Below the pieces are notes generated by a model. The model was not told the origin of the DNA, did not search any database, and saw only the letters and a program-made list of their open reading frames with translations. A stretch of DNA of 64,000 bases from an actinobacterium acMicro-4 (GTDB taxonomy: Bacteria; Actinomycetota; Actinomycetes; Actinomycetales; Microbacteriaceae), in contig JNSD01000013.1 of NCBI GenBank assembly GCA_000754445.1, positions 186,001 through 250,000 of the forward strand, given 5' to 3'. The position numbers and the translations under genes are program-made. This document shows, one piece after another, positions 1 through 64,000 of this stretch (positions within the stretch are counted from its first letter, which is position 1; each line of letters opens with the position of its first letter).

Positions 1-175
1 ACTCAAAGTAACCCAGATCAAGTCGATCATTAGCGAGAAGCCCAACATGGCTCCCACGCTTCGCAGCCTTGGCTTGCGCAAGATCGGCCAGTCCGTTGTC
101 CGTGAAGATAACCCCGTGAACCGCGGGTATGTGCGCACCGTCGCACACCTGGTGAAGGTCGAGGAGATTGACTAA
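1..175 (+). CDS. rpmD: 50S ribosomal protein L30 (5' truncated by window)
   Basis: This is the C-terminal 57 residues of ribosomal protein L30, a component of the large ribosomal subunit. The reading frame is open from base 2. The translated segment contains the L30 hallmarks [12 protein letters not shown] and the basic HLVKVEEID end, which match the family well. The start lies outside the window. Its stop codon overlaps the rplO start (TAATG at 173-177), so the two are translationally coupled members of the spc operon. Confidence 0.95.
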
Positions 176-1023
176 TGGCTGAAGAGAAGAAGCCAGCAGA
201 AAAGAAGCCCGCAGCAAAGAAGCCAGCAGCAGCGAAGCCCGCTGCAGCCAAGCCCGCTGCCGAAAAGAAGCCTGCCGCTAAGGCACCTGCAGCTAAGGCA
301 GCGCCCGCCAAATCTGCTGCGAAGCCGGCTGCGAAAGCTGCCACCAAGCCTGCTGCGAGCGCAGCTGCTAAGCCTGCGGCTAAGGCACCTGTAGCTAAGG
401 CTGCTCCGGCAAAAGCAGCCGCTAAGCCTGCTGCGGCTAAGCCTGCAGCTGCCAAGGCACCTGCTGCCAAGGCCGCTCCAGCGAAAGCTGCTGCTAAGCC
501 CGCTACCGAGGAGAAGAAGGCGGCCCCTGTAAAGAAGGCTGCTCCTTCCAAGAAGGCCGCAAAGCCCGCAGTTGACGCTCGTCCCGGTGTTGTGAAGCTT
601 CACCACTTGCGTCCCGCTGTTGGAGCCAAGAAAGCCAAGACCCGTGTTGGTCGCGGTGAGGGTTCCAAGGGTAAGACTGCTGGCCGCGGTACCAAGGGTA
701 CAAAGGCTCGTTACCAGGTTCGTCCTGGTTTCCAGGGTGGTCAGTTGACCTCGGTCATGCGCGCTCCCAAGCTGCGCGGATTCAAGAACCCGTTCCGCGT
801 TGAGTACCAGGTAGTCAACGTTGGTCGTCTCGCTGAGCTCTATCCCAAGGGAGGAGACGTCACGATTGCCGATCTCGTTGCCAAGGGTGCTGTTCGCAAG
901 AACCAGAAGGTCAAGGTTCTCGCTGAGGGTGACCTGAGCGTTGCTTTGAGCGTTACTGTCGACAAGGTCTCCAAGCAGGCCGCCGACAAGATCGCCAAAG
1001 CCGGCGGTTCCATCAGCGAATAG
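175..1023 (+). CDS. rplO: 50S ribosomal protein L15 with long Ala/Lys/Pro-rich N-terminal tail
   Basis: Ribosomal protein L15 of the large subunit. The L15 core runs from about residue 141 ([20 protein letters not shown]) to the end at residue 282, so the core alone has the usual family length of about 140. It is preceded by roughly 138 residues of degenerate KPAAK/KAPA repeats that look like a histone H1 or HupB tail, strongly basic and surely disordered. The start is fixed by the TAATG overlap with rpmD; the next plausible start would lie inside the core. The tail is not needed for the known L15 fold; its role, perhaps RNA or nucleoid binding, is unknown. Confidence 0.95.
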
Positions 1024-1035
1024 GTCCTGAAGGGT

Positions 1036-1065
1036 GGTTACAGGAAGCGCTCGCCTTCTGTAACC
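1036..1065 (+). other. Hairpin in the rplO-secY gap
   Basis: An 8-bp stem (1036-1043 with 1058-1065) continues after a one-base bulge into 3 bp (1045-1047 with 1055-1057) around a 7-nt loop. No T-run follows, so it is more likely an attenuator, processing site or mRNA-stability element that sets secY expression relative to the ribosomal proteins than a full terminator. Confidence 0.4.
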
Positions 1066-1124
1066 CCACTTCAACCCGGTAAGCTCAAAACCGCGTGCTG
1101 TAGGGCACCTGGCAGGAGGATGAT

Positions 1125-2450
1125 GTGTTTAGAGCTATAGGGAGAATCTTCAAGACTCCCGACTTGAGGCAGAAGATTGCGTTCACCCTGGTCATGGTCG
1201 GGCTCTTCCGCATGGGCTCCTTCATCCCCGCACCATTTGTCGACTATCGCAACGTGCAGCAGTGTCTTGCTGGTACTAGTGGAACTGCCGGCCTGTATGA
1301 GCTGGTCAACCTCTTTAGCGGTGGCGCGCTGCTTCAACTGTCGATTTTTGCTTTGGGCATCATGCCCTACATCACCGCAGCGATCATCACGCAGCTTTTG
1401 CGCGTGGTTATCCCTCACTTTGAGTCTCTCCACAAGGAGGGCCAGGCCGGTCAGGGCAAGCTGACTCAGTACACCCGCTACATGACCATTGGTCTCGCGC
1501 TTCTCCAGTCGACCACCCTCATTACGGTCGCTCGAAGTGGCGCGCTCTTCGGTGCCAACTCTGGAGTCCCTGCCTGTAATCAGCTGCTCTCGAACGACGC
1601 CTGGTACGCCATCATGCTGATGGTCATCACCATGACCGCCGGAACCGGCCTCATCATGTGGTTTGGCGAGATGATCACCGAGCGCGGTGTGGGTAACGGA
1701 ATGTCGCTGTTGATCTTTGTCTCGATTGCCGCCACTTTCCCATCGTCCCTCTGGGCTATCGCCCAGGCCGAGGGATTCGAAATCTTCATCATCGTTCTCG
1801 CGGTGGGTCTGGTAATCCTTGGCCTCGTCGTGTTCGTCGAGCAGTCGCAGCGTCGGGTGCCGGTCCAGTATGCAAAGCGTATGGTTGGTCGTCGCACCTT
1901 TGGTGGTTCCAACACCTACATCCCGATCAAGGTCAATATGGCCGGTGTTATTCCGGTCATTTTTGCCTCGTCGCTGCTGTATTTGCCGGCCCTCCTCGCC
2001 CAGTTCAACCAGCCCGGTCTTGGCAGTGAGGTTCCGGAGTGGGTTGTGTGGATTCAGAACAACTTCACCTCGGGTGACAACCCCCTCTATATGGCGGTCT
2101 ATTTCCTCCTGATTGTCGGCTTCACCTACTTCTATGTGGCCATCATTTTCAACCCCGAAGAGGTCGCTGACAACATGAAGCGCTACGGCGGGTTTATTCC
2201 GGGTATTCGTGCTGGTCGTCCGACCGCCGAATACCTCGACTACGTTTTGACCAGAATCACCCTCCCCGGTTCGCTGTATTTGGGTTTCGTGGCTTTGATT
2301 CCTTTGATTGCGTTGGCCACGGTGAATGCCAATCAAAACTTCCCGTTTGGCGGCGCCAGCATCCTGATTATCGTGGGTGTCGGTTTGGACACCATCAAGC
2401 AGATTGACTCTCAGCTCCAGCAACGCCACTACGAGGGTCTTCTGAAGTGA
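1125..2450 (+). CDS. secY: Preprotein translocase subunit SecY
   Basis: SecY is the channel-forming subunit of the SecYEG translocon in the cytoplasmic membrane. The 441-residue product has the expected length and about ten hydrophobic segments, the conserved GMSLLIF region after the ERGVGNG motif, and the cytosolic C-terminal tail QLQQRHYEGLLK. The start is the GTG at 1125, placed just after a strong AGGAGGA ribosome site (1114-1120). The gene sits in its classical place between rplO and adk, and its stop overlaps adk (TGATG). Confidence 0.97.
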   Translation: MFRAIGRIFKTPDLRQKIAFTLVMVGLFRMGSFIPAPFVDYRNVQQCLAGTSGTAGLYELVNLFSGGALLQLSIFALGIMPYITAAIITQLLRVVIPHFESLHKEGQAGQGKLTQYTRYMTIGLALLQSTTLITVARSGALFGANSGVPACNQLLSNDAWYAIMLMVITMTAGTGLIMWFGEMITERGVGNGMSLLIFVSIAATFPSSLWAIAQAEGFEIFIIVLAVGLVILGLVVFVEQSQRRVPVQYAKRMVGRRTFGGSNTYIPIKVNMAGVIPVIFASSLLYLPALLAQFNQPGLGSEVPEWVVWIQNNFTSGDNPLYMAVYFLLIVGFTYFYVAIIFNPEEVADNMKRYGGFIPGIRAGRPTAEYLDYVLTRITLPGSLYLGFVALIPLIALATVNANQNFPFGGASILIIVGVGLDTIKQIDSQLQQRHYEGLLK

Positions 2451-3040
2451 TGGCCGAGGGCACCAGGATTCTCCTGATTGGTCCCCCTGGAGCCGGCAAG
2501 GGCACCCAGGCGCTCGAGCTCTCGAGCGCCTTCTCGATTCCCGCGATTTCGACCGGCGATATTTTCCGTGAGAATGTCCGCAACGCTACCCCTCTAGGGC
2601 TTCAGGCGAAGAGCTTTATGGACGCAGGCAACAACGTCCCTGATTCGTTGACGAACGATCTCATCACCGACCGCTTGGCGTCCCCGGACTGTGTCGGGGG
2701 TTTTCTTCTCGATGGCTACCCCCGCACCACCGACCAGGTCCGCCACTTGGACGACTTCTTGGCTGATCACCACACCAAACTGGATGTGGTGGTTCAGCTC
2801 GTGGCAGAGCCCGACATTGTGGTGGAGCGCCTGCGTAAGCGCGCTGTGGATCAGGGGCGCACGGACGATGACGAGGCAGTGGTTCGCCACCGCCTCGATG
2901 TCTATGCGGAGCAGACTGCCCCGCTGATCGATGTGTATTCGGCGCGCGGCCTTGTTGCTGCAATCGATGGGATTGGCGACATTTCTGAGGTCACCCAGCG
3001 AATCACCGATGCCCTGCACGCCAGGGGCATCACGCCCTAA
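2450..3040 (+). CDS. adk: Adenylate kinase
   Basis: Adenylate kinase interconverts ATP plus AMP and two ADP. The P-loop GPPGAGKGTQ is at residues 11-20, followed by the AMP-site STGDIFR and the DGYPRT motif. At 196 residues it is the short form that has no zinc-binding LID insert. I chose the ATG at 2450, which overlaps the secY stop as TGATG; an in-frame GTG one codon earlier is possible. The map gene that often follows adk in this operon is absent here: infA comes next after a gap of 135 nt. Confidence 0.96.
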   Translation: MAEGTRILLIGPPGAGKGTQALELSSAFSIPAISTGDIFRENVRNATPLGLQAKSFMDAGNNVPDSLTNDLITDRLASPDCVGGFLLDGYPRTTDQVRHLDDFLADHHTKLDVVVQLVAEPDIVVERLRKRAVDQGRTDDDEAVVRHRLDVYAEQTAPLIDVYSARGLVAAIDGIGDISEVTQRITDALHARGITP

Positions 3041-3059
3041 ATTGTCTGCTATCTAGGAC

Positions 3060-3088
3060 TTGTGCGAGATAGCGCACCGGTCTAAGAT
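3060..3088 (+). promoter_or_regulatory. Promoter upstream of infA/alpha operon
   Basis: A -35 element TTGTGC (3060-3065) is separated by 17 nt from a -10 element TAAGAT (3083-3088). The predicted transcript would have a leader of about 80 nt before infA. It would let infA-rpmJ-rpsM-rpsK be transcribed apart from the spc operon. This is a sequence match only. Confidence 0.5.
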
Positions 3089-3175
3089 AGAGATTTGGTG
3101 TGAAAAAGGCTTTCGAGACTTTTCTGCTCCAACGCATGACCAGCAGTACTTCACCAGTTAACAAGATACGAGGCT

Positions 3176-3397
3176 ATGGCCAACAAAGACGGCGTCATCG
3201 AAATCGAAGGTTCGGTAGTCGAAGCCCTTCCTAACGCGATGTTCCGAGTCGAGTTGACCAACGGTCACAAGGTTCTTGCTCACATTTCGGGGAAAATGCG
3301 TCAGCACTACATCCGGATTTTGCCTGAAGACAAGGTAATTGTTGAGTTGAGTCCCTACGACCTGACACGTGGCCGCATTGTTTATCGGTACAAGTAA
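3176..3397 (+). CDS. infA: Translation initiation factor IF-1
   Basis: IF-1 binds the ribosomal A site during initiation. The 73-residue product is full length and has the S1-like OB fold sequence ([20 protein letters not shown], then [13 protein letters not shown] and the [12 protein letters not shown] end). It is followed after 66 nt by rpmJ, the usual order at the head of the actinobacterial alpha operon. Confidence 0.97.
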
Positions 3398-3463
3398 CCA
3401 CTGGATAAGGAACGGCCCGGGAATCCGCTTGGGCACGAGGCCAGCGAGAACAAGGAAAAGATC

Positions 3464-3577
3464 ATGAAGGTAAGCGCCAGCGTCAAGCCGATGTGTGACA
3501 AGTGCAAGGTGATTCGTCGCCATGGCAACGTCATGGTGATTTGCGAGAACCCGCGTCACAAGCAGCGTCAAGGCTAA
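3464..3577 (+). CDS. rpmJ: 50S ribosomal protein L36
   Basis: A 37-residue product with the L36 pattern [14 protein letters not shown], then [11 protein letters not shown]. The zinc-ribbon residues C11, C14, C27 and H32 are all present, so this is the zinc-containing C+ form. An AAGGAAAAG ribosome site precedes the ATG. L36 is the smallest protein of the large subunit and is standard between infA and rpsM. Confidence 0.95.
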
Positions 3578-3689
3578 GTAACTCACTATCTAAAGGCAGA
3601 GTCGAGAACCCGCTTCGGTGGGGGACTCCTCGGGTGGAGGCCCGGGCACAGATTCTGTCGCAGACCTCTACATGCAGCAGGAGAAAGTA

Positions 3690-4064
3690 ATGGCACGTCT
3701 TGCCGGAGTCGATATTCCCCGTGATAAGCGGGTTGAAATTGCCCTAACCTACATCTACGGTGTTGGCCGTACCCGCTCACAGCAGACGCTTGCTGCCACG
3801 GGTATTGACCCCAACATTCGCGTCAAAGATCTCACCGACGACCAGCTCTTGATTCTTCGTGAACACATCGAAGGACAGTTCAAGGTGGAGGGTGACCTCC
3901 GTCGTGAAGTTGCCGCTGACATTCGCCGCAAGGTGGAAATCGGCAGCTATCAGGGTATTCGCCACCGTCGCGGTCTCCCCGTTCATGGTCAGCGCACCAA
4001 GACCAACGCTCGCACCCGCAAGGGCCCCAAGCGCACCGTCGCAGGTAAGAAGAAGGCCACCTAG
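3690..4064 (+). CDS. rpsM: 30S ribosomal protein S13
   Basis: S13 sits in the head of the small subunit and contacts the P-site tRNA and L5. The 124-residue product starts [21 protein letters not shown] and ends in the basic [18 protein letters not shown] tail typical of the family. The ATG at 3690 follows an AGGAGAAAG ribosome site; the in-frame ATGs at 3618 and 3672 would add residues not found in the family. The 112-nt gap after rpmJ holds short GC-rich hairpins. Confidence 0.96.
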
Positions 4065-4117
4065 GCCTCACATTTTGGTAATAGACCACACGATCTAGAG
4101 TCACGGAGAACACACAC

Positions 4118-4516
4118 ATGGCAGCACCCAAGTCCGCCGTCCGCAAGCCGCGGCGTAAGACCAAGAAGAATGTGGCTGTGGGCCAGGCCCACATCAAGTC
4201 GACGTTCAACAACACCATCGTTTCGATCACTGACCCTAGTGGCGCCGTCATTTCCTGGGCATCATCGGGTGGCGTGGGCTTCAAGGGCTCTCGTAAGTCG
4301 ACACCGTTCGCTGCGCAGTTGGCCGCCGAGTCTGCAGCTCGCCAGGCACAAGAGCACGGCATGAAGAAGGTTGACGTGTTCGTCAAGGGACCGGGTTCCG
4401 GTCGCGAGACGGCTATTCGTTCTCTCCAGGCCGCCGGCCTGGAGGTTGGCTCGATCACCGACGTGACGCCTCAGGCTCACAACGGTTGCCGGCCGCCCAA
4501 GCGTCGTCGCGTCTAG
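4118..4516 (+). CDS. rpsK: 30S ribosomal protein S11
   Basis: S11 forms part of the platform of the small subunit. The 132-residue product has the expected features: a basic N terminus, the [16 protein letters not shown] motif, the [12 protein letters not shown] segment and the C-terminal [15 protein letters not shown] end. In many actinobacteria rpsD follows rpsK; here it does not, and rpoA is next, an order that I recall for Micrococcales. Confidence 0.97.
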
Positions 4517-4521
4517 TCCAG

Positions 4522-4551
4522 GGTGGCGAATCTGAAGCCAGAATCGCCACC
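4522..4551 (+). other. Hairpin between rpsK and rpoA
   Basis: An 8-bp stem (4522-4529 with 4544-4551) encloses, across an A/A mismatch, a second 4-bp stem with an AAGC loop. It begins 5 nt after the rpsK stop. No T-tract follows, so partial attenuation or mRNA processing between the ribosomal genes and rpoA is more likely than full termination. Confidence 0.45.
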
Positions 4552-4646
4552 AACCAAGCCCCCACAAACAAACAGGTAGACACGGTTTAGGCCGTAATCC
4601 TCAACCGAGTGTCATATAGCGGACACTTTGCCGAAAGGAAACCACA

Positions 4647-5639
4647 GTGCTCATTGCACAACGCCCCACCCTCACAGAAGAAAAAATCTCCGAGTTCCGC
4701 TCAGCCTTCATCATTGAGCCCTTGGAGCCCGGCTTTGGTTACACGCTGGGTAACTCCATGCGCAGGACCCTGTTGTCCTCGATTCCTGGAGCAGCTGTAA
4801 CCAGCATCCGGCTGGATGGAGTCCTCCACGAGTTCTCGACCATTGCTGGCGTGAAAGAAGACGTTACCGAGATCATCTTGAACATCAAGAACCTCGTTGT
4901 CTCTAGCGAGCACGACGAGCCCATCACCGCATACCTGCGCAAGCAGGGTGGCGGTGTTGTCACTGCTGCTGACATCCAGGCTCCCGCGGGGGTCGAGGTG
5001 CACAACCCTGAACTCCACATCGCGACCCTGAACGACAAGGCTGGCTTCGAACTCGAGCTCACCATTGAGCGCGGTCGCGGTTACGTCTCCTCGGTCCAGA
5101 ACCGCAACGAGTATGCAGAGGCTGGACAAATTCCCATCGACTCGATCTACTCTCCTGTCCTCAAGGTCACCTACCGCGTGGAAGCAACCCGTGCGGGCGA
5201 GCGCACCGACTTCGACCGGCTCGTAGTGGACGTTGAGACCAAGCCTTCGATGAGCCCCAAGGATGCCGTTGCATCCTCTGGGCGCACCCTCGTCGAGCTC
5301 TTCGGTCTGGCCAGGGACCTGAACGCCGAAGCTGAAGGTATCGAAATCGGACCGGCCCCTGTTGAGGCGGTTCTCTCCAGCGAAATGGCCATGCCCATTG
5401 AAAGCCTTGACCTGTCTGTGCGCAGCTACAACTGCCTCAAGCGTGAAGGCATCAACACGGTCAGCGAATTGGTTGCTCTCTCCGAGCACCAGCTGATGAA
5501 CATTCGCAACTTCGGACAGAAGTCCGTTGACGAAGTTCGCGACAAGTTGGTCGAAATGGGCCTGTCGTTGAAAGACCCCATGCCCGGATTCGATGGCGCA
5601 GCGTTCTACAGCGGCCTCGAAACAGAAGAAGAGTACTAA
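4647..5639 (+). CDS. rpoA: DNA-directed RNA polymerase subunit alpha
   Basis: The alpha subunit dimerises to start RNA polymerase assembly and its C-terminal domain contacts UP elements and activators. The 330-residue product has the N-terminal assembly domain ([20 protein letters not shown] near residues 24-43), a linker, and an alpha-CTD with [19 protein letters not shown] and the FGQKSVDEV motif. The GTG start at 4647 is preceded by GAAAGGAA. Full length, no anomalies. Confidence 0.97.
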
Positions 5640-5688
5640 ATCGGTGGTTTTCCACCGCCCAGCGTGACACACGGAAGAGAACACAACA

Positions 5689-6318
5689 ATGCCTAAGCCC
5701 ACTAAAGGACCCCGCCTCGGAGGCGGACCTGCCCACGAGCGCTTGATGCTGGCGAACCTGGCTACTGCCCTGTTCACCCACGGACGCATCCAGACCACCG
5801 AGACGAAGGCCAAGCGCCTTCGTCCCCTGGCTGAGCGCATGGTCACCTTCGCAAAGCGTGGTGACCTGCACGCCAGGCGCCGCGTGATGACGATCATCCG
5901 TGACAAGTCGGCTGTGCACAAACTCTTCATGGAGATCGCTCCTCTGGTTGACAAGCGTGAAGGTGGATACACCCGCATCGTCAAGACCGGTTACCGCAAG
6001 GGCGACAACGCCCCCATGGCTGTCATTGAGCTTGTTCTTGAGCCCGTCAACCCCAAGCCAAAGACCAAGAAGGCTAAGCCTGAGCCCGAGAAGCCCACCG
6101 TTGTTGCCGCCGAGGCAGCTTCTGAGGTTGTGGAAGAGCTCGACACGGTTGAGGGCGCTGAGGAGACCACGGAATCTGTGGAGGTAGCGGTGGAAGAAAC
6201 CACTGAAGCCCCTGCAGATGACGTTGTTGAGGAAGCTTCTGCAGCCGACGAGGCGCCAGCTGAGGAACCAGCAGCCGAGGTAGCCGATGAGGCTCCTGCA
6301 GAAGAAGAGACCAAGTAG
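5689..6318 (+). CDS. rplQ: 50S ribosomal protein L17 with acidic C-terminal tail
   Basis: L17 lies near the peptide exit tunnel. Residues 1 to about 121 are the conserved domain ([20 protein letters not shown], then [17 protein letters not shown] and [17 protein letters not shown]). Residues 122-209 are an added tail: a short Lys/Pro stretch, then about 75 residues of Glu, Ala, Val and Asp. Actinobacterial L17 proteins often carry such extensions. The gene ends the alpha operon; truA follows after 36 nt with its own start signals. Confidence 0.96.
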
Positions 6319-6341
6319 TTCAGAGTTTCAACCCTCGGCTC

Positions 6342-6347
6342 TACACT
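6342..6347 (+). promoter_or_regulatory. -10 element of truA (leaderless)
   Basis: TACACT lies 7 nt before the GTG start of truA. TTCAGA at 6319-6324, 17 nt upstream, is a possible weak -35. Transcription would begin at or next to the start codon, and no ribosome site precedes the GTG. Confidence 0.5.
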
Positions 6348-6354
6348 GTCTCGG

Positions 6355-7188
6355 GTGAGAACCCGGCTTCGTATTGACCTCGCCTATGCAGGGGGAGGTT
6401 ATTCGGGCTGGGGTATTCAACCCCGGTTGAAAACCGTGCAGAACGAGCTGGAACAGGCTCTTGCTACGACTCTTCGGATTGATCGTTCTCTGGTCAGGAC
6501 GGTCGTTGCTGGGCGCACCGACGCCGGTGTTCATGCGCTCGGGCAAGTGTGTCATGTCGATCTGCCCGAAGGGGTGGAGCTCACCAGCGCGGGGCTTGCG
6601 AACCTTGGCAAGAAGGTTCAGGGCGCTCTGCGCCAGGAACCCATCACCATCAACCGGATTTCCCTGGCACCTGAGGGCTTCGACGCCAGGTTTTCCCCCC
6701 TGTGGCGCACCTACCAGTACCGCATTGCTGATTCGCAGGCGGTGAACAATCCTCTGCACCGTGCGTTCACGGTGCAGAGCACGTATCCTTTCGATTTTCC
6801 GGCGATGGTGGAGCTAGGGCACCAACTCGTTGGCCTTCATGATTGGGCAGCGTTTTGCCGTCCCCGGGTGGGGGCGACAACGATTCGTGAACTTCAGTCC
6901 TATGAGTGGGTCCGCGACCATGACGGGGTGATGGTGGCGACGATCGCCTCCGATGCCTTTTGCCACTCGATGGTGCGCGCACTGGTGGGCGCCGCGGTGG
7001 CGGTGGGGCGCGGAAAACTCACCATCGCCCAGGTGTTGGCCATTCGCGAGGCGAAGCAGAGGACCAGTGACTTCGTGATCATGCCACCCCATGGGTTGGC
7101 ACTGGTCCGCGTTGCCTACCCCGAGGATTCTGAACTCGCGGAGCGCGCTGCGCTGACGCGCAACAAGAGGGCTGCTGACCCAGATTGA
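6355..7188 (+). CDS. truA: tRNA pseudouridine(38-40) synthase TruA
   Basis: TruA converts U38-U40 in the tRNA anticodon arm to pseudouridine. The 277-residue product has the catalytic Asp56 in AGRTDAGVHALGQ, the DARFSPLWRTYQYRI segment and the conserved FCHSMVRALVGAAVAVGRG region near the C terminus. The GTG start has no Shine-Dalgarno sequence but has a -10 hexamer at the leaderless distance. Its position between rplQ and rplM is common. Confidence 0.95.
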   Translation: MRTRLRIDLAYAGGGYSGWGIQPRLKTVQNELEQALATTLRIDRSLVRTVVAGRTDAGVHALGQVCHVDLPEGVELTSAGLANLGKKVQGALRQEPITINRISLAPEGFDARFSPLWRTYQYRIADSQAVNNPLHRAFTVQSTYPFDFPAMVELGHQLVGLHDWAAFCRPRVGATTIRELQSYEWVRDHDGVMVATIASDAFCHSMVRALVGAAVAVGRGKLTIAQVLAIREAKQRTSDFVIMPPHGLALVRVAYPEDSELAERAALTRNKRAADPD

Positions 7189-7213
7189 CCCCTGTGCTTA
7201 TGTCCTCTAGGCT
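7185..7213 (+). promoter_or_regulatory. Promoter of rplM-rpsI
   Basis: A -35 TTGACC (7185-7190), which overlaps the truA stop codon, is followed by a 17-nt spacer and a -10 TAGGCT (7208-7213). A leader of about 115 nt results. The leader contains a perfect 6-bp hairpin (7268-7273 with 7278-7283, loop TCAG) and could be the site of autogenous control by L13, which is speculative. Confidence 0.6.
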
Positions 7214-7333
7214 TGGGGGCTGGTGCCAGTCGCCGACTGTGTACTTGGTTGAGCCCTCCACCGGGTAGTTCTCTCAGGAGAACGCCCACCGGAGCGGGAT
7301 TCACGAACTCCTCGAACCGTAAAGGAATGTGGC

Positions 7334-7780
7334 ATGACGCGCACATTTTCACCCAAGCCTGCTGACGTTCAGCGCAACTGGCTGGTCATTGACGCCACTG
7401 ATGTGGTTTTGGGACGCCTCGCCTCCCACACGGCCGCTCTTCTGCGCGGCAAGCACAAGCCGACCTTTGCCCCTCACATGGACATGGGTGACCACGTCAT
7501 CATTGTGAACGCAGAGAAGGTTGCGCTCACCGGGTCCAAGTTGACTCAGAAGATGGCCTACCGCCACTCGGGTTTCCCGGGTGGATTGACGGCCACCAGC
7601 TACGCGGACCTTCTTGAGAAGAACCCCGTTCGCGCCGTGGAAAAAGCGATCCGCGGAATGCTTCCCAAGAACACCCTGGGCCGCGCCCAGATGGACAAGC
7701 TCAAGGTCTATGCGGGTGCAGATCACCCTCACCAGGCTCAATTGCCCAAGCCCTACTCACTCGACCAGATCGCGCAGTAG
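7334..7780 (+). CDS. rplM: 50S ribosomal protein L13
   Basis: L13 is an early assembly protein of the large subunit. The 148-residue product has the family core [16 protein letters not shown], the [15 protein letters not shown] motif and the [14 protein letters not shown] segment. The ATG follows AAAGGAATG. It forms a two-gene operon with rpsI, 27 nt downstream, the nearly universal arrangement. Confidence 0.97.
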
Positions 7781-7807
7781 CGCTAGAGCCCTAAGGACAC
7801 CTCACTA

Positions 7808-8311
7808 ATGGACAAGACAGAAGAGACCGTGGACACCGCAGAAGCTGTGGAAATCCCCGAAACTTTCACCACCGAGACTCCTGCCAATGCAGTTGTCGAG
7901 AAGAAGCCCCGCCCAGCCCTCACCGTGGGTGGAAACGCTGTGGGCCGCCGCAAGCAGGCTATTGCCCGCGTTCGCCTGGTTCCAGGGTCTGGAAACTACA
8001 CCGTGAACGGTCGCACGCTCGAGGCGTACTTCCCGAACAAGCTCCACCAGCAACTGATCAACGACCCGTTCACGGTCCTTGACCTCGGTGGCAGCTACGA
8101 CGTGGTCGCACGCATCACCGGTGGTGGCCCGTCCGGCCAGGCTGGCGCACTGCGTCTGGGTATCGCTCGCGCACTGAACCTCATTGATGAAGAGAACAAC
8201 CGCCCCTCGCTCAAGAAGTCTGGATTCCTTACTCGGGATTCTCGCGTGAAAGAGCGCAAGAAGGCTGGTCTCAAGAAAGCCCGTAAGGCGCCTCAGTACT
8301 CGAAGCGTTAA
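7808..8311 (+). CDS. rpsI: 30S ribosomal protein S9 with acidic N-terminal extension
   Basis: S9 contacts the P-site tRNA with its C-terminal tail. The core begins near residue 40 with [19 protein letters not shown] and ends with the conserved APQYSKR. The first 40 residues form an acidic, Thr/Glu-rich extension ([20 protein letters not shown]) of a kind seen in other actinobacterial S9 proteins. The product has 167 residues. Confidence 0.96.
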
Positions 8312-8335
8312 TCGCTTCCACGACGGGTCAGACCG

Positions 8336-9697
8336 ATGGGTCGCTTATTTGGCACCGATGGGGTCCGAGGGCTCGCTAATGGCGAGCTCACCCTGGACCT
8401 CGTTGTTCGCCTGTCCCAAAGCGCTGCCGTTGTGCTCACCAAGGGTCGTCACGCGGAAGAACTCAAAGCCGAGGGCCGCAGGCCCCGGGCTGTTGTGGCA
8501 CGAGACCCCCGGGTCTCGGGAGAGTTTTTGGCCTCAGCGGTGTCGGCGGGTTTAGCGAGTTCGGGCATTGATGTCTTCGACGCCGGTGTTGTTCCCACAC
8601 CCGCGGCTGCCTTCCTGGTGAAGGAAGGGGGCTTTGACTTTGGCGTGATGGTCTCTGCCTCACACAATCCAGCACCGGATAACGGCATCAAGTTCTTTTC
8701 CTTTGGCGGCACCAAGCTTCCCGATGAGGTTGAGGACCGCATCGAGGCAGCGATGTCGGAACCACCGCTCGCCCCCACGGGTGATGGCGTGGGGCGCATT
8801 ACCCGCTTTGCCGATGCCGAGGACCGCTATGTTCTCCACCTGCTCGGGACTCTTGATCGCAGCCTCGAGGGAATTCACGTGGTGGTCGACTGCGCCCACG
8901 GTGCAGCATCGGGTATTTCCCCTCGCGTGTTCCGTGATGCGGGCGCGACGGTGACCGTTATTGGTAGTGAGCCCGATGGGTTGAATATCAACAAGGGCTA
9001 TGGGTCCACTCACTTGGAGCCACTTCAAGAAGCTGTTATCTCGCTTGGCGCTGATTTTGGCATTGCTCACGATGGTGACGCTGATCGGACTCTTGCCATC
9101 GATCACCGCGGTCGTGTGATTGACGGCGACCACATCATGGCCATCCTCGCGGTGTCCATGAAGGAGGCTGGAACCCTTGTCGGTGACACCTTGGTCACCA
9201 CAGTGATGTCGAATCTCGGGCTGCGCAAGGCAATGGAGGCCCACGGCATTGCCCTGAAGGAAACGGCTGTTGGTGACCGTTATGTGCTCGAAGAGCTTGC
9301 CGCCTCGGGTGCGAGTCTGGGTGGTGAGCAATCAGGACACATCATCATGAGCAGGTATTCGACCACCGGTGATGGCATCTTGACCGGCATCCAGTTGGCC
9401 AGGGAAGTTGCCCGCACGGGTAAATCATTGGCCGAGCTAGCCGATGTGATGGATGTTTTCCCTCAGGTGTTGAAGAACGTGTCCGGCGTTGATCGCTCTC
9501 GCCTCTCCAGCGATGAGCTCGTCTCGGCCGCGGTCGCAGCGATCGAAGCCGAGCTTGGCGACAGCGGTCGAGTGCTGTTGAGGCCCTCGGGCACCGAAGC
9601 ACTCATTCGGGTCATGGTGGAAGCCGCCGATGAGCACACCGCCCATCAGATGGCCGATCGTCTTGTTGCTGTGGTTCGCGCTCAGCTGGCGATCTAA
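8336..9697 (+). CDS. glmM: Phosphoglucosamine mutase
   Basis: GlmM converts glucosamine-6-phosphate to glucosamine-1-phosphate for peptidoglycan precursor synthesis. The 453-residue product is full length. It starts [14 protein letters not shown], carries the phosphoserine loop VSASHNP (Ser109), the metal-binding DGDADR motif and the C-terminal phosphate loop [12 protein letters not shown]. It follows rpsI by 24 nt. Its stop overlaps the stop of the convergent coaA by 4 nt. GlmS, the previous enzyme in the pathway, is encoded 1 kb away. Confidence 0.97.
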
Positions 9698-10641
9698 ATA
9701 CGCCGCAGAGAAATCTTGTTGACTCGGTGGTCCGAGTCTTTTTGTAACACGAGTGATGCGCGAGGCCTGGTGGGCACGATGTTGTCGCGCAGGTTTGGTT
9801 CGTTGATGGTGCTCCAGAGCCGCTTTGCCTCCGCGCGGGCCTCAGCCTCACTCAGACTCGCATAGCGGTGGAAGTAACTGCGGGGGTCACTAAAGGCGCC
9901 CTGTTGAAGGTGGAGAAAGCGCTCCTCATACCAGGCGGCAATATCGGCGGTTCTGGCATCGACATAGATGCTGAAATCAAAGAGGTCACTCACGGCAAGG
10001 GCGGAGTTTGTGGCCGGTGGCGCCAAGACATTCAGTCCTTCGATAATCACAATGTCGGGGTGGGAAATCTCGTCTGTTTGGTCAGGAATTCGGTCATAGA
10101 GCAAGTGTGAATAGACCGGGGCGCCAACGGGTGACACCCCGCTTTTGATGCGCGAGACAAAGCGCAGGAGGGCCCGTCTGTCATAGCTTTCCGGGAACCC
10201 TTTGCGCTCAAGGAGTCCCCGTTTCTTGAGCTCTGCCAGGGGCAGCAAGAAACCGTCGGTCGCGATGAGGGCGACGTTCGGGGTGTCGGGGTTTCTCTCG
10301 AGCAAGGTCTTCAGAACCCGGGATGTCGTGGATTTCCCGACGGCGACGCTGCCGGCGATTCCGATGATGAAGGGGGTGTGGCGGAGGTCATCACCGAGGA
10401 ACTGGCGGGTCATGTAGTGGAGGTGGCGTCCGCCCTCCACATAGATAGCCAGCAGTCTCGCCAGTGGTTGGTAGACCTCGGTCACCTCCTCGGCATCGAG
10501 CATGTCGCCCGCCGAGCGAACCCTCGCCAGGTCATCCTGCGTGAGCGGTAGGGGCGAACGAGGGGCGAGTTCCGCCCAGCTAGCACGGTCGTAGTCAACA
10601 AACGGGCTACCGTTGTCGAGACCGGTGGACGCGTGGGCCAT
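9694..10641 (-). CDS. coaA: Pantothenate kinase (type I)
   Basis: CoaA phosphorylates pantothenate in the first committed step of CoA synthesis. The 315-residue product has the P-loop GSVAVGKS at residues 97-104, then the [10 protein letters not shown] and [11 protein letters not shown] motifs of type I kinases. A longer reading frame starts 11 codons earlier, but I chose the ATG at 10641: it is 6 nt from a -10 hexamer and gives the usual family length of about 312. It diverges from glmS and converges on glmM. Confidence 0.94.
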
Positions 10642-10647
10642 CCCACC

Positions 10648-10653
10648 AGGGTA
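10648..10653 (-). promoter_or_regulatory. -10 element of coaA (leaderless)
   Basis: On the minus strand TACCCT is followed by exactly 6 nt and the ATG at 10641. This supports the shorter coaA start and a leaderless mRNA. No clear -35 is visible. Confidence 0.5.
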
Positions 10654-10682
10654 GTGCGCCGACTCTCTGGGCACCCATCGCC

Positions 10683-10688
10683 TAGACT
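10683..10688 (+). promoter_or_regulatory. -10 element of glmS (leaderless)
   Basis: TAGACT is followed by 6 nt and the glmS ATG at 10695. The coaA and glmS promoters lie back to back in a divergent region of 53 nt, and neither gene has a Shine-Dalgarno site. Confidence 0.5.
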
Positions 10689-10694
10689 CGCATC

Positions 10695-12545
10695 ATGTGT
10701 GGGATTGTCGGCTACGTCGGTGAAAGGTCCTCTATTGAGGTCCTTCTTGGCGGTCTGCGGCGTCTGGAATACCGGGGTTATGACTCAGCCGGTGTCGCCA
10801 TTGTCACCCCCGGTAATGGCCTGGTTTCTCACAAGCGCTCGGGGAAACTGGGCATTCTGAGTGACGATTTAGGCCACAACCCCCTGGCAGAGGGCCACAC
10901 CGGCATTGCTCACACCCGGTGGGCCACCCACGGTGGTCCGACTGACGAAAATGCCCACCCTCACCTGGGTGATGGTGGCAAATTGGCTTTGATTCACAAC
11001 GGCATCATCGAAAACTTCCACGAGCTTAAACAAGAGCTTCTTGCCGAGGGTGAAGAGTTCCTCAGCCAAACCGATTCCGAGGTGGCAGCGCTGATGGTGG
11101 GCCGCAGTTACCGGGAGCACGGTAATCTCACCAAGGCGATGCAAGAGGTCGTTAGCCGGCTGGAGGGAGCTTTCACCCTGTTGGTCGTCCACCAGGATCA
11201 GCCAGGCGTTGTGGTGGGCGCCAGGCGTAACTCACCGTTGGTCGTGGGACTCGGCGAGGGAGAGAACTTCCTGGGCTCTGACGTCGCAGCGTTCGTCGCC
11301 TACACGAAGAAGGCGATGGCGCTCGGTCAAGATCAGATTGTCACCTTGCGCTCCACAGAGGTGAGCGTAATCACCTTCGATGGTGAACCCGTTGAGGCAG
11401 CGCCCTTTGATATTGACTGGGATGCCTCCGCTGCCGACAAGGGTGGTTGGTCAAGCTTCATGGCGAAGGAAATCTCTGAGGAGCCGGAGGCCGTGGCCAA
11501 TACGCTTCGGGGACGCCTTGGGGACGACGGGCTGGTCGCGCTGCCCGAGCTCGATGCGCTCATCGGTGATGGCAGCGCCATCAACCGCATCATTTTTGTT
11601 GCCTGTGGAACCGCGTCCTACGCCTCGATGGTCGGTCTGTATGCGATCGAGAAGTGGTCAGGCATTCCCGTTGGCGTTGAGCTCTCCCACGAGTTCCGCT
11701 ACCGCGAGCCGGCTATTGACGAGCACACCTTGGTGGTCTCGGTCAGCCAGTCTGGTGAAACGATGGACACTTTGATGGCCGTTCGCTACGCGGCAGAGCG
11801 CGGGGCCAAGACCCTCTCGATTTGTAATACCCAGGGGGCCACCATTCCGCGTGAATCCGGTGCCGCGCTCTATACCCACGCGGGACCCGAGGTGGCAGTT
11901 GCGTCCACGAAGGCGTTCCTCGCCCAGGTTGTCGCCTGCTATTTGCTTGGAATGTATTTGGGCCAAGCCAGGGGATTGCTCAGTACCAAGGAGTCAGCTG
12001 CGCTTGCCGATGATCTTCACAAACTTCCCGGCCAGCTCGAGGAGATGGTCAAGACCGGTCCTCGCATCCAGGAGCTTGCTCGCTGGATGGCCGACACGAG
12101 GTCGGTGCTCTATCTCGGCCGCCACGTGGGATACCCGATCGCCCTCGAGGGCGCACTGAAGCTCAAAGAGCTTGCCTATATCCACGCCGAGGGGTTCGCC
12201 GCCGGTGAGCTCAAGCATGGGCCCATCGCCCTGATCGAGCCTGGCCAGATTGTCTTTGTGATTGTGCCAAGCCCGAGAGACCCGATGTCCCTACACAGCA
12301 AGGTTGTCTCCAATATCCAGGAGATTCGCGCTCGCGGGGCTCGCGTAATCGCTCTGGCAGAACAGGGTGATGCCGCTGTATTGCCCTTTGCTGACGAAGT
12401 GATTCCCATTCCCTTGACCTCCACGTTTATGGAACCACTGCTCGCGGTGGTCCCCCTCCACATTTTTGGCATGGAGCTCGCCGGAGCCAAGGGGCTCGAT
12501 ATTGACCAACCGCGCAACCTCGCAAAATCTGTGACCGTGGAGTAG
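10695..12545 (+). CDS. glmS: Glutamine-fructose-6-phosphate aminotransferase (isomerizing)
   Basis: GlmS makes glucosamine-6-phosphate from fructose-6-phosphate and glutamine. The 616-residue product has the N-terminal nucleophile Cys2 (MCGIVGYVG), a class II glutamine amidotransferase domain to about residue 240, and two SIS sugar-isomerase domains (VACGTASYAS and SVSQSGETMDTL mark the first). It ends in the conserved DQPRNLAKSVTVE. With glmM it supplies the amino-sugar branch of wall synthesis. Confidence 0.97.
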   Translation: MCGIVGYVGERSSIEVLLGGLRRLEYRGYDSAGVAIVTPGNGLVSHKRSGKLGILSDDLGHNPLAEGHTGIAHTRWATHGGPTDENAHPHLGDGGKLALIHNGIIENFHELKQELLAEGEEFLSQTDSEVAALMVGRSYREHGNLTKAMQEVVSRLEGAFTLLVVHQDQPGVVVGARRNSPLVVGLGEGENFLGSDVAAFVAYTKKAMALGQDQIVTLRSTEVSVITFDGEPVEAAPFDIDWDASAADKGGWSSFMAKEISEEPEAVANTLRGRLGDDGLVALPELDALIGDGSAINRIIFVACGTASYASMVGLYAIEKWSGIPVGVELSHEFRYREPAIDEHTLVVSVSQSGETMDTLMAVRYAAERGAKTLSICNTQGATIPRESGAALYTHAGPEVAVASTKAFLAQVVACYLLGMYLGQARGLLSTKESAALADDLHKLPGQLEEMVKTGPRIQELARWMADTRSVLYLGRHVGYPIALEGALKLKELAYIHAEGFAAGELKHGPIALIEPGQIVFVIVPSPRDPMSLHSKVVSNIQEIRARGARVIALAEQGDAAVLPFADEVIPIPLTSTFMEPLLAVVPLHIFGMELAGAKGLDIDQPRNLAKSVTVE

Positions 12546-12561
12546 TTCGCGGAGCGCAGGG

Positions 12562-12969
12562 ATGACCGTGTTGGGTGTGGGCGTGGACATAGTGGACATC
12601 GAGCGCTTTACTCGCGCCCTCGAGAGAACACCAGCTCTCCGACGGCGACTCTTTGGCCCAGTGGACACGCAGCCCCAGGACTTGGCTGCGCAGGATTTGG
12701 CTGCGCAGGACTTGGCTGGCCAGTCGCTCGCCGCCAGATTCGCCGCCAAAGAGGCCACATTGAAGGCGCTTGGCGGCAATATCTCAGGGTTCTCCTGGCA
12801 CGACATTCAAGTTACTGGCGAGCGCGGTCAGCAACCGAAGCTCGTCCTGTCCGGTGGGGTCGCCAAGCATGCCGCCCTCTCTGGGGTAACCAGCACTCAC
12901 CTCTCGATGTCTCATGATGGCGGCATGGCCATCGCCTTTGTTGTCGTCGATGGCGAGCCTCGCTCGTGA
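12562..12969 (+). CDS. acpS: Holo-[acyl-carrier-protein] synthase with in-frame repeat
   Basis: AcpS transfers the phosphopantetheine arm from CoA to acyl carrier protein. The 135-residue product has the metal-binding Asp in VGVDIVDIERF (Asp9) and the conserved RFAAKEATLKAL. Residues 39-58 consist of a five-residue unit QDLAA, repeated and slightly decayed (QDLAA, QDLAA, QDLAG, QSLAA), just before the RFAAKEA motif. The insertion is in frame and the catalytic residues are intact, so the enzyme should work. Its stop overlaps alr (GTGA). Confidence 0.93.
   Translation: MTVLGVGVDIVDIERFTRALERTPALRRRLFGPVDTQPQDLAAQDLAAQDLAGQSLAARFAAKEATLKALGGNISGFSWHDIQVTGERGQQPKLVLSGGVAKHAALSGVTSTHLSMSHDGGMAIAFVVVDGEPRS
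12676..12735 (+). repeat. 15-nt tandem repeat, four units, inside acpS
   Basis: Four head-to-tail units begin at 12676, 12691, 12706 and 12721. The first three differ at only a few bases (consensus CAGGACTTGGCTGCG); the fourth is more diverged. The unit is a multiple of three, so it expands the protein by five residues per copy. Confidence 0.9.
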
Positions 12970-14090
12970 GCAGCTCCATGAGGGAAGCGCTGATTAGACC
13001 ACAGGCCATCTCCCAGAACGTCCAGGCCATCCGACAGGCCACCTCCGCTGCGAAGACCCTTGTGGTCGTGAAAGCCGGTGGCTACGGCCACGGTGCCGTG
13101 ACCGCTGCCCGGGCAGCACTCGAGGGTGGGGCCGACTGGCTTGGCACGGCTGATGTTGATGAGGCCCTGGAACTCCGAGAGGCAGGTATCACCGCGCCTG
13201 TGCTGTCCTGGCTTTTTGGGCCAAGCGATGACCTCTCTGTGGCTCTAGAGAACGGCATTGATGTGGGGGTGTCCTCTCTAGGCCAGCTTGCCCAGGTAGT
13301 GAGCCAAGCCAGCCCAGGAACCCCTGCCAGCCCAGGAACAGCGGCTAGGGTTCACCTCAAAATTGACACTGGCCTTGGCCGAAGCGGTGCCACCCCAGAC
13401 CAGTGGGCGGCGCTGTGCGAGGCGGCAGCCACCGCGCAGCGTGGTGGAAAAGTCCGGGTAGTCGGTGTTTTCAGCCACCTCTCTGGGGCCAGTGCTGAAG
13501 CTGACGCCATTCAGGGCGCAGCCTTTGCCCTCGCTTGTGACCAGGCGAGGGCAAGTGGGTTGGATCCCGAGCTGTGTCACATTTCTGCGAGTAATGCCAC
13601 AAGTAATTCACCCGAGCTTGCCTCTGACATGGTGCGCATCGGTATCGCCGCCTACGGGGTTCCGGTGGCCGGCCGTTTTGCAGGGCTTGGGCTTCGTCCT
13701 GCCATGCGGTTTAGTGGACAGGTTGTGTTGACCAAGCGGGTGTCCAGTGGTCACGGGGTGGGCTATGGCCACACTTACCAAACGACGTCCGAGACGACCC
13801 TGGCTCTGGTGCCACTGGGATATGCCGATGGTGTTCCGCGCCACGCATCCTCCGCTGGACCGGTTGTCATAGCTGGTCGGCGCTTTAGCGTCTCCGGTCG
13901 GGTATCGATGGACCAATTCAGTGTTGATGTTGGGGATCATGGTGTGAAGGAGGGCGACTGGTGTGTGCTCTGGGGTGACCCAGGCGAGGGACACCCGAGC
14001 GTTGAGGAATGGGCCGAAGCGGCTGGAACCATTGGCTACGAGATGATCACCCGTGTTGGCCCCAGGGTTCCTCGGGTAATTGAGCGATGA
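12966..14090 (+). CDS. alr: Alanine racemase
   Basis: Alr makes D-alanine for peptidoglycan using pyridoxal phosphate. The 374-residue product has the PLP lysine in VVVKAGGYGHGA (residues 32-43; the family usually reads KADAYGHG), the KIDTGLGRSG motif and the C-terminal MDQFSVDVG. The GTG start overlaps the acpS stop. An 18-nt direct duplication (13308-13343) adds SPGTPA-SPGTAA in a loop before the KIDTG motif. It opens the alr-tsaE-tsaB-rimI-tsaD overlapping operon. Confidence 0.95.
   Translation: MSSSMREALIRPQAISQNVQAIRQATSAAKTLVVVKAGGYGHGAVTAARAALEGGADWLGTADVDEALELREAGITAPVLSWLFGPSDDLSVALENGIDVGVSSLGQLAQVVSQASPGTPASPGTAARVHLKIDTGLGRSGATPDQWAALCEAAATAQRGGKVRVVGVFSHLSGASAEADAIQGAAFALACDQARASGLDPELCHISASNATSNSPELASDMVRIGIAAYGVPVAGRFAGLGLRPAMRFSGQVVLTKRVSSGHGVGYGHTYQTTSETTLALVPLGYADGVPRHASSAGPVVIAGRRFSVSGRVSMDQFSVDVGDHGVKEGDWCVLWGDPGEGHPSVEEWAEAAGTIGYEMITRVGPRVPRVIER
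13308..13343 (+). repeat. 18-nt duplication inside alr
   Basis: Two adjacent 18-nt units (13308-13325 and 13326-13343) share the first 14 bases, GCCAGCCCAGGAAC. They are in frame and encode two SPGT repeats in a surface-loop region. Confidence 0.7.
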
Positions 14091-14584
14091 AGCTGGAGAT
14101 TCCCACCAGCGAGGCAATGGAACGCTTCGGCGAATCATTAGCCCTGGTTGCGAAAGCCGGCGACGTCATCGTTCTGACCGGCGAGCTCGGCGCCGGGAAA
14201 ACCACCTTTGCCCGCGGATTTGGACGAGCGTTGCAGTTGACGACCCCAATGTCGAGCCCCACCTTTGTTGTTGCGCGGACGCACCAGCCGAGCACAGCTG
14301 TTGAACCACCGGTAGTTCACATTGACGCATACCGCATTGGCTCGCTAGCAGAGATGGCGGATCTCGATGTCGATTCCGACTCGAGCATCATCCTTGCCGA
14401 GTGGGCCGCCCCCTACGCGAGTGCGCTATCTGATTCGTGGCTTGAGATTGTGGTGGAGCGCCCGGTCGCCACAGAGCTTGTCGATGTCGACTCCGACGAG
14501 CCTCGCCAGGTGAGTCTTAGTGCTCATGGCGCTAACGCCAAGAACTATGACCGCTTTCTCGCAGCGGCGGGGCACTTCTCGTGA
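14087..14584 (+). CDS. tsaE: tRNA (adenosine(37)-N6)-threonylcarbamoyltransferase ATPase TsaE
   Basis: TsaE is the ATPase that drives TsaB-TsaD cycling in t6A37 synthesis on ANN-decoding tRNAs. The 165-residue product has the P-loop TGELGAGKTTFARGF (residues 31-45), the SSPTFVVARTH switch region and IDAYRIGSLAEM. Start and stop overlap alr and tsaB by 4 nt each, showing tight translational coupling. Confidence 0.95.
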   Translation: MKLEIPTSEAMERFGESLALVAKAGDVIVLTGELGAGKTTFARGFGRALQLTTPMSSPTFVVARTHQPSTAVEPPVVHIDAYRIGSLAEMADLDVDSDSSIILAEWAAPYASALSDSWLEIVVERPVATELVDVDSDEPRQVSLSAHGANAKNYDRFLAAAGHFS

Positions 14585-15171
14585 TTCTCGCGATCGATTC
14601 ATCGATGGGCACCTCGGTGGCGGTGGTCTCGCTCGAGGGTCACGTCCTTTCACACCGTGAGAGCGATAACCCCCGTGCTCACGCTGAACTACTCGGAGTG
14701 CTGCTCGCGGGTGCTCTTGAGCACGCTGGCGTCACGCCCGGGCACATCACCGGCGTTGCCATGGGAATTGGTCCAGGCGCCTTTACCGGCCTGCGCGTGG
14801 GGATGGCCGGAGCACAGGCTTTCGCTCTGTCCAGGAACCTGCCGCTCTATCCCGTGGTGAGCCACGATGCCCTGGGGTGGGCAGTCGACACCGACACCGT
14901 GGTGATCACGGACGCTCGCCGTGGCGAAGTCGCCTTCTCGGTGTATTCACCGAGTGCTCCGCTGCGCCGCGTGCGCGGCCCCGAACTATCAACTCCGGCA
15001 CTGGTCGACGAGGCGCTAGGCGATGCAGCCACCCTGCCACGCATCGAGGGCCTCAGTATTGATGCCTCTGTGTTGGCCCTGGTCGCACTTCATGCACGAG
15101 CTGAGGGACTCTCTCTGCCCGAGCCGCGGCCCATGTATTTGAGGGCACCCGATGTGACGGTGAAGCCATGA
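14581..15171 (+). CDS. tsaB: tRNA threonylcarbamoyladenosine synthesis protein TsaB
   Basis: TsaB is the non-catalytic partner of TsaD in t6A formation. The 196-residue product starts ILAIDSSMGTSVAVVS and contains the characteristic GVAMGIGPGAFTGLRVGM segment of the ASKHA fold. It starts with GTG overlapping tsaE and its stop overlaps rimI. Confidence 0.94.
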   Translation: MILAIDSSMGTSVAVVSLEGHVLSHRESDNPRAHAELLGVLLAGALEHAGVTPGHITGVAMGIGPGAFTGLRVGMAGAQAFALSRNLPLYPVVSHDALGWAVDTDTVVITDARRGEVAFSVYSPSAPLRRVRGPELSTPALVDEALGDAATLPRIEGLSIDASVLALVALHARAEGLSLPEPRPMYLRAPDVTVKP

Positions 15172-15659
15172 CCTATCTGCTCTCCCGCGCTGTGTTGGAA
15201 GACCTCCCCGAGATGATCTCGTGGGAGGCTGCACTGTTTGGCGCGGACGCCTGGTCGCCAGAGGTGATGGTCGCTGAGCTATCCCATCCAGCTAGTTACT
15301 ACCTTGTTGCGAGGCCAGATGGCGATGATGCGATTGTTGGCTATGCCGGGCTGCGCGCAGACCACCGAGGCGGCGATGGTGACATTCAGACAGTTGCTGT
15401 TGCGCCCGAGCACCGAGGGAGAGGACTTGGACGATTACTGGTCGAAGCCCTGCTTGTCGAAGCACGCCAGCGCTTAGTGAGCTCGGTTTTTCTTGAGGTG
15501 CGAGCAGATAATCTCGAAGCCCGGGGGCTCTATCAAAGCCTGGGTTTTTACGAGATTGACCGTCGTGCCGGGTATTACCAATCAGATGGCGTGGACGCCA
15601 TTGTGATGACTATCGCACTGGGTGCACCACAGCCTGGATGGGCGGTTGGGGATGACTGA
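15168..15659 (+). CDS. rimI: Ribosomal protein S18-alanine N-acetyltransferase (RimI-like)
   Basis: A GNAT-family N-acetyltransferase of 163 residues. The acetyl-CoA loop is [19 protein letters not shown] (about residues 76-94), followed by [20 protein letters not shown], which is diagnostic for RimI. The family acetylates the N terminus of S18; targets in actinobacteria may be broader. Its place between tsaB and tsaD is a conserved association. Confidence 0.9.
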
Positions 15660-16710
15660 ACCCCTGGTGCTGGGAATTGAGACCAGCTGTGATGAGACCG
15701 GTGTGGGAATTGTTCGTGGCAACACCCTCTTGGCCAACATTGTCGCCTCGTCCATGGACGAGCACGCTAGATACGGGGGAGTTGTGCCAGAGGTGGCAGC
15801 ACGAGCACACCTTGAGGCGCTGCCCTCGGTCGTGACCGAGGCCCTAGAGACAGCGGGTGTCAGCTTCGCTGACCTCGACGCGATTGCCGTCACCACGGGG
15901 CCGGGTCTTGCTGGAGCATTGATGGTGGGGGTCGGGGCAGCCAAAGCTCTGGCTGTGAGCCTTGGTATCCCCCTGTATGCCCTGAACCATCTCGTCGGGC
16001 ACGTGGGCGTGGAAGTTCTTCGGGACAGCAGGGAAACTGGGGACACTCTGGTGAGCCCCACCATCGCACTGTTGGTCTCCGGAGGGCACACCTCGCTTTT
16101 GCTCGTGCGGAATCTAGTCTCCGATGTTGTGACGCTTGGCGAAACCATCGATGACGCTGCCGGCGAAGCCTTCGACAAGGTCGCCAGGGTTCTAGGCCTC
16201 CCCTACCCCGGCGGACCTCACATCGACCGGGTAGCCAAAGACGGCGATCCCACCTACTTCCACTTCCCGCGCGCTCTTACCCAACACAGGGATCAGGAAC
16301 ACCACCGCTATAACTTCTCCTTTTCTGGACTCAAGACTGCGGTTGCGCGCTTTGTGGAGGCAAAGAATCACGCGGGGGAGCCCGTGGAGGTCGCCTCCAT
16401 CGCCGCATCCTTCCAGGAGGCGGTGGCTGATGTGTTGGTCTCGAAGGCCTTAGCCGCGTGTAAGGAACACGGTGTGCCGAGATTGCTTCTCGGCGGCGGT
16501 GTCGCCGCGAATTCGAGGGTCCGGGCGCTTGCCGGAGAGCGTTGCCAGGAAGCTGGAGTCGAACTTCGTATACCGCCGCTGTCGCTCTGCACAGACAACG
16601 GGGCCATGATTGCTGCGATTGGTGCAGAGCGCATCATGAAGGGCTTCGCTCCCTCAGCGCTGGATAGCGCTGTGGATTCGACTATGCCGGCGTCACTGGT
16701 CCAAATGTGA
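15652..16710 (+). CDS. tsaD: tRNA N6-adenosine threonylcarbamoyltransferase TsaD
   Basis: TsaD transfers the threonylcarbamoyl group to A37 of tRNA. The 352-residue product begins [19 protein letters not shown], has the metal-binding HxxxH in NHLVGHV, the [10 protein letters not shown] motif and a C-terminal [11 protein letters not shown] segment. The frame is open from 15622, but the ATG at 15652 overlaps the rimI stop by 8 nt and gives the standard N terminus. Confidence 0.96.
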
Positions 16711-16781
16711 CCACACCGGGGTTGGACGTGTCACAGTATGAGAACACACTATGAGCCACGTGTCACGGGAGGGTTAGCCCA

Positions 16782-17168
16782 ATGGACGAGCAGCGGGACA
16801 CAGGAGTTCCCAGTCAGTACCCGATTGCTGGGCTTCGGGCTCGTGAGGTGTCCGGACAGACACGGGCCGCGCTTCGTAAGAAGTCCTCGGGTAGTTCCGG
16901 TGTCTCCTGGAGCAAGGTTTCTCTCTGGTCGGGGATTGTGAGCCTTGCCCTGGCGCCTGTTTTTGGGATTGGGGTTATTCCCGCCATCCTGTCGATTGTG
17001 CTTGGCCACATCGCCAAGCACAGAGAGCCACAGAGCATGTCGCTCTCACAGGTGGGCTTGGCGCTGAGCTACATCGCGCTGGGCGTTGGCACAGCTGTTC
17101 TAGTTTTCGTGGCCTTGCCCATTGTCTTCGCGTTCCTCGTTAGCGCCGGCTACATCCTCAGCGAGTGA
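16782..17168 (+). CDS. DUF4190-type small membrane protein
   Basis: A 128-residue protein of unknown function. The first 45 residues are hydrophilic and basic, followed by two strongly hydrophobic segments (about 48-72 and 90-120) separated by GHIAKHREPQSMSLSQVGLA, the pattern of DUF4190. A GGGAGGG ribosome site precedes the ATG. Its 3' end overlaps the convergent methyltransferase-like gene by 69 nt. A second DUF4190-like gene lies at 31844-32188. Confidence 0.75.
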   Translation: MDEQRDTGVPSQYPIAGLRAREVSGQTRAALRKKSSGSSGVSWSKVSLWSGIVSLALAPVFGIGVIPAILSIVLGHIAKHREPQSMSLSQVGLALSYIALGVGTAVLVFVALPIVFAFLVSAGYILSE

Positions 17169-18344
17169 GTCGAGGCGCTTCGCGAGAAGCGCTGTTTTGT
17201 GACCTTTGACCCGGGTGAGGATCAGCGTTGCGGTGCCAGAGCCTGATAGCGGAAGGGTCTTTCGCAGCTCTGCGGGATCGACATCAATCCCTCGTTTCTT
17301 GATTTCTAACGAGGACAGGTTCGCTCCAGCAATCAGGGCTTTCACGTTTTTTAGGCTGTAGGGGACCTGTTCTATGACCTGGAAGCCCTGCATCAGTGGG
17401 CTTTGGTGCGCCGTGGCAGAGCTAACGTAGGCGATGCTCGCATCAATCATGGTCGCATCGAACGAGCGCGCGAGATCGCCAATCAAGCGCGCTCTGATGA
17501 TTGCACCGTCTGGTTCATAGAGATACCCGTGAAGGTCTCCCACGTCGGCGTCTGGCGAGTCAGCACTAGCGACCATCTCGGCGCTGCCTGAGCGAGATAT
17601 CACCAGAGCGCTTCGCGTGACGCCTTCGCGTTTCACCACGCCACTCCAGAGGACCATCTCGACAACTGTCCCCTGGTGGGAGACCCATTGCGCCTCCACC
17701 CGTTCGGGAATGAGGTCGCGGTCCATGCCAGGCGCAAGTTTGATTCCAGTCGGCCGTTGGGTGGCGATGTCAAATACCCAGTCCAGGGAGGGCGACCAAT
17801 CCTCTGGATTGTGGAGTCTGGTGGCGCCCTCCCTGCGAGCTGGATCGATCCAGAGGGCCTGTGCTCCCGAGAGGTCTGACTCCCTCACATCGCCGTTGAT
17901 GACCGTTGCCTCGGCGAAGGGAGCCAAGTTGTAGGTCGCGAGCGCCGCTGTTGCGGTGTCGCGCTCGATGGCAGTGACCTGTATTCCAAGACCAGCAAAC
18001 GCCAGGGAATCAGCGCCAATACCGCATCCTGCGTCGATGATGGAGGTGATTCCAGCGGCCCGGAATCGCCCCGCGTGATGGCTTGCGACATCGAGTCGAG
18101 TCGCTTGCTCAAGGCCTTCCTTGGTGAAGAGCATGCGCGGGGCAAAATCGCCAAACTTCTCGCGGGCCTTAGCCCTCAAGGACAGCTGATTCATCACGGC
18201 GTGGACGCGCTCGATGGGGTGGGAGGCTTTTCGCAGTCGGTTGATCGTGGCCAGGACATCGTCGTTGGTGGCAGGTGTCGGTGTCTCATCCAGAAGCCGT
18301 AGCGCCTCCGGCGTGAGTAGCGCCTCTAACTCTGGGTTATCCAC
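17100..18344 (-). CDS. Class I SAM-dependent methyltransferase-like protein (THUMP-like domain)
   Basis: A 414-residue protein with a Rossmann methyltransferase domain: the SAM-binding motif I is IIDAGCGIGADSLAFA (about residues 105-120), acidic motif VTAIERD follows, and ALWIDPARREG resembles the catalytic loop. The C-terminal third (LSSLEIKKRGIDVDP and SGSGTATLILTRVKGH) matches the THUMP-like domain found in an uncharacterised actinobacterial family. The substrate is unknown, possibly RNA. The start is GTG. It overlaps its convergent neighbour by 69 nt and diverges from groES. Confidence 0.8.
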   Translation of the reverse strand: MDNPELEALLTPEALRLLDETPTPATNDDVLATINRLRKASHPIERVHAVMNQLSLRAKAREKFGDFAPRMLFTKEGLEQATRLDVASHHAGRFRAAGITSIIDAGCGIGADSLAFAGLGIQVTAIERDTATAALATYNLAPFAEATVINGDVRESDLSGAQALWIDPARREGATRLHNPEDWSPSLDWVFDIATQRPTGIKLAPGMDRDLIPERVEAQWVSHQGTVVEMVLWSGVVKREGVTRSALVISRSGSAEMVASADSPDADVGDLHGYLYEPDGAIIRARLIGDLARSFDATMIDASIAYVSSATAHQSPLMQGFQVIEQVPYSLKNVKALIAGANLSSLEIKKRGIDVDPAELRKTLPLSGSGTATLILTRVKGHKTALLAKRLDSLAEDVAGANEEREDNGQGHEN

Positions 18345-18371
18345 ACCTGTATTCTCTCAGCACGACACGAC

Positions 18372-18398
18372 CTGGCACTCGTATTGCGCGAGTGCTAA
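18372..18398 (+). promoter_or_regulatory. CIRCE element 1 (HrcA operator)
   Basis: Left arm CTGGCACTC (18372-18380), 9-nt spacer, right arm GAGTGCTAA (18390-18398). The right arm matches the CIRCE consensus perfectly and the left arm has two mismatches. HrcA repression of groES is inferred from the established role of this element. Confidence 0.85.
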
Positions 18399-18413
18399 TG
18401 GGTTCGCTACAGT
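18384..18413 (+). promoter_or_regulatory. groES promoter
   Basis: TTGCGC (18384-18389) and TACAGT (18408-18413) with an 18-nt spacer. The -35 lies inside CIRCE 1 and the start point would fall within CIRCE 2, an ideal layout for repression by HrcA. Confidence 0.6.
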
Positions 18414-18417
18414 TGGG

Positions 18418-18444
18418 TTAGCACTCGGATAGTGAGTGTGCTAA
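18418..18444 (+). promoter_or_regulatory. CIRCE element 2 (HrcA operator)
   Basis: Left arm TTAGCACTC is the exact consensus (18418-18426); after a 9-nt spacer the right arm GTGTGCTAA (18436-18444) has one mismatch. It overlaps the expected transcription start of groES. Confidence 0.88.
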
Positions 18445-18470
18445 CGAATAGTCTCAGAAAGAGGTCAACC

Positions 18471-18767
18471 GTGTCGGTCTCCATCAAGCCGCTCGAAGAT
18501 CGCATCGTGATCAAGCAGGTTGAAGCAGAACAGACCACTGCTTCTGGCCTGGTCATTCCTGACACCGCGAAAGAAAAGCCTCAGGAAGGTGAAGTAGTCG
18601 CAGTGGGCCCAGGTCGCTTTGACGACAACGGCAACCGCGTCCCTATGGACGTTGCTGTGGGCAATCGTGTTCTGTACTCCAAGTACGGCGGAACCGAAGT
18701 GAAGTTTGGCAATGACGAGTATCTCGTCCTGTCAGCTCGCGACGTTCTGGCCATCGTGGAGCGCTAA
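18471..18767 (+). CDS. groES: Co-chaperonin GroES
   Basis: GroES caps the GroEL folding chamber. The 98-residue product starts [16 protein letters not shown], contains the mobile loop with [18 protein letters not shown] and ends DVLAIVER. I chose the GTG at 18471, preceded by AAAGAGG; the upstream in-frame start at 18432 lies within CIRCE 2. No groEL follows: a strong terminator ends the unit, so groEL must be elsewhere. Confidence 0.96.
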
Positions 18768-18788
18768 CCGCGATTTACCAGTCATTAC

Positions 18789-18819
18789 AAGAAGGCCCAC
18801 ACATCGTGTGGGCCTTCTT
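18789..18819 (+). terminator. Rho-independent terminator of groES
   Basis: A perfect 14-bp stem (18789-18802 with 18806-18819) with a 3-nt loop; the right arm ends in CTTCTT. It lies 21 nt after the groES stop. Confidence 0.92.
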
Positions 18820-18836
18820 CGTTGTCTGGCCGGGTA

Positions 18837-18842
18837 TAGCCT
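18837..18842 (+). promoter_or_regulatory. -10 element of rarD (leaderless)
   Basis: TAGCCT is followed by 6 nt and the GTG start at 18849, immediately after the groES terminator. Confidence 0.5.
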
Positions 18843-18848
18843 GGGCCG

Positions 18849-19760
18849 GTGGGCGAGGCGAAGCAACGACGTGACGGGCTGCTCTCTGCGGTAGCTGCCT
18901 ACGGCCTCTGGGGTTTTCTGCCCGTGTATTTTGTTGCCTTGCAGCCAAGCGGTGCGGTGGAGGTCGTCGGCTGGCGCATCGCGCTTTCCCTGATCTTCTG
19001 CGCGGTGATTCTCCTCGTGATGCGCAGAGCCAGAGTGACCTTTGGCCTCCTAGCTAGCAGGGCGATGGTGGGCTGGAGCGCGCTGGCGGCACTGTTTATC
19101 CTCATCAACTGGGCCGTCTATGTCTATGCCTCCCTGAACGCTTTCATCGTCGAAGCTGCACTGGGCTATTTCATCAACCCCTTGGTCACAGTGGGTCTTG
19201 GCGTCATTGTGTTGAAAGAGACCTTGCGGCCACTCCAGTGGGTCGCGCTGGGCCTCGCTGTGGTCGCCGTGGTCGTGTTGGCCATTGGGTATGGAGCGTT
19301 TCCCTTTATCGCGCTGACCCTGGCGTTCTCCTTTGGTTTCTATGGTTTTGTCAAAAACCGCATGGGACCAGGTGTCAAGGCAATCGACAGTCTGAGCTTA
19401 GAAACCCTGTGGCTGACACCGCTCGCGATTGGCCTGCTCGTGTGGGTGGGGCTGGGGCCTGGGCTCACGCTTGGGACCCTGGGACCCTGGCACACTGTGC
19501 TGCTTCTGTCGGCTGGAGCGGTCACCTCGATTCCACTGCTGTTCTTTGGCGCTGCGGTGCGACGCCTGCCCCTGTCAGTGCTTGGGCTTATGCAGTATCT
19601 AGCCCCGGTTCTGCAGTTCCTGTTTGGCGCCGTAGTGATGGGGGAGGAAATGCCCCTTGAGCGCTGGATTGGATTTGGAATTGTCTGGTGCGCTCTGATT
19701 GTGCTGAGTATCGACGCACTGGGAAACCGCCGGAATCGGATTCATTTTCCGCCAAATTAG
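18849..19760 (+). CDS. rarD: RarD-type EamA/DMT permease
   Basis: A 303-residue integral membrane protein with about ten hydrophobic segments. AAYGLWGFLPVYFVAL near the N terminus, INWAVYVYASLNAFIVEAAL and LGYFINPLVTVGLGV are signatures of the RarD branch of the drug/metabolite transporter superfamily. The substrate is not known. The GTG start has no ribosome site but a -10 hexamer at leaderless distance. The stop codon is part of a terminator hairpin. Confidence 0.88.
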   Translation: MGEAKQRRDGLLSAVAAYGLWGFLPVYFVALQPSGAVEVVGWRIALSLIFCAVILLVMRRARVTFGLLASRAMVGWSALAALFILINWAVYVYASLNAFIVEAALGYFINPLVTVGLGVIVLKETLRPLQWVALGLAVVAVVVLAIGYGAFPFIALTLAFSFGFYGFVKNRMGPGVKAIDSLSLETLWLTPLAIGLLVWVGLGPGLTLGTLGPWHTVLLLSAGAVTSIPLLFFGAAVRRLPLSVLGLMQYLAPVLQFLFGAVVMGEEMPLERWIGFGIVWCALIVLSIDALGNRRNRIHFPPN

Positions 19761-19768
19761 GCGGTTTT
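19749..19768 (+). terminator. Terminator of rarD
   Basis: A 5-bp GC stem CCGCC/GGCGG (19749-19753 with 19760-19764) is followed by TTTT. A second small hairpin GGCTC-TGAT-GAGCC (19770-19783) comes right after. Confidence 0.55.
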
Positions 19769-19802
19769 CGGCTCTGATGAGCCCGCGATCAGGTTTCGCC
19801 AC

Positions 19803-19818
19803 GTTACACGGATGTAAT
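19803..19818 (+). promoter_or_regulatory. GlnR-like inverted repeat upstream of the binding-protein gene
   Basis: GTTAC-6 nt-GTAAT resembles the actinobacterial GlnR box (GTnAC-n6-GnAAC). It lies 102 nt before an ABC uptake gene. A separate 8-bp palindrome with loop ATC follows at 19834-19852. Nitrogen control is inference; no regulator gene is in the window. Confidence 0.35.
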
Positions 19819-19856
19819 CAAATTGGCTTGTCCTAGGCGCAATCTGCGCCTAAGTT

Positions 19857-19907
19857 AGTTACTTGTGGCTGTGTTTCGCATGGCCACTTTCTTTACACCA
19901 AGTAACT
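19857..19907 (+). promoter_or_regulatory. Long inverted repeat just before the ribosome site
   Basis: AGTTACTTG (19857-19865) pairs perfectly with CAAGTAACT (19899-19907). The stem ends 3 nt before the AAGGAG ribosome site (19910-19915) of the binding-protein gene. A 4-bp inner pairing TGGC/GCCA is possible. If transcribed it would form a 5' UTR stem-loop able to affect translation. Confidence 0.4.
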
Positions 19908-19919
19908 ATAAGGAGCATC

Positions 19920-21170
19920 ATGAGCGTATTTTCGAAGGTTGGGAGTGGCATTGCCATTCTCGCAGCCTCCGCGCTAGTGCTCAGCGGCTGTGCAGCCGCT
20001 GAGGAAGAGGCGACCGAAGAGGCCGCTGTTGTTGAGGCTTTGACCCTCAAGATCGGTACCGCACTTCCGCAGACCGGTAACCTTGCATTCCTCGGACCCC
20101 CCGAAGAGGCCGGTGTTGCACTCGCCATCCAGGACGTCAACGAGGCTGCCGCTGGCATCACCGTTGAGGTTGAGTGGGGCGACTCTGGAGACACCGACAA
20201 CAAGGCATATGAAACCGAGATTCCTCGTCTGCTCAACGCAGGCGTGTCTGCAATCTTGGGTGCCGCATCGTCTGGTACCTCCCTTCAGTTCATCGACCAG
20301 GTCATCGCAGCGAACGTAATTCAGTTCTCTCCTGCTAACACCTCGGCTGCATTCACCACCTACGAGGACAACGGTCTGTACTGGCGTACCGCGCCTTCCG
20401 ACGTCCTTCAGGGTGAGGTGCTCGGAAACTGGCTCGCTGAAGACGGTCACCAGAACATCGCAATGATCGTTCTGAACGACTCCTACGGCACCGGTCTTGC
20501 TCAGTTCACCACAGAGGCCTTCGAGGCTGCCGGTGGTTCTGTGCTCGCAGCACCGACCTACAACACGGGAGACACCAACTTCACCTCTCAGATCAACGAG
20601 GTGCTCGCAGTTGACCCCGACGCCATTGTCCTCATCACCTTCGAAGAGGCCAAGACCATCATTCCTGAGCTGTTGAGCCAGTACCCCTCCGACCAGATCT
20701 ACATGGTCGACGGTAACCTCGCCAACTTCAGCGAAGACTTCGACGCTGGCACCATGACCGGCGCGAAGGGAACCCTTCCTGGTCTCGACACCAACGCGAT
20801 TGGTGACTTCACCACTCGCATGAACGAGAGCTGGGTTGCCGCAGGCAACGCAGACCTCGAGGGTGTCTTCGCCTACGGTGCTGAGGCATACGACGCAGTC
20901 GTACTCCTCGCCCTTGCAGCTCTTGCTGCAGGTGCAACCGATGGTCCTACTGTCGCTGGCAAGCTCCAGGAAGTTTCTGGTGGCTCCGGTGGTGGCGAGA
21001 AGTGCTTCAGCTTTGCTGAGTGTGCTGCCATCATCAACGCCGGTGGCGTTGCCGACTATGACGGCGTGTCCGGTCCTATCACCTTCAACGAGGTGGGCGA
21101 CCCGACCGAAGCCAGCATCGGTAAGTACATCTACCTTGAGGACAACACCTACGAGCCTTTCGCAGGCTAA
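19920..21170 (+). CDS. LivJ-type ABC transporter substrate-binding lipoprotein
   Basis: A 416-residue extracytoplasmic binding protein of the branched-chain amino acid/amide family. It has a lipoprotein signal (hydrophobic stretch to LSGC, lipid Cys24), then an acidic linker and a Peripla_BP_6 domain starting LKIGTALPQTGNLAFLGPP. AEAYDAVVLLALAALAA near residue 325 is typical. The start at 19920 has an AAGGAG site 5 nt upstream. It points toward the livFGMH genes on the opposite strand, which encode the matching permease and ATPases. The ligand could be a branched amino acid, amide or urea; I cannot tell. Confidence 0.9.
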   Translation: MSVFSKVGSGIAILAASALVLSGCAAAEEEATEEAAVVEALTLKIGTALPQTGNLAFLGPPEEAGVALAIQDVNEAAAGITVEVEWGDSGDTDNKAYETEIPRLLNAGVSAILGAASSGTSLQFIDQVIAANVIQFSPANTSAAFTTYEDNGLYWRTAPSDVLQGEVLGNWLAEDGHQNIAMIVLNDSYGTGLAQFTTEAFEAAGGSVLAAPTYNTGDTNFTSQINEVLAVDPDAIVLITFEEAKTIIPELLSQYPSDQIYMVDGNLANFSEDFDAGTMTGAKGTLPGLDTNAIGDFTTRMNESWVAAGNADLEGVFAYGAEAYDAVVLLALAALAAGATDGPTVAGKLQEVSGGSGGGEKCFSFAECAAIINAGGVADYDGVSGPITFNEVGDPTEASIGKYIYLEDNTYEPFAG

Positions 21171-21197
21171 GTAGTGAGTCACCTCAACTGAGGTAAC

Positions 21198-21231
21198 AAC
21201 GTGGGCCCCGGGGAAACCCGGGGCCCACGTT
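21198..21231 (+). terminator. Strong terminator after the binding-protein gene
   Basis: A perfect 15-bp GC-rich stem (21198-21212 with 21217-21231) with a GAAA tetraloop, followed by CGTTT. A small hairpin, ACCTCA-AC-TGAGGT, precedes it at 21181-21194. Confidence 0.9.
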
Positions 21232-21311
21232 CGTTTAACCGCGAACCGGCTCTCCGACGTCAGCGCTGAGCACGCTGTGTTCGGAGAGGCGTGGGGGTGT
21301 TCGGATCCCCC

Positions 21312-21338
21312 ATTCTCCGCGCTCGTACGGCGGAGAAT
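21312..21338 (-). terminator. Probable terminator of the liv operon
   Basis: A 9-bp perfect inverted repeat (21312-21320 with 21330-21338) lies 8 nt beyond the livF stop. A further inverted repeat CTCTCCGA/TCGGAGAG (about 21250-21287) lies deeper in the convergent gap. No clear T-run on the minus strand. Confidence 0.55.
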
Positions 21339-21345
21339 CTTCCGT

Positions 21346-22077
21346 CTAGGTGCCGAGGGTGCCGAGGTAGAGGCTGATGACCTTGGGGTCGTTCAGCAGG
21401 TCACGTCCTGTGCCCGTGTAGGCGTCGACGCCCTGGTCCAGGACGTAGGCCCGGTCACAAATCTGCAGGCAACGCCTGGCGTTTTGCTCCACCATGATGG
21501 TGGTGACACCGGCCTTGTTGATTTCGGAGACGCGAATGAAGGCTTCGTCTTGTCGCACGGGCGAGAGACCGGCTGAGGGCTCATCGAGGAGCAAAACCTT
21601 GGGATTCATCATCAGTGCGCGTCCCATGGCCACCATCTGGCGCTCACCGCCGGAGAGAGACCCTGCACGCTGCTTGAGGCGCTTCTTCAGCTCATCAAAA
21701 AGGCCAACAACGAACTCCAGGCGCTCCGCATAGTGCTTGGGCTGCTGGTAGATACCCATCTGGAGGTTTTCCTCGATGGTGAGACTGGGGAAGACGTTGT
21801 TGTTCTGGGGGACCATGCCAACACCACGCTCGACCAACTTGTTGGCCTTAAGTCCGGTGATGTCATCACCATTGAGGGAGATGCGTCCATCACGAACCTT
21901 CACCTGACCAAAAATCGCCTTGAGAAGAGTGGACTTCCCTGCACCGTTGGGCCCGATGATGCCGATCAGCTCACCCTGGCGAGCTTCGATGCTGCAGCCA
22001 TTAAGGATGTTGACTCCGGGGAGATATCCGGCGACGAGGTTCTCGACGCTAATGACGGGGGACTGAGTCTCAGGCAT
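21346..22077 (-). CDS. livF: Branched-chain amino acid/amide ABC transporter ATPase LivF
   Basis: One of the two cytoplasmic ATPases of a LivHMGF uptake system. The 243-residue product has Walker A GPNGAGKSTLLKA (about residues 41-53), the signature LSGGERQMVAMGRAL, Walker B VLLLDEPSAGL and an H-loop replaced in MVEQNARRCL as is usual in LivF. It is last in the livH-livM-livG-livF operon, 27 nt after livG. Confidence 0.94.
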   Translation of the reverse strand: MPETQSPVISVENLVAGYLPGVNILNGCSIEARQGELIGIIGPNGAGKSTLLKAIFGQVKVRDGRISLNGDDITGLKANKLVERGVGMVPQNNNVFPSLTIEENLQMGIYQQPKHYAERLEFVVGLFDELKKRLKQRAGSLSGGERQMVAMGRALMMNPKVLLLDEPSAGLSPVRQDEAFIRVSEINKAGVTTIMVEQNARRCLQICDRAYVLDQGVDAYTGTGRDLLNDPKVISLYLGTLGT

Positions 22078-22104
22078 TGTGCTTCTCGCTCTTCTTTATC
22101 CGAC

Positions 22105-22995
22105 TTACTCGGAAATCTTCGGGATACGGCCGGTGACGGTTCCGAGGTCAGTGTCCTGGTGCGATCCCAGGTAAGCATCAATGACGGCAGGGTTCTTCAT
22201 GACCTCGTCAGGGGGACCCTCGGCGACGACTTTACCCTCGGCCAGCACGACGACCCAGTCGGCGATGTGACTCACCATGTGCATGTCGTGCTCCACGAAG
22301 AGCACCGTCATTCCCTCGGTCTTGAGGTCCAGGATGTGTTCCAGGAGCGACTCCGTGAGAGCTGGGTTCACGCCGGCCATGGGCTCATCGAGCATCACCA
22401 GCTCTGGTTCGCTCATCAGAGCGCGGGCCATTTCCAAGAGCTTGCGCTGACCACCCGAGAGGCTTGCAGCAAAATCGTCCTTCTTGGTATCGAGCTTGAA
22501 CTTTGTGAGAAGGCGCATTGCCTTCTCGGCGATCTCATCGTCTTGTGCCTTCCACAGGAAAGGGAACAAGGAGGTCAGGAAGTGCTCTCCCTTTTGGTTC
22601 TTGGAACCCAGCTTCATGTTCTCGAGCACGGTGAGCAGCCCGAGAGCCTTAGTCAGCTGAAACGTTCGGACCTGGCCCATTTGCGCCAACCTAAAGGCTG
22701 GAACGCCCGCAATATTGCGGCCATCAAACGTCCACTCCCCGGTGTCTGGCTTGTCGAAGCCAGTCAGAAGGTTGAACAGTGTGGTCTTGCCGGCACCGTT
22801 GGGGCCAATGAGTGCAGTGATCGCACCGCGGGGAATCTCCAAGTGCGCGACATCCACCGCGGTAAGACCACCAAACTGGCGGTGAACGTGGTCCATCGTG
22901 ATGATGGGGTCCACCTTCTTAACCCCGGGTTCAATCGTCCCGATGTGAAGACCGGTGGTCTTCACAATCTTCTCGGCGTTGCTTCTACTTGACAA
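22105..22995 (-). CDS. livG: Branched-chain amino acid/amide ABC transporter ATPase LivG
   Basis: The second ATPase of the importer. The 296-residue product has Walker A IGPNGAGKTTLFNLLTGF, signature LSGGQRKLLEMARAL, Walker B LVMLDEPMAGVNP and switch VLFVEHDMHMV. An N-terminal segment of about 30 residues precedes the ABC domain (MDHVHRQFGGLTAVD). It overlaps livM by 11 nt. Confidence 0.94.
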   Translation of the reverse strand: MSSRSNAEKIVKTTGLHIGTIEPGVKKVDPIITMDHVHRQFGGLTAVDVAHLEIPRGAITALIGPNGAGKTTLFNLLTGFDKPDTGEWTFDGRNIAGVPAFRLAQMGQVRTFQLTKALGLLTVLENMKLGSKNQKGEHFLTSLFPFLWKAQDDEIAEKAMRLLTKFKLDTKKDDFAASLSGGQRKLLEMARALMSEPELVMLDEPMAGVNPALTESLLEHILDLKTEGMTVLFVEHDMHMVSHIADWVVVLAEGKVVAEGPPDEVMKNPAVIDAYLGSHQDTDLGTVTGRIPKISE

Positions 22996-23965
22996 AGGTC
23001 AACTCCCTCTTGTCGCCAAGGACTCCTTGGGGGCGGAATATGACCAGCAGGACTAGTCCCAGGCCAACGAGAACGAAACGTAGCGTCGCAGCCTGCTGCG
23101 ACGACACCATCGGCAGGATGCCCGAAGACACGAGTGCTGGCAGCACGTTGGAGAGGAAGGCCTGGAGTACCCAGAACACGACCGCTCCCAGAAGCGGACC
23201 GAACACGGTTGCCGCTCCACCGAGAAGCAGCGCAGTCCAGACGAAGAACGTCAGTGAGGTGACATACACATTGGGGTTCACCGCACTGGGAAGGGCGTAG
23301 ACAATGCCACCGATTGCAGCGATCACTCCACCGATGATGAGCGCTTGCATCTTGTAGGAGAAAACATTCTTGCCCAGAGCACGAACGGCGTCCTCGTCTT
23401 CGCGAATGCCCTTGATGACACGCCCCCACGGGCTATTCATCAAGCGCCACACAAAGAGCGCAGCAAGCCCCACCAGAATGAGCCCAATCACCAGAACCCA
23501 AAGTTCCACCTCGTTATAGACCCAGGGGCCAAATCCATAGGTTCCCTCAGGGAACGGATTAGATGCACGGAAACTCGCGTGGTAACCGAAGAGGCCATCT
23601 GCGGATCCGGTGTATTCCTCAAACGCAGTGGTGAGGAAGAGAAGACGCAGAATTTCGGCAGTGGCGATGGTCACAATTGCCAGATAATCGCCTCGAAGCC
23701 GCAGTGTCGGGACACCCATCAGGATGGCAAATCCGATCGCCGCAGCAATGCCGATCAGGGCAGAGAGCCACCAGGGAAGACCAAAGGTGAGGATAGAAAT
23801 TGCGTACCCGTAGGCACCAACGGCCATAAAGCCCGCGATACCAAAGTTCAGCAGGCCAGCGAAACCGAAGTGAACAGCGAGGCCGAGAGCGGCAAGGGCA
23901 AAAGCCATCGTCGCGGGACTCAGCAGTGACTGCGCCGTGTTCGAGAGGATTGATCCCCAGTCCAT
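22985..23965 (-). CDS. livM: Branched-chain amino acid/amide ABC transporter permease LivM
   Basis: A membrane-spanning permease of 326 residues. It has the LivM hallmarks: GLLNFGIAGFMAVGAYGYA near the N terminus, LRGDYLAIVTIATAEILRL, and a conserved cytoplasmic loop SPWGRVIKGIREDEDAVRALGKNVFSYK (given here in two overlapping parts SPWGRVIKGIREDED and AVRALGKNVFSYK). It ends with RPQGVLGDKREL. It lies 10 nt from livH and overlaps livG. Confidence 0.94.
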   Translation of the reverse strand: MDWGSILSNTAQSLLSPATMAFALAALGLAVHFGFAGLLNFGIAGFMAVGAYGYAISILTFGLPWWLSALIGIAAAIGFAILMGVPTLRLRGDYLAIVTIATAEILRLLFLTTAFEEYTGSADGLFGYHASFRASNPFPEGTYGFGPWVYNEVELWVLVIGLILVGLAALFVWRLMNSPWGRVIKGIREDEDAVRALGKNVFSYKMQALIIGGVIAAIGGIVYALPSAVNPNVYVTSLTFFVWTALLLGGAATVFGPLLGAVVFWVLQAFLSNVLPALVSSGILPMVSSQQAATLRFVLVGLGLVLLVIFRPQGVLGDKRELTFVK

Positions 23966-23975
23966 GTTCGCTCCC

Positions 23976-25310
23976 CTAACCTATGCGTTCTTTTCGGCCC
24001 AAGATGCCCTGGGGCCTCACGAGCAGAATTGCGATGAGCAACACCAGCGCACCGACGTACTTGAGGTCCGAGGGGATGACCAGAGCAGACGTCTCGACCA
24101 GGATTCCCACGATGAGCGCTCCCAGGAGAGCGCCAAAGGCTGTTCCCAAACCTCCAAGAACCACGGCGGCAAACATGAGAAGCAGAATCTTCTCTCCCAT
24201 GTCCCACTTGATTCCAGGTCGGAAGTAGGCCCAGAGTATTCCAGCGAGACCGGCAAGTACTGAGGCCAAGATCCAGACGATCCGCACCACGCGGTCAACA
24301 TCGATTCCCGAGGCAGCAGCAAGCGCGGAGTTGTCAGAGATGGCGCGAGTCGCCTTACCGGTCTTGGAGTACATCAACCAGAGCGCGAAGAGCACAATGA
24401 CGACAAGGCTGATGGCCATGCTGCTGAGGTCCACGACACTCAGAGCAACTGCGCCAAACAGCGGGATCTTGTCGCCGCCAGAGCCTGGCAGCTGTGTCGT
24501 GCCACCTCCGACGAAGAATTGGAAGACGTAGCGAACAGCCAAGGACAGTCCGATACTGACAATCATCAGCTGGACGAGGCCCAAGCCTCGTTGTCGAAGC
24601 GGTCGCCACAGCCCTGCGTCCTGGGCCCAACCCAGCCCGGCACTTGCAACGAGAGCAAGAGGGAAGGCAATCCACAGGGGCAGAGCAAGGACAACACCGA
24701 AGGCCAGCGCCATCAGGGCACCAAAGGTCACCAGTTCAGCGTGAGAGAAGTTGGAGAGTCCCGTTGTGCCATACACCAGGGACAGTCCAATAGAGGCGAG
24801 TCCGAGCATAAGACCGAAGTTGATGCCATAGATCAGGCGTTGGACGATTTGGTCGAACAGGGTAACGACCTGTCGTTCGCCCTCGCCGATGAAGAAGTTC
24901 TTGACCACGCTTCCGCTTGGCCCGATTTCTACGCTCTGCGTGGCACCACCCTCAAGAACTGCAATTCCTTCTGGCAACGTGCTTTCGTCCAGGGTGACGC
25001 TATAGATGCCGCCCTCGGGCACGCCGATCGCCCATTTACCCTCGGCATCGGTGACAATTTCTGCGCTGTAGCTGTCGTTGGCAACTTCGATGCGAACATC
25101 CGCGATTGGCTCGCCCTCATTCTTGACGTTGCCCGCAATACGGAAGTCATACTCTTCGCCGGTGGTGTCAGCGATAGCGGGGGCTGCCGCAAAGGCTCCC
25201 ATGAGGCCTAAGAGGACAATCATCATCGTTTTCAGGAGTGACCGTCTGTGGCTACCGATTCTGCTGGGAGTGACAGATGTCACGGTGCCTCCGATGAATC
25301 GTGCAAACAT
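23976..25310 (-). CDS. livH: LivH-type permease with N-terminal secreted domain
   Basis: A permease of about 444 residues, roughly 150 more than a usual LivH. The C-terminal 300 residues are LivH (GLASIGLSLVYGTTGLSNFS, then RAISDNSALAAASGID and RPQGILGRKERIG). Before them is a signal-peptide-like segment (RRSLLKTMMIVLLGLMGAF to APAIAD) and about 100 residues resembling a carboxypeptidase-regulatory/Ig-like beta-sandwich (NVKNEGEPIADVRIEV, DAEGKWAIGVPEGGIYSVTL). The start is uncertain: ATG 25310 or GTG 25319; the frame is open further upstream to 25526, but that would overlap guaB and the promoter. Confidence 0.88.
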   Translation of the reverse strand: MFARFIGGTVTSVTPSRIGSHRRSLLKTMMIVLLGLMGAFAAAPAIADTTGEEYDFRIAGNVKNEGEPIADVRIEVANDSYSAEIVTDAEGKWAIGVPEGGIYSVTLDESTLPEGIAVLEGGATQSVEIGPSGSVVKNFFIGEGERQVVTLFDQIVQRLIYGINFGLMLGLASIGLSLVYGTTGLSNFSHAELVTFGALMALAFGVVLALPLWIAFPLALVASAGLGWAQDAGLWRPLRQRGLGLVQLMIVSIGLSLAVRYVFQFFVGGGTTQLPGSGGDKIPLFGAVALSVVDLSSMAISLVVIVLFALWLMYSKTGKATRAISDNSALAAASGIDVDRVVRIVWILASVLAGLAGILWAYFRPGIKWDMGEKILLLMFAAVVLGGLGTAFGALLGALIVGILVETSALVIPSDLKYVGALVLLIAILLVRPQGILGRKERIG

Positions 25311-25388
25311 GTCGGTCACGCCATTTCTCTTCGCATCTCCACTGACGCGGGGGGTGCTGGTCAAGTGATCTGTATGAACAGTGCTCCC

Positions 25389-25417
25389 ATTATGCCGATG
25401 TAAGCGCCCCAGGTCTA
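25389..25417 (-). promoter_or_regulatory. livHMGF promoter
   Basis: On the minus strand TAGACC (25412-25417) is followed by a 17-nt spacer and CATAAT (25389-25394), five of six matches to the -10 consensus. The leader to livH would be about 70 nt. It supports a livH start well downstream of the longest open frame. Confidence 0.5.
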
Positions 25418-25473
25418 ACCCGTTACCATATAAACAACTACGTTGGCCAACCACGGCACGCTTAACAGGCTGA

Positions 25474-26991
<1,518 letters not shown>

Positions 26992-27013
26992 AGCGCACTC
27001 GGTGCTTCGCCGA

Positions 27014-27019
27014 TAGGCT
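27014..27019 (+). promoter_or_regulatory. -10 element of guaB3
   Basis: TAGGCT lies 7 nt before the GTG at 27027 (and 1 nt before the GTG at 27021), so it favours 27027 as the start of a leaderless mRNA. Confidence 0.45.
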
Positions 27020-27026
27020 AGTGCGC

Positions 27027-28136
27027 GTGAATGAGGTTGAGGTAGGACTCACGAAGCGTGCCGTTCGGGCGTATTCCTTTGACGACGTCGCGGTTGTTCC
27101 CAGTCGTCGCACCCGGGACCCCGAGGACGTCTCCATCGAATGGAAAATCGACGCGTTCACCTTCCGCTCTCCGGTCATTGCCGCCCCCATGGACTCGGTC
27201 ATGTCGCCTGCGAGCGCCATTGCGCTTGGGAAACTTGGCGGGCTCGGTGTGTTGAATCTTGAGGGTCTGTGGACCAGATATGAGGACCCCACTAAGGCTT
27301 ACAAGGAAATCGCCTCTCTGTCTGAGGAGGAGGCAACCAGGGGGTTGCAGCGGATTTACGCCGAGCCCATCAAGCCTGAGCTGATCACGTTGCGCCTTGC
27401 AGAAATTAGGGATGCGGGTGTCCCCGTCGCTGGCGCTTTGAGCCCTCAGCGCACCCACGAGTTTTCGCAGGCGGTGCTCGGTGCCGGGGTCGACCTATTT
27501 GTCATCCGTGGGACCACGGTGAGCGCTGAACACGTGAGTAAGAACCGCGAGCCGCTCAATTTGAAAGAGTTCATTTACCAGCTTGATGTCCCCGTCATCG
27601 TGGGCGGTGCCGCCACCTACACCGCAGCCCTCCACTTGATGCGCACTGGCGCAGCCGGTGTGCTGGTGGGCTTTGGCGGAGGCGCGGCATCCTCGACCAG
27701 GGCGTCGCTCGGGATTCACGCACCGATGGCCACCGCTATTTCTGATGTTGCTAGCGCTAGGCGCGAGTACTTGGACGAATCCGGCGGTCGCTACGTTCAC
27801 GTCATTGCTGATGGTGGCCTTGGTCGAAGCGGCGACATCGTCGCGGCGATCGCAACCGGGGCTGACGCCGTCATGCTTGGCTCAACTTTGGCCAGAGCTG
27901 GCGAAGCGCCTGGCCAAGGCTGGCACTGGGGCCCCGAAGCCCACCACGCCACGATGCCCCGTGGATATCGCGCGTGGGTGGGCCAGGACGGTCCTTTGGA
28001 CGAGGTTCTCTATGGCCCAGCGCACTCGGCTGATGGTCGCACCAACCTGATGGGGGCACTGCGCCACTCGATGGCGACCTGTGGGTATTCGGATCTCAAA
28101 GAATTCCAGCGCGTAGAGATTGTGGTCTCGCGCTAG
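27027..28136 (+). CDS. guaB3: GuaB3-type IMP dehydrogenase/GMP reductase family protein
   Basis: A 369-residue IMPDH/GMPR-family TIM barrel with no CBS insertion, the GuaB3 type known in actinobacteria and cyanobacteria. It starts MNEVEVGLTKRAVRAYSFDD and has APMDSVMSP, ADGGLGRSGDIVAAIATGADAVM and the C-terminal RHSMATCGYSDLKEF. Where IMPDH has GPGSICTTR it reads GFGGGAASSTRA, so the catalytic cysteine is not at its usual place. Cyanobacterial GuaB3 has been described as a GMP reductase; activity here is inference. A GTG at 27021 is the alternative start. Confidence 0.88.
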   Translation: MNEVEVGLTKRAVRAYSFDDVAVVPSRRTRDPEDVSIEWKIDAFTFRSPVIAAPMDSVMSPASAIALGKLGGLGVLNLEGLWTRYEDPTKAYKEIASLSEEEATRGLQRIYAEPIKPELITLRLAEIRDAGVPVAGALSPQRTHEFSQAVLGAGVDLFVIRGTTVSAEHVSKNREPLNLKEFIYQLDVPVIVGGAATYTAALHLMRTGAAGVLVGFGGGAASSTRASLGIHAPMATAISDVASARREYLDESGGRYVHVIADGGLGRSGDIVAAIATGADAVMLGSTLARAGEAPGQGWHWGPEAHHATMPRGYRAWVGQDGPLDEVLYGPAHSADGRTNLMGALRHSMATCGYSDLKEFQRVEIVVSR

Positions 28137-28203
28137 TCGAACCAGGTGTTTTGTAAGCCCCGCCAACTACGCTCCTAAGCGTTGGTGATGTGAGGAGACT
28201 GCT

Positions 28204-28929
28204 GTGTGGCGAGTAGCGCGACGGCCGAAGTGGATTGCCGCTCTCGTTCTTGCCTTGGTCGTTGCCGGAGTCTTTGCCTTCCTTGGCCAATGGCAGTTGG
28301 AGCGCAGTATCGCCGAGGCCACCGTCATCGAGCGCGACACAGAAAACACGGTGCCACTTGCGAGCATCGCTACCCCCCAGTCAGTGATTACGACAGACGC
28401 CAGCGGCCGGATGGTCAGCGTGATGTGCTCGTTTGTTGAGGGCGACGATGTGGTGATTACCAATCGACCCACCGGCAGCGGCACTGGATCGTGGCTGGTT
28501 CGTCACTGCAGGACGCCTGAGGGGGCATCCCTTGCCGTTGCTGTGGGATGGTCGCCAGAGACTATTACCCCCTCTGAGATTGCTGATTCCGCAACACCTC
28601 TGGTCGGACGCTATGTGCCGACCGAGTCGCCTCAGCAGACTGATTTTCGGGGGGGAGAGCGATCGGCGATAGCCGTTCCAGAACTGCTCAATCTGTGGGC
28701 CAACCCGGGTCCTGTGTACGGCGGCTACCTGGTCGCGGCTGGCGCACCCGAGGGTTTACTCACCATTGGCACGCAGGCCCCGGTGACCGAACGGCAGCTC
28801 AATTGGCTCAATCTCTTTTACGCGGCCGAGTGGGCAATCTTTGGTGTCTTTGCGCTCTATCTCTGGTACCGACTGGTGAAGGATGAGTGGGAGCGCGAGC
28901 TCGAGGAAGCATCCAGGCAATCCCCCTAA
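28204..28929 (+). CDS. SURF1 family protein (cytochrome oxidase assembly)
   Basis: A 241-residue membrane protein with one N-terminal (residues 11-30) and one C-terminal hydrophobic segment (near 207-226) around an extracytoplasmic domain, the SURF1 topology. LGQWQLER after the first segment is the family signature. SURF1 helps insert heme into the aa3-type oxidase. A TACGCT hexamer (28168-28173) and GAGGAG ribosome site precede the GTG start. Confidence 0.85.
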   Translation: MWRVARRPKWIAALVLALVVAGVFAFLGQWQLERSIAEATVIERDTENTVPLASIATPQSVITTDASGRMVSVMCSFVEGDDVVITNRPTGSGTGSWLVRHCRTPEGASLAVAVGWSPETITPSEIADSATPLVGRYVPTESPQQTDFRGGERSAIAVPELLNLWANPGPVYGGYLVAAGAPEGLLTIGTQAPVTERQLNWLNLFYAAEWAIFGVFALYLWYRLVKDEWERELEEASRQSP

Positions 28930-28932
28930 ACT
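28927..28932 (+). promoter_or_regulatory. -10 element of the DUF3817 gene (leaderless)
   Basis: TAAACT is followed by 6 nt and the ATG at 28939. It overlaps the stop codon of the SURF1 gene. Confidence 0.5.
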
Positions 28933-28938
28933 TGGGGC

Positions 28939-29361
28939 ATGGCTTCCCCCGTGGCACTAACTGGCGCCGAGGTAGAGCGGGTGTCCACCGCGCTGACGTG
29001 GTTCACCCGCGCCGCTAATGTCACCGGGGTCCTACTGCTTCTCTTGGCAATCGAAATCATCGCCAAATATGGCTTTGGTCGTGAGCTGGAAATGTTGGGA
29101 CCCCAGGGCTTCCTGGCCTTTGTTCCCAACGACACCGTGCAGGCCATCAATCTCTCCTCAGCGATTCTGATTGCCCACGGCTGGTTCTATGTCGTCTACC
29201 TGTTCACCTGCTTTCGAGTGTGGAGCCTTGTGCGGTGGCCCTTCTGGCGTTTCTTGTGGCTCGCCTCCGGTGGCTTGTTTCCAGTGTTCTCTTTCTTCCT
29301 GGAGCGCTGGGCCCACCGGGTGGTTGACGGGATCATCGCAACTGCGGGGAGTGATTCGTGA
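28939..29361 (+). CDS. DUF3817 domain membrane protein
   Basis: A 140-residue protein with about three hydrophobic segments (30-46, 73-92 and 105-120). The pattern [20 protein letters not shown], then [17 protein letters not shown] and the C-terminal [16 protein letters not shown] matches DUF3817, a family of unknown function commonly next to guaA in actinobacteria. Its stop overlaps guaA by 4 nt. Confidence 0.85.
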
Positions 29362-30926
29362 GTGAGCACCGCCCCGTCCTGGTGGTTGACTTTGGGGCCC
29401 AGTATGCCCAGCTGATTGCTAGGCGGGTTCGTGAAGCGGGCGTCTATTCAGAAATCATTTCTCACCACGCAAGCGCAGCGGAAATTGACGCTAAGAACCC
29501 GCTCGCCATTGTGCTCAGCGGTGGCCCCTCGAGTGTGTATGACGAGGGATCGCCGACACTTCAGGAGGGGATTCTCGAGCTTGGTGTTCCAGTGCTGGGC
29601 ATTTGCTACGGCTTCCAGGTGATGGCCCAGGTGCTCGGTGGCGATGTTGGAAAGACAGGCCTTCGTGAATACGGCGCGACCGCGACGAGAGTTAACCCAG
29701 CTCTCACCCCTCTCTTCGCCGGCCAGCCTGAGAAGCAAACCACCTGGATGAGCCATGGCGACCAGGTGCAGAGCGCCCCACCGGGCTTTCAGGTCTTAGC
29801 CTCCACCGATGCCACCGCAGTAGCGGCTTTTGGGTCAGAGGACACGAAGATGTTCGGGGTGCAGTGGCACCCCGAGGTGAAGCACTCCGAGCATGGACAG
29901 GGCGTTCTCGAGAACTTCCTCCACAAGGTTGTGGGACTAGATCGCAGTTGGACCAGCGGCAACGTGATTGCCGAGCAGGTCGAGGCCGTTGCGAGCCAGG
30001 TCGGGGGAGACCTCGTAATCTGCGGGCTCTCTGGTGGTGTCGACTCGGCGGTCGCCGCCGCGCTGGTTCACACAGCGGTCGGAGACCAACTGGTCTGCGT
30101 TTTTGTCGACCATGGCCTTCTGCGCTCTGGAGAGCGCGAGCAGGTGGAAAAAGATTTTGTTGCTGCAACCGGAGTGCGACTGGTCACTGTGGATGCTGAG
30201 GAGCAGTTCCTCGGTGCGCTTGCCGGTGTGAGTGACCCGGAGACCAAGCGCAAGATTATTGGACGGGAATTCATTAGGACCTTTGAAAGCGCAGCTGCCT
30301 CGATTGTGGCTGAAGCCAAAGATGGGGGCGCTCAGGTGAAGTTTCTTGTCCAGGGGACTCTCTATCCGGACATTGTCGAGAGCGGTGGAGGTTCTGGAAC
30401 CGCGGTCATCAAGAGCCACCACAACGTTGGTGGTTTACCCGATGACCTCGAGTTTGATTTGGTCGAGCCACTTCGCGCCCTGTTCAAAGATGAGGTTCGC
30501 GCGATTGGCCGCGAGTTGGGCCTGCCAGAAGCCATTGTTGGGCGTCACCCGTTCCCAGGCCCAGGCCTTGGTATTCGCATCATTGGCGAGGTGACCAAGG
30601 ATCGCCTGGACACACTGCGCGCTGCCGACAAGATTGTGCGAGAAGAGCTGACCTTGGCAGGGCTTGATGCCGAGATCTGGCAGTGCCCTGTGGTGTTGCT
30701 GGCCGATGTCCGATCAGTCGGCGTTCAAGGCGATGGCCGAACGTATGGTCACCCGATTGTCCTGCGCCCAGTGTCCAGCGAAGACGCGATGACTGCGGAC
30801 TGGAGCAGATTGCCCTATGACGTTCTAGGGAAAATATCGAACCGCATCACGAACGAGGTCCCGGAAGTGAACCGCGTAGTTCTCGACATCACCTCGAAGC
30901 CGCCTGGCACCATCGAGTGGGAGTAA
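29358..30926 (+). CDS. guaA: GMP synthase (glutamine-hydrolyzing)
   Basis: GuaA aminates XMP to GMP. The 522-residue product has an N-terminal class I glutamine amidotransferase with the nucleophile Cys83 in GICYGFQ and the triad His in QWHPE, an ATP-pyrophosphatase domain with [16 protein letters not shown], and the C-terminal dimerisation domain ending [11 protein letters not shown]. It completes the guaB-guaB3-guaA set. Confidence 0.97.
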
Positions 30927-30929
30927 TGC

Positions 30930-30960
30930 AGAAGGGGCCCGGCTATGCCAGGCCCCTTCT
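30930..30960. terminator. Bidirectional terminator between guaA and the Bax-inhibitor gene
   Basis: A perfect 10-bp stem (30930-30939 with 30951-30960) encloses an inner GGC-TAT-GCC. Right arm ends CCTTCTT and is followed by GATTTT; on the other strand the stem follows the stop of the convergent gene. Confidence 0.88.
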
Positions 30961-30974
30961 TGATTTTCTGGTGC

Positions 30975-31760
30975 TTACTCACCGCGCAGGATCGCGAGGA
31001 TTCGCAGGATTTCGACATACAGCCACACGACGGTGACGACGATGCCGAAAGCTGCTTGCCACGCAAAGTTGCGGGGTGCGCCGTTCTCAACGCCAGCCTT
31101 GATGCTCTCAAAGTCCATGACGAGTGAGTAGGCGGCGAGGAAGACCACCAAGACACCGATGATCAGGCCCAGTGGAATTCCGAATATCTCGTAGTCCCGA
31201 AGCCCGAACTGGCTCTCTGTGACGCCAAACATTTGGAGGCCAAAGTTGACCAGCGAGAACACCAGGTAGCCGACCATGGCCACCATCACAATCCTGGTCA
31301 TGCGCGGTGAAGTGCGGACCTTGCCATTGAGGAAGAGGAACAAGGTGACACCGACAACGCCGAGCGTGCCAAAGACAGCCTGGGTGACAATGCCATCCCA
31401 CATCGTGTTGAAGTAGAAAGAGAGGCCACCGACAAATAGCCCCTGGAATCCTGCGTAAGCGAGGATTAGGCCGCGGGAGGGCTCCTTCTTGAAAATGGTC
31501 ACGATGGCGAGCACGAGACCCACGATGAACCCGGGGATAGCCAGCACGGGGACAACCCAACCGGCTAGGGCGCCTGCGAGGAGAACACCAAAGGTGATCA
31601 GGGTCTTCATGATGGTGTCCTCATAGGACATCCGACCGGTCTCGACCGCGGTTGCGGCGGGGCGACCGTAGATTTCGTCGAGCTCCCTGGCGCTTGGAGC
31701 GGCGTAGCGGTCCTCAGTGAAGACCGCGGAGCGGGAGAACGCTGGGTTTGAGTTGGACAT
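30975..31760 (-). CDS. Bax inhibitor-1/YccA family membrane protein
   Basis: A 261-residue protein with a cytoplasmic N terminus of about 50 residues and roughly seven hydrophobic segments. The LNGKVRTSPRMTRIVM loop, and the C-terminal VVFLAAYSLVMDFESIKAGVENGAPR followed by WLYVEILRILAIL (quoted here as VVFLAAYSLVMDFESI and KAGVENGAPR) are diagnostic for the actinobacterial BI-1/YccA family. Members are proposed to be pH-dependent calcium leak channels or protease modulators. A TAGAAT hexamer (31805-31810, minus) may be its -10. Confidence 0.85.
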   Translation of the reverse strand: MSNSNPAFSRSAVFTEDRYAAPSARELDEIYGRPAATAVETGRMSYEDTIMKTLITFGVLLAGALAGWVVPVLAIPGFIVGLVLAIVTIFKKEPSRGLILAYAGFQGLFVGGLSFYFNTMWDGIVTQAVFGTLGVVGVTLFLFLNGKVRTSPRMTRIVMVAMVGYLVFSLVNFGLQMFGVTESQFGLRDYEIFGIPLGLIIGVLVVFLAAYSLVMDFESIKAGVENGAPRNFAWQAAFGIVVTVVWLYVEILRILAILRGE

Positions 31761-31843
31761 GGTTGCCTTTTCTGTGACGGTACAGGAGACCTTGCGGTCG
31801 CTTTATTCTACTGGCGCCCCGGGGGGATTGCTGGGGAAATTCT

Positions 31844-32188
31844 TTAGGCGACCTGAAGCCAGGTCAGTCCCAGAACAGCGCCAGCCACCACGTAAGCAAC
31901 GGCCCACAGCCAGCCGAGTGCCACAGCTACCCAGGCGATTGCCTCGCCACGCTGCGCGCTTCGTCTCATCTGACCAACGGCCAGGTAACCAAACACCACC
32001 GCCAAGGGGCTCAGTACCAGAGCGAGCACCAGCGACACAATCGACAGGACATTCCAGCCAGAAGGCGCAACCTGGAGTATGCGAGCGGTCTTGAGGGCCT
32101 CTAGAGAGTCTTCAGGCAGCGATGCTGTGGCCGGCCCCACGAGTGGAGCGTCCCGCAGGGACTCAGAATCGTTGGTGGGTGTGCTCAC
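31844..32188 (-). CDS. DUF4190-type small membrane protein
   Basis: A 114-residue protein with a soluble N terminus of about 45 residues, then two hydrophobic segments around YLAVGQMRRSAQRGEAIAWV, matching DUF4190. The function is unknown. The GTG start at 32188 has no ribosome site but a -10 hexamer exactly 6 nt upstream. It lies upstream of the Bax-inhibitor gene and diverges from the helicase. Confidence 0.75.
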   Translation of the reverse strand: MSTPTNDSESLRDAPLVGPATASLPEDSLEALKTARILQVAPSGWNVLSIVSLVLALVLSPLAVVFGYLAVGQMRRSAQRGEAIAWVAVALGWLWAVAYVVAGAVLGLTWLQVA

Positions 32189-32194
32189 GTCCTA

Positions 32195-32200
32195 AGGCTA
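32195..32200 (-). promoter_or_regulatory. -10 element of the DUF4190 gene (leaderless)
   Basis: On the minus strand TAGCCT is followed by 6 nt and the GTG at 32188. It faces the divergent -10 of the helicase gene, 24 nt away. Confidence 0.5.
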
Positions 32201-32223
32201 GCGAACGTAGCGGTGGAGGGCTC

Positions 32224-32229
32224 TAGACT
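32224..32229 (+). promoter_or_regulatory. -10 element of the UvrD/PcrA gene
   Basis: TAGACT is followed by 9 nt and the ATG at 32239, giving a transcript with little or no leader. Confidence 0.45.
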
Positions 32230-32238
32230 TGGGCCGAT

Positions 32239-34581
32239 ATGTCCCAGTTGCCAGAGGTTCTTCTCGATGGTCTCAACCCTCAGCAGCGCCAAGCGGTCGA
32301 GTTTCGGGGCAACGCTTTGCTCATTGTCGCCGGGGCCGGTTCTGGCAAAACGAGCGTTCTGACTCGCCGCATTGCCGGGCTTCTTGCCACGCATGAGGCG
32401 TGGCCCAGCCAGATTTTGGCCATTACCTTCACCAATAAGGCGGCCGGTGAAATGCGCGAGCGGGTGGAGTCCCTCGTGGGGGAAGCCGCCCGGGGCATGT
32501 GGATTTCCACATTCCACTCGGCGTGCGTGCGCATCCTGCGCACAGAGGCGGACCGCTTGGGCTATTCATCTTCCTTCACCATCTATGACTCAGCCGATCA
32601 GCGGGCGCTGATCAAGCGGATCCTCAAGGATGTCGATGCCGATGACCTGGGACTCACCCACGGCGCTGTCATCGGGAAGATGTCGAGGCTCAAGAACGAG
32701 CTGGCCGATGTTGATAGCTACCGGCGTGTTTCTGGGTCGAATGACCCAGCCGATGCCCTGTTCATTGAGGTGTGGGATAGGTATCAGCGAGAACTGTCCA
32801 AGTCCCAAGCCTTTGACTTTGATGACTTGATTGGCCAGACCGTCTATCTCCTGCGGGCATTTCCGGAGGTGGCAGCCCGGTATCAGACCCGCTTTCGCCA
32901 TGTGCTAGTCGATGAGTATCAGGACACCAACCACGCCCAATATGCCCTGATTAGAGAGCTCACCAGGGACGTGCCAGCAGCCCTGGTTCCCACTGATTCC
33001 AAGGTTCCTACCGCCTCCGATGGCTCGGTCCCTGGTGCTTCACTCACCGTGGTGGGTGACTCTGACCAGTCGATTTACGCTTTCCGCGGTGCCGATATCC
33101 GCAACATCACCGAGTTTGAGCGAGATTTTTCCGGTGCACAAGCGATTCTGCTGGAACAGAACTATCGCTCGACCCAGAACATTTTGGACGTCGCCAATGC
33201 GGTGATTGGGAACAACTTTGATCGCAAAGCCAAGAACCTGTTCACGGAAATCGGCCAGGGTGAAGACATCATTGGTTTCACGGGCTATTCCGCCCACGAT
33301 GAAGCCCAGTTCGTTGCCGACCAGATAGTGGCCCTGAGCGGTGAGGGAACGCCCTATTCAGATATGGCCGTGTTCTATCGGACCAACGCGCAAACACGAG
33401 CGCTCGAAGACATTCTCATTCGTTCCGGAATCCCGTATCGCATTATTGGCGGCACCAAGTTCTATGAGCGTGCTGAAATCAAAGATGTGATGGCCTACTT
33501 GATCGCCATCGCCAACCCCGCAGATTCTCTTGCGCTACGACGCATCCTCAATGTCCCCAAGCGCGGCATTGGACCAGCAACCGAGACGTCACTGGTCTCC
33601 TTTGCCGATCGAGAGGGCGTCGGCCTGCGCGACGCACTGCGTCGATCGGATGAGTTGGGCCTTGGACCCAAAGTGACCCAGGCGATGTTGTCCTTGGCTA
33701 AGGCGCTCGACGAGGCGGATGCGGTGGCGGTCTCCGGGTCAGCCGTGCAGACCATTGAGAAGATTCTGCAGGCCACCGGTTATCTGACCCTCTTGCAAAC
33801 CAGTGTTGACCCCCAGGACAACGCTCGTGCTGAAAACGTCCAAGAACTTGTCTCGGTCACGAGGGAATTTGGCCGCAATAATCCAGATGGAACACTCGTG
33901 GATTTCTTGACCGAGGTGTCGTTGGTCGCAGCCGCCGATGACCTTGATGATGCCTCTGGCACCGTATCGCTGATGACCCTGCACACCGCTAAGGGCCTCG
34001 AATTCGATGTTGTCTTCTTGACAGGACTTGAAGAGGACCTTTTACCCCACCGGATGAGCGCCATGGAGCCAGGTGGCCTCCAGGAAGAGCGTCGGCTGCT
34101 CTATGTGGGAATCACCAGGGCCAGGAAGAAACTCCATGTTTCTCTCGCGATGACCAGAAGCACCTTTGGTGACACGGCCATCGCCAGCCCCAGTCGGTTC
34201 CTGCAAGAGATTCCGGCTCACCTCATCTCGTGGCGGGAATCCTCTGCGGCAACGGGAGGCCACGGACATGTTCTTGGCTCCTCGGTGCGAAGCTCCGGGT
34301 GGCAGGGCAGCGGAAGTTCGAGGCCCCGCTCCATTGAGGTGAGCGACGCCCTGCCCAAAGCCCCGCGGGCAACCCAGTGGGCCAACCGGGTCACCTCGAG
34401 TGTTCGAGATAACGGGGATTTGTCCTTAGTCGTGGGTGATCGAATCACCCACGATGATTTTGGCCAGGGCAGCGTGATGGCCGTGACAGGCGAGGGACCC
34501 AAGCGTGTCGCCGAGGTGGCCTTCGATACCGCTGGCCGCAAACGCTTGTTGATCAAGATCGCCCCGATTTCCAAGATTTAG
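32239..34581 (+). CDS. pcrA: ATP-dependent DNA helicase UvrD/PcrA
   Basis: A superfamily 1A 3'-5' helicase for repair and displacement of DNA-bound proteins. The 780-residue product has the Q motif LNPQQRQAV, Walker A AGAGSGKTS (31-39), VDEYQDTNHAQ (motif II), GDSDQSIYAFRGAD (III), the QNYRSTQNI motif, MTLHTAKGLEFDVVF (V) and VGITRARKKLHVS (VI). A Ser/Pro-rich insert precedes motif III. The last 75 residues contain a Tudor-like end (VGDRITHDDFGQGSV) as in PcrA. Confidence 0.95.
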   Translation: MSQLPEVLLDGLNPQQRQAVEFRGNALLIVAGAGSGKTSVLTRRIAGLLATHEAWPSQILAITFTNKAAGEMRERVESLVGEAARGMWISTFHSACVRILRTEADRLGYSSSFTIYDSADQRALIKRILKDVDADDLGLTHGAVIGKMSRLKNELADVDSYRRVSGSNDPADALFIEVWDRYQRELSKSQAFDFDDLIGQTVYLLRAFPEVAARYQTRFRHVLVDEYQDTNHAQYALIRELTRDVPAALVPTDSKVPTASDGSVPGASLTVVGDSDQSIYAFRGADIRNITEFERDFSGAQAILLEQNYRSTQNILDVANAVIGNNFDRKAKNLFTEIGQGEDIIGFTGYSAHDEAQFVADQIVALSGEGTPYSDMAVFYRTNAQTRALEDILIRSGIPYRIIGGTKFYERAEIKDVMAYLIAIANPADSLALRRILNVPKRGIGPATETSLVSFADREGVGLRDALRRSDELGLGPKVTQAMLSLAKALDEADAVAVSGSAVQTIEKILQATGYLTLLQTSVDPQDNARAENVQELVSVTREFGRNNPDGTLVDFLTEVSLVAAADDLDDASGTVSLMTLHTAKGLEFDVVFLTGLEEDLLPHRMSAMEPGGLQEERRLLYVGITRARKKLHVSLAMTRSTFGDTAIASPSRFLQEIPAHLISWRESSAATGGHGHVLGSSVRSSGWQGSGSSRPRSIEVSDALPKAPRATQWANRVTSSVRDNGDLSLVVGDRITHDDFGQGSVMAVTGEGPKRVAEVAFDTAGRKRLLIKIAPISKI

Positions 34582-34617
34582 CCCTCCGGTGGTGCCGATA
34601 CTGCTCGAATCACCGGG

Positions 34618-34623
34618 TAGGCT
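34618..34623 (+). promoter_or_regulatory. Possible -10 element of sucCD
   Basis: TAGGCT about 97 nt before sucC matches the TAnnnT form seen throughout this window. No convincing -35 is visible. Confidence 0.3.
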
Positions 34624-34719
34624 AATCGAGGTTGTCAGCCCTCATCGTCGAGTGTTCGCCGCTTGGCAGCCACCGTCATAGCTCATTCCTAGCCGAACAA
34701 CCGGAAGGACGTCATAGGC

Positions 34720-35883
34720 GTGGACCTTTACGAATATCAAGCCCGAGACATGTTCGAGCGCCACGGCGTTCCCGTCTTGGCGGGAATCATCGCTGACACT
34801 CCTGAGCAAGCGCAGGCCGCTGCCGAGAAGATTGGCGGCTTGACCGTCGTCAAGGCCCAGGTTAAGACTGGTGGGCGCGGAAAAGCCGGTGGCGTGAAGG
34901 TCGCACCGACCCCCGCTGATGCCCTCACCGCAGCGCACGCAATCCTCGGACTCGACATCAAGGGCCACATTGTTCGTCGCGTCATGGTTGCTGCCGGTGC
35001 TGACATCGACCAAGAGTTCTATTTCTCCGTGCTTCTCGATCGTGCCAACCGCAACTACCTCGTGCTCTGTAGCTATGAGGGCGGAATGGACATCGAGCAG
35101 CTCGCCGAAGAACGCCCCGATGCGCTTGCGCGCATCTCCATCAACCCTGCCACCGGGATTACTCTCGCGAAGGCCAAGGAAATCGCCCAGGCCGCTCACT
35201 TCCCCGCAGAACTGGTTGACCGGGTTGCGCCCGTCTTTGTGAAGCTCTACGAGGTCTTCACCGCTGAGGACGCCACCCTGGTCGAGGTGAACCCATTGGT
35301 GTTGACGAAGTCTGGTGATGTCATTGCCCTTGATGGCAAGGTGAGCCTGGATGAGAACGCTGAGTTCCGCCAGCCCCATCACGCTGAGCTTGCCGATTCC
35401 GCTTCGGCTGATCCGCTCGAGGAGAAGGCCAAGGCCCACGACCTCAACTACGTGAAGCTCGATGGTGAAGTCGGCGTGATTGGCAATGGTGCCGGCCTTG
35501 TGATGTCAACACTCGATGTTGTCGCCTATGCCGGCGAGAAGCACGGCGGAGTGAAACCCGCTAACTTCCTCGACATCGGTGGCGGGGCATCAGCTGAAGT
35601 GATGGCTGCTGGTCTCGACGTGATTTTGGGTGACCCCCAGGTCAAGAGCGTCTTTGTGAACGTCTTTGGTGGAATTACCGCCTGTGACGCGGTTGCCAAC
35701 GGCATCGTTCAGGCGCTGGCCATGATTGGCGATCAGGCCACTAAGCCTCTGGTTGTTCGCCTTGATGGCAACAGTGTCGAGAAGGGTCGCGAAATCTTGG
35801 CCGCTGCTAACCACCCTCTGGTGACCTTGGCATCAACGATGGACGAGGGTGCCGATATGGCTGCTTCGTTGGCTTCGAAGTAA
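34720..35883 (+). CDS. sucC: Succinyl-CoA synthetase beta subunit
   Basis: Beta subunit of the TCA-cycle enzyme that interconverts succinyl-CoA and succinate with nucleotide triphosphate formation. The 387-residue product starts [20 protein letters not shown], has the ATP-grasp fold, the metal-site [19 protein letters not shown], and the [12 protein letters not shown] and [16 protein letters not shown] segments. The start is a GTG after GGAAGGACG. sucD follows by 11 nt. Confidence 0.96.
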
Positions 35884-35894
35884 GGGAGTGGACT

Positions 35895-36779
35895 ATGTCA
35901 ATTTTTCTGGATAAGAACTCGAAAGTCATCGTTCAGGGCATCACCGGCGGCGAGGGCAGCAAGCACACCGCCTTGATGCTGGCCGCTGGCACCCAGGTCG
36001 TTGGTGGGGTCAATGCCCGTAAGGCTGGGGAAACCGTCACCCACGGGGAAGTCACCCTGCCCGTCTTTGGCACTGTCGCCGAGGCAATGGCGGCGACCGG
36101 CGCCACAGTGTCGGTGGCCTTTGTGCCACCAGCGTTTGCGAAGGATGCCGCCATGGAAGCCATTGACGCGCGCATTCCACTACTCGTCGTGATTACCGAG
36201 GGAATTCCTGTTCAGGACACTGCCGAGTTCTGGGCTCACGCCCAGAAAGTCGGTGGCACACGGATCATTGGTCCTAACTGCCCAGGCATCATTACGCCCG
36301 GTGAGGCGCTTGCCGGCATTACTCCCGCGACAATCACGGGCAAGGGCCCGATTGGCCTGGTGTCGAAATCTGGGACCCTGACCTATCAAATGATGTTCGA
36401 GCTTCGCGACATCGGGTTCTCTACCGCAATTGGTATCGGTGGCGATCCGATTGTGGGAACAACCCACATCGACGCTCTTGAGGCCTTCCAGAACGACCCC
36501 GAGACCACGGCTATCGTGATGATCGGTGAAATTGGTGGCGACGCTGAAGAGCGTGCCGCTGAGTTCATTAAGGCCCACGTCACCAAGCCTGTTGTGGGCT
36601 ATGTGGCAGGTTTTACGGCACCGGAGGGCAAGACGATGGGTCACGCAGGCGCGATTGTGTCCGGTTCGGCCGGTACCGCGCAGGCCAAAAAAGAGGCTTT
36701 GGAAGCAGCAGGCGTCAAGGTCGGAAAGACCCCCAGCGAGACCGCGGCGCTGATGCGCGAGATCATCAAGGCCCTGTAG
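35895..36779 (+). CDS. sucD: Succinyl-CoA synthetase alpha subunit
   Basis: Alpha subunit that binds CoA and carries the phosphohistidine. The 294-residue product starts [21 protein letters not shown] and has [12 protein letters not shown], the [15 protein letters not shown] segment and the phosphohistidine loop [12 protein letters not shown] near residue 245. Forms an operon with sucC. Confidence 0.97.
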
Positions 36780-36810
36780 GTCGCACCTGCTGGGTAGGGG
36801 CCCTCGGCGG

Positions 36811-36816
36811 TAGGCT
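36811..36816 (+). promoter_or_regulatory. -10 element of the DUF6350 gene
   Basis: TAGGCT is followed by 9 nt and the ATG at 36826; it would also drive purN and purH downstream. Confidence 0.45.
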
Positions 36817-36825
36817 CGAGGCGCC

Positions 36826-38064
36826 ATGAATGCCCGGATTGTCAGCGTTGCTACGGTGCTCGACATCGTGGTTTTAGTGGGCTTGGGGCTCGGCCTTATC
36901 TTTGCGCCACTGACCCTGATCTGGGCGTTTGATGATGGTTTTTCCACGGATTTGCTGATGTCGTGGGCTGCTGCCGTGGATATCTGGTTCTTGGGTCACG
37001 GGGTTCCGCTCTCGTTCACTGTGCCACCTGATTTGGCCGACGCCCTCTCCCTCGGCGCTCTCAGTAGGGATTTCACCGTCGATGTTGCCTTGCTCGGCAT
37101 TGGCTTACTCACGCTGCTCTGGGGTTTTCGCATGGGACGCCGCGAATCCACCGCCGTCTATCCTCTGCTGGTGTGGACGCTAGCCGTCGGCACACTCGTG
37201 CTCCTATCGCTGGCTCTCGTGGTTTTTATGCCGCAACAGGTCGTGTCGATGCCAGTGATTGATGCTCTGGTGCGACCGGCGTTGTTTTTGGCATCCGGTT
37301 TGGCGGTGGCCGCCTGGGTGGGCCCCCACTCCTCTGGCAAGAGCCTCTTACACAGCGCTCTGCCTGGCCCGCTAGCAGAAATCCTCCGCGCTGGTTTCAC
37401 CGCTGGGAGCGCCGCGGTGGCCGGGGTAGTGTCCTTTGCGGCACTCTCCGTGGCAGTGTTGCTGATTGTCTCGTTTGCCACGGTGATCACAATTTTTGAG
37501 TCGTTGCAACCCGGCGTGATGGGATTAATTGCTCTGGCGGTTGCTCAACTAGCAATCTTGCCCACCCTGATTGTGTGGGCAGCGACCTGGATTGTTGGGC
37601 CAGGTTTCACTTTGGGAACAGGGGCGTTGGTGTCTCCACTGGGCACCAATCTTCAGATTGTCCCGGCACTGCCCGTTCTTGGCATTGTTCCCACGGACCC
37701 GCCGGCTTTTGCCTTCGCCGTGGTGGCGCTGCCTGTATTGGCAGCCTTCATTCTCGGTGTCGCAGTCGGACCCCGCGTGGTGGACAGGGGGGGCCTGGTT
37801 GGCAACCGGGCTGACATCGGTTTCCTCTCTCAACCCTTGGTGAAGCTTGCTGCAACGGCGGGGGTTGCTGGTGCTGTGAGCGCGGGGTTTGGCGGGCTTC
37901 TAGCCTCCTTGACATCGGGGTCCCTGGGTCCTGGACGATTCCAGCTGGTTGGACCCGATCCCGCGGCGGTCATGCTCTGGTGGGGACTCGAGGTCGCACT
38001 CGGGGTGTTGATGGGGTCCATTGCCGCTGTCCAGAACCGTTCGGGCCAGAGGGTGGGCCGATAG
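36826..38064 (+). CDS. DUF6350-type polytopic membrane protein
   Basis: A 412-residue very hydrophobic protein with about ten membrane segments. It resembles the actinobacterial DUF6350 family, which typically sits between sucD and purN; family call rests on this synteny and on the general pattern (VDIWFLGHGVPLSFTVPP, PLGTNLQIVPALPVLGIVPT). No catalytic motif is visible and the function is unknown. Its stop is adjacent to the purN start. Confidence 0.7.
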   Translation: MNARIVSVATVLDIVVLVGLGLGLIFAPLTLIWAFDDGFSTDLLMSWAAAVDIWFLGHGVPLSFTVPPDLADALSLGALSRDFTVDVALLGIGLLTLLWGFRMGRRESTAVYPLLVWTLAVGTLVLLSLALVVFMPQQVVSMPVIDALVRPALFLASGLAVAAWVGPHSSGKSLLHSALPGPLAEILRAGFTAGSAAVAGVVSFAALSVAVLLIVSFATVITIFESLQPGVMGLIALAVAQLAILPTLIVWAATWIVGPGFTLGTGALVSPLGTNLQIVPALPVLGIVPTDPPAFAFAVVALPVLAAFILGVAVGPRVVDRGGLVGNRADIGFLSQPLVKLAATAGVAGAVSAGFGGLLASLTSGSLGPGRFQLVGPDPAAVMLWWGLEVALGVLMGSIAAVQNRSGQRVGR

Positions 38065-38661
38065 GTGGGCGCCGGGGCGGCGAAGCTGGTGGTCCTGATT
38101 TCTGGCAGCGGAACAAATCTTGATGCGCTGCTGAACTCGCTGCCAGGCTCTGGAATTCCCGCCGAGGTTGTTGCCGTTGGCTCCGATAAGGACGCGGCTG
38201 GGCTCTCGCACGCGAGGCGACGCAGTATCCCCACCTTCGTCGTGTCGCCGGGTGAGTTTCCCAGCAGGGACGCCTGGGGGGATGGCCTCGCTGAGGTGGT
38301 CGCTGGGTTCGACCCGGACTGGATTATTCTTAGCGGCTTTATGACGCTGTTGCCCCCGGGTGTCATCGCCAGGTTTGGCCCGAGAATTCTCAACACTCAC
38401 CCAGCGTATTTGCCCGAGTTTCCGGGCGCCCACGGCGTTACGGATGCTCTGGCAGCTGGTGTTCACGAAACCGGGGCATCGGTCATTGTTGTTGATGACG
38501 GTATCGATAGCGGGCCGATTCTTGCGCGCAAGCGCGTGCCTATTCACCCCGGTGACACGGAAGCGCTGCTTCACGAGCGCATTAAAGTGGTGGAGCGGGA
38601 GTTGCTGCTCGACGTCCTCGCTCAGGTCATTAGCAATGAGGAAGGGGGTTCTGCCCGATGA
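38065..38661 (+). CDS. purN: Phosphoribosylglycinamide formyltransferase
   Basis: PurN formylates GAR with 10-formyl-THF in purine synthesis. The 198-residue product has the [12 protein letters not shown] phosphate-binding loop near the N terminus, the catalytic [16 protein letters not shown] with its His, and the catalytic Asp in [11 protein letters not shown]. It starts with GTG directly after the upstream stop and overlaps purH by 4 nt. Confidence 0.95.
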
Positions 38662-40184
38662 GTAAATCTCCCCGGCTGATGCCACAGCGCGCCCTGATTT
38701 CCGTGAGTGACAAAACCGGTCTTCTCGATCTGGGCCGAGCTCTCGCGGAGGCTGGCGTTGAGATCATCTCCACTGGCCGAAGCGCTCAGACCCTTCGTGA
38801 TGCCGGTATTGATGCCCGTGATGTGAGCGAGGTGACCGGGTTCCCGGAGTCGTTGGATGGTCGAGTAAAGACGCTTCACCCCAGGATTCACGGCGGGATT
38901 TTGGCGGATCTTCGCAAAGACAGTCATGTGAAGGCGCTGGAGGATCTCGACATCACCGCGATTGGGCTGGTCGTTGTCAACCTGTATCCCTTTGTCGAGA
39001 CCGTTGCTTCGGGTGCCGGGGCCGAGGCCGTCATTGAGCAGATAGATATTGGTGGCCCGGCAATGGTGAGGGCCGCGGCAAAAAACCACGCCAGTGTCGC
39101 CATCGTTGTCGATCCTGGCGCATATCCCGATCTCATCGAATCGCTTCGAGCGGGTGGGACCACACTCGAGCAACGCCAGATTTTGGCCCGCAACGCCTTG
39201 TGGCACACCGCCCGCTATGACGCCGCGGTGGCGGGGTGGATGAGTGGGGGCGACTTCGCGAGCATCCACGGGCAGAAGCTCGGCGATTTGCGATACGGGG
39301 AAAACTCGCACCAATCGGCTGCGGTCTTTGCGAACACTGTGGGCCAGCCCGGCCTCGCTTCTGCGCGGATTATTCAGGGCAAAGAGATGTCCTATAACAA
39401 CTATGTGGATGCTGATGCGGCGCTGCGGGCTGCTTATGACCACCAGGAGCCCACGGTCGCCATTATCAAGCACCAGAATCCCTGCGGCATCGCGAGTGCG
39501 CCCTCACTGCTTGGCGCCCACCAGTTAGCCAACGAGTGCGATCCGGTGTCTGCGTTTGGTGGGGTGATTGCTGCTAACAGACCAATCGATGCCGATACTG
39601 CTCGTTCGATTGTCGAGGTCTTCACCGAAGTGGTCGTAGCGCCTGGCTTTAGTGCCGACGCTCTCGAGGTGTTTGCCGGCAAGGCAAACATTCGCGTGGT
39701 CGAGCTGCCTGAGGGGTTTGCTCCAGAGCCTCAGGAGATTCGACAGATTTCTGGTGGCTTCCTGCGCCAGGACGCTGATCGCCACTTTGCCAGAGCTAGT
39801 AAGTGGACGCTCGTTGCAGGCGTGCAACCGGATCAGCCGACGATGGAATCCCTGGAGTTTGCCTGGCGCGCGGTTCGAGCGGTTAAGTCCAACGCGATTC
39901 TGCTGGCTCGTGGCACGGCAAGTGTTGGAATCGGTATGGGCCAAGTGAACCGGGTTGACTCGTGCCACCTGGCCGTCTCGCGCGCTGCCCAGAGGGCCAC
40001 CGGAAGTGTCGCCGCATCGGATGCGTTCTTTCCCTTTGCTGATGGCGCCACGGTGCTGATTGACGCGGGGATTTCTGCGATTGTTCAACCCGGTGGCTCG
40101 GTGAGGGACGACGAGGTGATTCGGGCGGCCTCAGAGGCCGGTGTGGCCATGTTCTTTACCGGGGAGCGCCACTTCTTCCACTAA
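38658..40184 (+). CDS. purH: Bifunctional AICAR formyltransferase/IMP cyclohydrolase
   Basis: PurH carries out the last two steps to IMP. The 508-residue product has an N-terminal IMP cyclohydrolase (MGS-like, [19 protein letters not shown], then [13 protein letters not shown]) and a C-terminal AICAR transformylase ([42 protein letters not shown] and the final [14 protein letters not shown]). Full length. Overlaps the convergent GNAT gene by 4 nt. Confidence 0.97.
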
Positions 40185-40636
40185 CCCAGTGGCAGGGTTC
40201 CGATGACATCCCCATAGTCGCTCTGCCCGGTTTCGATAAAGCCGAGCTTGCGAAAAAAGCTCCCTGGTCCCTCGTCGCCTGATTGCCAGAGGACGGACAA
40301 GTGGCTAAACCCTCGTCGGAGGGCTTCCTGCTTGACGGCCTCGATGGCGAAGCGCCCCACACCTTTGCCTTGGGCGCTAGCAGACACGCTGACTCGCCAG
40401 ACGCAACAACGCAGTTCTTCGGTGGCGTAATCAGGGTCAAAATATGCCCGCACAAAGCCAACGACCTCGCCACCGGAGCGAATCACGCGGCTCCAGGTGT
40501 TGGTGACCTCGATGGTCTCATCGGCCTGCTCGTAGGTGACGGGGTTCGCAAAACGCTCCTGGCCAGGCAGCATTTCGAGCGTGTTGGCCTTTTCTGCTGT
40601 GGCAGCGGAGAGCTCTTCCAGAGTCAAGGCGTTCAT
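40181..40636 (-). CDS. GNAT family N-acetyltransferase
   Basis: A 151-residue acetyltransferase with the acetyl-CoA loop [18 protein letters not shown] (about residues 88-105) and the [11 protein letters not shown] / [11 protein letters not shown] strand-helix pair. The acceptor substrate is unknown. It is convergent with purH and divergent from icd, and appears leaderless. Confidence 0.85.
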
Positions 40637-40642
40637 TTACCC

Positions 40643-40671
40643 ACCATAGGCGCTCGTCGTGACCATGGGAA
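40643..40671 (-). promoter_or_regulatory. Promoter of the GNAT gene (leaderless)
   Basis: On the minus strand TTCCCA (40666-40671), a 17-nt spacer, and TATGGT (40643-40648), then 6 nt to the ATG at 40636. Confidence 0.5.
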
Positions 40672-40673
40672 AG

Positions 40674-40693
40674 GTATCTTTATGTGAAGATAC
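40674..40693 (+). promoter_or_regulatory. Inverted-repeat operator upstream of icd
   Basis: GTATCTT-TATGTG-AAGATAC is a perfect 7-bp inverted repeat with a 6-nt spacer. It covers the -35 position for the icd -10 TACACT (40712-40717) and touches the GNAT promoter region. The cognate regulator is not recognised. Confidence 0.5.
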
Positions 40694-40758
40694 TTATGGT
40701 GCCCTTCGCCCTACACTGGCGGTGGTGGTGTTGGAGTCGTCGTTGAAAGGACGAAGCT

Positions 40759-41973
40759 GTGGAAAAGATCAAGGTCGAGGGCGTTGTCGTTGAACTCGAT
40801 GGCGACGAAATGACGCGCATTATTTGGCAGTTCATCAAGGACCGTCTCATCTACCCCTACCTCGATGTCTCACTCGAGTATTACGACCTCAGCATTGAAA
40901 AGCGCGACGAAACCGACGACCAGATCACCATTGATGCAGCCAATGCGATTAAGAAGCACGGGGTGGGTGTCAAGTGCGCAACGATCACTCCGGACGAGGC
41001 CCGGGTGAAAGAGTTTGGCCTCAAGAAAATGTGGCGAAGCCCCAATGGCACGATCCGCAACATTCTGGGTGGTGTGATCTTCCGTGAGCCCATCATTATT
41101 TCCAACATTCCCAGGCTTGTTCCTGGCTGGAACAAGCCGATCATCGTGGGCCGTCATGCGTTTGGTGACCAGTACCGGGCAACAGACTTTCTTTTTGACC
41201 GCCCGGGAACGCTGACCATTAGCTTCCAGCCAGCCGATGGCACGGAGGGCCAGAGCTTTGAGGTGTTCCAGGCGCCAGGGGCTGGTGTTGCAATGGCGAT
41301 GTATAACCTCGATGACTCAATCCGCGATTTCGCTAGGGCCTCCCTCAACTACGGCCTCGCCCGGAACTACCCGGTCTATCTCTCGACAAAGAACACCATC
41401 CTGAAGGCCTACGACGGTCGCTTCAAGGACATCTTCCAAGAAATCTTCGAGGCCGAGTTCAAGGACGCCTTTGATAAGGCCGGCTTGACCTATGAGCACC
41501 GCCTGATCGACGACATGGTCGCCTCCGCACTGAAGTGGGAGGGCGGCTACGTCTGGGCCACCAAGAACTATGACGGGGACGTCCAGAGCGACACGGTCGC
41601 TCAGGGCTTTGGCTCTTTGGGCTTGATGACCAGCGTCTTGACTACCCCGGATGGTGCGATCGTTGAGGCAGAGGCCGCGCACGGCACCGTCACTCGCCAC
41701 TACCGCGATCACCAGGCCGGAAAACCCACGTCCACTAATCCCATTGCCTCGATTTTTGCCTGGACCAGGGGTCTCATGCACCGAGGCAAGCTCGATGGCA
41801 ACCAGGCACTCATTACCTTTGCGCAGACGCTCGAAGACGTTGTCATTAAGACCGTCGAGTCTGGCGCGATGACCAAGGACTTGGCCGGTCTGGTGGGTGA
41901 AGACCAGAAGTGGTTGACCACCGAGGACTTCTTGGCGGCTCTGGATAACAACTTGTCGGCGCGCCTGGGCTAG
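40759..41973 (+). CDS. icd: NADP-dependent isocitrate dehydrogenase (homodimeric, eukaryotic-like type)
   Basis: Oxidative decarboxylation of isocitrate to 2-oxoglutarate with NADPH formation. The 404-residue product has [19 protein letters not shown], the substrate motif [13 protein letters not shown], the [17 protein letters not shown] helix and the NADP-selective [16 protein letters not shown]. This is the type II homodimeric enzyme related to eukaryotic IDH, not the monomeric 80-kDa form common in some actinobacteria. The start is GTG after GAAAGGACG. Confidence 0.96.
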
Positions 41974-42002
41974 TAGCCAAAATACCCCCTGGGGTATATA
42001 GT
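41974..42002 (+). promoter_or_regulatory. Promoter of the small Cys-rich gene
   Basis: TAGCCA (41974-41979) and TATAGT (41997-42002) with a 17-nt spacer. The spacer contains the CsoR-like palindrome, which abuts the -10, so a bound regulator would block RNA polymerase. The -35 overlaps the region right after the icd stop. Confidence 0.6.
41982..41997 (+). promoter_or_regulatory. CsoR/RcnR-like operator palindrome
   Basis: ATACCCC-CT-GGGGTAT is a perfect 7-bp palindrome: G/C tracts framed by AT-rich ends, the form of operators bound by the CsoR/RcnR/CstR family of copper, nickel/cobalt or persulfide sensors. The regulator gene is not in the window, so the ligand is unknown. Confidence 0.55.
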
Positions 42003-42041
42003 GGTGGGTGAACCATCAGTCACCCCACAAGGAGAACAATC

Positions 42042-42158
42042 GTGTGTAGCCCAGCGCGCTGTAATCGCTGCAGCAAAGTAACGTGGACCGGATGTGGAGA
42101 GCACATCGACGAGGCTTTGGCTGGCTTTGCTCCCGCTGAGCTCTGCCAGTGCGGCTAG
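42042..42158 (+). CDS. Small Cys-rich (putative metal-binding) protein, 38 aa
   Basis: A 38-residue product, start GTG at 42042, six nt after a perfect AAGGAGA site (42029-42035). It contains six cysteines (2, 7, 10, 18, 35, 37) and His21: an N-terminal CxxxxCxxC, a central TWTGCGEH and a C-terminal CQC. I have the impression that similar tiny proteins with C-x2-C-x-K-x-TW-x-GCG-x-H exist in other actinobacteria, annotated as hypothetical. Promoter, operator, ribosome site and terminator all fit, so a real gene is very likely. Metal (copper or zinc) binding or sulfur chemistry is inferred from cysteines plus the CsoR-like operator. Confidence 0.8.
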   Translation: MCSPARCNRCSKVTWTGCGEHIDEALAGFAPAELCQCG

Positions 42159-42172
42159 ATCACTAGAGCGTC

Positions 42173-42202
42173 CATACCCCTGCGGATTACCGCTGGGGTA
42201 TG
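42173..42202 (+). terminator. Terminator of the Cys-rich gene, built from the same palindrome
   Basis: CATACCCC (42173-42180) pairs with GGGGTATG (42195-42202); inside, GCGG-ATTA-CCGC extends the stem across a T/T mismatch. T-rich sequence follows. The outer arms repeat the operator half-sites at 41982-41997. Confidence 0.7.
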
Positions 42203-42294
42203 TCATTTCCTTGGTTCCTAATTTCCTTGCTGATAATCCCCTGCAATCGGAACAATCCGGTGGCTAAGGCCCGGCTTCAGAGTTTCGAGGGGTT

Positions 42295-42300
42295 TAGACT
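42295..42300 (+). promoter_or_regulatory. -10 element of glyA
   Basis: TAGACT places the transcription start at about 42307, at the 5' edge of the ZTP riboswitch. No good -35 was found. The stretch 42203-42294 upstream holds nothing else that I recognise. Confidence 0.45.
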
Positions 42301-42373
42301 GGGCTCACGCGACTGGCGTAATTGATGGGTCACCATCGGGGAGCGTAGTGTGTGGGCCGTGCGCCTGGGCTGA
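42301..42373 (+). promoter_or_regulatory. ZTP (pfl) riboswitch upstream of glyA
   Basis: The region contains the conserved elements of the pfl motif in order: CGCGACTGGCG, a hairpin GATGG-GTCA-CCATC (42324-42337), CGGGGAGCG, and GTGCGCCTGGGC. The ZTP riboswitch senses the purine intermediate ZMP/ZTP, which accumulates when 10-formyl-THF is short, and commonly controls glyA, folD and purH. The ribosome site AAGGAGA of glyA is 25 nt downstream, so translational or transcriptional control is possible. Confidence 0.85.
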
Positions 42374-42409
42374 CACGACATAACATCCACCCTGCACAAG
42401 GAGAATGCC

Positions 42410-43631
42410 GTGAGCCACATCGATAAGACCTTCAGCCAGAGCCTCGCGCAGGTTGACCCAGAAATCCAGGACGTTCTCGATAAAGAACTCGGTCGCCAGC
42501 GTGGCACCCTAGAAATGATCGCCAGCGAAAACTTTGTTCCCCACTCTGTTCTGGAAGCGCAGGGCAGTGTTCTCACCAACAAATACGCCGAGGGATACCC
42601 CGGGAAGCGCTACTACGGTGGCTGCGAGTTTGTCGACATCGCAGAGAACCTCGCGATTGAGCGGGCCAAGAAGCTCTTTGGTGCCGCGTATGCCAACGTT
42701 CAACCCCATTCTGGTGCCAGTGCCAGTGCGGCTGTGTTGCACGCTCTTGCTCAGCCTGGTGACACGATTTTGGGTCTCGAGTTGGCTCACGGCGGCCACC
42801 TCACTCACGGCATGAAGCTCAACTTCTCCGGGAAGGTCTACAACGCCACCGCCTATGGCGTCGACCCGACTACGTTCCTGATCGACATGAATCGGGTTCG
42901 CGACGCTGCACTCGAGCACAAGCCCCGCGTTCTTATTGCCGGATGGTCGGCGTACCCCCGCCACACTGACTTTGCCGCGTTCCGGGCTATTGCCGACGAG
43001 GTTGGCGCTTCGCTCTGGGTCGACATGGCTCACTTTGCTGGCTTGGTGGCTGCGGGAGTGCACCCCTCCCCGATTCCCTACGCCGATGTCGTCTCCTCCA
43101 CAGTGCATAAGACACTTGGTGGCCCACGCTCTGGCATCATCCTCAGCCGCGATGAGAGCCTTGCCAAAAAACTGAATTCTGCTGTCTTTCCAGGCCAGCA
43201 GGGTGGCCCGCTGATGCACGTGATCGCCGCAAAGGCAGTCGCCTTCAAGCTCGCCATGGAGCCAGCTGATGGCAGATGACTCAAGGGCCGCCGGTGTTGA
43301 CGTATTGACCGGCGGGACCGATGTTCACCTCGCGCTGGTCGATTTGCGGAATTCACCCATTGATGGCCAGCAGGCTGAGGATCTTCTTCACCACGTGGGC
43401 ATCACGGTCAACCGCAATGCTGTGCCCTTTGACCCCAGGCCCCCCATGGTGACCTCTGGTGTTCGCATTGGCACCCCAGCCCTTGCCACACGGGGCTTCG
43501 GTGACACCGAATTCACGGAAGTGGCCGACATCATTGCTCACACCCTGATGCCATCGCCCGATGTTGAAGCCCTGCAGGCTCGAGTTCACGCGTTGACCTC
43601 GAGGTTCCCGCTCTATCCAGAATTCGGTTAA
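42410..43631 (+). pseudogene. glyA: Serine hydroxymethyltransferase, disrupted by internal deletion
   Basis: GlyA converts serine and THF to glycine and 5,10-methylene-THF with PLP. Codons 1-286 read normally (start GTG 42410; PLP lysine in [13 protein letters not shown]) to [11 protein letters not shown], then the frame runs into a stop at 43279. The rest continues in another frame from 43266 as [20 protein letters not shown] to FPLYPEFG (stop 43631). Compared with the family, about 19 residues (the EFxDRQxRTLxGAxxxADR helix) are missing at 43265/43266, about 56 nt. Residues are lost, so this is not a programmed frameshift. It is either a real pseudogene or a sequence/assembly error. Confidence 0.85.
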
Positions 43632-43638
43632 GCCACGC

Positions 43639-44520
43639 GTGGTTGCCACACGTTTGGACGGGGTTGCCACAGCAGCTGCCCTGAAAGCCGAGCTGGCGGG
43701 TGTTGTTGCCTCACTGCGGGAACGAGGGGTAATCCCAGGCCTTGGCACCATCCTGGTCGGTGATGACCCGGGGTCACAGTGGTATGTCTCTGGCAAGCAC
43801 AATGACTGCGCTGAGGTGGGCATTGCCTCACACCGGATTGACTTGCCGGCAACGGCAAGCCAGGCGGATGTGTGTGCAGCGATTGACCAGTTCAACAACA
43901 ATCCCGAAGTCACCGGCTACATTGTGCAGTTACCGCTTCCCCCGCACATCGACACCGACGCTGTGTTGGAGCGCATTGACCCCATCAAGGACGCTGATGG
44001 GCTTCACCCGGTCAATCTCGGCCGTTTGGTCAACAAGGTCTCCGGAGAAATCACCACCCCCCTGCCCTGCACGCCTCAGGGAATCGTGGAGCTCGGTAAC
44101 CGCTACGGTTTGCCCTGGGCGGGATCCCACGTGGTGGTGCTCGGGCGTGGTGTGACCGTGGGGCGCCCGATTGGTCTTTTGCTTACCAGGCGTGGACTCG
44201 ATGCCACCGTCACCCTCACTCACACGAAGACCCGCAACCTCCAGAGCCTCGTGGCGAGCGCCGACGTGGTGGTTGCGGCTGCTGGCGTTGCCGGCATAGT
44301 GACTAAGGACATGGTCGCCCCTGGGGCGTGGGTATTTGATGTTGGGGTGAGCAGGACCCTCAGTGATGGTGTTGCGAGAGTGGTGGGGGATGTTGACCCA
44401 GGCGTGTTGGAGGTGGCCTCTCATGTGTCACCAAACCCCGGTGGGGTAGGACCCATGACCAGGGCCCTCTTGATGCGTAACGTTGTCGATACTGCACTGA
44501 GGAGTGTGTCTGATGGCTAA
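43639..44520 (+). CDS. folD: Methylenetetrahydrofolate dehydrogenase/cyclohydrolase
   Basis: FolD makes 10-formyl-THF from methylene-THF, the next step after GlyA and the donor for PurN and PurH. The 293-residue product starts with GTG ([19 protein letters not shown]) and has the [13 protein letters not shown] and [11 protein letters not shown] motifs, [10 protein letters not shown] and the NADP-site [14 protein letters not shown]. It lies 7 nt after the glyA remnant and overlaps tdk by 8 nt. The catalytic lysine, normally in a YxxxK motif, is in [10 protein letters not shown]. Confidence 0.95.
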
Positions 44521-45178
44521 GTTGTATTTTCGCTACGGAGCGATGAACTCGGGTAAGTCCACGTCGCTGTTGCAGGCCGCCTACAACTACGAAGAGCGTG
44601 GGCAACGGGTCATCCTGGCAAAGCCCATCATCGACACCAAGGGTGATCGCACCATCGTTTCTCGCTTGGGCGTTGCGAGGGAAGTGGATGTGGTGATTGG
44701 TCCCGCCACCGATGTTGTGACGCTGATCGACAACGAAGTCGACCGTGTTGCCCGCGAGGGTAAAGGCGCGCCAGCCTGTGTGCTGGTGGATGAATCACAA
44801 TTTCTCTCTCCCAGGCAGGTCGATGATCTGTTCATCATCGCGGTGCGACGGGGAATCCCTGTTCTCGCCTATGGAATACGTACCGACTTTCAAACCGTTG
44901 CTTTTCCGGGTTCTCGTCGGCTCCTTGAGATTGCCCACTCTGTGGAAGAACTCAAGACAATATGTCGCTGTGGCAAGAAAGCCGTGTTTAACGCTCGCAA
45001 GGCAAATGGGCAGTTCATCTTCGATGGCGCCCAGGTCGCCATCGACGGCGTCGATGTCACCTATGAGTCGCTGTGTGGAGACTGCTACCTCGATGAAAGC
45101 GGCGGCCGGTTAGCCAGTGGTTACCAACCAGCGGGCCAGGTTTCCGAGCTCTCCGGACCGGACTCGGACTTTAGCTAA
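44513..45178 (+). CDS. tdk: Thymidine kinase
   Basis: Type II (TK1-like) thymidine kinase of the salvage pathway. The 221-residue product has the P-loop GAMNSGKST (residues 9-17), [17 protein letters not shown] (Walker B), YGIRTDFQ, and zinc-binding cysteines in ICRCGKKA and LCGDCYL. I chose the ATG at 44513 over the GTG at 44504 because the N terminus [14 protein letters not shown] is then standard. Confidence 0.95.
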
Positions 45179-45182
45179 GCGT

Positions 45183-45224
45183 CGGGGCCAGCGCCTCGGG
45201 GTCAGCGCGCCGGGGTCAGTGGGT
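45183..45224. repeat. 14-nt tandem repeat leading into tRNA-Pro
   Basis: Three adjacent 14-nt units (45183, 45197, 45211) each begin CGGGG(C/T)CAG. The fourth, in register at 45225, starts CGGGGTGACAGG and is the 3' acceptor and T-arm end of the tRNA gene. The array fills the gap between tdk and the tRNA. Confidence 0.75.
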
Positions 45225-45297
45225 CGGGGTGACAGGATTCGAACCTGCGACCTCGTCGTCCCGAACGACGCGCGCTACCAAGCTGCGCCACACCCCG
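45224..45297 (-). tRNA. tRNA-Pro (anticodon CGG)
   Basis: A 74-nt cloverleaf on the minus strand: acceptor CGGGGTG pairing with CACCCCG, D-stem GCGC/GCGC, anticodon stem CGTCG/CGACG with loop TTCGGGA, and T-loop TTCGAAT. The anticodon CGG lies at 45261-45263. The discriminator is A and CCA is not fully encoded (CCC follows). Confidence 0.95.
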
Positions 45298-45324
45298 CTC
45301 TGCTGGTTCTTGACCCGCAGGGCC

Positions 45325-46275
45325 TCAAGCGTAGCCGATATCGTTTCCGACCAGAGTGACGAGAACGGCCTCTGGCGGGCAGAAAAGTCGGATCGGTGCG
45401 TAGATACTGGTGCCAAGGCCGGCTGAGACGTTGAGGACGCTTGAGCGGCCTCCGTGGTGCCAGTGGCTCACACCCCGGGCTTGAGCGGTGGGGAGATCGG
45501 AATTAGTCGTGAGTGCCCGTCCACCGGGTAAACACACTTGGCCGCCGTGGGTATGTCCGGCGAAAATCATGTCAGCACCGTGGGTGACCAGAGCATTGAG
45601 CACTCGGCGATAAGGAGCGTGGGTCACACCAATCGTGGTGAGTGGATTGTGCGCAGGAGCGCGGTCATCATCCGACTCCCGCAGTTCCTCGAGAATGTCC
45701 GGTAATTCGGACAGAGCATCCTCGCCGTAGTGGGCATCGCCCACCCCAACAAAGTCCAGGGTGTGTCCTCTGATTGTGAGTCGAGTGGCGCCATTGTCGA
45801 TGTCGATCCACCCCAACGTGGTGGCATAAAGTCTCTGCAGTCCCTCAAAGTCCATCGGGGTTCCAGGGCCGTGGCCTACTCGGGAGGGACCCAACAGATA
45901 GGAGAAGGGGTTCTTGAACCGCGGGGCCAGGCGATCATTCGAGCCGTGGGTGACGACGCCTGGAATTCCAGCGAGGGGCAGAAGTGCCTCGGTGAGAGCG
46001 TGCAGCCCATCGGGGTGGCCTAAGAAATCTCCGGTGCCAACGACAAGGTCGGGGGCTGTGGCGGCAAGTTCTCGAATCCAGGCGATTGCCGAGGTGTTCC
46101 ACGGTGCCATGTGGATATCACTGAGGTGAAGAATCGTGATCGGTTCACTACCCGCCTCAAGACTAGGGACCACGTCGTGGCGCAGGGTGAACCGGTTCTT
46201 TTCCACCAGGCTTCCCCAGGCAGCAACACCGAGAGCGAGAGCGCCCGCTATGCCAAGACCTGAACCACGGGCCAT
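45325..46275 (-). CDS. Membrane-anchored metallophosphoesterase
   Basis: A 316-residue calcineurin-like phosphoesterase with an N-terminal hydrophobic segment (about residues 6-22). Motifs: ILHLSDIHM (DxH), VGTGDFLGHP (GD), THGSNDRLAP in place of the usual GNH(D/E), and IFAGHTHGGQV. It resembles YkuE-like phosphoesterases; the substrate is unknown. The frame extends upstream to 46353, but the ATG at 46275 overlaps the PBP stop (TAATG) and gives a normal N terminus. It follows the PBP gene in one operon. Confidence 0.87.
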   Translation of the reverse strand: MARGSGLGIAGALALGVAAWGSLVEKNRFTLRHDVVPSLEAGSEPITILHLSDIHMAPWNTSAIAWIRELAATAPDLVVGTGDFLGHPDGLHALTEALLPLAGIPGVVTHGSNDRLAPRFKNPFSYLLGPSRVGHGPGTPMDFEGLQRLYATTLGWIDIDNGATRLTIRGHTLDFVGVGDAHYGEDALSELPDILEELRESDDDRAPAHNPLTTIGVTHAPYRRVLNALVTHGADMIFAGHTHGGQVCLPGGRALTTNSDLPTAQARGVSHWHHGGRSSVLNVSAGLGTSIYAPIRLFCPPEAVLVTLVGNDIGYA

Positions 46276-48842
46276 TAGTCCAGGAACAGGTCGTCGGTGG
46301 GTGCTGGCTCCGTGCCACAGGACACCTGAATCTGAAGCCCGGCATAGTTCCAAATCTGCGCGCCAGAAGCCGGAGCATGGGCGGCAACAACACCTTGACT
46401 GGGGTCACTGCCAGGGCTTCCCGCAACACAGGTGAATGCGCGCGGTCCGGTCATGGCGGCGGCGTCCATGGCTTGGTTCGCAGCACTCACGCTCAAACCC
46501 ACCAGGTTTGGCATCACCAGGTTTCCGAGCGTTTCCCCGCCTCCCCCGGCCACCACGCGAACAATCATTCCTCGGGCGAGGAGGGTGCCAGCGGCTGGCT
46601 CAAAAAGGCCGACGCGACCCCCGACTATGCCAGTGGTCACCTCAAGCCTCAAGCCGAGGCTCTCCAACAAAATGGCGGCCGCGTCAGTTGTGAGCCCAGT
46701 GATGTCGGGGAGTGTGATGCCACTTCCCTGCATCAACCGGTCAGGGACAGCGGGGAACGCTTCGCCACCGTATTGCTCGTTCGCGGTTTGCATGATGACA
46801 CGGAAAATATCGTGGCGAAGGACGGTTCCATTGCGATAGCGCTTGAGGCTATAGTCACCCAGCACATTTCCTACCCAGACGGCAGTCGCCACGTTCGTGC
46901 TCGAGCCGACCATCCAGGTTTGGACCTGGCTGTCGGTGGTTCCAGTCTTCCCAATGACGGGAACGTCGCCACCGGGGTTAGCGCGTGTTCCTGTTCCACC
47001 GGTGATCACTGATCTCATCGGTGCAGCGGCAGCTGCGGCAACATCCGGGGTGATGCCCTGGCGACACGATGGCGTCTGACCGGGAATCTCTTGGCCGGAG
47101 GCCGTCACGAAGCGGTCCACCAGGATCGGTTCACACACGATGCCGTCGTTGGCGATTGCCGCGAACGCGGTTGCCATCGTCAGCGGAGCGATTTCGTTGG
47201 TGCCAAGCACCGCCGAGGGGTTCGTTTGGAGAGGGCCACCGTCGGCACGCCCAACGCCCAAGGACTCGGCAGCGGAGCGAATTTCACACTGGTCCAGCTG
47301 CTCCGCCATCGAGGCGTAGGCCGAGTTGATGGACCGCACTGTCGCTTCGAACACCGTGGCGGAGGGGATAATCAAATCGGCGGAGTTCTTAAAGGGCCAG
47401 GGTCCAAACCACGGGCCACCACCATCACCGCAGGTGTCGAGGAAAGCGGCCTGATCGAGTTCGAGTCTGGAGGCGTCAACAACTTCGCTCAGGCCATAGC
47501 CGCGTTGCAACCAGGCAATGAGGGCAAAGATTTTGTAGGTCGATCCGACCTGGAACCCACTGGATCCGCCATAGGGGCGGTCGGTGGAGAAGTTCACCGC
47601 GGTCGCACCGGGGCCATCACCGTCTTCAGAGTCGTTGAAGATTTTGTTTTGGGCCATAGTGAGGATCCGACCGGTAGTGACCTCAACGCTGGTGGTAGCA
47701 CTTCCCAGATCAAAGAGTTCTTCTTCGCTGGGCACCAGTTCCCACACCCGGTCTTGAGCAATGGTCTGTAGAGACATATTGAGCGTCGTGTACACATCCA
47801 GGCCACCAATGCGCCAGCGGCTAATGCGCTCTTCAGGGGTTGCTCCGAGGCTGTCAAAATTCTCGACATTCTTGACCACGTAGTCGCAGAAGTACTTGGC
47901 ATACTCGTTGGCTGCAATGCAGCCGGCGCTTGGCGGTGAGAGCTTCACAAAGTTGGCATTGACGGGAATCGCAATCGCGGTGTTGTATTCGGCTTCGCTC
48001 AGGTAACCCTCGCTGAACATGTTTCCAAGAATCACGTCGCGCCGGGCCTGGTTGGCCTCGTAGTTCTCCGGGTTGCCCAAGTTCCTGGTCGTTGGGTATT
48101 GCACGATCGCCATCAAACTGGCGGCTTGAGCCGGGCTGAGGTCTGATGCGGGGGTGCCGAAATAGCGCTGGGCTGCGGTCTGGACACCGTAGGTGTTGCC
48201 ACCAAATCCGGTGATATTCAAGTAGGCCTGCAAGATTTCCTCTTTGGTGAACTGCTTTTCCAGTCCAATTGCGAGCTTCATTTCATTGAGCTTGCGTTGG
48301 AAGCTTGTCTCAACAGCGGCCGCGTAGGCCGCATCGCGCTCTTCCTCGGTGGGCAAGAATTGTGAACGCTGGATATAAGCGTTCTTCACCAGCTGCATGG
48401 TCAGCGTGGAGGCACCACTCTCGATGTCTCCCGAGAGAACGTTGCCAAGCGCCGCACGAACCACAGAATTCACGTCCACACCGGTGTGCTCGAAGAAACG
48501 ACGGTCTTCACCAGCGATTGCAGCATTAATGAGGTGAGGGGACATGTCATCCAGGCTCACCTCTTCGCGGTCCTGAAAGTAGACCTCGGCAATCTTCGTG
48601 TAGCCATCGGCGGAGTTGTTTGTGGTGTAGGCCCAGAGGGTGTTCTTCTGGGCCTGCTCACCAACCTCGATGAACTCGGGAAGAGAGTCAAAAACACCGA
48701 TGGCACTGTTCGCGCCGACGCTCGCAACCGCGAGGGTGGGAGCAATCATCGCGGTGACCATGAGCCCTGCGAGTGCGCCAAACCCGGAGATACCCAGAAG
48801 CGCTTTGGCGAAGTTACCTGGTGTTCTACCTGAATCGGACAT
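46275..48842 (-). CDS. ponA: Class A penicillin-binding protein with PASTA domains
   Basis: A bifunctional peptidoglycan glycosyltransferase/transpeptidase, 855 residues. One membrane segment (about 11-41), a GT51 domain with catalytic Glu112 in AIAGEDRRFFEH, and a transpeptidase domain with SxxK in GSTYKIF, SxN in SINSAY and KTG in GKTGTTDS. Two C-terminal PASTA units (LPDITGLTTDAAA and MPNLVGLSVSAANQA) may sense muropeptide or lipid II. It appears leaderless and is followed by the metallophosphoesterase gene. Confidence 0.95.
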   Translation of the reverse strand: MSDSGRTPGNFAKALLGISGFGALAGLMVTAMIAPTLAVASVGANSAIGVFDSLPEFIEVGEQAQKNTLWAYTTNNSADGYTKIAEVYFQDREEVSLDDMSPHLINAAIAGEDRRFFEHTGVDVNSVVRAALGNVLSGDIESGASTLTMQLVKNAYIQRSQFLPTEEERDAAYAAAVETSFQRKLNEMKLAIGLEKQFTKEEILQAYLNITGFGGNTYGVQTAAQRYFGTPASDLSPAQAASLMAIVQYPTTRNLGNPENYEANQARRDVILGNMFSEGYLSEAEYNTAIAIPVNANFVKLSPPSAGCIAANEYAKYFCDYVVKNVENFDSLGATPEERISRWRIGGLDVYTTLNMSLQTIAQDRVWELVPSEEELFDLGSATTSVEVTTGRILTMAQNKIFNDSEDGDGPGATAVNFSTDRPYGGSSGFQVGSTYKIFALIAWLQRGYGLSEVVDASRLELDQAAFLDTCGDGGGPWFGPWPFKNSADLIIPSATVFEATVRSINSAYASMAEQLDQCEIRSAAESLGVGRADGGPLQTNPSAVLGTNEIAPLTMATAFAAIANDGIVCEPILVDRFVTASGQEIPGQTPSCRQGITPDVAAAAAAPMRSVITGGTGTRANPGGDVPVIGKTGTTDSQVQTWMVGSSTNVATAVWVGNVLGDYSLKRYRNGTVLRHDIFRVIMQTANEQYGGEAFPAVPDRLMQGSGITLPDITGLTTDAAAILLESLGLRLEVTTGIVGGRVGLFEPAAGTLLARGMIVRVVAGGGGETLGNLVMPNLVGLSVSAANQAMDAAAMTGPRAFTCVAGSPGSDPSQGVVAAHAPASGAQIWNYAGLQIQVSCGTEPAPTDDLFLD

Positions 48843-48848
48843 GTCTTC

Positions 48849-48854
48849 AGGGTA
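48849..48854 (-). promoter_or_regulatory. -10 element of ponA (leaderless)
   Basis: On the minus strand TACCCT is followed by 6 nt and the ATG at 48842. On the plus strand of the same gap, TATGAT (48868-48873) is a probable -10 for the DUF4177-ridA pair. Confidence 0.5.
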
Positions 48855-48893
48855 CCCAATGCTTGCCTATGATTGGCTCACAAGGGGGTTTTT

Positions 48894-49049
48894 ATGACGC
48901 AGTACGAGTACATCACCACACCGCTCATCATTCACAACACCACCGCCATCCTCAATAACTGGGGTGATAAGGGCTGGGAGTTGGTCCAGATCGTTACCGG
49001 CCCAGAGGGTGGGCTCGTCGCATATTTCAAGCGTCCTAAGGAGGACTAA
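48894..49049 (+). CDS. DUF4177 domain protein, 51 aa
   Basis: A 51-residue product with the DUF4177 pattern: YEYITTPLI at the start, then NNWGDKGWELVQIVTGPEGG and a final AYFKRPKED. A GGGGG tract precedes the ATG. Its stop is directly followed by the ridA start with no gap. Function unknown; this type of protein often lies next to ridA and class A PBP genes in actinobacteria. Confidence 0.88.
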   Translation: MTQYEYITTPLIIHNTTAILNNWGDKGWELVQIVTGPEGGLVAYFKRPKED

Positions 49050-49520
49050 GTGGGCCAGATCAGTGCTCGTCTCAGTGATTTAGGAATTGCCATCCCCCAG
49101 GTGGCAAAGCCGGTGGCTGCGTATGTCCCAGCGATGGTGACCGGCAACCTCCTTTACACGGCGGGTCAATTGCCCTTTGTTGATGGGGCGCTTGTCCAGA
49201 CCGGCAAAGTGGGAGCCGAGGTGTCTCCCGCCCAGGGTGCGGAGCTTGCCAGGATTTGCGTTCTGAACGCACTCGCTGCTGCTCAGAGCGTGTTGGGTTC
49301 CTTGGAGACCATCACTCGGGTCGTGAAAGTGAACGGCTATGTTGCCTCCCACCCCGATTTCATCGGCCAACCTCAGGTTCTCAACGGCGCCTCTGAACTC
49401 TTGGCAGAAATCTTCGGTGACAAAGGTCTTCACGCCAGAGCAGCCGTCGGTGTCGCGGTGTTGCCCCTGGACGCTCCGGTTGAAGTCGAACTGATTCTGG
49501 AGTTTGCGCCTAGTCGTTAA
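49050..49520 (+). CDS. RidA family protein
   Basis: A 156-residue member of the RidA/YjgF/YER057c family, close to the TdcF-like group with GNLLYTAGQLPFVDG and the C-terminal ARAAVGVAVLPLDAPVEVEL. RidA enzymes deaminate reactive enamines/imines; the arginine normally used is present in HARAAVGV. Start GTG at 49050 after TAAGGAGGA in the upstream coding end. Convergent with acs, overlapping by 11 nt. Confidence 0.88.
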   Translation: MGQISARLSDLGIAIPQVAKPVAAYVPAMVTGNLLYTAGQLPFVDGALVQTGKVGAEVSPAQGAELARICVLNALAAAQSVLGSLETITRVVKVNGYVASHPDFIGQPQVLNGASELLAEIFGDKGLHARAAVGVAVLPLDAPVEVELILEFAPSR

Positions 49521-51468
49521 CGGCAGTGTTAATGGTGCGCACCACTGTTGTGTCAGTCAGCGTGGTGGTGTCACCGATCTCACGCCCCTCAGCAATGTCG
49601 CGCAGAAGACGGCGCATGATTTTCCCAGAGCGGGTTTTTGGCAACTCACTCACCACAAAGACTGTGCGGGGTTTGGCAATCGCGCCAATTTGTTCACCCA
49701 CCCAGGTGCGAATCTGCTGAGACACTTCATCGTCACTCAGCGTTCCCACGAAGCGCGACTTGAGAATGACAAACGCGACCACTGCTTGACCAGTCGTCTC
49801 ATCGGCAGCCCCGACCACCGCAGCTTCAGCTGTCATCGGGTGGGCAACAATCGCCGATTCGATTTCCATAGTGGACAAGCGGTGTCCTGAGACGTTCATG
49901 ACATCATCCACTCGACCGAGCAACCACACATCGCCATCGACATCGAGGTGGGCGCCATCGCCAGCAAAGTATCGATCCCCAAACTTTGACCAGTAGGTGT
50001 CCTGGTAGCGCTCGGGGTCGCCCCAGATGCCCCGCAACATCGAAGGCCAGGGCTCGGTGATGACCAGCAGGCCGCTCCCATCTGGTCCGACCGGTGCACC
50101 TTCGTCCGTGACCACATCAACGCTGATGCCTGGCATCGGCACCTGGGCGCTGCCAGGTTTCGTTGAGGTGATTCCCGGCAGAGCACTGATCATGATCGCG
50201 CCGGTTTCTGTTTGCCACCAGGTGTCAACAACGGGCGTCGTGCCCCCACCAATGACGTCTCGATACCACATCCAGGCCTCTGGATTAATGGGCTCTCCCA
50301 CGCTGCCGAGGACGCGGAGCGAGCTCAAGTCAAACTTCTGGGGGATCTCACGACCAAGCTTCATGAAGGTTCTAATCGCGGTGGGGGCGGTGTAGAAAAT
50401 GCTGACCCGGTATTTTTCGATGATCTCCCACCAGCGCCCAGGGTGCGGGGTATCGGGGGTTCCCTCATAGATGACCTGGGTGGCGCCATTGGCCAGTGGG
50501 CCATAGACCACATAGCTGTGGCCGGTGATCCAGCCCACATCGGCGGTGCACCAGTAGACGTCACTCTCTGGGTGCAGATCAAAGATGTTCTTGTGGGTAA
50601 AGGCCGCCTGGGTGAGGTAACCACCAGAGGTGTGCAGGATGCCCTTGGGCTTACCCGTGGTTCCCGACGTATACAAAATGAACAGTGGGTTTTCAGCCTC
50701 AAAAGCCTCCGCGGTGTGTTCACTACTCTGGGCGGCAATCTCGTCGTGCCACCAGAAATCCAGGCCCTCACGCCACTCGACATCGTTCCCACCGCGCTTG
50801 ACGACGATGACTGAGCGCACGTTGGTTTTACCATCAGCGAGCGCCTGATCGACAGCTGGCTTGAGAGCAAACACCGAGCCTTTACGATGACCGCCATCGG
50901 CGGTGATCACGATGCTGGCATCGGCATCATCGATGCGAGCACGAAGGCTCTCCGCACTAAACCCGCCAAATACGACGGAGTGGATTGCTCCCAGGCGCGC
51001 CACGGCGAACATGGCAATGACGGCCTCAGGGATGAGTGGCATATAGACAATGACTCGTTCGCCAGCCTTCACCCCGTGGGCGATCAGCATGTTGGCGGCC
51101 TTCCTAACCTCGGTCGTGAGCTCCGCGTAGGTAATGGCCCGGGAGTCGCCAGGTTCACCCTCAAAGTGGAGTGCAACCCGGTTTCCCAGTCCAGCCTCGA
51201 CATGGCGATCAAGGCAGTTATAGGCGACATTCAGAGCGCCATCGGCGAACCAGCGGGCGAATGGCGGATTAGACCAGTCGAGAGTCTGGGTGAAGGGCGT
51301 GTGCCAGTACAGGAGTTCCCGGGCTTGATCGGCCCAGAAGCCCACGCGATCCTTCGCTGCCGCGGCATACAGCTCGGGCTTAGCTACGGCTGTGCGCTGG
51401 AATTCGGAACTCGGCGGAAAACGCCGTTCCTCATTCAGAAGGTTGCCACCCTGGGGCGAATCGGACAT
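49510..51468 (-). CDS. acs: Acetyl-CoA synthetase
   Basis: Activates acetate to acetyl-CoA through acetyl-AMP. The 652-residue product is full length with the ANL-family P-loop LYTSGTTGKPKG, the WWQTETGAIM motif, the hinge YFAGDGAHLDVDGDVWLLGR, and the regulatory lysine (acetylated in homologues) in PKTRSGKIMRRLL. It allows use of acetate as a carbon source and links to the TCA genes icd and sucCD. Confidence 0.96.
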   Translation of the reverse strand: MSDSPQGGNLLNEERRFPPSSEFQRTAVAKPELYAAAAKDRVGFWADQARELLYWHTPFTQTLDWSNPPFARWFADGALNVAYNCLDRHVEAGLGNRVALHFEGEPGDSRAITYAELTTEVRKAANMLIAHGVKAGERVIVYMPLIPEAVIAMFAVARLGAIHSVVFGGFSAESLRARIDDADASIVITADGGHRKGSVFALKPAVDQALADGKTNVRSVIVVKRGGNDVEWREGLDFWWHDEIAAQSSEHTAEAFEAENPLFILYTSGTTGKPKGILHTSGGYLTQAAFTHKNIFDLHPESDVYWCTADVGWITGHSYVVYGPLANGATQVIYEGTPDTPHPGRWWEIIEKYRVSIFYTAPTAIRTFMKLGREIPQKFDLSSLRVLGSVGEPINPEAWMWYRDVIGGGTTPVVDTWWQTETGAIMISALPGITSTKPGSAQVPMPGISVDVVTDEGAPVGPDGSGLLVITEPWPSMLRGIWGDPERYQDTYWSKFGDRYFAGDGAHLDVDGDVWLLGRVDDVMNVSGHRLSTMEIESAIVAHPMTAEAAVVGAADETTGQAVVAFVILKSRFVGTLSDDEVSQQIRTWVGEQIGAIAKPRTVFVVSELPKTRSGKIMRRLLRDIAEGREIGDTTTLTDTTVVRTINTAVND

Positions 51469-51548
51469 CTTTATCCTCTATCAATTGACTCGCGCTACCT
51501 GGGGGCGCGATGCGAGCACCGACCAGGTAAGTGTAGAACAGGTCGGGC

Positions 51549-51600
51549 GCACCGAACATCTGCACCGAACCTCCGCACGGAACATCTGCCCGGGACATCC
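51549..51600. repeat. 13-nt tandem repeat, four units, upstream of the tad locus
   Basis: Units at 51549, 51562, 51575 and 51588 have the consensus GCACCGAACATCT, decaying toward GCCCGGGACATCC. The array occupies the middle of the 209-nt gap between acs and tadA, in which I see no other feature apart from possible acs promoter sequence. Confidence 0.8.
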
Positions 51601-51677
51601 GTTCTGCCTGTCACCGGGTTGTCCACAGTTCTCTCCCCGACCCCCCGAGCCCAGAGCACGAGGGCGATGCTGGTGCC

Positions 51678-52676
51678 ATGCCACACGCCCAATCCCAGGC
51701 CGAACCCCAGGCCTCACTCCCACTCTGGGCCCACCTGCACCAGAGCCTGCCACCGCACCTTCGAAGAAATCTTGGGCCACTCGCCGAGTATGTCGATGAC
51801 CCTCGGGTCACCGATGTTTTCGTCCGCGGCACGGGCTCTGTCTTTGTCGACGCGGGGGAGGGCGCACACCACGTCACGGGTCTTGCCCTCAGCCCGGGTG
51901 AGGCCACGAATCTGGCGAGGCGCCTCATCGAGTCTGGTGGCCGCCGCCTCGATGAAGCGCAGCCATTGGCGGATGTGAACTTAGGCCATGGAATCCGCGT
52001 TCACGGGGTTATTCCTCCCATTGCGCGGCTGGGGGCAGAAATATCTCTGCGTATTCATCGCCGCGGGCAGGCTTCCCTCGACACGCTGGCACTGCGCGAT
52101 GGTGCGGCCTTGATGCCCCAGCTGATATCCCTGGTCCAGGCCCGCCAGAGCCTGCTCATCACCGGTGCAACGGGTTCTGGCAAGACGACCTTAGTCGGCG
52201 CCCTAATGGCCTATGCCGGAGCGACAGAGCGCTTAGTGGTGCTGGAAGACCTGGCAGAGCTTTCTATTGATCACCCCCATGTGGTGTCATTGGAATGCCG
52301 GGTGGCGAACCTCGAGGGAGCTGGCGAGATAACCCTCGCCAGGCTTGTGAGAGAGTCACTGCGCATGAAGCCAGACCGGCTGATTGTGGGGGAGTGCCGA
52401 GGACCAGAGCTTGCCGATTTGCTGCAGGCCTTCTTGACCGGCCACCGCGGGGGAGCAACCACCATCCACGCCGGTGGCATCGACGAGATTCCAGCCCGGC
52501 TTGATGCCCTCGGAGCGCTTGCCGGCTTGAGCGAGAGACAACTGAGCACACAAGCCATCAACGCTTTTGATCGAGTCATTCATGTGGAGCGGAGCAAGGA
52601 CCAACAGCGACACCTGACACAGGGGCGTCTTGTGCGTGGACTAGACGGGAGCCTCGATGTTCGACTGGATTCCTAA
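51678..52676 (+). CDS. tadA: TadA/CpaF-type pilus assembly ATPase
   Basis: The cytoplasmic motor ATPase of a tad/Flp pilus. The 332-residue product has the VirB11/CpaF domain with LITGATGSGKTTLVGAL (Walker A, about 155-171), VVLEDLAELSI (Asp box), the His-rich VGECRGPELADLLQA (Walker B) and TGHRGGATTIHAG. It opens the locus; the TadZ/Ssd gene usually found first in actinobacteria is absent. The ATG at 51678 is preceded by no clear ribosome site. Confidence 0.92.
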   Translation: MPHAQSQAEPQASLPLWAHLHQSLPPHLRRNLGPLAEYVDDPRVTDVFVRGTGSVFVDAGEGAHHVTGLALSPGEATNLARRLIESGGRRLDEAQPLADVNLGHGIRVHGVIPPIARLGAEISLRIHRRGQASLDTLALRDGAALMPQLISLVQARQSLLITGATGSGKTTLVGALMAYAGATERLVVLEDLAELSIDHPHVVSLECRVANLEGAGEITLARLVRESLRMKPDRLIVGECRGPELADLLQAFLTGHRGGATTIHAGGIDEIPARLDALGALAGLSERQLSTQAINAFDRVIHVERSKDQQRHLTQGRLVRGLDGSLDVRLDS

Positions 52677-53583
52677 GTTCTCCCGCAGAAGTCGAGACCC
52701 ACCCACAGACCCGGTGGTCGCAATCAGAACCCTTGCCGCATTGCTTCAGGCCGGTTTATCAGTGCCAAGTCTGTGGGCTGAGCTTGCGAGGAATCCACGC
52801 CACGGAGCGATACCCGTGGCAATGACGAGTGCCATCTCGGAGGGTGCCAATCCCCACGATGCTCTGCAGGACCTGACCGCCGAGGCGGATTCCTCATGGA
52901 GGGCGCTTGGCGCCTGCTGGGCGATCGCTCGGGTCAGCGGCGCGCCACTGGGGCCCGCCCTGGAAGCCTTGAGCGAAGCCCTGAGCGATATCTCCAGAAC
53001 CCAGCGTCAGATCACCGCAGCGCTTGCCGGACCCCGTGCCACGACGCGCCTCGTGATGGTGTTGCCAGTGATCGGTGTGATCGGGGGTGAACTCGGTGGT
53101 CATTCCAGCGCGGGGTTTTTATTCGGCACCGGACTGGGTGGCGCAACGCTAGCCCTCGGGTTAACGATGATGGCAGGTGCCTGGTGGTGGTTGCGCTTGC
53201 TGGCCGAGCGAGCCAAGCCCGACCCCTCTGCGCTCGGGCTTGAACTTGATTTCTTTGCTATCGCAACCGGTGGTGGAGCCATCCCCGAGCGCGCCCGGGA
53301 CCTGGTGATCTCTGCCTGCTCTGAGTTCGCTCTCGACATGGGCGAACCAGAAACCCTCGATGGTCTCGTCACACTCTCCAGGCGCGCTGGCGTACCTGTT
53401 AATGCGCTTGCCAAGGCCAGTGCTAGCCTGCGCCGAGACCTGGGGCGCACTGACTCAGAGGAGCGCATGGCGCGCCTTGGTGTGTCGGTCGTGATACCGC
53501 TGGGTCTCCTTGTTCTTCCTGCTTTTGTGCTGGTCGCAGTCGTGCCGATGGCGGTGTCGTTGTGGGAGGGCTCTCTCGCTTAG
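52657..53583 (+). CDS. TadB/TadC-like pilus assembly membrane protein
   Basis: A 308-residue inner-membrane platform protein of the type II secretion F family. The first half (VVAIRTLAALLQAGLSVPSLW and ACWAIARVSGAPLGPAL) is a T2SF domain, followed by hydrophobic segments; the second half (ELDFFAIATGGGAIPERAR and a final hydrophobic hairpin) looks like a second, TadC-like half. One gene thus seems to stand for tadB plus tadC. It overlaps tadA by 20 nt. Confidence 0.82.
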   Translation: MFDWIPKFSRRSRDPPTDPVVAIRTLAALLQAGLSVPSLWAELARNPRHGAIPVAMTSAISEGANPHDALQDLTAEADSSWRALGACWAIARVSGAPLGPALEALSEALSDISRTQRQITAALAGPRATTRLVMVLPVIGVIGGELGGHSSAGFLFGTGLGGATLALGLTMMAGAWWWLRLLAERAKPDPSALGLELDFFAIATGGGAIPERARDLVISACSEFALDMGEPETLDGLVTLSRRAGVPVNALAKASASLRRDLGRTDSEERMARLGVSVVIPLGLLVLPAFVLVAVVPMAVSLWEGSLA

Positions 53584-53704
53584 GTGTCCACCGACTGCAG
53601 CCACACACGAACACTGGACCATCAACGATGGATTCCACCAACTACAGCCCACGCCTGCCAGGGTGTGCCCGTGACCAGCCGGTCACCAACGACAAGGAGA
53701 CACA

Positions 53705-53890
53705 ATGAGCGAGTTTACGAAGTTTGCCCCAGGCACCGACGACGACAGCGGGGCTGCCACAGCCGAATACGCGATTGCCACAATGGCGGCCGTTGGTTTT
53801 GCAGGCCTACTGGTCGTCATCATGCGCAGTGAAGAAGTCCGCCAAATACTGACCGACCTGGTGCGCAGTGCTCTCACCTTCACCGGGTGA
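53705..53890 (+). CDS. DUF4244 Flp-pilin-like protein
   Basis: A 61-residue protein with a hydrophilic N terminus, the motif SGAATAEYAIATMAAVGFAG and one hydrophobic helix. This is the DUF4244 family, the predicted major pilin of actinobacterial tad loci; the E in TAEYA resembles the prepilin Glu5. The ATG follows a GGAG ribosome site after a gap of 121 nt from tadB. Confidence 0.85.
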   Translation: MSEFTKFAPGTDDDSGAATAEYAIATMAAVGFAGLLVVIMRSEEVRQILTDLVRSALTFTG

Positions 53891-54236
53891 GACTGGCGCC
53901 ATCACCGCAGAGTGGGTCATCACCCTGCCCGCCCTGGTAATGGTGGCAGCGCTACTCACCAGTGGGCTAGGAGCCGGCGTTGCCATGCAACGCCTCCAGG
54001 CCAAGGCCAGTGATTACGCCCGAGTGCTGAGCCTCGGGGGTGATCCCTCTGGCTTGCCCGGGGGTTCCCCCCAGGGCTCCATGGAGCTTAGCTACCCACC
54101 CGAGTTAGTGTGTGTCCGCCTGAGCGATGAGCTCGACACAGGCTTGTGGGCGCTCTCGCCACTTCCTCTCGAGGCCAGTGCGTGTGCTCTAGACACGGCC
54201 GTGCGCCCGGCAGCGGATTTCCCCAGCGATGAATGA
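53868..54236 (+). CDS. TadE-like minor pilin
   Basis: A 122-residue protein starting with GTG inside the end of the DUF4244 gene. GETGAITAEWVITLPALVMV is the TadE/pilin-like signature with a single N-terminal membrane helix; the remainder is extracytoplasmic with three cysteines. The exact start is uncertain because the overlap with the previous gene is 23 nt. Confidence 0.75.
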   Translation: MLSPSPGETGAITAEWVITLPALVMVAALLTSGLGAGVAMQRLQAKASDYARVLSLGGDPSGLPGGSPQGSMELSYPPELVCVRLSDELDTGLWALSPLPLEASACALDTAVRPAADFPSDE

Positions 54237-54570
54237 TCGGGGAAGTGCCAGCGTGGTCGCACTCGGATGGATAGCGGTGCTGGTGCTCGGCGCTGGAGTG
54301 TTCTCGGAGGTAGCGGGTCACGTTCTCACGGCGCATCGGTTGCAGGGGGCGGTTGACCGAGCTGCTCTTGCTGCAGCCGATGTTCTCATCGGCGTGGTGC
54401 CCGGTCTGCCCTGCGACAGCGCACGCCAGATACTGCGCCACGAGCAGTTCTCTCTTGATTCCTGTGAGCTGGAAGAGTCACGTGCGCGTGTCACTGGGAC
54501 GGTCCATCGGCGGGGTATTCGGCACAGCGCACACGCTCACGCTGGAGTGGCCAATGGTGGACAGAAATAA
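54229..54570 (+). CDS. Rv3654c-like TadE/TadG family protein
   Basis: A 113-residue protein starting MNDRGSASVVALGWIAVLVL, the GSASV pattern plus hydrophobic helix of the helicase/secretion-neighbourhood TadE-like family, with LTAHRLQGAVDRAALAAADV and two cysteines. It is the last gene of the tad locus and overlaps the TadE-like gene by 8 nt. Presumed minor pilin. Confidence 0.75.
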   Translation: MNDRGSASVVALGWIAVLVLGAGVFSEVAGHVLTAHRLQGAVDRAALAAADVLIGVVPGLPCDSARQILRHEQFSLDSCELEESRARVTGTVHRRGIRHSAHAHAGVANGGQK

Positions 54571-54668
54571 TTTGTTGTGTATCGTGAGCCCCGTTGAGAA
54601 TTTCCGTCTCACTCATACAGCGCTCCCGGAGAACAACACGCTTCGAGAGTCACAGCGCAAGGAGAAGC

Positions 54669-57446
54669 GTGTCCTCCAGTAAGAAGCTCGTCATCGTCGA
54701 GTCGCCGGCAAAGGCGAAAACGATTGGGAAGTATCTGGGCGATGGCTACGAGGTCATGGCCTCTGTGGGCCACGTGCGCGACCTTGCCCACCCCCGGGAT
54801 CTCCCCGCTGAGATGAAGAAGGGGCCGTCTGGAAAATTTGGCATTGACCTCGAGAACGACTTTGCCCCCTACTACGTCACCACCGATCGCGGTAAGAAAA
54901 CAGTCGCTGACCTAAAGCGCGCTGCGAAGACCGCATCTGAAATATTGCTCGCAACAGATGAGGACCGCGAAGGCGAAGCCATCGCGTGGCACTTACTCGA
55001 AGTGTTGAAACCCAGTGTCCCGGTCAAGCGCATGGTGTTTCACGAAATCACCCAAGAGAGCATTACCGAAGCAACCAAACAGACCCGGGAACTTGATGTG
55101 GCACTGGTCGACGCGCAGGAGACCAGGCGCATCCTCGACCGCCTTTACGGGTTCGAGGTGTCCCCGGTGTTGTGGCGGCGGGTGAGTGGGGCTAAGTCGG
55201 CAGGCCGTGTTCAATCGCCAGCCCTTCGACTCATTGTTGATCGCGAACTCGAGCGCCGCTCTTTCGTCACAGCGAGTTATTCCGACATCGAAGCAGTCGT
55301 TCACAAGGCCACCGGTGAGAAGTTCACGGTGGCGCTCGCACGCCTCGATGGTCGCCGGGTTGCCTCCGGCCGTGATTTCTCTGAGGAGGGAAAGCTCACC
55401 TCTGATGCCGTGCTTTTGCAAGAAGACCAGGCAGCAGCTCTGCAGACCGTGCTGCGTGAGCCCTCCGTCACACCCACAGTCCTGAGCGTTGAACCCAAGC
55501 CCTACACGAGACGCCCCGCGGCGCCGTTTACCACCTCGACGCTGCAGCAGGAAGCGGGACGCAAGCTCCGGTTCTCCGCTCAGCAGACGATGAGCATCGC
55601 CCAGGGTCTCTATGAGAACGGCCACCTTACCTATATGAGGACGGACTCCGTCTCGCTATCATCCCAGGCGATAAACGCGGCTCGCGTGGCAGCCACTGAG
55701 CTCTATGGTGCGAAATCAATTCCTGGTGAGCCACGTCTCTATAAGGGAAAGTCCAAGAACGCTCAGGAAGCACACGAAGCTGTTCGCCCAGCGGGCGATC
55801 GCTTCGCCACGCCCCAGTCGCTCTCCAGCGTTTTGCGATCTGACGAGTTGAAGCTCTACGACCTAATTTGGAAGCGCACCGTCGCGAGCCAAATGGTTGA
55901 CGCGAAGGGTGAGACGGTGACGGTCACCCTGGAGGCAACTCCCCTGCCAGGCAGCGACTTCACCTCCGCCTGGTTCACAGCCTCTGGAACTGTGCTCACA
56001 GAACGCGGCTTCCTCCAGGCCTACCAAGAGGGTAGTGATGACGAGGCCGAGGGCGCATCGGAGGATGACGCGCTTTTGCCGAAGGTGGCTGTGGGCGAAT
56101 CGGTCACCATCAGCGACGTGCTGGCTAAAGCTCACACCACTCAGCCACCCGCCAGATACACCGAGGCGAGCCTCGTCAAGGCGCTGGAAGAAAAAGGCAT
56201 CGGTCGCCCCTCGACCTATGCCTCCATCATCTCCGTCATCATCGATCGCGATTATGTGGTGCGCCGAGGCAGCGCACTGGTGCCGCAGTGGATTGCCTTC
56301 CCGGTGACCAGGCTCCTCCACGAGCGTTTCTCAGACCTTGTCGACTACGACTACACCGCAGGGCTTGAAGAAGACCTCGACAGTATTGCCCGAGGCGAAA
56401 CAAAGAGAGGCGAGTGGCTGCATCGCTTCTACTTTGGTGATGACAAGACGCGCGGCCTCAAGAAGGTGGCAGAAGATGCCACCGAGGAAATCGATGCCCG
56501 GGAGCTCAACACCCTGGAAATCAGCCCGACCATCAACCTCCGGGTTGGCAAATACGGCCCGTTCCTCGAAGTCACTGACACTGAGACCGGTGAGGTTCGA
56601 AACGTCAACCTTCCCCCCGAACTTGCTCCCGATGAGCTGACCCCGGAGCGCGCTCAAGAACTTGCCGACGCGCCTCCCGTGGTGGACCGCGTGCTGGGCG
56701 TTGACCCGGCCACGGGCCGCGAGATAGTGGCCAAGCAGGGCCGCTTTGGCCCTTATGTCACCGAGGTTTTGCCGGTGCCAGACGAGCCCACCTCCGACGA
56801 GGCTCCGAAGAAAAAGAAGAAGGTTGCCGCCGAGAAGCCCAAGACCGCATCGCTTTTCCAATCGATGGATCTTGACACGATTGATGCGGAGACGGCTCTT
56901 CGTTTGCTCGCACTCCCGCGCGAGGTGGGAGTGGATCCCGAGTCCGGGGAGATGATTACCGCACAAAACGGTCGCTATGGCCCCTATCTCAAGAAGGGCA
57001 CCGACACCCGTTCTCTCGATAGCGAGGAGGGTATCTTCGAGATTGACCTTGAGGGTGCTCTCGCGAGGTATTTAGAGCCCAAATATGGCGGTCGTCGTCA
57101 GGCTTCGGCCCTGATGACTTTTGAGGCTGACCCTGTCAGCGGGAAGCCGATTCTTCTCAAGGATGGGCGCTTTGGCCCCTATGTCACCGATGGTGAAATC
57201 AATGCCACCGTGCCACGGGGTATGCCCATTGACCAGCTCGATTTCGAGCAGGCTGTGCAGCTAATCGCAGACAAGCGGGCGAAGGGCCCAGCCCCCAAGC
57301 GGGCAGCAAAAAAGAAAGCACCAGCAAAGAAAGCTGGTGCGAAAAAGACCACCACCACGACCGTGAGTAAGACCGGAGCCAAGAAAACCGCGGCAGCGAA
57401 GAGCGGTAAGCCGAAGACGCTCACGATCACTGAGGCGGCAGGCTAG
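54669..57446 (+). CDS. topA: DNA topoisomerase I
   Basis: Type IA topoisomerase that relaxes negative supercoils. The 925-residue product starts with the Toprim domain (KKLVIVESPAKAKTIGKYLG), has the acidic DEDREGEAIAWH motif, the active-site Tyr in LTYMRTDSVSLS, and four repeated C-terminal FGPYV-type repeats (GRFGPYVTE, GRYGPYLKK and others). It ends in a Lys/Ala-rich tail of about 50 residues, as in other actinobacterial TopA. The GTG at 54669 after AAGGAGAAG is preferred; the frame is open from 54594. Confidence 0.96.
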   Translation: MSSSKKLVIVESPAKAKTIGKYLGDGYEVMASVGHVRDLAHPRDLPAEMKKGPSGKFGIDLENDFAPYYVTTDRGKKTVADLKRAAKTASEILLATDEDREGEAIAWHLLEVLKPSVPVKRMVFHEITQESITEATKQTRELDVALVDAQETRRILDRLYGFEVSPVLWRRVSGAKSAGRVQSPALRLIVDRELERRSFVTASYSDIEAVVHKATGEKFTVALARLDGRRVASGRDFSEEGKLTSDAVLLQEDQAAALQTVLREPSVTPTVLSVEPKPYTRRPAAPFTTSTLQQEAGRKLRFSAQQTMSIAQGLYENGHLTYMRTDSVSLSSQAINAARVAATELYGAKSIPGEPRLYKGKSKNAQEAHEAVRPAGDRFATPQSLSSVLRSDELKLYDLIWKRTVASQMVDAKGETVTVTLEATPLPGSDFTSAWFTASGTVLTERGFLQAYQEGSDDEAEGASEDDALLPKVAVGESVTISDVLAKAHTTQPPARYTEASLVKALEEKGIGRPSTYASIISVIIDRDYVVRRGSALVPQWIAFPVTRLLHERFSDLVDYDYTAGLEEDLDSIARGETKRGEWLHRFYFGDDKTRGLKKVAEDATEEIDARELNTLEISPTINLRVGKYGPFLEVTDTETGEVRNVNLPPELAPDELTPERAQELADAPPVVDRVLGVDPATGREIVAKQGRFGPYVTEVLPVPDEPTSDEAPKKKKKVAAEKPKTASLFQSMDLDTIDAETALRLLALPREVGVDPESGEMITAQNGRYGPYLKKGTDTRSLDSEEGIFEIDLEGALARYLEPKYGGRRQASALMTFEADPVSGKPILLKDGRFGPYVTDGEINATVPRGMPIDQLDFEQAVQLIADKRAKGPAPKRAAKKKAPAKKAGAKKTTTTTVSKTGAKKTAAAKSGKPKTLTITEAAG

Positions 57447-58066
57447 TGGCCGGGGTCTTCATCACCTTCGAGGGCGGTGATGGCTCGGGCAAGACCACGC
57501 AGATTAGTCTTCTGCAAACATGGCTCTCCAACAAAGGTCACACCGTCGTAGTGACCAGGGAGCCAGGGGGCACGGACCTCGGCAACGAATTACGAGACAT
57601 CATCCTCCACAGCACCGGTTTCATTGCCCCGAGGGCAGAAGCGCTGCTCTATGCAGCAGATCGTTCACACCACATCCACACCCTGGTTCGCCCAGCCCTC
57701 GAGCGCGGTGATGTTGTCGTCCAAGATCGCTACATCGATTCCTCCGTCGCCTACCAAGGTGCTGGACGCGTCTTGGACGCAACCGAGGTGCGAGAGCTCT
57801 CGCTCTGGGCGACGGAGCGACTGATGCCACACCTCACGATTTTGCTCGATGTTCCCGCGGATGTCGCTAAAGCCCGCCAACTCGGAGACGAACGCCGTTT
57901 TGATCGACTCGAAGCTGAAGCGCAGGATTTCCACGAGCGCGTTCGAGAGAGCTATCTTGCTCTGGCCGAGGCTGAGCCGGATCGCTTCCTTGTTATCGAT
58001 GGAACCGCGTCAGTGGAATCCATTCATCAGGCAATTACCACGCGCGTGTCAGACGTGGTCGGCTAG
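57446..58066 (+). CDS. tmk: Thymidylate kinase
   Basis: Phosphorylates dTMP to dTDP. The 206-residue product has the P-loop FEGGDGSGKTTQ, the TREPGGTDLGNELRDI motif with its DR(Y/H) partner VQDRYIDSSVAYQG, and the LID region. The GTG start overlaps the topA stop (TAGTG). The topA-tmk-holB order is conserved in actinobacteria. Confidence 0.96.
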   Translation: MAGVFITFEGGDGSGKTTQISLLQTWLSNKGHTVVVTREPGGTDLGNELRDIILHSTGFIAPRAEALLYAADRSHHIHTLVRPALERGDVVVQDRYIDSSVAYQGAGRVLDATEVRELSLWATERLMPHLTILLDVPADVAKARQLGDERRFDRLEAEAQDFHERVRESYLALAEAEPDRFLVIDGTASVESIHQAITTRVSDVVG

Positions 58067-58075
58067 CCTTTGTCC

Positions 58076-59221
58076 ATGACCCTCTGGGATGAGCTCGTTG
58101 GCCAAGACCAGGCTATTTCTCTGATGAAAGACGCTGCCAGGCCAGGCTCCCAGGCGATGACCCACGCGTGGCTGATTACGGGTCCTCCTGGGTCGGGACG
58201 TTCAACACTCGCCCACGCCTTTGCCGCTGAACTGGTGGGGGTCGGCAGTGACCCGGTGCGCTGCGCTCAGGTGGTCGCTGGCGCCCACCCCGATGTGTCG
58301 ATTCTTGCCACCGATCGGGTCACCATCACCATCGATGAGGTCCGAGCGCTGGTCTCCTTCTCCTATTTCTCCCCCTCCACAGCGAACTACCGTGTTGTCG
58401 TGGTCGAGGATGCCGACCGAATGACCGAGCGGACCTCGAACGTGTTGTTGAAAGCCCTGGAGGAGCCACCACCCCAGACCGTGTGGGTGTTGTGTGCTCC
58501 GAGTCCGGCCGATGTTTTGCCCACAATTCGCTCCCGCATGAGAAGCATCACTTTGCACGTGCCAACGGTGAGCCAGGTTGCCGCTCTGATTGTCGCTCGC
58601 GAGGGCGTTGACGAAGAGACCGCTCTCGTCGCCGCCAGAGAAGCACAGAGCCATATCGGCATGGCCACCCGCTTGGCTACTGACGAAGACTCCAGACGCC
58701 GCCGCGACGACTATGTCGCTGCTGTTCTTGGCATTGGTTCTGTGTCGCAGGCCATGGCTGCCGCGGCTGCGCTACTGGACCTCGCGAAAAAAGATGCGGA
58801 GGCGCTGGTGACCAAACAGGATTCTGATGAGCGTGATGCGTTGCTGAGGTCGTTGGGTGTGCAACCCGGCGGTGCTATTCCCTCGGCGCTGCGCTCACAT
58901 GTGAAGGCACTGGAGGAAGACCAGAAGCGTCGTTCCACCCGCAGCCTGCGTGATGCTGTTGACCGGATTCTTGTCGATGTGATGTCTGTTGTGCGCGATG
59001 TTCTGATGCTTCAAGTGGGAGCAGGGGTTGAGCTGGTCAACCAGCGCCACCTCCCAGCAATCGAAGACCGCGCTGCGAACACCACGTCCTCTCTGACACT
59101 GTCGGCTCTGGATGCCCTCAACCAGGCGAGGCAGCGGATGTCTCATAACTCACCGCCCCTGTTGGTTCTTGAGTCGCTCTTGATTCAAATCAGCGGACGA
59201 GTTCCGGAGGTGAGCTCATGA
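58076..59221 (+). CDS. holB: DNA polymerase III subunit delta'
   Basis: A clamp-loader subunit. The 381-residue product has an AAA+ fold with GPPGSGRST at 36-44, in which the Walker A Lys is Arg, as expected for the non-hydrolysing delta', then VVEDADRMTERTSNVLLKAL and EEPPPQTVWVLC. The zinc-binding Cys cluster usual after the P-loop is reduced to a single cysteine. The ATG at 58076 is preferred over the upstream TTG. It overlaps the next gene (ATGA). Confidence 0.92.
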   Translation: MTLWDELVGQDQAISLMKDAARPGSQAMTHAWLITGPPGSGRSTLAHAFAAELVGVGSDPVRCAQVVAGAHPDVSILATDRVTITIDEVRALVSFSYFSPSTANYRVVVVEDADRMTERTSNVLLKALEEPPPQTVWVLCAPSPADVLPTIRSRMRSITLHVPTVSQVAALIVAREGVDEETALVAAREAQSHIGMATRLATDEDSRRRRDDYVAAVLGIGSVSQAMAAAAALLDLAKKDAEALVTKQDSDERDALLRSLGVQPGGAIPSALRSHVKALEEDQKRRSTRSLRDAVDRILVDVMSVVRDVLMLQVGAGVELVNQRHLPAIEDRAANTTSSLTLSALDALNQARQRMSHNSPPLLVLESLLIQISGRVPEVSS

Positions 59222-60708
59222 AGCGGATCGCCCTAGCGACCATTGCCGCTGCGAGTCTGGTGTGGGGTGCCGGGTGCGCGAGCGAGCCCGTCGAACCCCA
59301 GGATTCGAGGTCCTATTACTTTGATCAGGAAATTGACTGGGATGACTGCGATTCTGGGGCTCAGTGCGCTGTCATTCGAGCGCCACTCAACTGGGATGAC
59401 TTGGACGCCAGACAAGATATCGAGTTAGCACTCTCGCGCCACAGCGCCACCGGTGAGGCTCAAGGCTCACTGCTTGTGAATCCTGGTGGTCCGGGAGCGA
59501 GCGGTTTCACTTTCGTTCGTGATTCTGTTGATTTTGCGGTCGGGTCAGCACTTCGTGAGTCATTCGACATTGTGGGTTGGGACCCCCGGGGCGTGAACGA
59601 GTCCACAGCTGTCTCCTGCGCCACGAGTGATGCCCACCTGGACTACTTCTTTTTTGGCGAGCTCGAAGCAGAGCCAGATACCCCCGAGTGGGATGCGGAG
59701 CTCCTCGCTGAGTCCATCCGGTTTGGCGCGGAATGCCTCGACAACACTGGTGAGCTCCTGCAATACGTCGACACGATGTCGACTGTTCGTGATCTTGATT
59801 TGTTGCGCCATCTCCTTGGCGATGGACAACTCAACTACCTGGGCTACTCCTATGGAACCTTGATTGGCGCCCTCTACATAGACACCTTCCCCGAGAACGT
59901 GGGGCGCCTGGTTTTGGATGGTCCGGTCGACCCTGCAGCAAGTCAATTTGATCTCGTACTGAATCAATACCGTGGCTTTGAAGAAGCCCTCATGGCGTAT
60001 GTTGACTACTGCATCGAGATGGCCGTGTGTCCCTTTGAGGGCGATCGGGACGCACAGTTGAACGCTGTGTCGGAGCTCTATGACCGCTTGGAAGAAGACC
60101 CACTCCGACACAGTGATGGTCGCTTGGTTGATAACTCCATGTTGCGCACCGCGATGGTGACGACCCTCTACTCACAAGACAACTGGAGCTATCTCACCCA
60201 GCTTTTTGTTGAGGTGGACCAGGGGCTGACCGACACCGCGATGTTCCTCGTTGATTTCTATTACGACCGCCAAGACGGTGTCTATCAAGACAATTCGATG
60301 GAGGCATTTATTGCCATCAACTGTCTTGACTACCCCGCGGAATATGACCCCGAGGTGATTGCTGCTCAAGGGGAGCAATTACGAGAGGTCGCTCCCTATA
60401 CGGCGAGGCCCAGCGAGTATGGCGACCTGGTCTGCCAGAACTGGCCGTTCCCGCCCCGTCTGACAAAAGGCCCGGTGAGTGGAGAGGGAGCCAATCCCGT
60501 CCTCGTTATTGGCACCACAGGGGACCCTGCCACTCCCTATAACTGGTCGCTGTCGTTGGCGGAGCAGTTAGGCCAGGCCAGACACCTGACTCTGGAGGCC
60601 GAGGGTCACCTGGCGTATAACAAGGACTCCGCCTGTATCAACGACGCCGTTGAGCAGTACTTTCTTACTGGCGCATTGCCAGAGGATGGGCTGATCTGCA
60701 GCTCCTAG
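59218..60708 (+). CDS. Secreted alpha/beta hydrolase (tripeptidyl aminopeptidase-like)
   Basis: A 496-residue exported hydrolase. The N terminus is signal-like and ends in WGAGC-AS, an imperfect lipobox with Cys20. The alpha/beta-hydrolase domain has the oxyanion LLVNPGGPGASG, nucleophile Ser in LGYSYGTLIGAL, and a C-terminal TAP-like part with Asp in VIGTTGDPATPYNW and His in EAEGHLAYN. This is the SlpD/SlpE family of mycelium- or wall-associated proteases; it would release N-terminal tripeptides or di/tri-peptides. Confidence 0.88.
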   Translation: MKRIALATIAAASLVWGAGCASEPVEPQDSRSYYFDQEIDWDDCDSGAQCAVIRAPLNWDDLDARQDIELALSRHSATGEAQGSLLVNPGGPGASGFTFVRDSVDFAVGSALRESFDIVGWDPRGVNESTAVSCATSDAHLDYFFFGELEAEPDTPEWDAELLAESIRFGAECLDNTGELLQYVDTMSTVRDLDLLRHLLGDGQLNYLGYSYGTLIGALYIDTFPENVGRLVLDGPVDPAASQFDLVLNQYRGFEEALMAYVDYCIEMAVCPFEGDRDAQLNAVSELYDRLEEDPLRHSDGRLVDNSMLRTAMVTTLYSQDNWSYLTQLFVEVDQGLTDTAMFLVDFYYDRQDGVYQDNSMEAFIAINCLDYPAEYDPEVIAAQGEQLREVAPYTARPSEYGDLVCQNWPFPPRLTKGPVSGEGANPVLVIGTTGDPATPYNWSLSLAEQLGQARHLTLEAEGHLAYNKDSACINDAVEQYFLTGALPEDGLICSS

Positions 60709-60719
60709 GTTCCCGGGAC

Positions 60720-60725
60720 TACCAT
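60720..60725 (+). promoter_or_regulatory. -10 element of the MFS gene (leaderless)
   Basis: TACCAT is followed by 6 nt and the GTG at 60732, 12 nt after the hydrolase stop. Confidence 0.5.
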
Positions 60726-60731
60726 GAGGTA

Positions 60732-61961
60732 GTGACGACACCTGCCAAGCGCCTGCCCTTTGTGCTGTTGCAGGTCGCCAACTTTGCGGGGGCATCGGCG
60801 AATTCGATGACGTTTATCGCCATTCCCTGGCTGGTCCTGGAGTTGACCGGGTCGGCGCTGAGCACGGGAATTGTGGCTGCCCTGGCAGCGATCCCTGCAA
60901 TTGTCATGTCACCGTTGGCTGGCCTGTTGATTGACCGGGTCGGGCGAGCAAAGATTTCGATTCTCTCTGATGTGCTCTCCGGACTCTCGGTACTGATGAT
61001 TCCCTTCGTTGCCATGACCGGTCGCCTGGACTTGTCGGTCGTGGCTGGAGCCGCACTGTTGGGCGCGATTTTCGACCCCACTGGTTACACCGCGCGCAAA
61101 ACGCTCATTGAGCCCACGGCCAAGGCCAGTGGTGTGAGTCTCGCGAGGGCTAATTCGCTTCACGAAGCTTTGTTTGCACTCGGTTTTGCTCTCGGCCCAG
61201 CTCTCGGGGCAGCACTCATTGGCGTTGTGGGAACAATCATGTCTTTTGCGGTCATTACGGTATTTTTTGGCGTTGCCGTCATCGCTGTCTGGGTCATACC
61301 GTCTGCGGCAACGATGGTCCCGGATGACCGTCCCGACCAGACCGGTGCTTGGTGGCGTGACGCCATTGAGGGCTTCCGGGTGATTCGTGCTGACACCGCT
61401 CTCTTGGTGGTGACAGCCTTCATCGTCTTTGTTGACTTTGTTTACAAGCCCACAGAAGTTGTCATTCTTCCGACGTATTTCCAGTCGATTGATAACCCGT
61501 GGGGGTTCGGCGTGGTGATCTCCGCCATGGCGTTGGGGGGAGTGATTGGCGCCTATTCCTTTGCCCCGCTAGCGGCTCGCTTTACGCTGCGCACGATCGT
61601 TCTGTCGTGCTCCATTGCATCATCAGCGTTGCTTTTTGGTTTGGCATTCTTCCCACCGGTCTGGATGATGGGAGTCTTTGGTTTGGCCGTGGGGATGTGT
61701 TGGGGTCCGATGGGGCCACTACTGAATACCCTCGTGCAGACGCGCTGTCGACCCTCGGTTCAGGGCCGAGTGTTTGGAGCACAGATGGCCTTGTTTGCTA
61801 GTGGGCCACCGCTCGGAATGGTCCTCGTTGGCGGCCTCGTGGAAGGATTCGGCGTTGCCGTGGTCTATCCATTTATCGTGGCCGCGGTGTTCCTCTGTGC
61901 CCTTGCTCTTTTGGGCGTCCGCCAGCTTGCTGGTGTTGACCGGCACAGGGCACCTCAGTAG
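60732..61961 (+). CDS. MFS transporter
   Basis: A 409-residue major facilitator with about 12 hydrophobic segments. The cytoplasmic loop GLLIDRVGRAKISILSDVLS between segments 2 and 3 matches motif A; the overall pattern resembles the enterobactin-exporter (EntS-like) group of MFS_3 efflux pumps. The substrate is unknown. It appears leaderless. Its stop lies inside the -10 of the next gene. Confidence 0.85.
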   Translation: MTTPAKRLPFVLLQVANFAGASANSMTFIAIPWLVLELTGSALSTGIVAALAAIPAIVMSPLAGLLIDRVGRAKISILSDVLSGLSVLMIPFVAMTGRLDLSVVAGAALLGAIFDPTGYTARKTLIEPTAKASGVSLARANSLHEALFALGFALGPALGAALIGVVGTIMSFAVITVFFGVAVIAVWVIPSAATMVPDDRPDQTGAWWRDAIEGFRVIRADTALLVVTAFIVFVDFVYKPTEVVILPTYFQSIDNPWGFGVVISAMALGGVIGAYSFAPLAARFTLRTIVLSCSIASSALLFGLAFFPPVWMMGVFGLAVGMCWGPMGPLLNTLVQTRCRPSVQGRVFGAQMALFASGPPLGMVLVGGLVEGFGVAVVYPFIVAAVFLCALALLGVRQLAGVDRHRAPQ

Positions 61962-61964
61962 GGT
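61936..61964 (+). promoter_or_regulatory. Promoter of the DUF2231-cytochrome b5 gene (leaderless)
   Basis: TTGACC (61936-61941), a 17-nt spacer and TAGGGT (61959-61964), then 6 nt to the GTG at 61971. This is the best complete promoter of the leaderless type in the window. Confidence 0.65.
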
Positions 61965-61970
61965 GAGTGA

Positions 61971-62765
61971 GTGGACGACCTGCCGATTTTTGACCTGATT
62001 ACAGGCCTCCCGGTCCATATTCTTGTCAATCACGTCGTGGTGGTTATTGTCCCGCTCGCTGTCATCACCGTGATTCTCGCGGTGGCATTTCCGAGACTGC
62101 GCCAGAGCTATCGCTATCCGGCCGTTGGACTAGCCATCATCGGCGCTCTCTCGGCGATTGTTGCCGAGCAATCTGGTGAGGCGCTGGAGGCCCGGGTCGG
62201 TGTCGCCGAGGAGCATTCTGAGTGGGGCGAAATGCTGCCACCAGTCGCCGTGGCTCTCGCTGTCCTCTCAGCAATCTGGCTTATCGTTTCGTACATGTCA
62301 TCGTCACGGGGAAAGATTCTGGCCGCCGTTATCGGGGGCATTGTCATCATTATCGGCATTGTTGCCGTTGTCATTACAGTTCTGGCCGGCCATTCTGGCG
62401 CCCAATCGGTATGGGGCGACCGGGTGTCCGACACCGAGTCGGCCGTCGTCGAACCAGCCGATGAGGCAGTGGCGCCGGAGGCCACAGCCGAGGAAGCACC
62501 AGCGGTTACTACTGACACCAGCGTTCTTAGTGTGGAGACAGTGGCGCTGAATGATTCTGAAGCGAGCTGCTGGACTATCGTCGATGGCAATGTTTATGAC
62601 CTGACGGACTGGATCTCCTCTCACCCCGGTGGCGCTAGTCGGATTCTTGTGCTCTGTGGAATAGATGGAACGTCTCAGTTCGAGGGCCAGCACGGTGGTT
62701 CATCCTCAGTGGAGGGCACCCTCGAGAGCTACCTTCTCGGACCGATTGGCGACCCAGCGCCCTAG
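61971..62765 (+). CDS. DUF2231 membrane domain fused to cytochrome b5-like heme domain
   Basis: A 264-residue protein with two parts. Residues 1-145 carry four hydrophobic segments with DLITGLPVHILVNHVVVVIV and EEHSEWGEMLPPVAV, the DUF2231 pattern, whose histidines could bind heme. An Ala/Glu/Pro-rich linker (about 155-185) leads to a cytochrome b5 domain with SCWTIVDGNVYDLTDWISSH then PGG (HPGG heme ligand) and the second His in FEGQHGG. A membrane-bound redox protein is inferred; partners are unknown. Confidence 0.85.
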   Translation: MDDLPIFDLITGLPVHILVNHVVVVIVPLAVITVILAVAFPRLRQSYRYPAVGLAIIGALSAIVAEQSGEALEARVGVAEEHSEWGEMLPPVAVALAVLSAIWLIVSYMSSSRGKILAAVIGGIVIIIGIVAVVITVLAGHSGAQSVWGDRVSDTESAVVEPADEAVAPEATAEEAPAVTTDTSVLSVETVALNDSEASCWTIVDGNVYDLTDWISSHPGGASRILVLCGIDGTSQFEGQHGGSSSVEGTLESYLLGPIGDPAP

Positions 62766-62775
62766 GGCCTAGCCC

Positions 62776-62874
62776 ATGGCTGACGAGAAATGGCGCGGTC
62801 AGGTTCCGCTCTGGGCCTGGATTATTGCTGGGCTCGTGATTGCCAGCACCTTTTATACTCGGATTCTTCCCTAG
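62776..62874 (+). CDS. Putative 32-aa single-pass membrane protein
   Basis: ATG at 62776 opens a 32-residue frame: a short basic/acidic start (MADEKWRGQ), a hydrophobic helix (about residues 10-26) and the end FYTRILP. TAGGGC/TAGCCC hexamers lie 7 and 0 nt upstream, so it may be leaderless or coupled to the previous gene 10 nt upstream. The stop codon is the first TAG of the tandem array. Membrane-like composition supports it, but it is too short for certainty. Confidence 0.45.
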   Translation: MADEKWRGQVPLWAWIIAGLVIASTFYTRILP

Positions 62875-62938
62875 AGCCTGGGTTCCTCTAGAGCCTGGGT
62901 TCCTCTAGAGCCGGTATTCCTCTAGGGCCCTTATTCCA
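62871..62938. repeat. 17-nt tandem repeat, four units
   Basis: Units at 62871, 62888, 62905 and 62922. The first two are identical (CTAGAGCCTGGGTTCCT), the third has four changes, and the fourth is more diverged. The array separates the 32-aa gene from the terminator. Confidence 0.92.
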
Positions 62939-62948
62939 GGGCCCTCAG

Positions 62949-62973
62949 CACGCCACACCAAAGGTGTGGCGTG
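62949..62973. terminator. Bidirectional terminator
   Basis: An 11-bp stem (62949-62959 with 62963-62973) with an AAA loop. It lies between the converging genes, 1 nt from the stop of the minus-strand gene. Confidence 0.85.
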
Positions 62974-63180
62974 TCATTCGGTGTCGTCGGGCTGTTTCTT
63001 GAGGGTGTAGAAGATTCCAAAGAGCCCCCAGCCCAAGAGGGCGACGGTCACAACCCAGGGCCACATCCCGCCGGTGGCAAAGGCTTGATCCCGAATCGTC
63101 ATCCACAGGGCAATGGAGAGCAAACCGGTTGAGAGAAAAGCGAATCGAATCGCTTTTCTGCCTTGTGGGTTCGATGTCAT
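62974..63180 (-). CDS. Small two-helix membrane protein, 68 aa
   Basis: A 68-residue product starting MTSNPQGRKAIRFAFLSTGL with two hydrophobic segments (about 12-30 and 42-60) and a hydrophilic tail. The ATG at 63180 overlaps the stop of the enzyme I gene by 4 nt (ATGA), which fixes the start. I recognise no family. Confidence 0.7.
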   Translation of the reverse strand: MTSNPQGRKAIRFAFLSTGLLSIALWMTIRDQAFATGGMWPWVVTVALLGWGLFGIFYTLKKQPDDTE

Positions 63181-64000
63181 AGTTCCTCCAGAATAGCTCG
63201 AACTTCGCTTTGGGCTTGCTCGGGAGATGTTGCTGATAGGGCAGCACTCGCGCATCTCTGCGCGGTTTTCTTGGTGACGCCTTGCAAAGCGCTGGCCACG
63301 TCATTGACTGCGGAGCTTGCTGCGCTCACGGAGTGAATCCCCAATCCTGCCAGCACAATCGCGACGAGTGGATTAGCCCCGGATTCCCCACACACTCCGA
63401 CTGGAACGCCAAGAATTTCTCCGGCGTCAACAATTCTCTTGATTTCTCTGAAGAGACCTGGTTGCCACGGGGAGTTGAAAGAGCTGAGTTCCGGGTGGAG
63501 ACGGTCCGCGGCGAACAGGTACTGGGATAAGTCATTGGTGCCGATGCTCAAGAACGAGACCAGCCCGTGCAGATCGGGAAGGACAGAGATGATTGCTGGT
63601 GTTTCCACCATTATTCCCACCTGAGTGATGCCCGCCTGGTGACAGAGAGAAGCAAAGTGGCGCACCTCCTCCACGGTCGACACCATGGGTGCCATCACTC
63701 CAACATCCCGTCCCGTCTCCGCCACTGCTCCTGCAATGGCGCGGAGCTGGCTTTCAGCAAATTCGGGGAATTTGCTGGCCATGCGAAATCCCCGCACTCC
63801 CAGTGCAGGGTTCTCTTCACGAGCCACGGGCAGGAAGGGGACAGGTTTGTCGCTGCCGGCGTCAATGGTCCGCACAATGATCTTGCCGCGGGGGGCCGCC
63901 AGAAAAACTTCCCGATACAGCGCCTGCTGTTCAGCCAGGGAAGGAGCGTCAGACGCGTTCAGATACAGCACTTCGGTTCGAAACAATCCCACACCCTGGG
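63177..64000 (-). CDS. ptsI: PTS enzyme I, C-terminal part (truncated by window edge)
   Basis: The PEP-binding domain of phosphoenolpyruvate-protein phosphotransferase, the first enzyme of sugar PTS uptake. The 274 visible residues include GLFRTEVLYLN, IIVRTIDAGSDKPVPFL, the RGFRMASKFPEF segment, PMVSTVEEVRHF, GIMVETPAI, FLSIGTNDLSQYLFAADR and the catalytic Cys in GVCGESGANP. The N-terminal HPr-binding domain and the start lie beyond base 64000. Confidence 0.93.
   Translation of the reverse strand, partial: QGVGLFRTEVLYLNASDAPSLAEQQALYREVFLAAPRGKIIVRTIDAGSDKPVPFLPVAREENPALGVRGFRMASKFPEFAESQLRAIAGAVAETGRDVGVMAPMVSTVEEVRHFASLCHQAGITQVGIMVETPAIISVLPDLHGLVSFLSIGTNDLSQYLFAADRLHPELSSFNSPWQPGLFREIKRIVDAGEILGVPVGVCGESGANPLVAIVLAGLGIHSVSAASSAVNDVASALQGVTKKTAQRCASAALSATSPEQAQSEVRAILEEL

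Follow-up and report, generated by a model that had tools for sequence, protein, structure and literature searches.

Persulfide handling in bacteria has so far been told through enzymes (rhodaneses, persulfide dioxygenases, reductases) and through CstR-type sensors. In the Staphylococcus aureus protein CstR and its relatives, a cysteine pair is kept, the metal-site histidine is absent and the targets are of the rhodanese type. ScCsoR of Streptomyces coelicolor, a CsoR-family repressor with two cysteines, is a sulfane-sulfur sensor by experiment; it binds the 16-bp site ATACCn6GGTAT and controls genes for a persulfide dioxygenase, a rhodanese and a sulfite transporter (PMC7533328). This site is described as resembling those of copper CsoR and RicR (PMC7533328), so the operator alone cannot decide between metal and sulfur. 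Metallothionein-3, a mammalian protein that takes up seven zinc ions, is described as holding its zinc by way of persulfide sulfur, with thioredoxin resetting it (PMC12618007).

The 64,000-nucleotide window, the whole stretch of DNA analysed here, carries a short gene in a setting that, like the ScCsoR circuit, combines a two-cysteine CsoR-family repressor with a 16-bp site of the form ATACCn6GGTAT. The four-gene ScCsoR circuit, in the account given of it (PMC7533328), is without such a peptide; unlike that circuit, a CoA-disulfide-reductase (CoADR)-rhodanese protein and a thioredoxin join here, and the sites seen in the source assembly include none for a persulfide dioxygenase.

All the parts of the mini-gene that the earlier note had listed, from the promoter hexamers to the six cysteines, are in place. 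A −35-like hexamer, TAGCCA (41974..41979, + strand), and a −10-like hexamer, TATAGT (41997..42002, +), found by a consensus scan with 9/12 matches over both hexamers, are separated by a 17-nt spacer; the scan returned 1 promoter-like site, where shuffled sequences gave 0.2 on average. The perfectly palindromic 16-bp operator ATACCCCCTGGGGTAT (41982..41997, no strand assigned), recognized by sequence and conservation, occupies this spacer and overlaps the first base of TATAGT. A ribosome-binding site, AAGGAGA (42029..42035, +), is followed by the peptide gene (42042..42158, +), which runs from a GTG start at 42042 through 38 codons (MCSPARCNRCSKVTWTGCGEHIDEALAGFAPAELCQCG) to a TAG stop at 42156-42158 and encodes cysteines at positions 2, 7, 10, 18, 35 and 37 and His21. 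The gene is a self-contained unit and stands alone in its own genome, between what we take to be an isocitrate dehydrogenase gene (40759-41973) and, 250 nt beyond the peptide gene, a presumed glyA gene (from 42410). The peptide gene is real and its protein is under purifying selection: among 15 genus orthologues the frame is protein-coding, with a pooled pN/pS of 0.17 (105 pairs) and pN below pS in 104/105 pairs.

The peptide is conserved in actinobacteria, as the reading in the earlier note requires, occurring in 35/60 relatives searched and in at least 64/396 Actinomycetota genomes, the latter a lower bound, as most of these genomes had part of their candidates scored (e.g. 17/97). Within the genus it is present in 16/19 genomes (the source assembly counted), and the three without a match are 53%, 59% and 74% complete; beyond the genus its distribution is patchy, with 7/18 other family members having it and 11/18 being without it. 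A scan of a named-species collection gave at least 589 confirmed relatives, from which 80 loci were kept, including Cellulomonas, Arthrobacter, Rhodococcus, Mycolicibacterium, Corynebacterium, Kineosporia, Cryobacterium, Demequina and Gordonia. All 80 are titled as actinobacteria save one titled Rubrivirga, and the search of the Rubrivirga phylum returned many genomes and places identical to those from the Actinomycetota search. Relatives presumably occur in fungi as well; they play no part in our conclusions.

Alignment of 68 sequences (A2: the window protein and 67 of the 80 contig peptides, with 13 near-duplicates or extended starts omitted) shows that M1, C2, C7, C10, T14, W15, G17, C18, G19, H21 and C35 are invariant and that C37 is kept at ≥90%. 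At the C-terminus, 75 of the 80 peptides have C-x-C and 5 have C-x-G-H, and 32/80 are longer than 45 residues. With curated cut-offs or E 0.001 as the limit, Pfam returned nothing for the window protein, no match of 19 family members passed its cut-off, and NCBIfam gave nothing above threshold for the family; the best PDB sequence profile reached E 0.16, and a PDB fold search with the peptide model returned no significant match. One 61-residue relative (in L202) reaches DUF5651 (PF18892) at 20.3 of 27 bits, below the cut-off, and 3/19 members match the heavy-metal-associated domain HMA no better than E 0.083, too weak for use. The CxxH/CxxC proteins of TIGR04129 and Pfam YyzF are, like the peptide, short with a C-x2-H element and give weak local matches, but remain distant from it (E 0.11-0.14; 12.5 bits for the window protein against TIGR04129, cut-off 35). 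The open-licence PMC literature, in its titles and abstract openings, yielded no description of such a peptide. As far as that literature goes, the peptide represents a previously undescribed small-protein family, placed in a regulon of a known kind.

Gene catalogues largely pass over this peptide, an example of how a short gene can stay uncalled despite strong regulatory evidence. A match to the peptide occurs in 78 plasmid records (L200-L202 among them), mostly from Rhodococcus (43) and Clavibacter (16); of the 40 listed, 38 have no annotated feature at that place, the PLSDB gene table itself being incomplete. Relatives are also encoded on six IMG/VR viral contigs (L194-L199) as candidate phage genes; a DNA search of phage records gave no match.

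The window operator fits the ScCsoR sulfane-sulfur site, and the same palindrome precedes the operon of the CsoR-family gene, in line with the earlier assignment to a CsoR-family regulator. The sequence ATACCCNNNNGGGTAT occurs in 4 copies in the 1.08-Mb source assembly and in 3-7 copies per genome across all 19 members of the genus, and its backward control gave 0 in all 37 genomes searched. A loose search of the source genome with TACCCCNNGGGGTA (up to 2 mismatches) gave 37 matches per strand versus 59 for the backward control; without an excess there, the signal is confined to near-perfect sites (3 exact, 1 with one mismatch). The association with the peptide, which the earlier note had proposed to look for, is seen within the genus and beyond it. 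The operator precedes 15/16 genus peptide genes, the sixteenth beginning at a contig end, and is present in 9/13 further family and order loci; the motif scan missed L021, which has the operator by coordinates, and L027, a decayed copy. Of the 80 distant loci, 48 carry a TACC-N4-6-GGTA palindrome in the 150 nt before the peptide, against about 0.013 per locus expected from the background of the same DNA; in the other 32, which include Mycolicibacterium and several Cellulomonas loci, that interval contains none.

The CsoR-family gene on which the earlier reading depended is present in the source assembly (PF02583; G000:C1:82746-82979), scoring 81.3 bits against a cut-off of 22.8. Its product keeps both cysteines and has Ala at the metal-ligand His position (Cys-Ala-Cys); both InrS (5fmn) and a CsoR (4m1p) have His at the aligned place. 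It is like CstR in the retained cysteine pair, the missing metal-site His and the rhodanese-type targets. Unlike CstR, it has Ala at the His position, where Gly, Ser, Ala, Ile or Asn stands in the 80 loci, and its sensing is a prediction. The 80 loci hold 42 CsoR-family genes, 34 of them within 2 kb of the peptide, and the metal-site His is found in 0/42, one of which (L066) has a gap at the tested column; the initial probes were all His-less, and repeating the count with His-type probes gave the same result.

Across 37 relatives there are 41 CsoR-family genes, 25 without and 16 with the His. The peptide is present in 22/25 relatives with a His-less gene versus 3/12 without one (p 2.8e-4, relatedness ignored; the genus genomes are related and the counts not independent). 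The three peptide-positive exceptions are G010 (84% complete, no CsoR-family match), G023 (a degenerate copy carrying a stop codon, no CsoR-family match) and G049, which has only a His-bearing CsoR. A His-less gene adjoins the peptide in G042, G044 and G045, and both peptide and palindrome are absent from the family members G019-G022, whose CsoR is of the His type. At 78% completeness, the source assembly could lack a second CsoR of the copper type; the 99% complete genome G005 has a single CsoR-family gene, which is His-less. By sequence the regulator is no copper sensor, and we class it as CstR-like within the CsoR family.

The four sites in the source assembly precede the peptide gene, a CoADR-like flavoprotein with a rhodanese end, a rhodanese lipoprotein and a thioredoxin; the gene next to the flavoprotein is the only CsoR-family gene found in that assembly. 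When sites were read in the source assembly and seven more genus genomes (8/19), 31 of 39 preceded CoADR, rhodanese lipoprotein, thioredoxin or peptide genes, several sites being flanked by gene starts on both sides and assigned to the likelier one. By genome, CoADR was represented in 8, the rhodanese lipoprotein in 8, thioredoxin in 8 and the peptide in 7. The remaining 8 sites precede genes for DUF4395 (3), YgaP-like membrane (2), SLAC1 (1) and peroxidase/KatG-type (2) proteins, and no copper-export genes were found among those assigned to the 39 sites. In an order-level relative (G038), one of four sites precedes a Pyr_redox_2 flavoprotein, which we take to resemble sulfide:quinone oxidoreductase, one precedes a divergent CoADR/CsoR pair, and two precede proteins without a Pfam match. 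The partner genes (rhodaneses, CoADR-type proteins and thioredoxin) and a regulator without the metal-site His mark the predicted regulon as one of reactive sulfur, not copper. The earlier note had suggested a metal- or sulfur-stress peptide; the partner genes and the His-less regulator support the sulfur part of this suggestion and speak against copper or nickel.

Two further features of these loci were observed. The palindrome stands before the peroxidase/KatG-type genes in two genus genomes (L152 and L172, near 1501-1516), a possible link to oxidative stress. In several genus genomes a conserved gene (L005:544-1500, − strand) is divergent from the CoADR operon across the operator.

Examination of the 80 distant loci shows similar company. 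Within 2 kb of the peptide we found CoADR in 36, CsoR in 34, rhodanese in 38, thioredoxin in 11, TauE in 7 and DUF302 in 6, these probes overlapping in that CoADR carries a rhodanese end. At least one of the six sulfur-type probes matched within 2 kb in 50/80 loci, and none did in 30/80; widening to the locus ends (up to 6 kb each side) adds 4 loci for CoADR, 8 for CsoR and 3 for rhodanese. For P-type ATPase, the count within 2 kb is 1/80. Gene order was read in 3/78 plasmid records. A Frigoribacterium plasmid has a CoADR-rhodanese gene, a rhodanese gene and a CsoR-family gene next to the peptide, and on Rhodococcus pREL1 the peptide lies among DsrE, thioredoxin, DUF302, DUF2892, TauE, rhodanese and MBL genes. 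The Microbacterium plasmid has the row peptide-thioredoxin-MBL/rhodanese-TauE-DUF4395-rhodanese, with the peptide leading, 26 nt before the thioredoxin gene.

These data lead us to lean, by a modest degree, towards the peptide being a small effector of a per/polysulfide regulon under a CstR-like regulator, a zinc-knuckle-like thiol mini-protein that would relay persulfide sulfur. The repressor would cover the palindrome between −35 and −10, and sulfane sulfur, by analogy with ScCsoR, would modify its cysteines and cause it to leave the promoter. The peptide would then be made along with the CoADR/rhodanese enzyme, the rhodanese lipoprotein and the thioredoxin. An AlphaFold model (pLDDT 82, pTM 0.42) has strands at 3-6 and 13-16 and a helix at 19-26, and places C7/C10 in a hairpin turn and C18/H21 at the helix start, a zinc-knuckle arrangement; it has no significant fold match in the PDB. 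The C-x2-C and C-x2-H ligands are invariant in the 68 sequences and the modelled secondary structure fits a beta-beta-alpha order; C7-x2-C10 and C18-x2-H21 may form a zinc-knuckle-like core in such a mini-fold. Cys2, N-terminal after Met removal, and C35-x-C37 would be the sulfane-sulfur acceptors. The peptide could bind or relay persulfide sulfur on zinc-bound or free thiols, and the co-regulated thioredoxin might reset it, as reported for metallothionein-3. The proposed likeness to metallothionein-3 is that of a small Cys protein holding zinc and sulfane sulfur with thioredoxin reset (PMC12618007), and the peptide differs in having at most one putative zinc-knuckle core; no sequence relation is claimed.

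More tentatively, and with somewhat less than even confidence, we propose that the family of 38-60-residue actinobacterial proteins may be a dedicated sulfane-sulfur carrier or buffer that a CstR-like sensor induces, rhodanese/CoADR chemistry loads and thioredoxin empties, a functional counterpart of sulfane-sulfur-binding metallothionein. If this is true, a tiny, widespread Cys protein would be a new player in the persulfide regulon, and its gene would allow testing whether a protein pool serves as a sulfane-sulfur buffer.

Other roles within the same sulfur response are conceivable. Persulfide stress may free zinc from thiolate proteins, and the peptide, induced along with the sulfur genes, might hold or re-deliver this or another metal as a buffer or chaperone, carrying no sulfur. 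Exchange between Cys and His is typical of metal ligands. The C-terminal C-x-C is replaced by C-x-G-H in 5/80 peptides and the two ligand pairs are invariant, both of which favour this role; however, a structural zinc site would account for the same ligands, and no link to a zinc transporter or regulator was seen among the sorted neighbours. We regard a metal buffer as unlikely, and slightly more so a partner or regulatory peptide that binds and tunes the repressor or a regulon enzyme (CoADR, rhodanese or thioredoxin). The invariant T14, W15, G17 and G19 suggest a binding face, and on the Microbacterium plasmid the gene directly leads that of thioredoxin; against such a partnership, no gene is always adjacent, the neighbour counts of CoADR (36), CsoR (34), rhodanese (38) and thioredoxin (11) all falling well short of 80, and in its own genome the peptide gene has no partner beside it.

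Were a copper-sensing CsoR in charge, the peptide could be a metallothionein or chaperone for copper or nickel, which would explain six cysteines within 38 residues, and the operator shape is described as shared with copper CsoR and RicR (PMC7533328). We reject this reading as improbable on regulator residues and regulon content: the metal-site His is missing from the regulator and from all 42 CsoR-family genes of the 80 loci, a single locus has a nearby P-type ATPase, and the family members G019-G022, carriers of His-type CsoR, lack both peptide and palindrome. Cysteine-rich attenuator ORFs occur in mycobacteria, and a short ORF that is rich in cysteine and has a strong hairpin after it could be such a leader, in which translation and not the product matters. 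Protein conservation led us to reject this reading too, as very improbable: non-cysteine residues are invariant across a phylum, pN/pS is low, the hairpin is not kept within the genus, and the next gene, which looks like glyA, lies 250 nt on.

The hairpin (42173..42202, +), found by folding and scan, has operator-like arms and may mark a transcript end, and is not an operator. The surrounding 67 nt fold at −22.9 kcal/mol (z −3.2), so the strong hairpin of the proposed terminator stood; its reading as a terminator is weaker than proposed, there being no T tract 3′ of it and no terminator found by the terminator scan. The suggestion that the doubled palindrome serves as a combined regulator and terminator device failed, and we rejected it: the half-sites are 14 nt apart, versus 2 in the operator, the T tract is missing, and operator-like arms occur in 2/15 genus loci (the own genome and one close relative), the others having a different hairpin or none of this kind. 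We read the second palindrome as a chance arrangement at this locus, or at most as a feature of recent origin, and not as a regulatory device.

Three minor observations concern single loci. Genome G028 has a tandem pair of family genes (L022:1318-1617), encoding a 55-residue protein with C-x-G-H and a tail and a 39-residue one with C-x-C; the 150 nt upstream of each gene contain no palindrome. The decayed peptide copy in G023 (L027:1490-1625) has an internal TGA and GCGER replacing GCG-x-H and, with no CsoR-family match in that genome, looks as if the peptide decays after regulator loss. In the window itself, a tRNA-Pro (cgg) gene at 45222-45297 (− strand) is the sole tRNA gene reported by ARAGORN.
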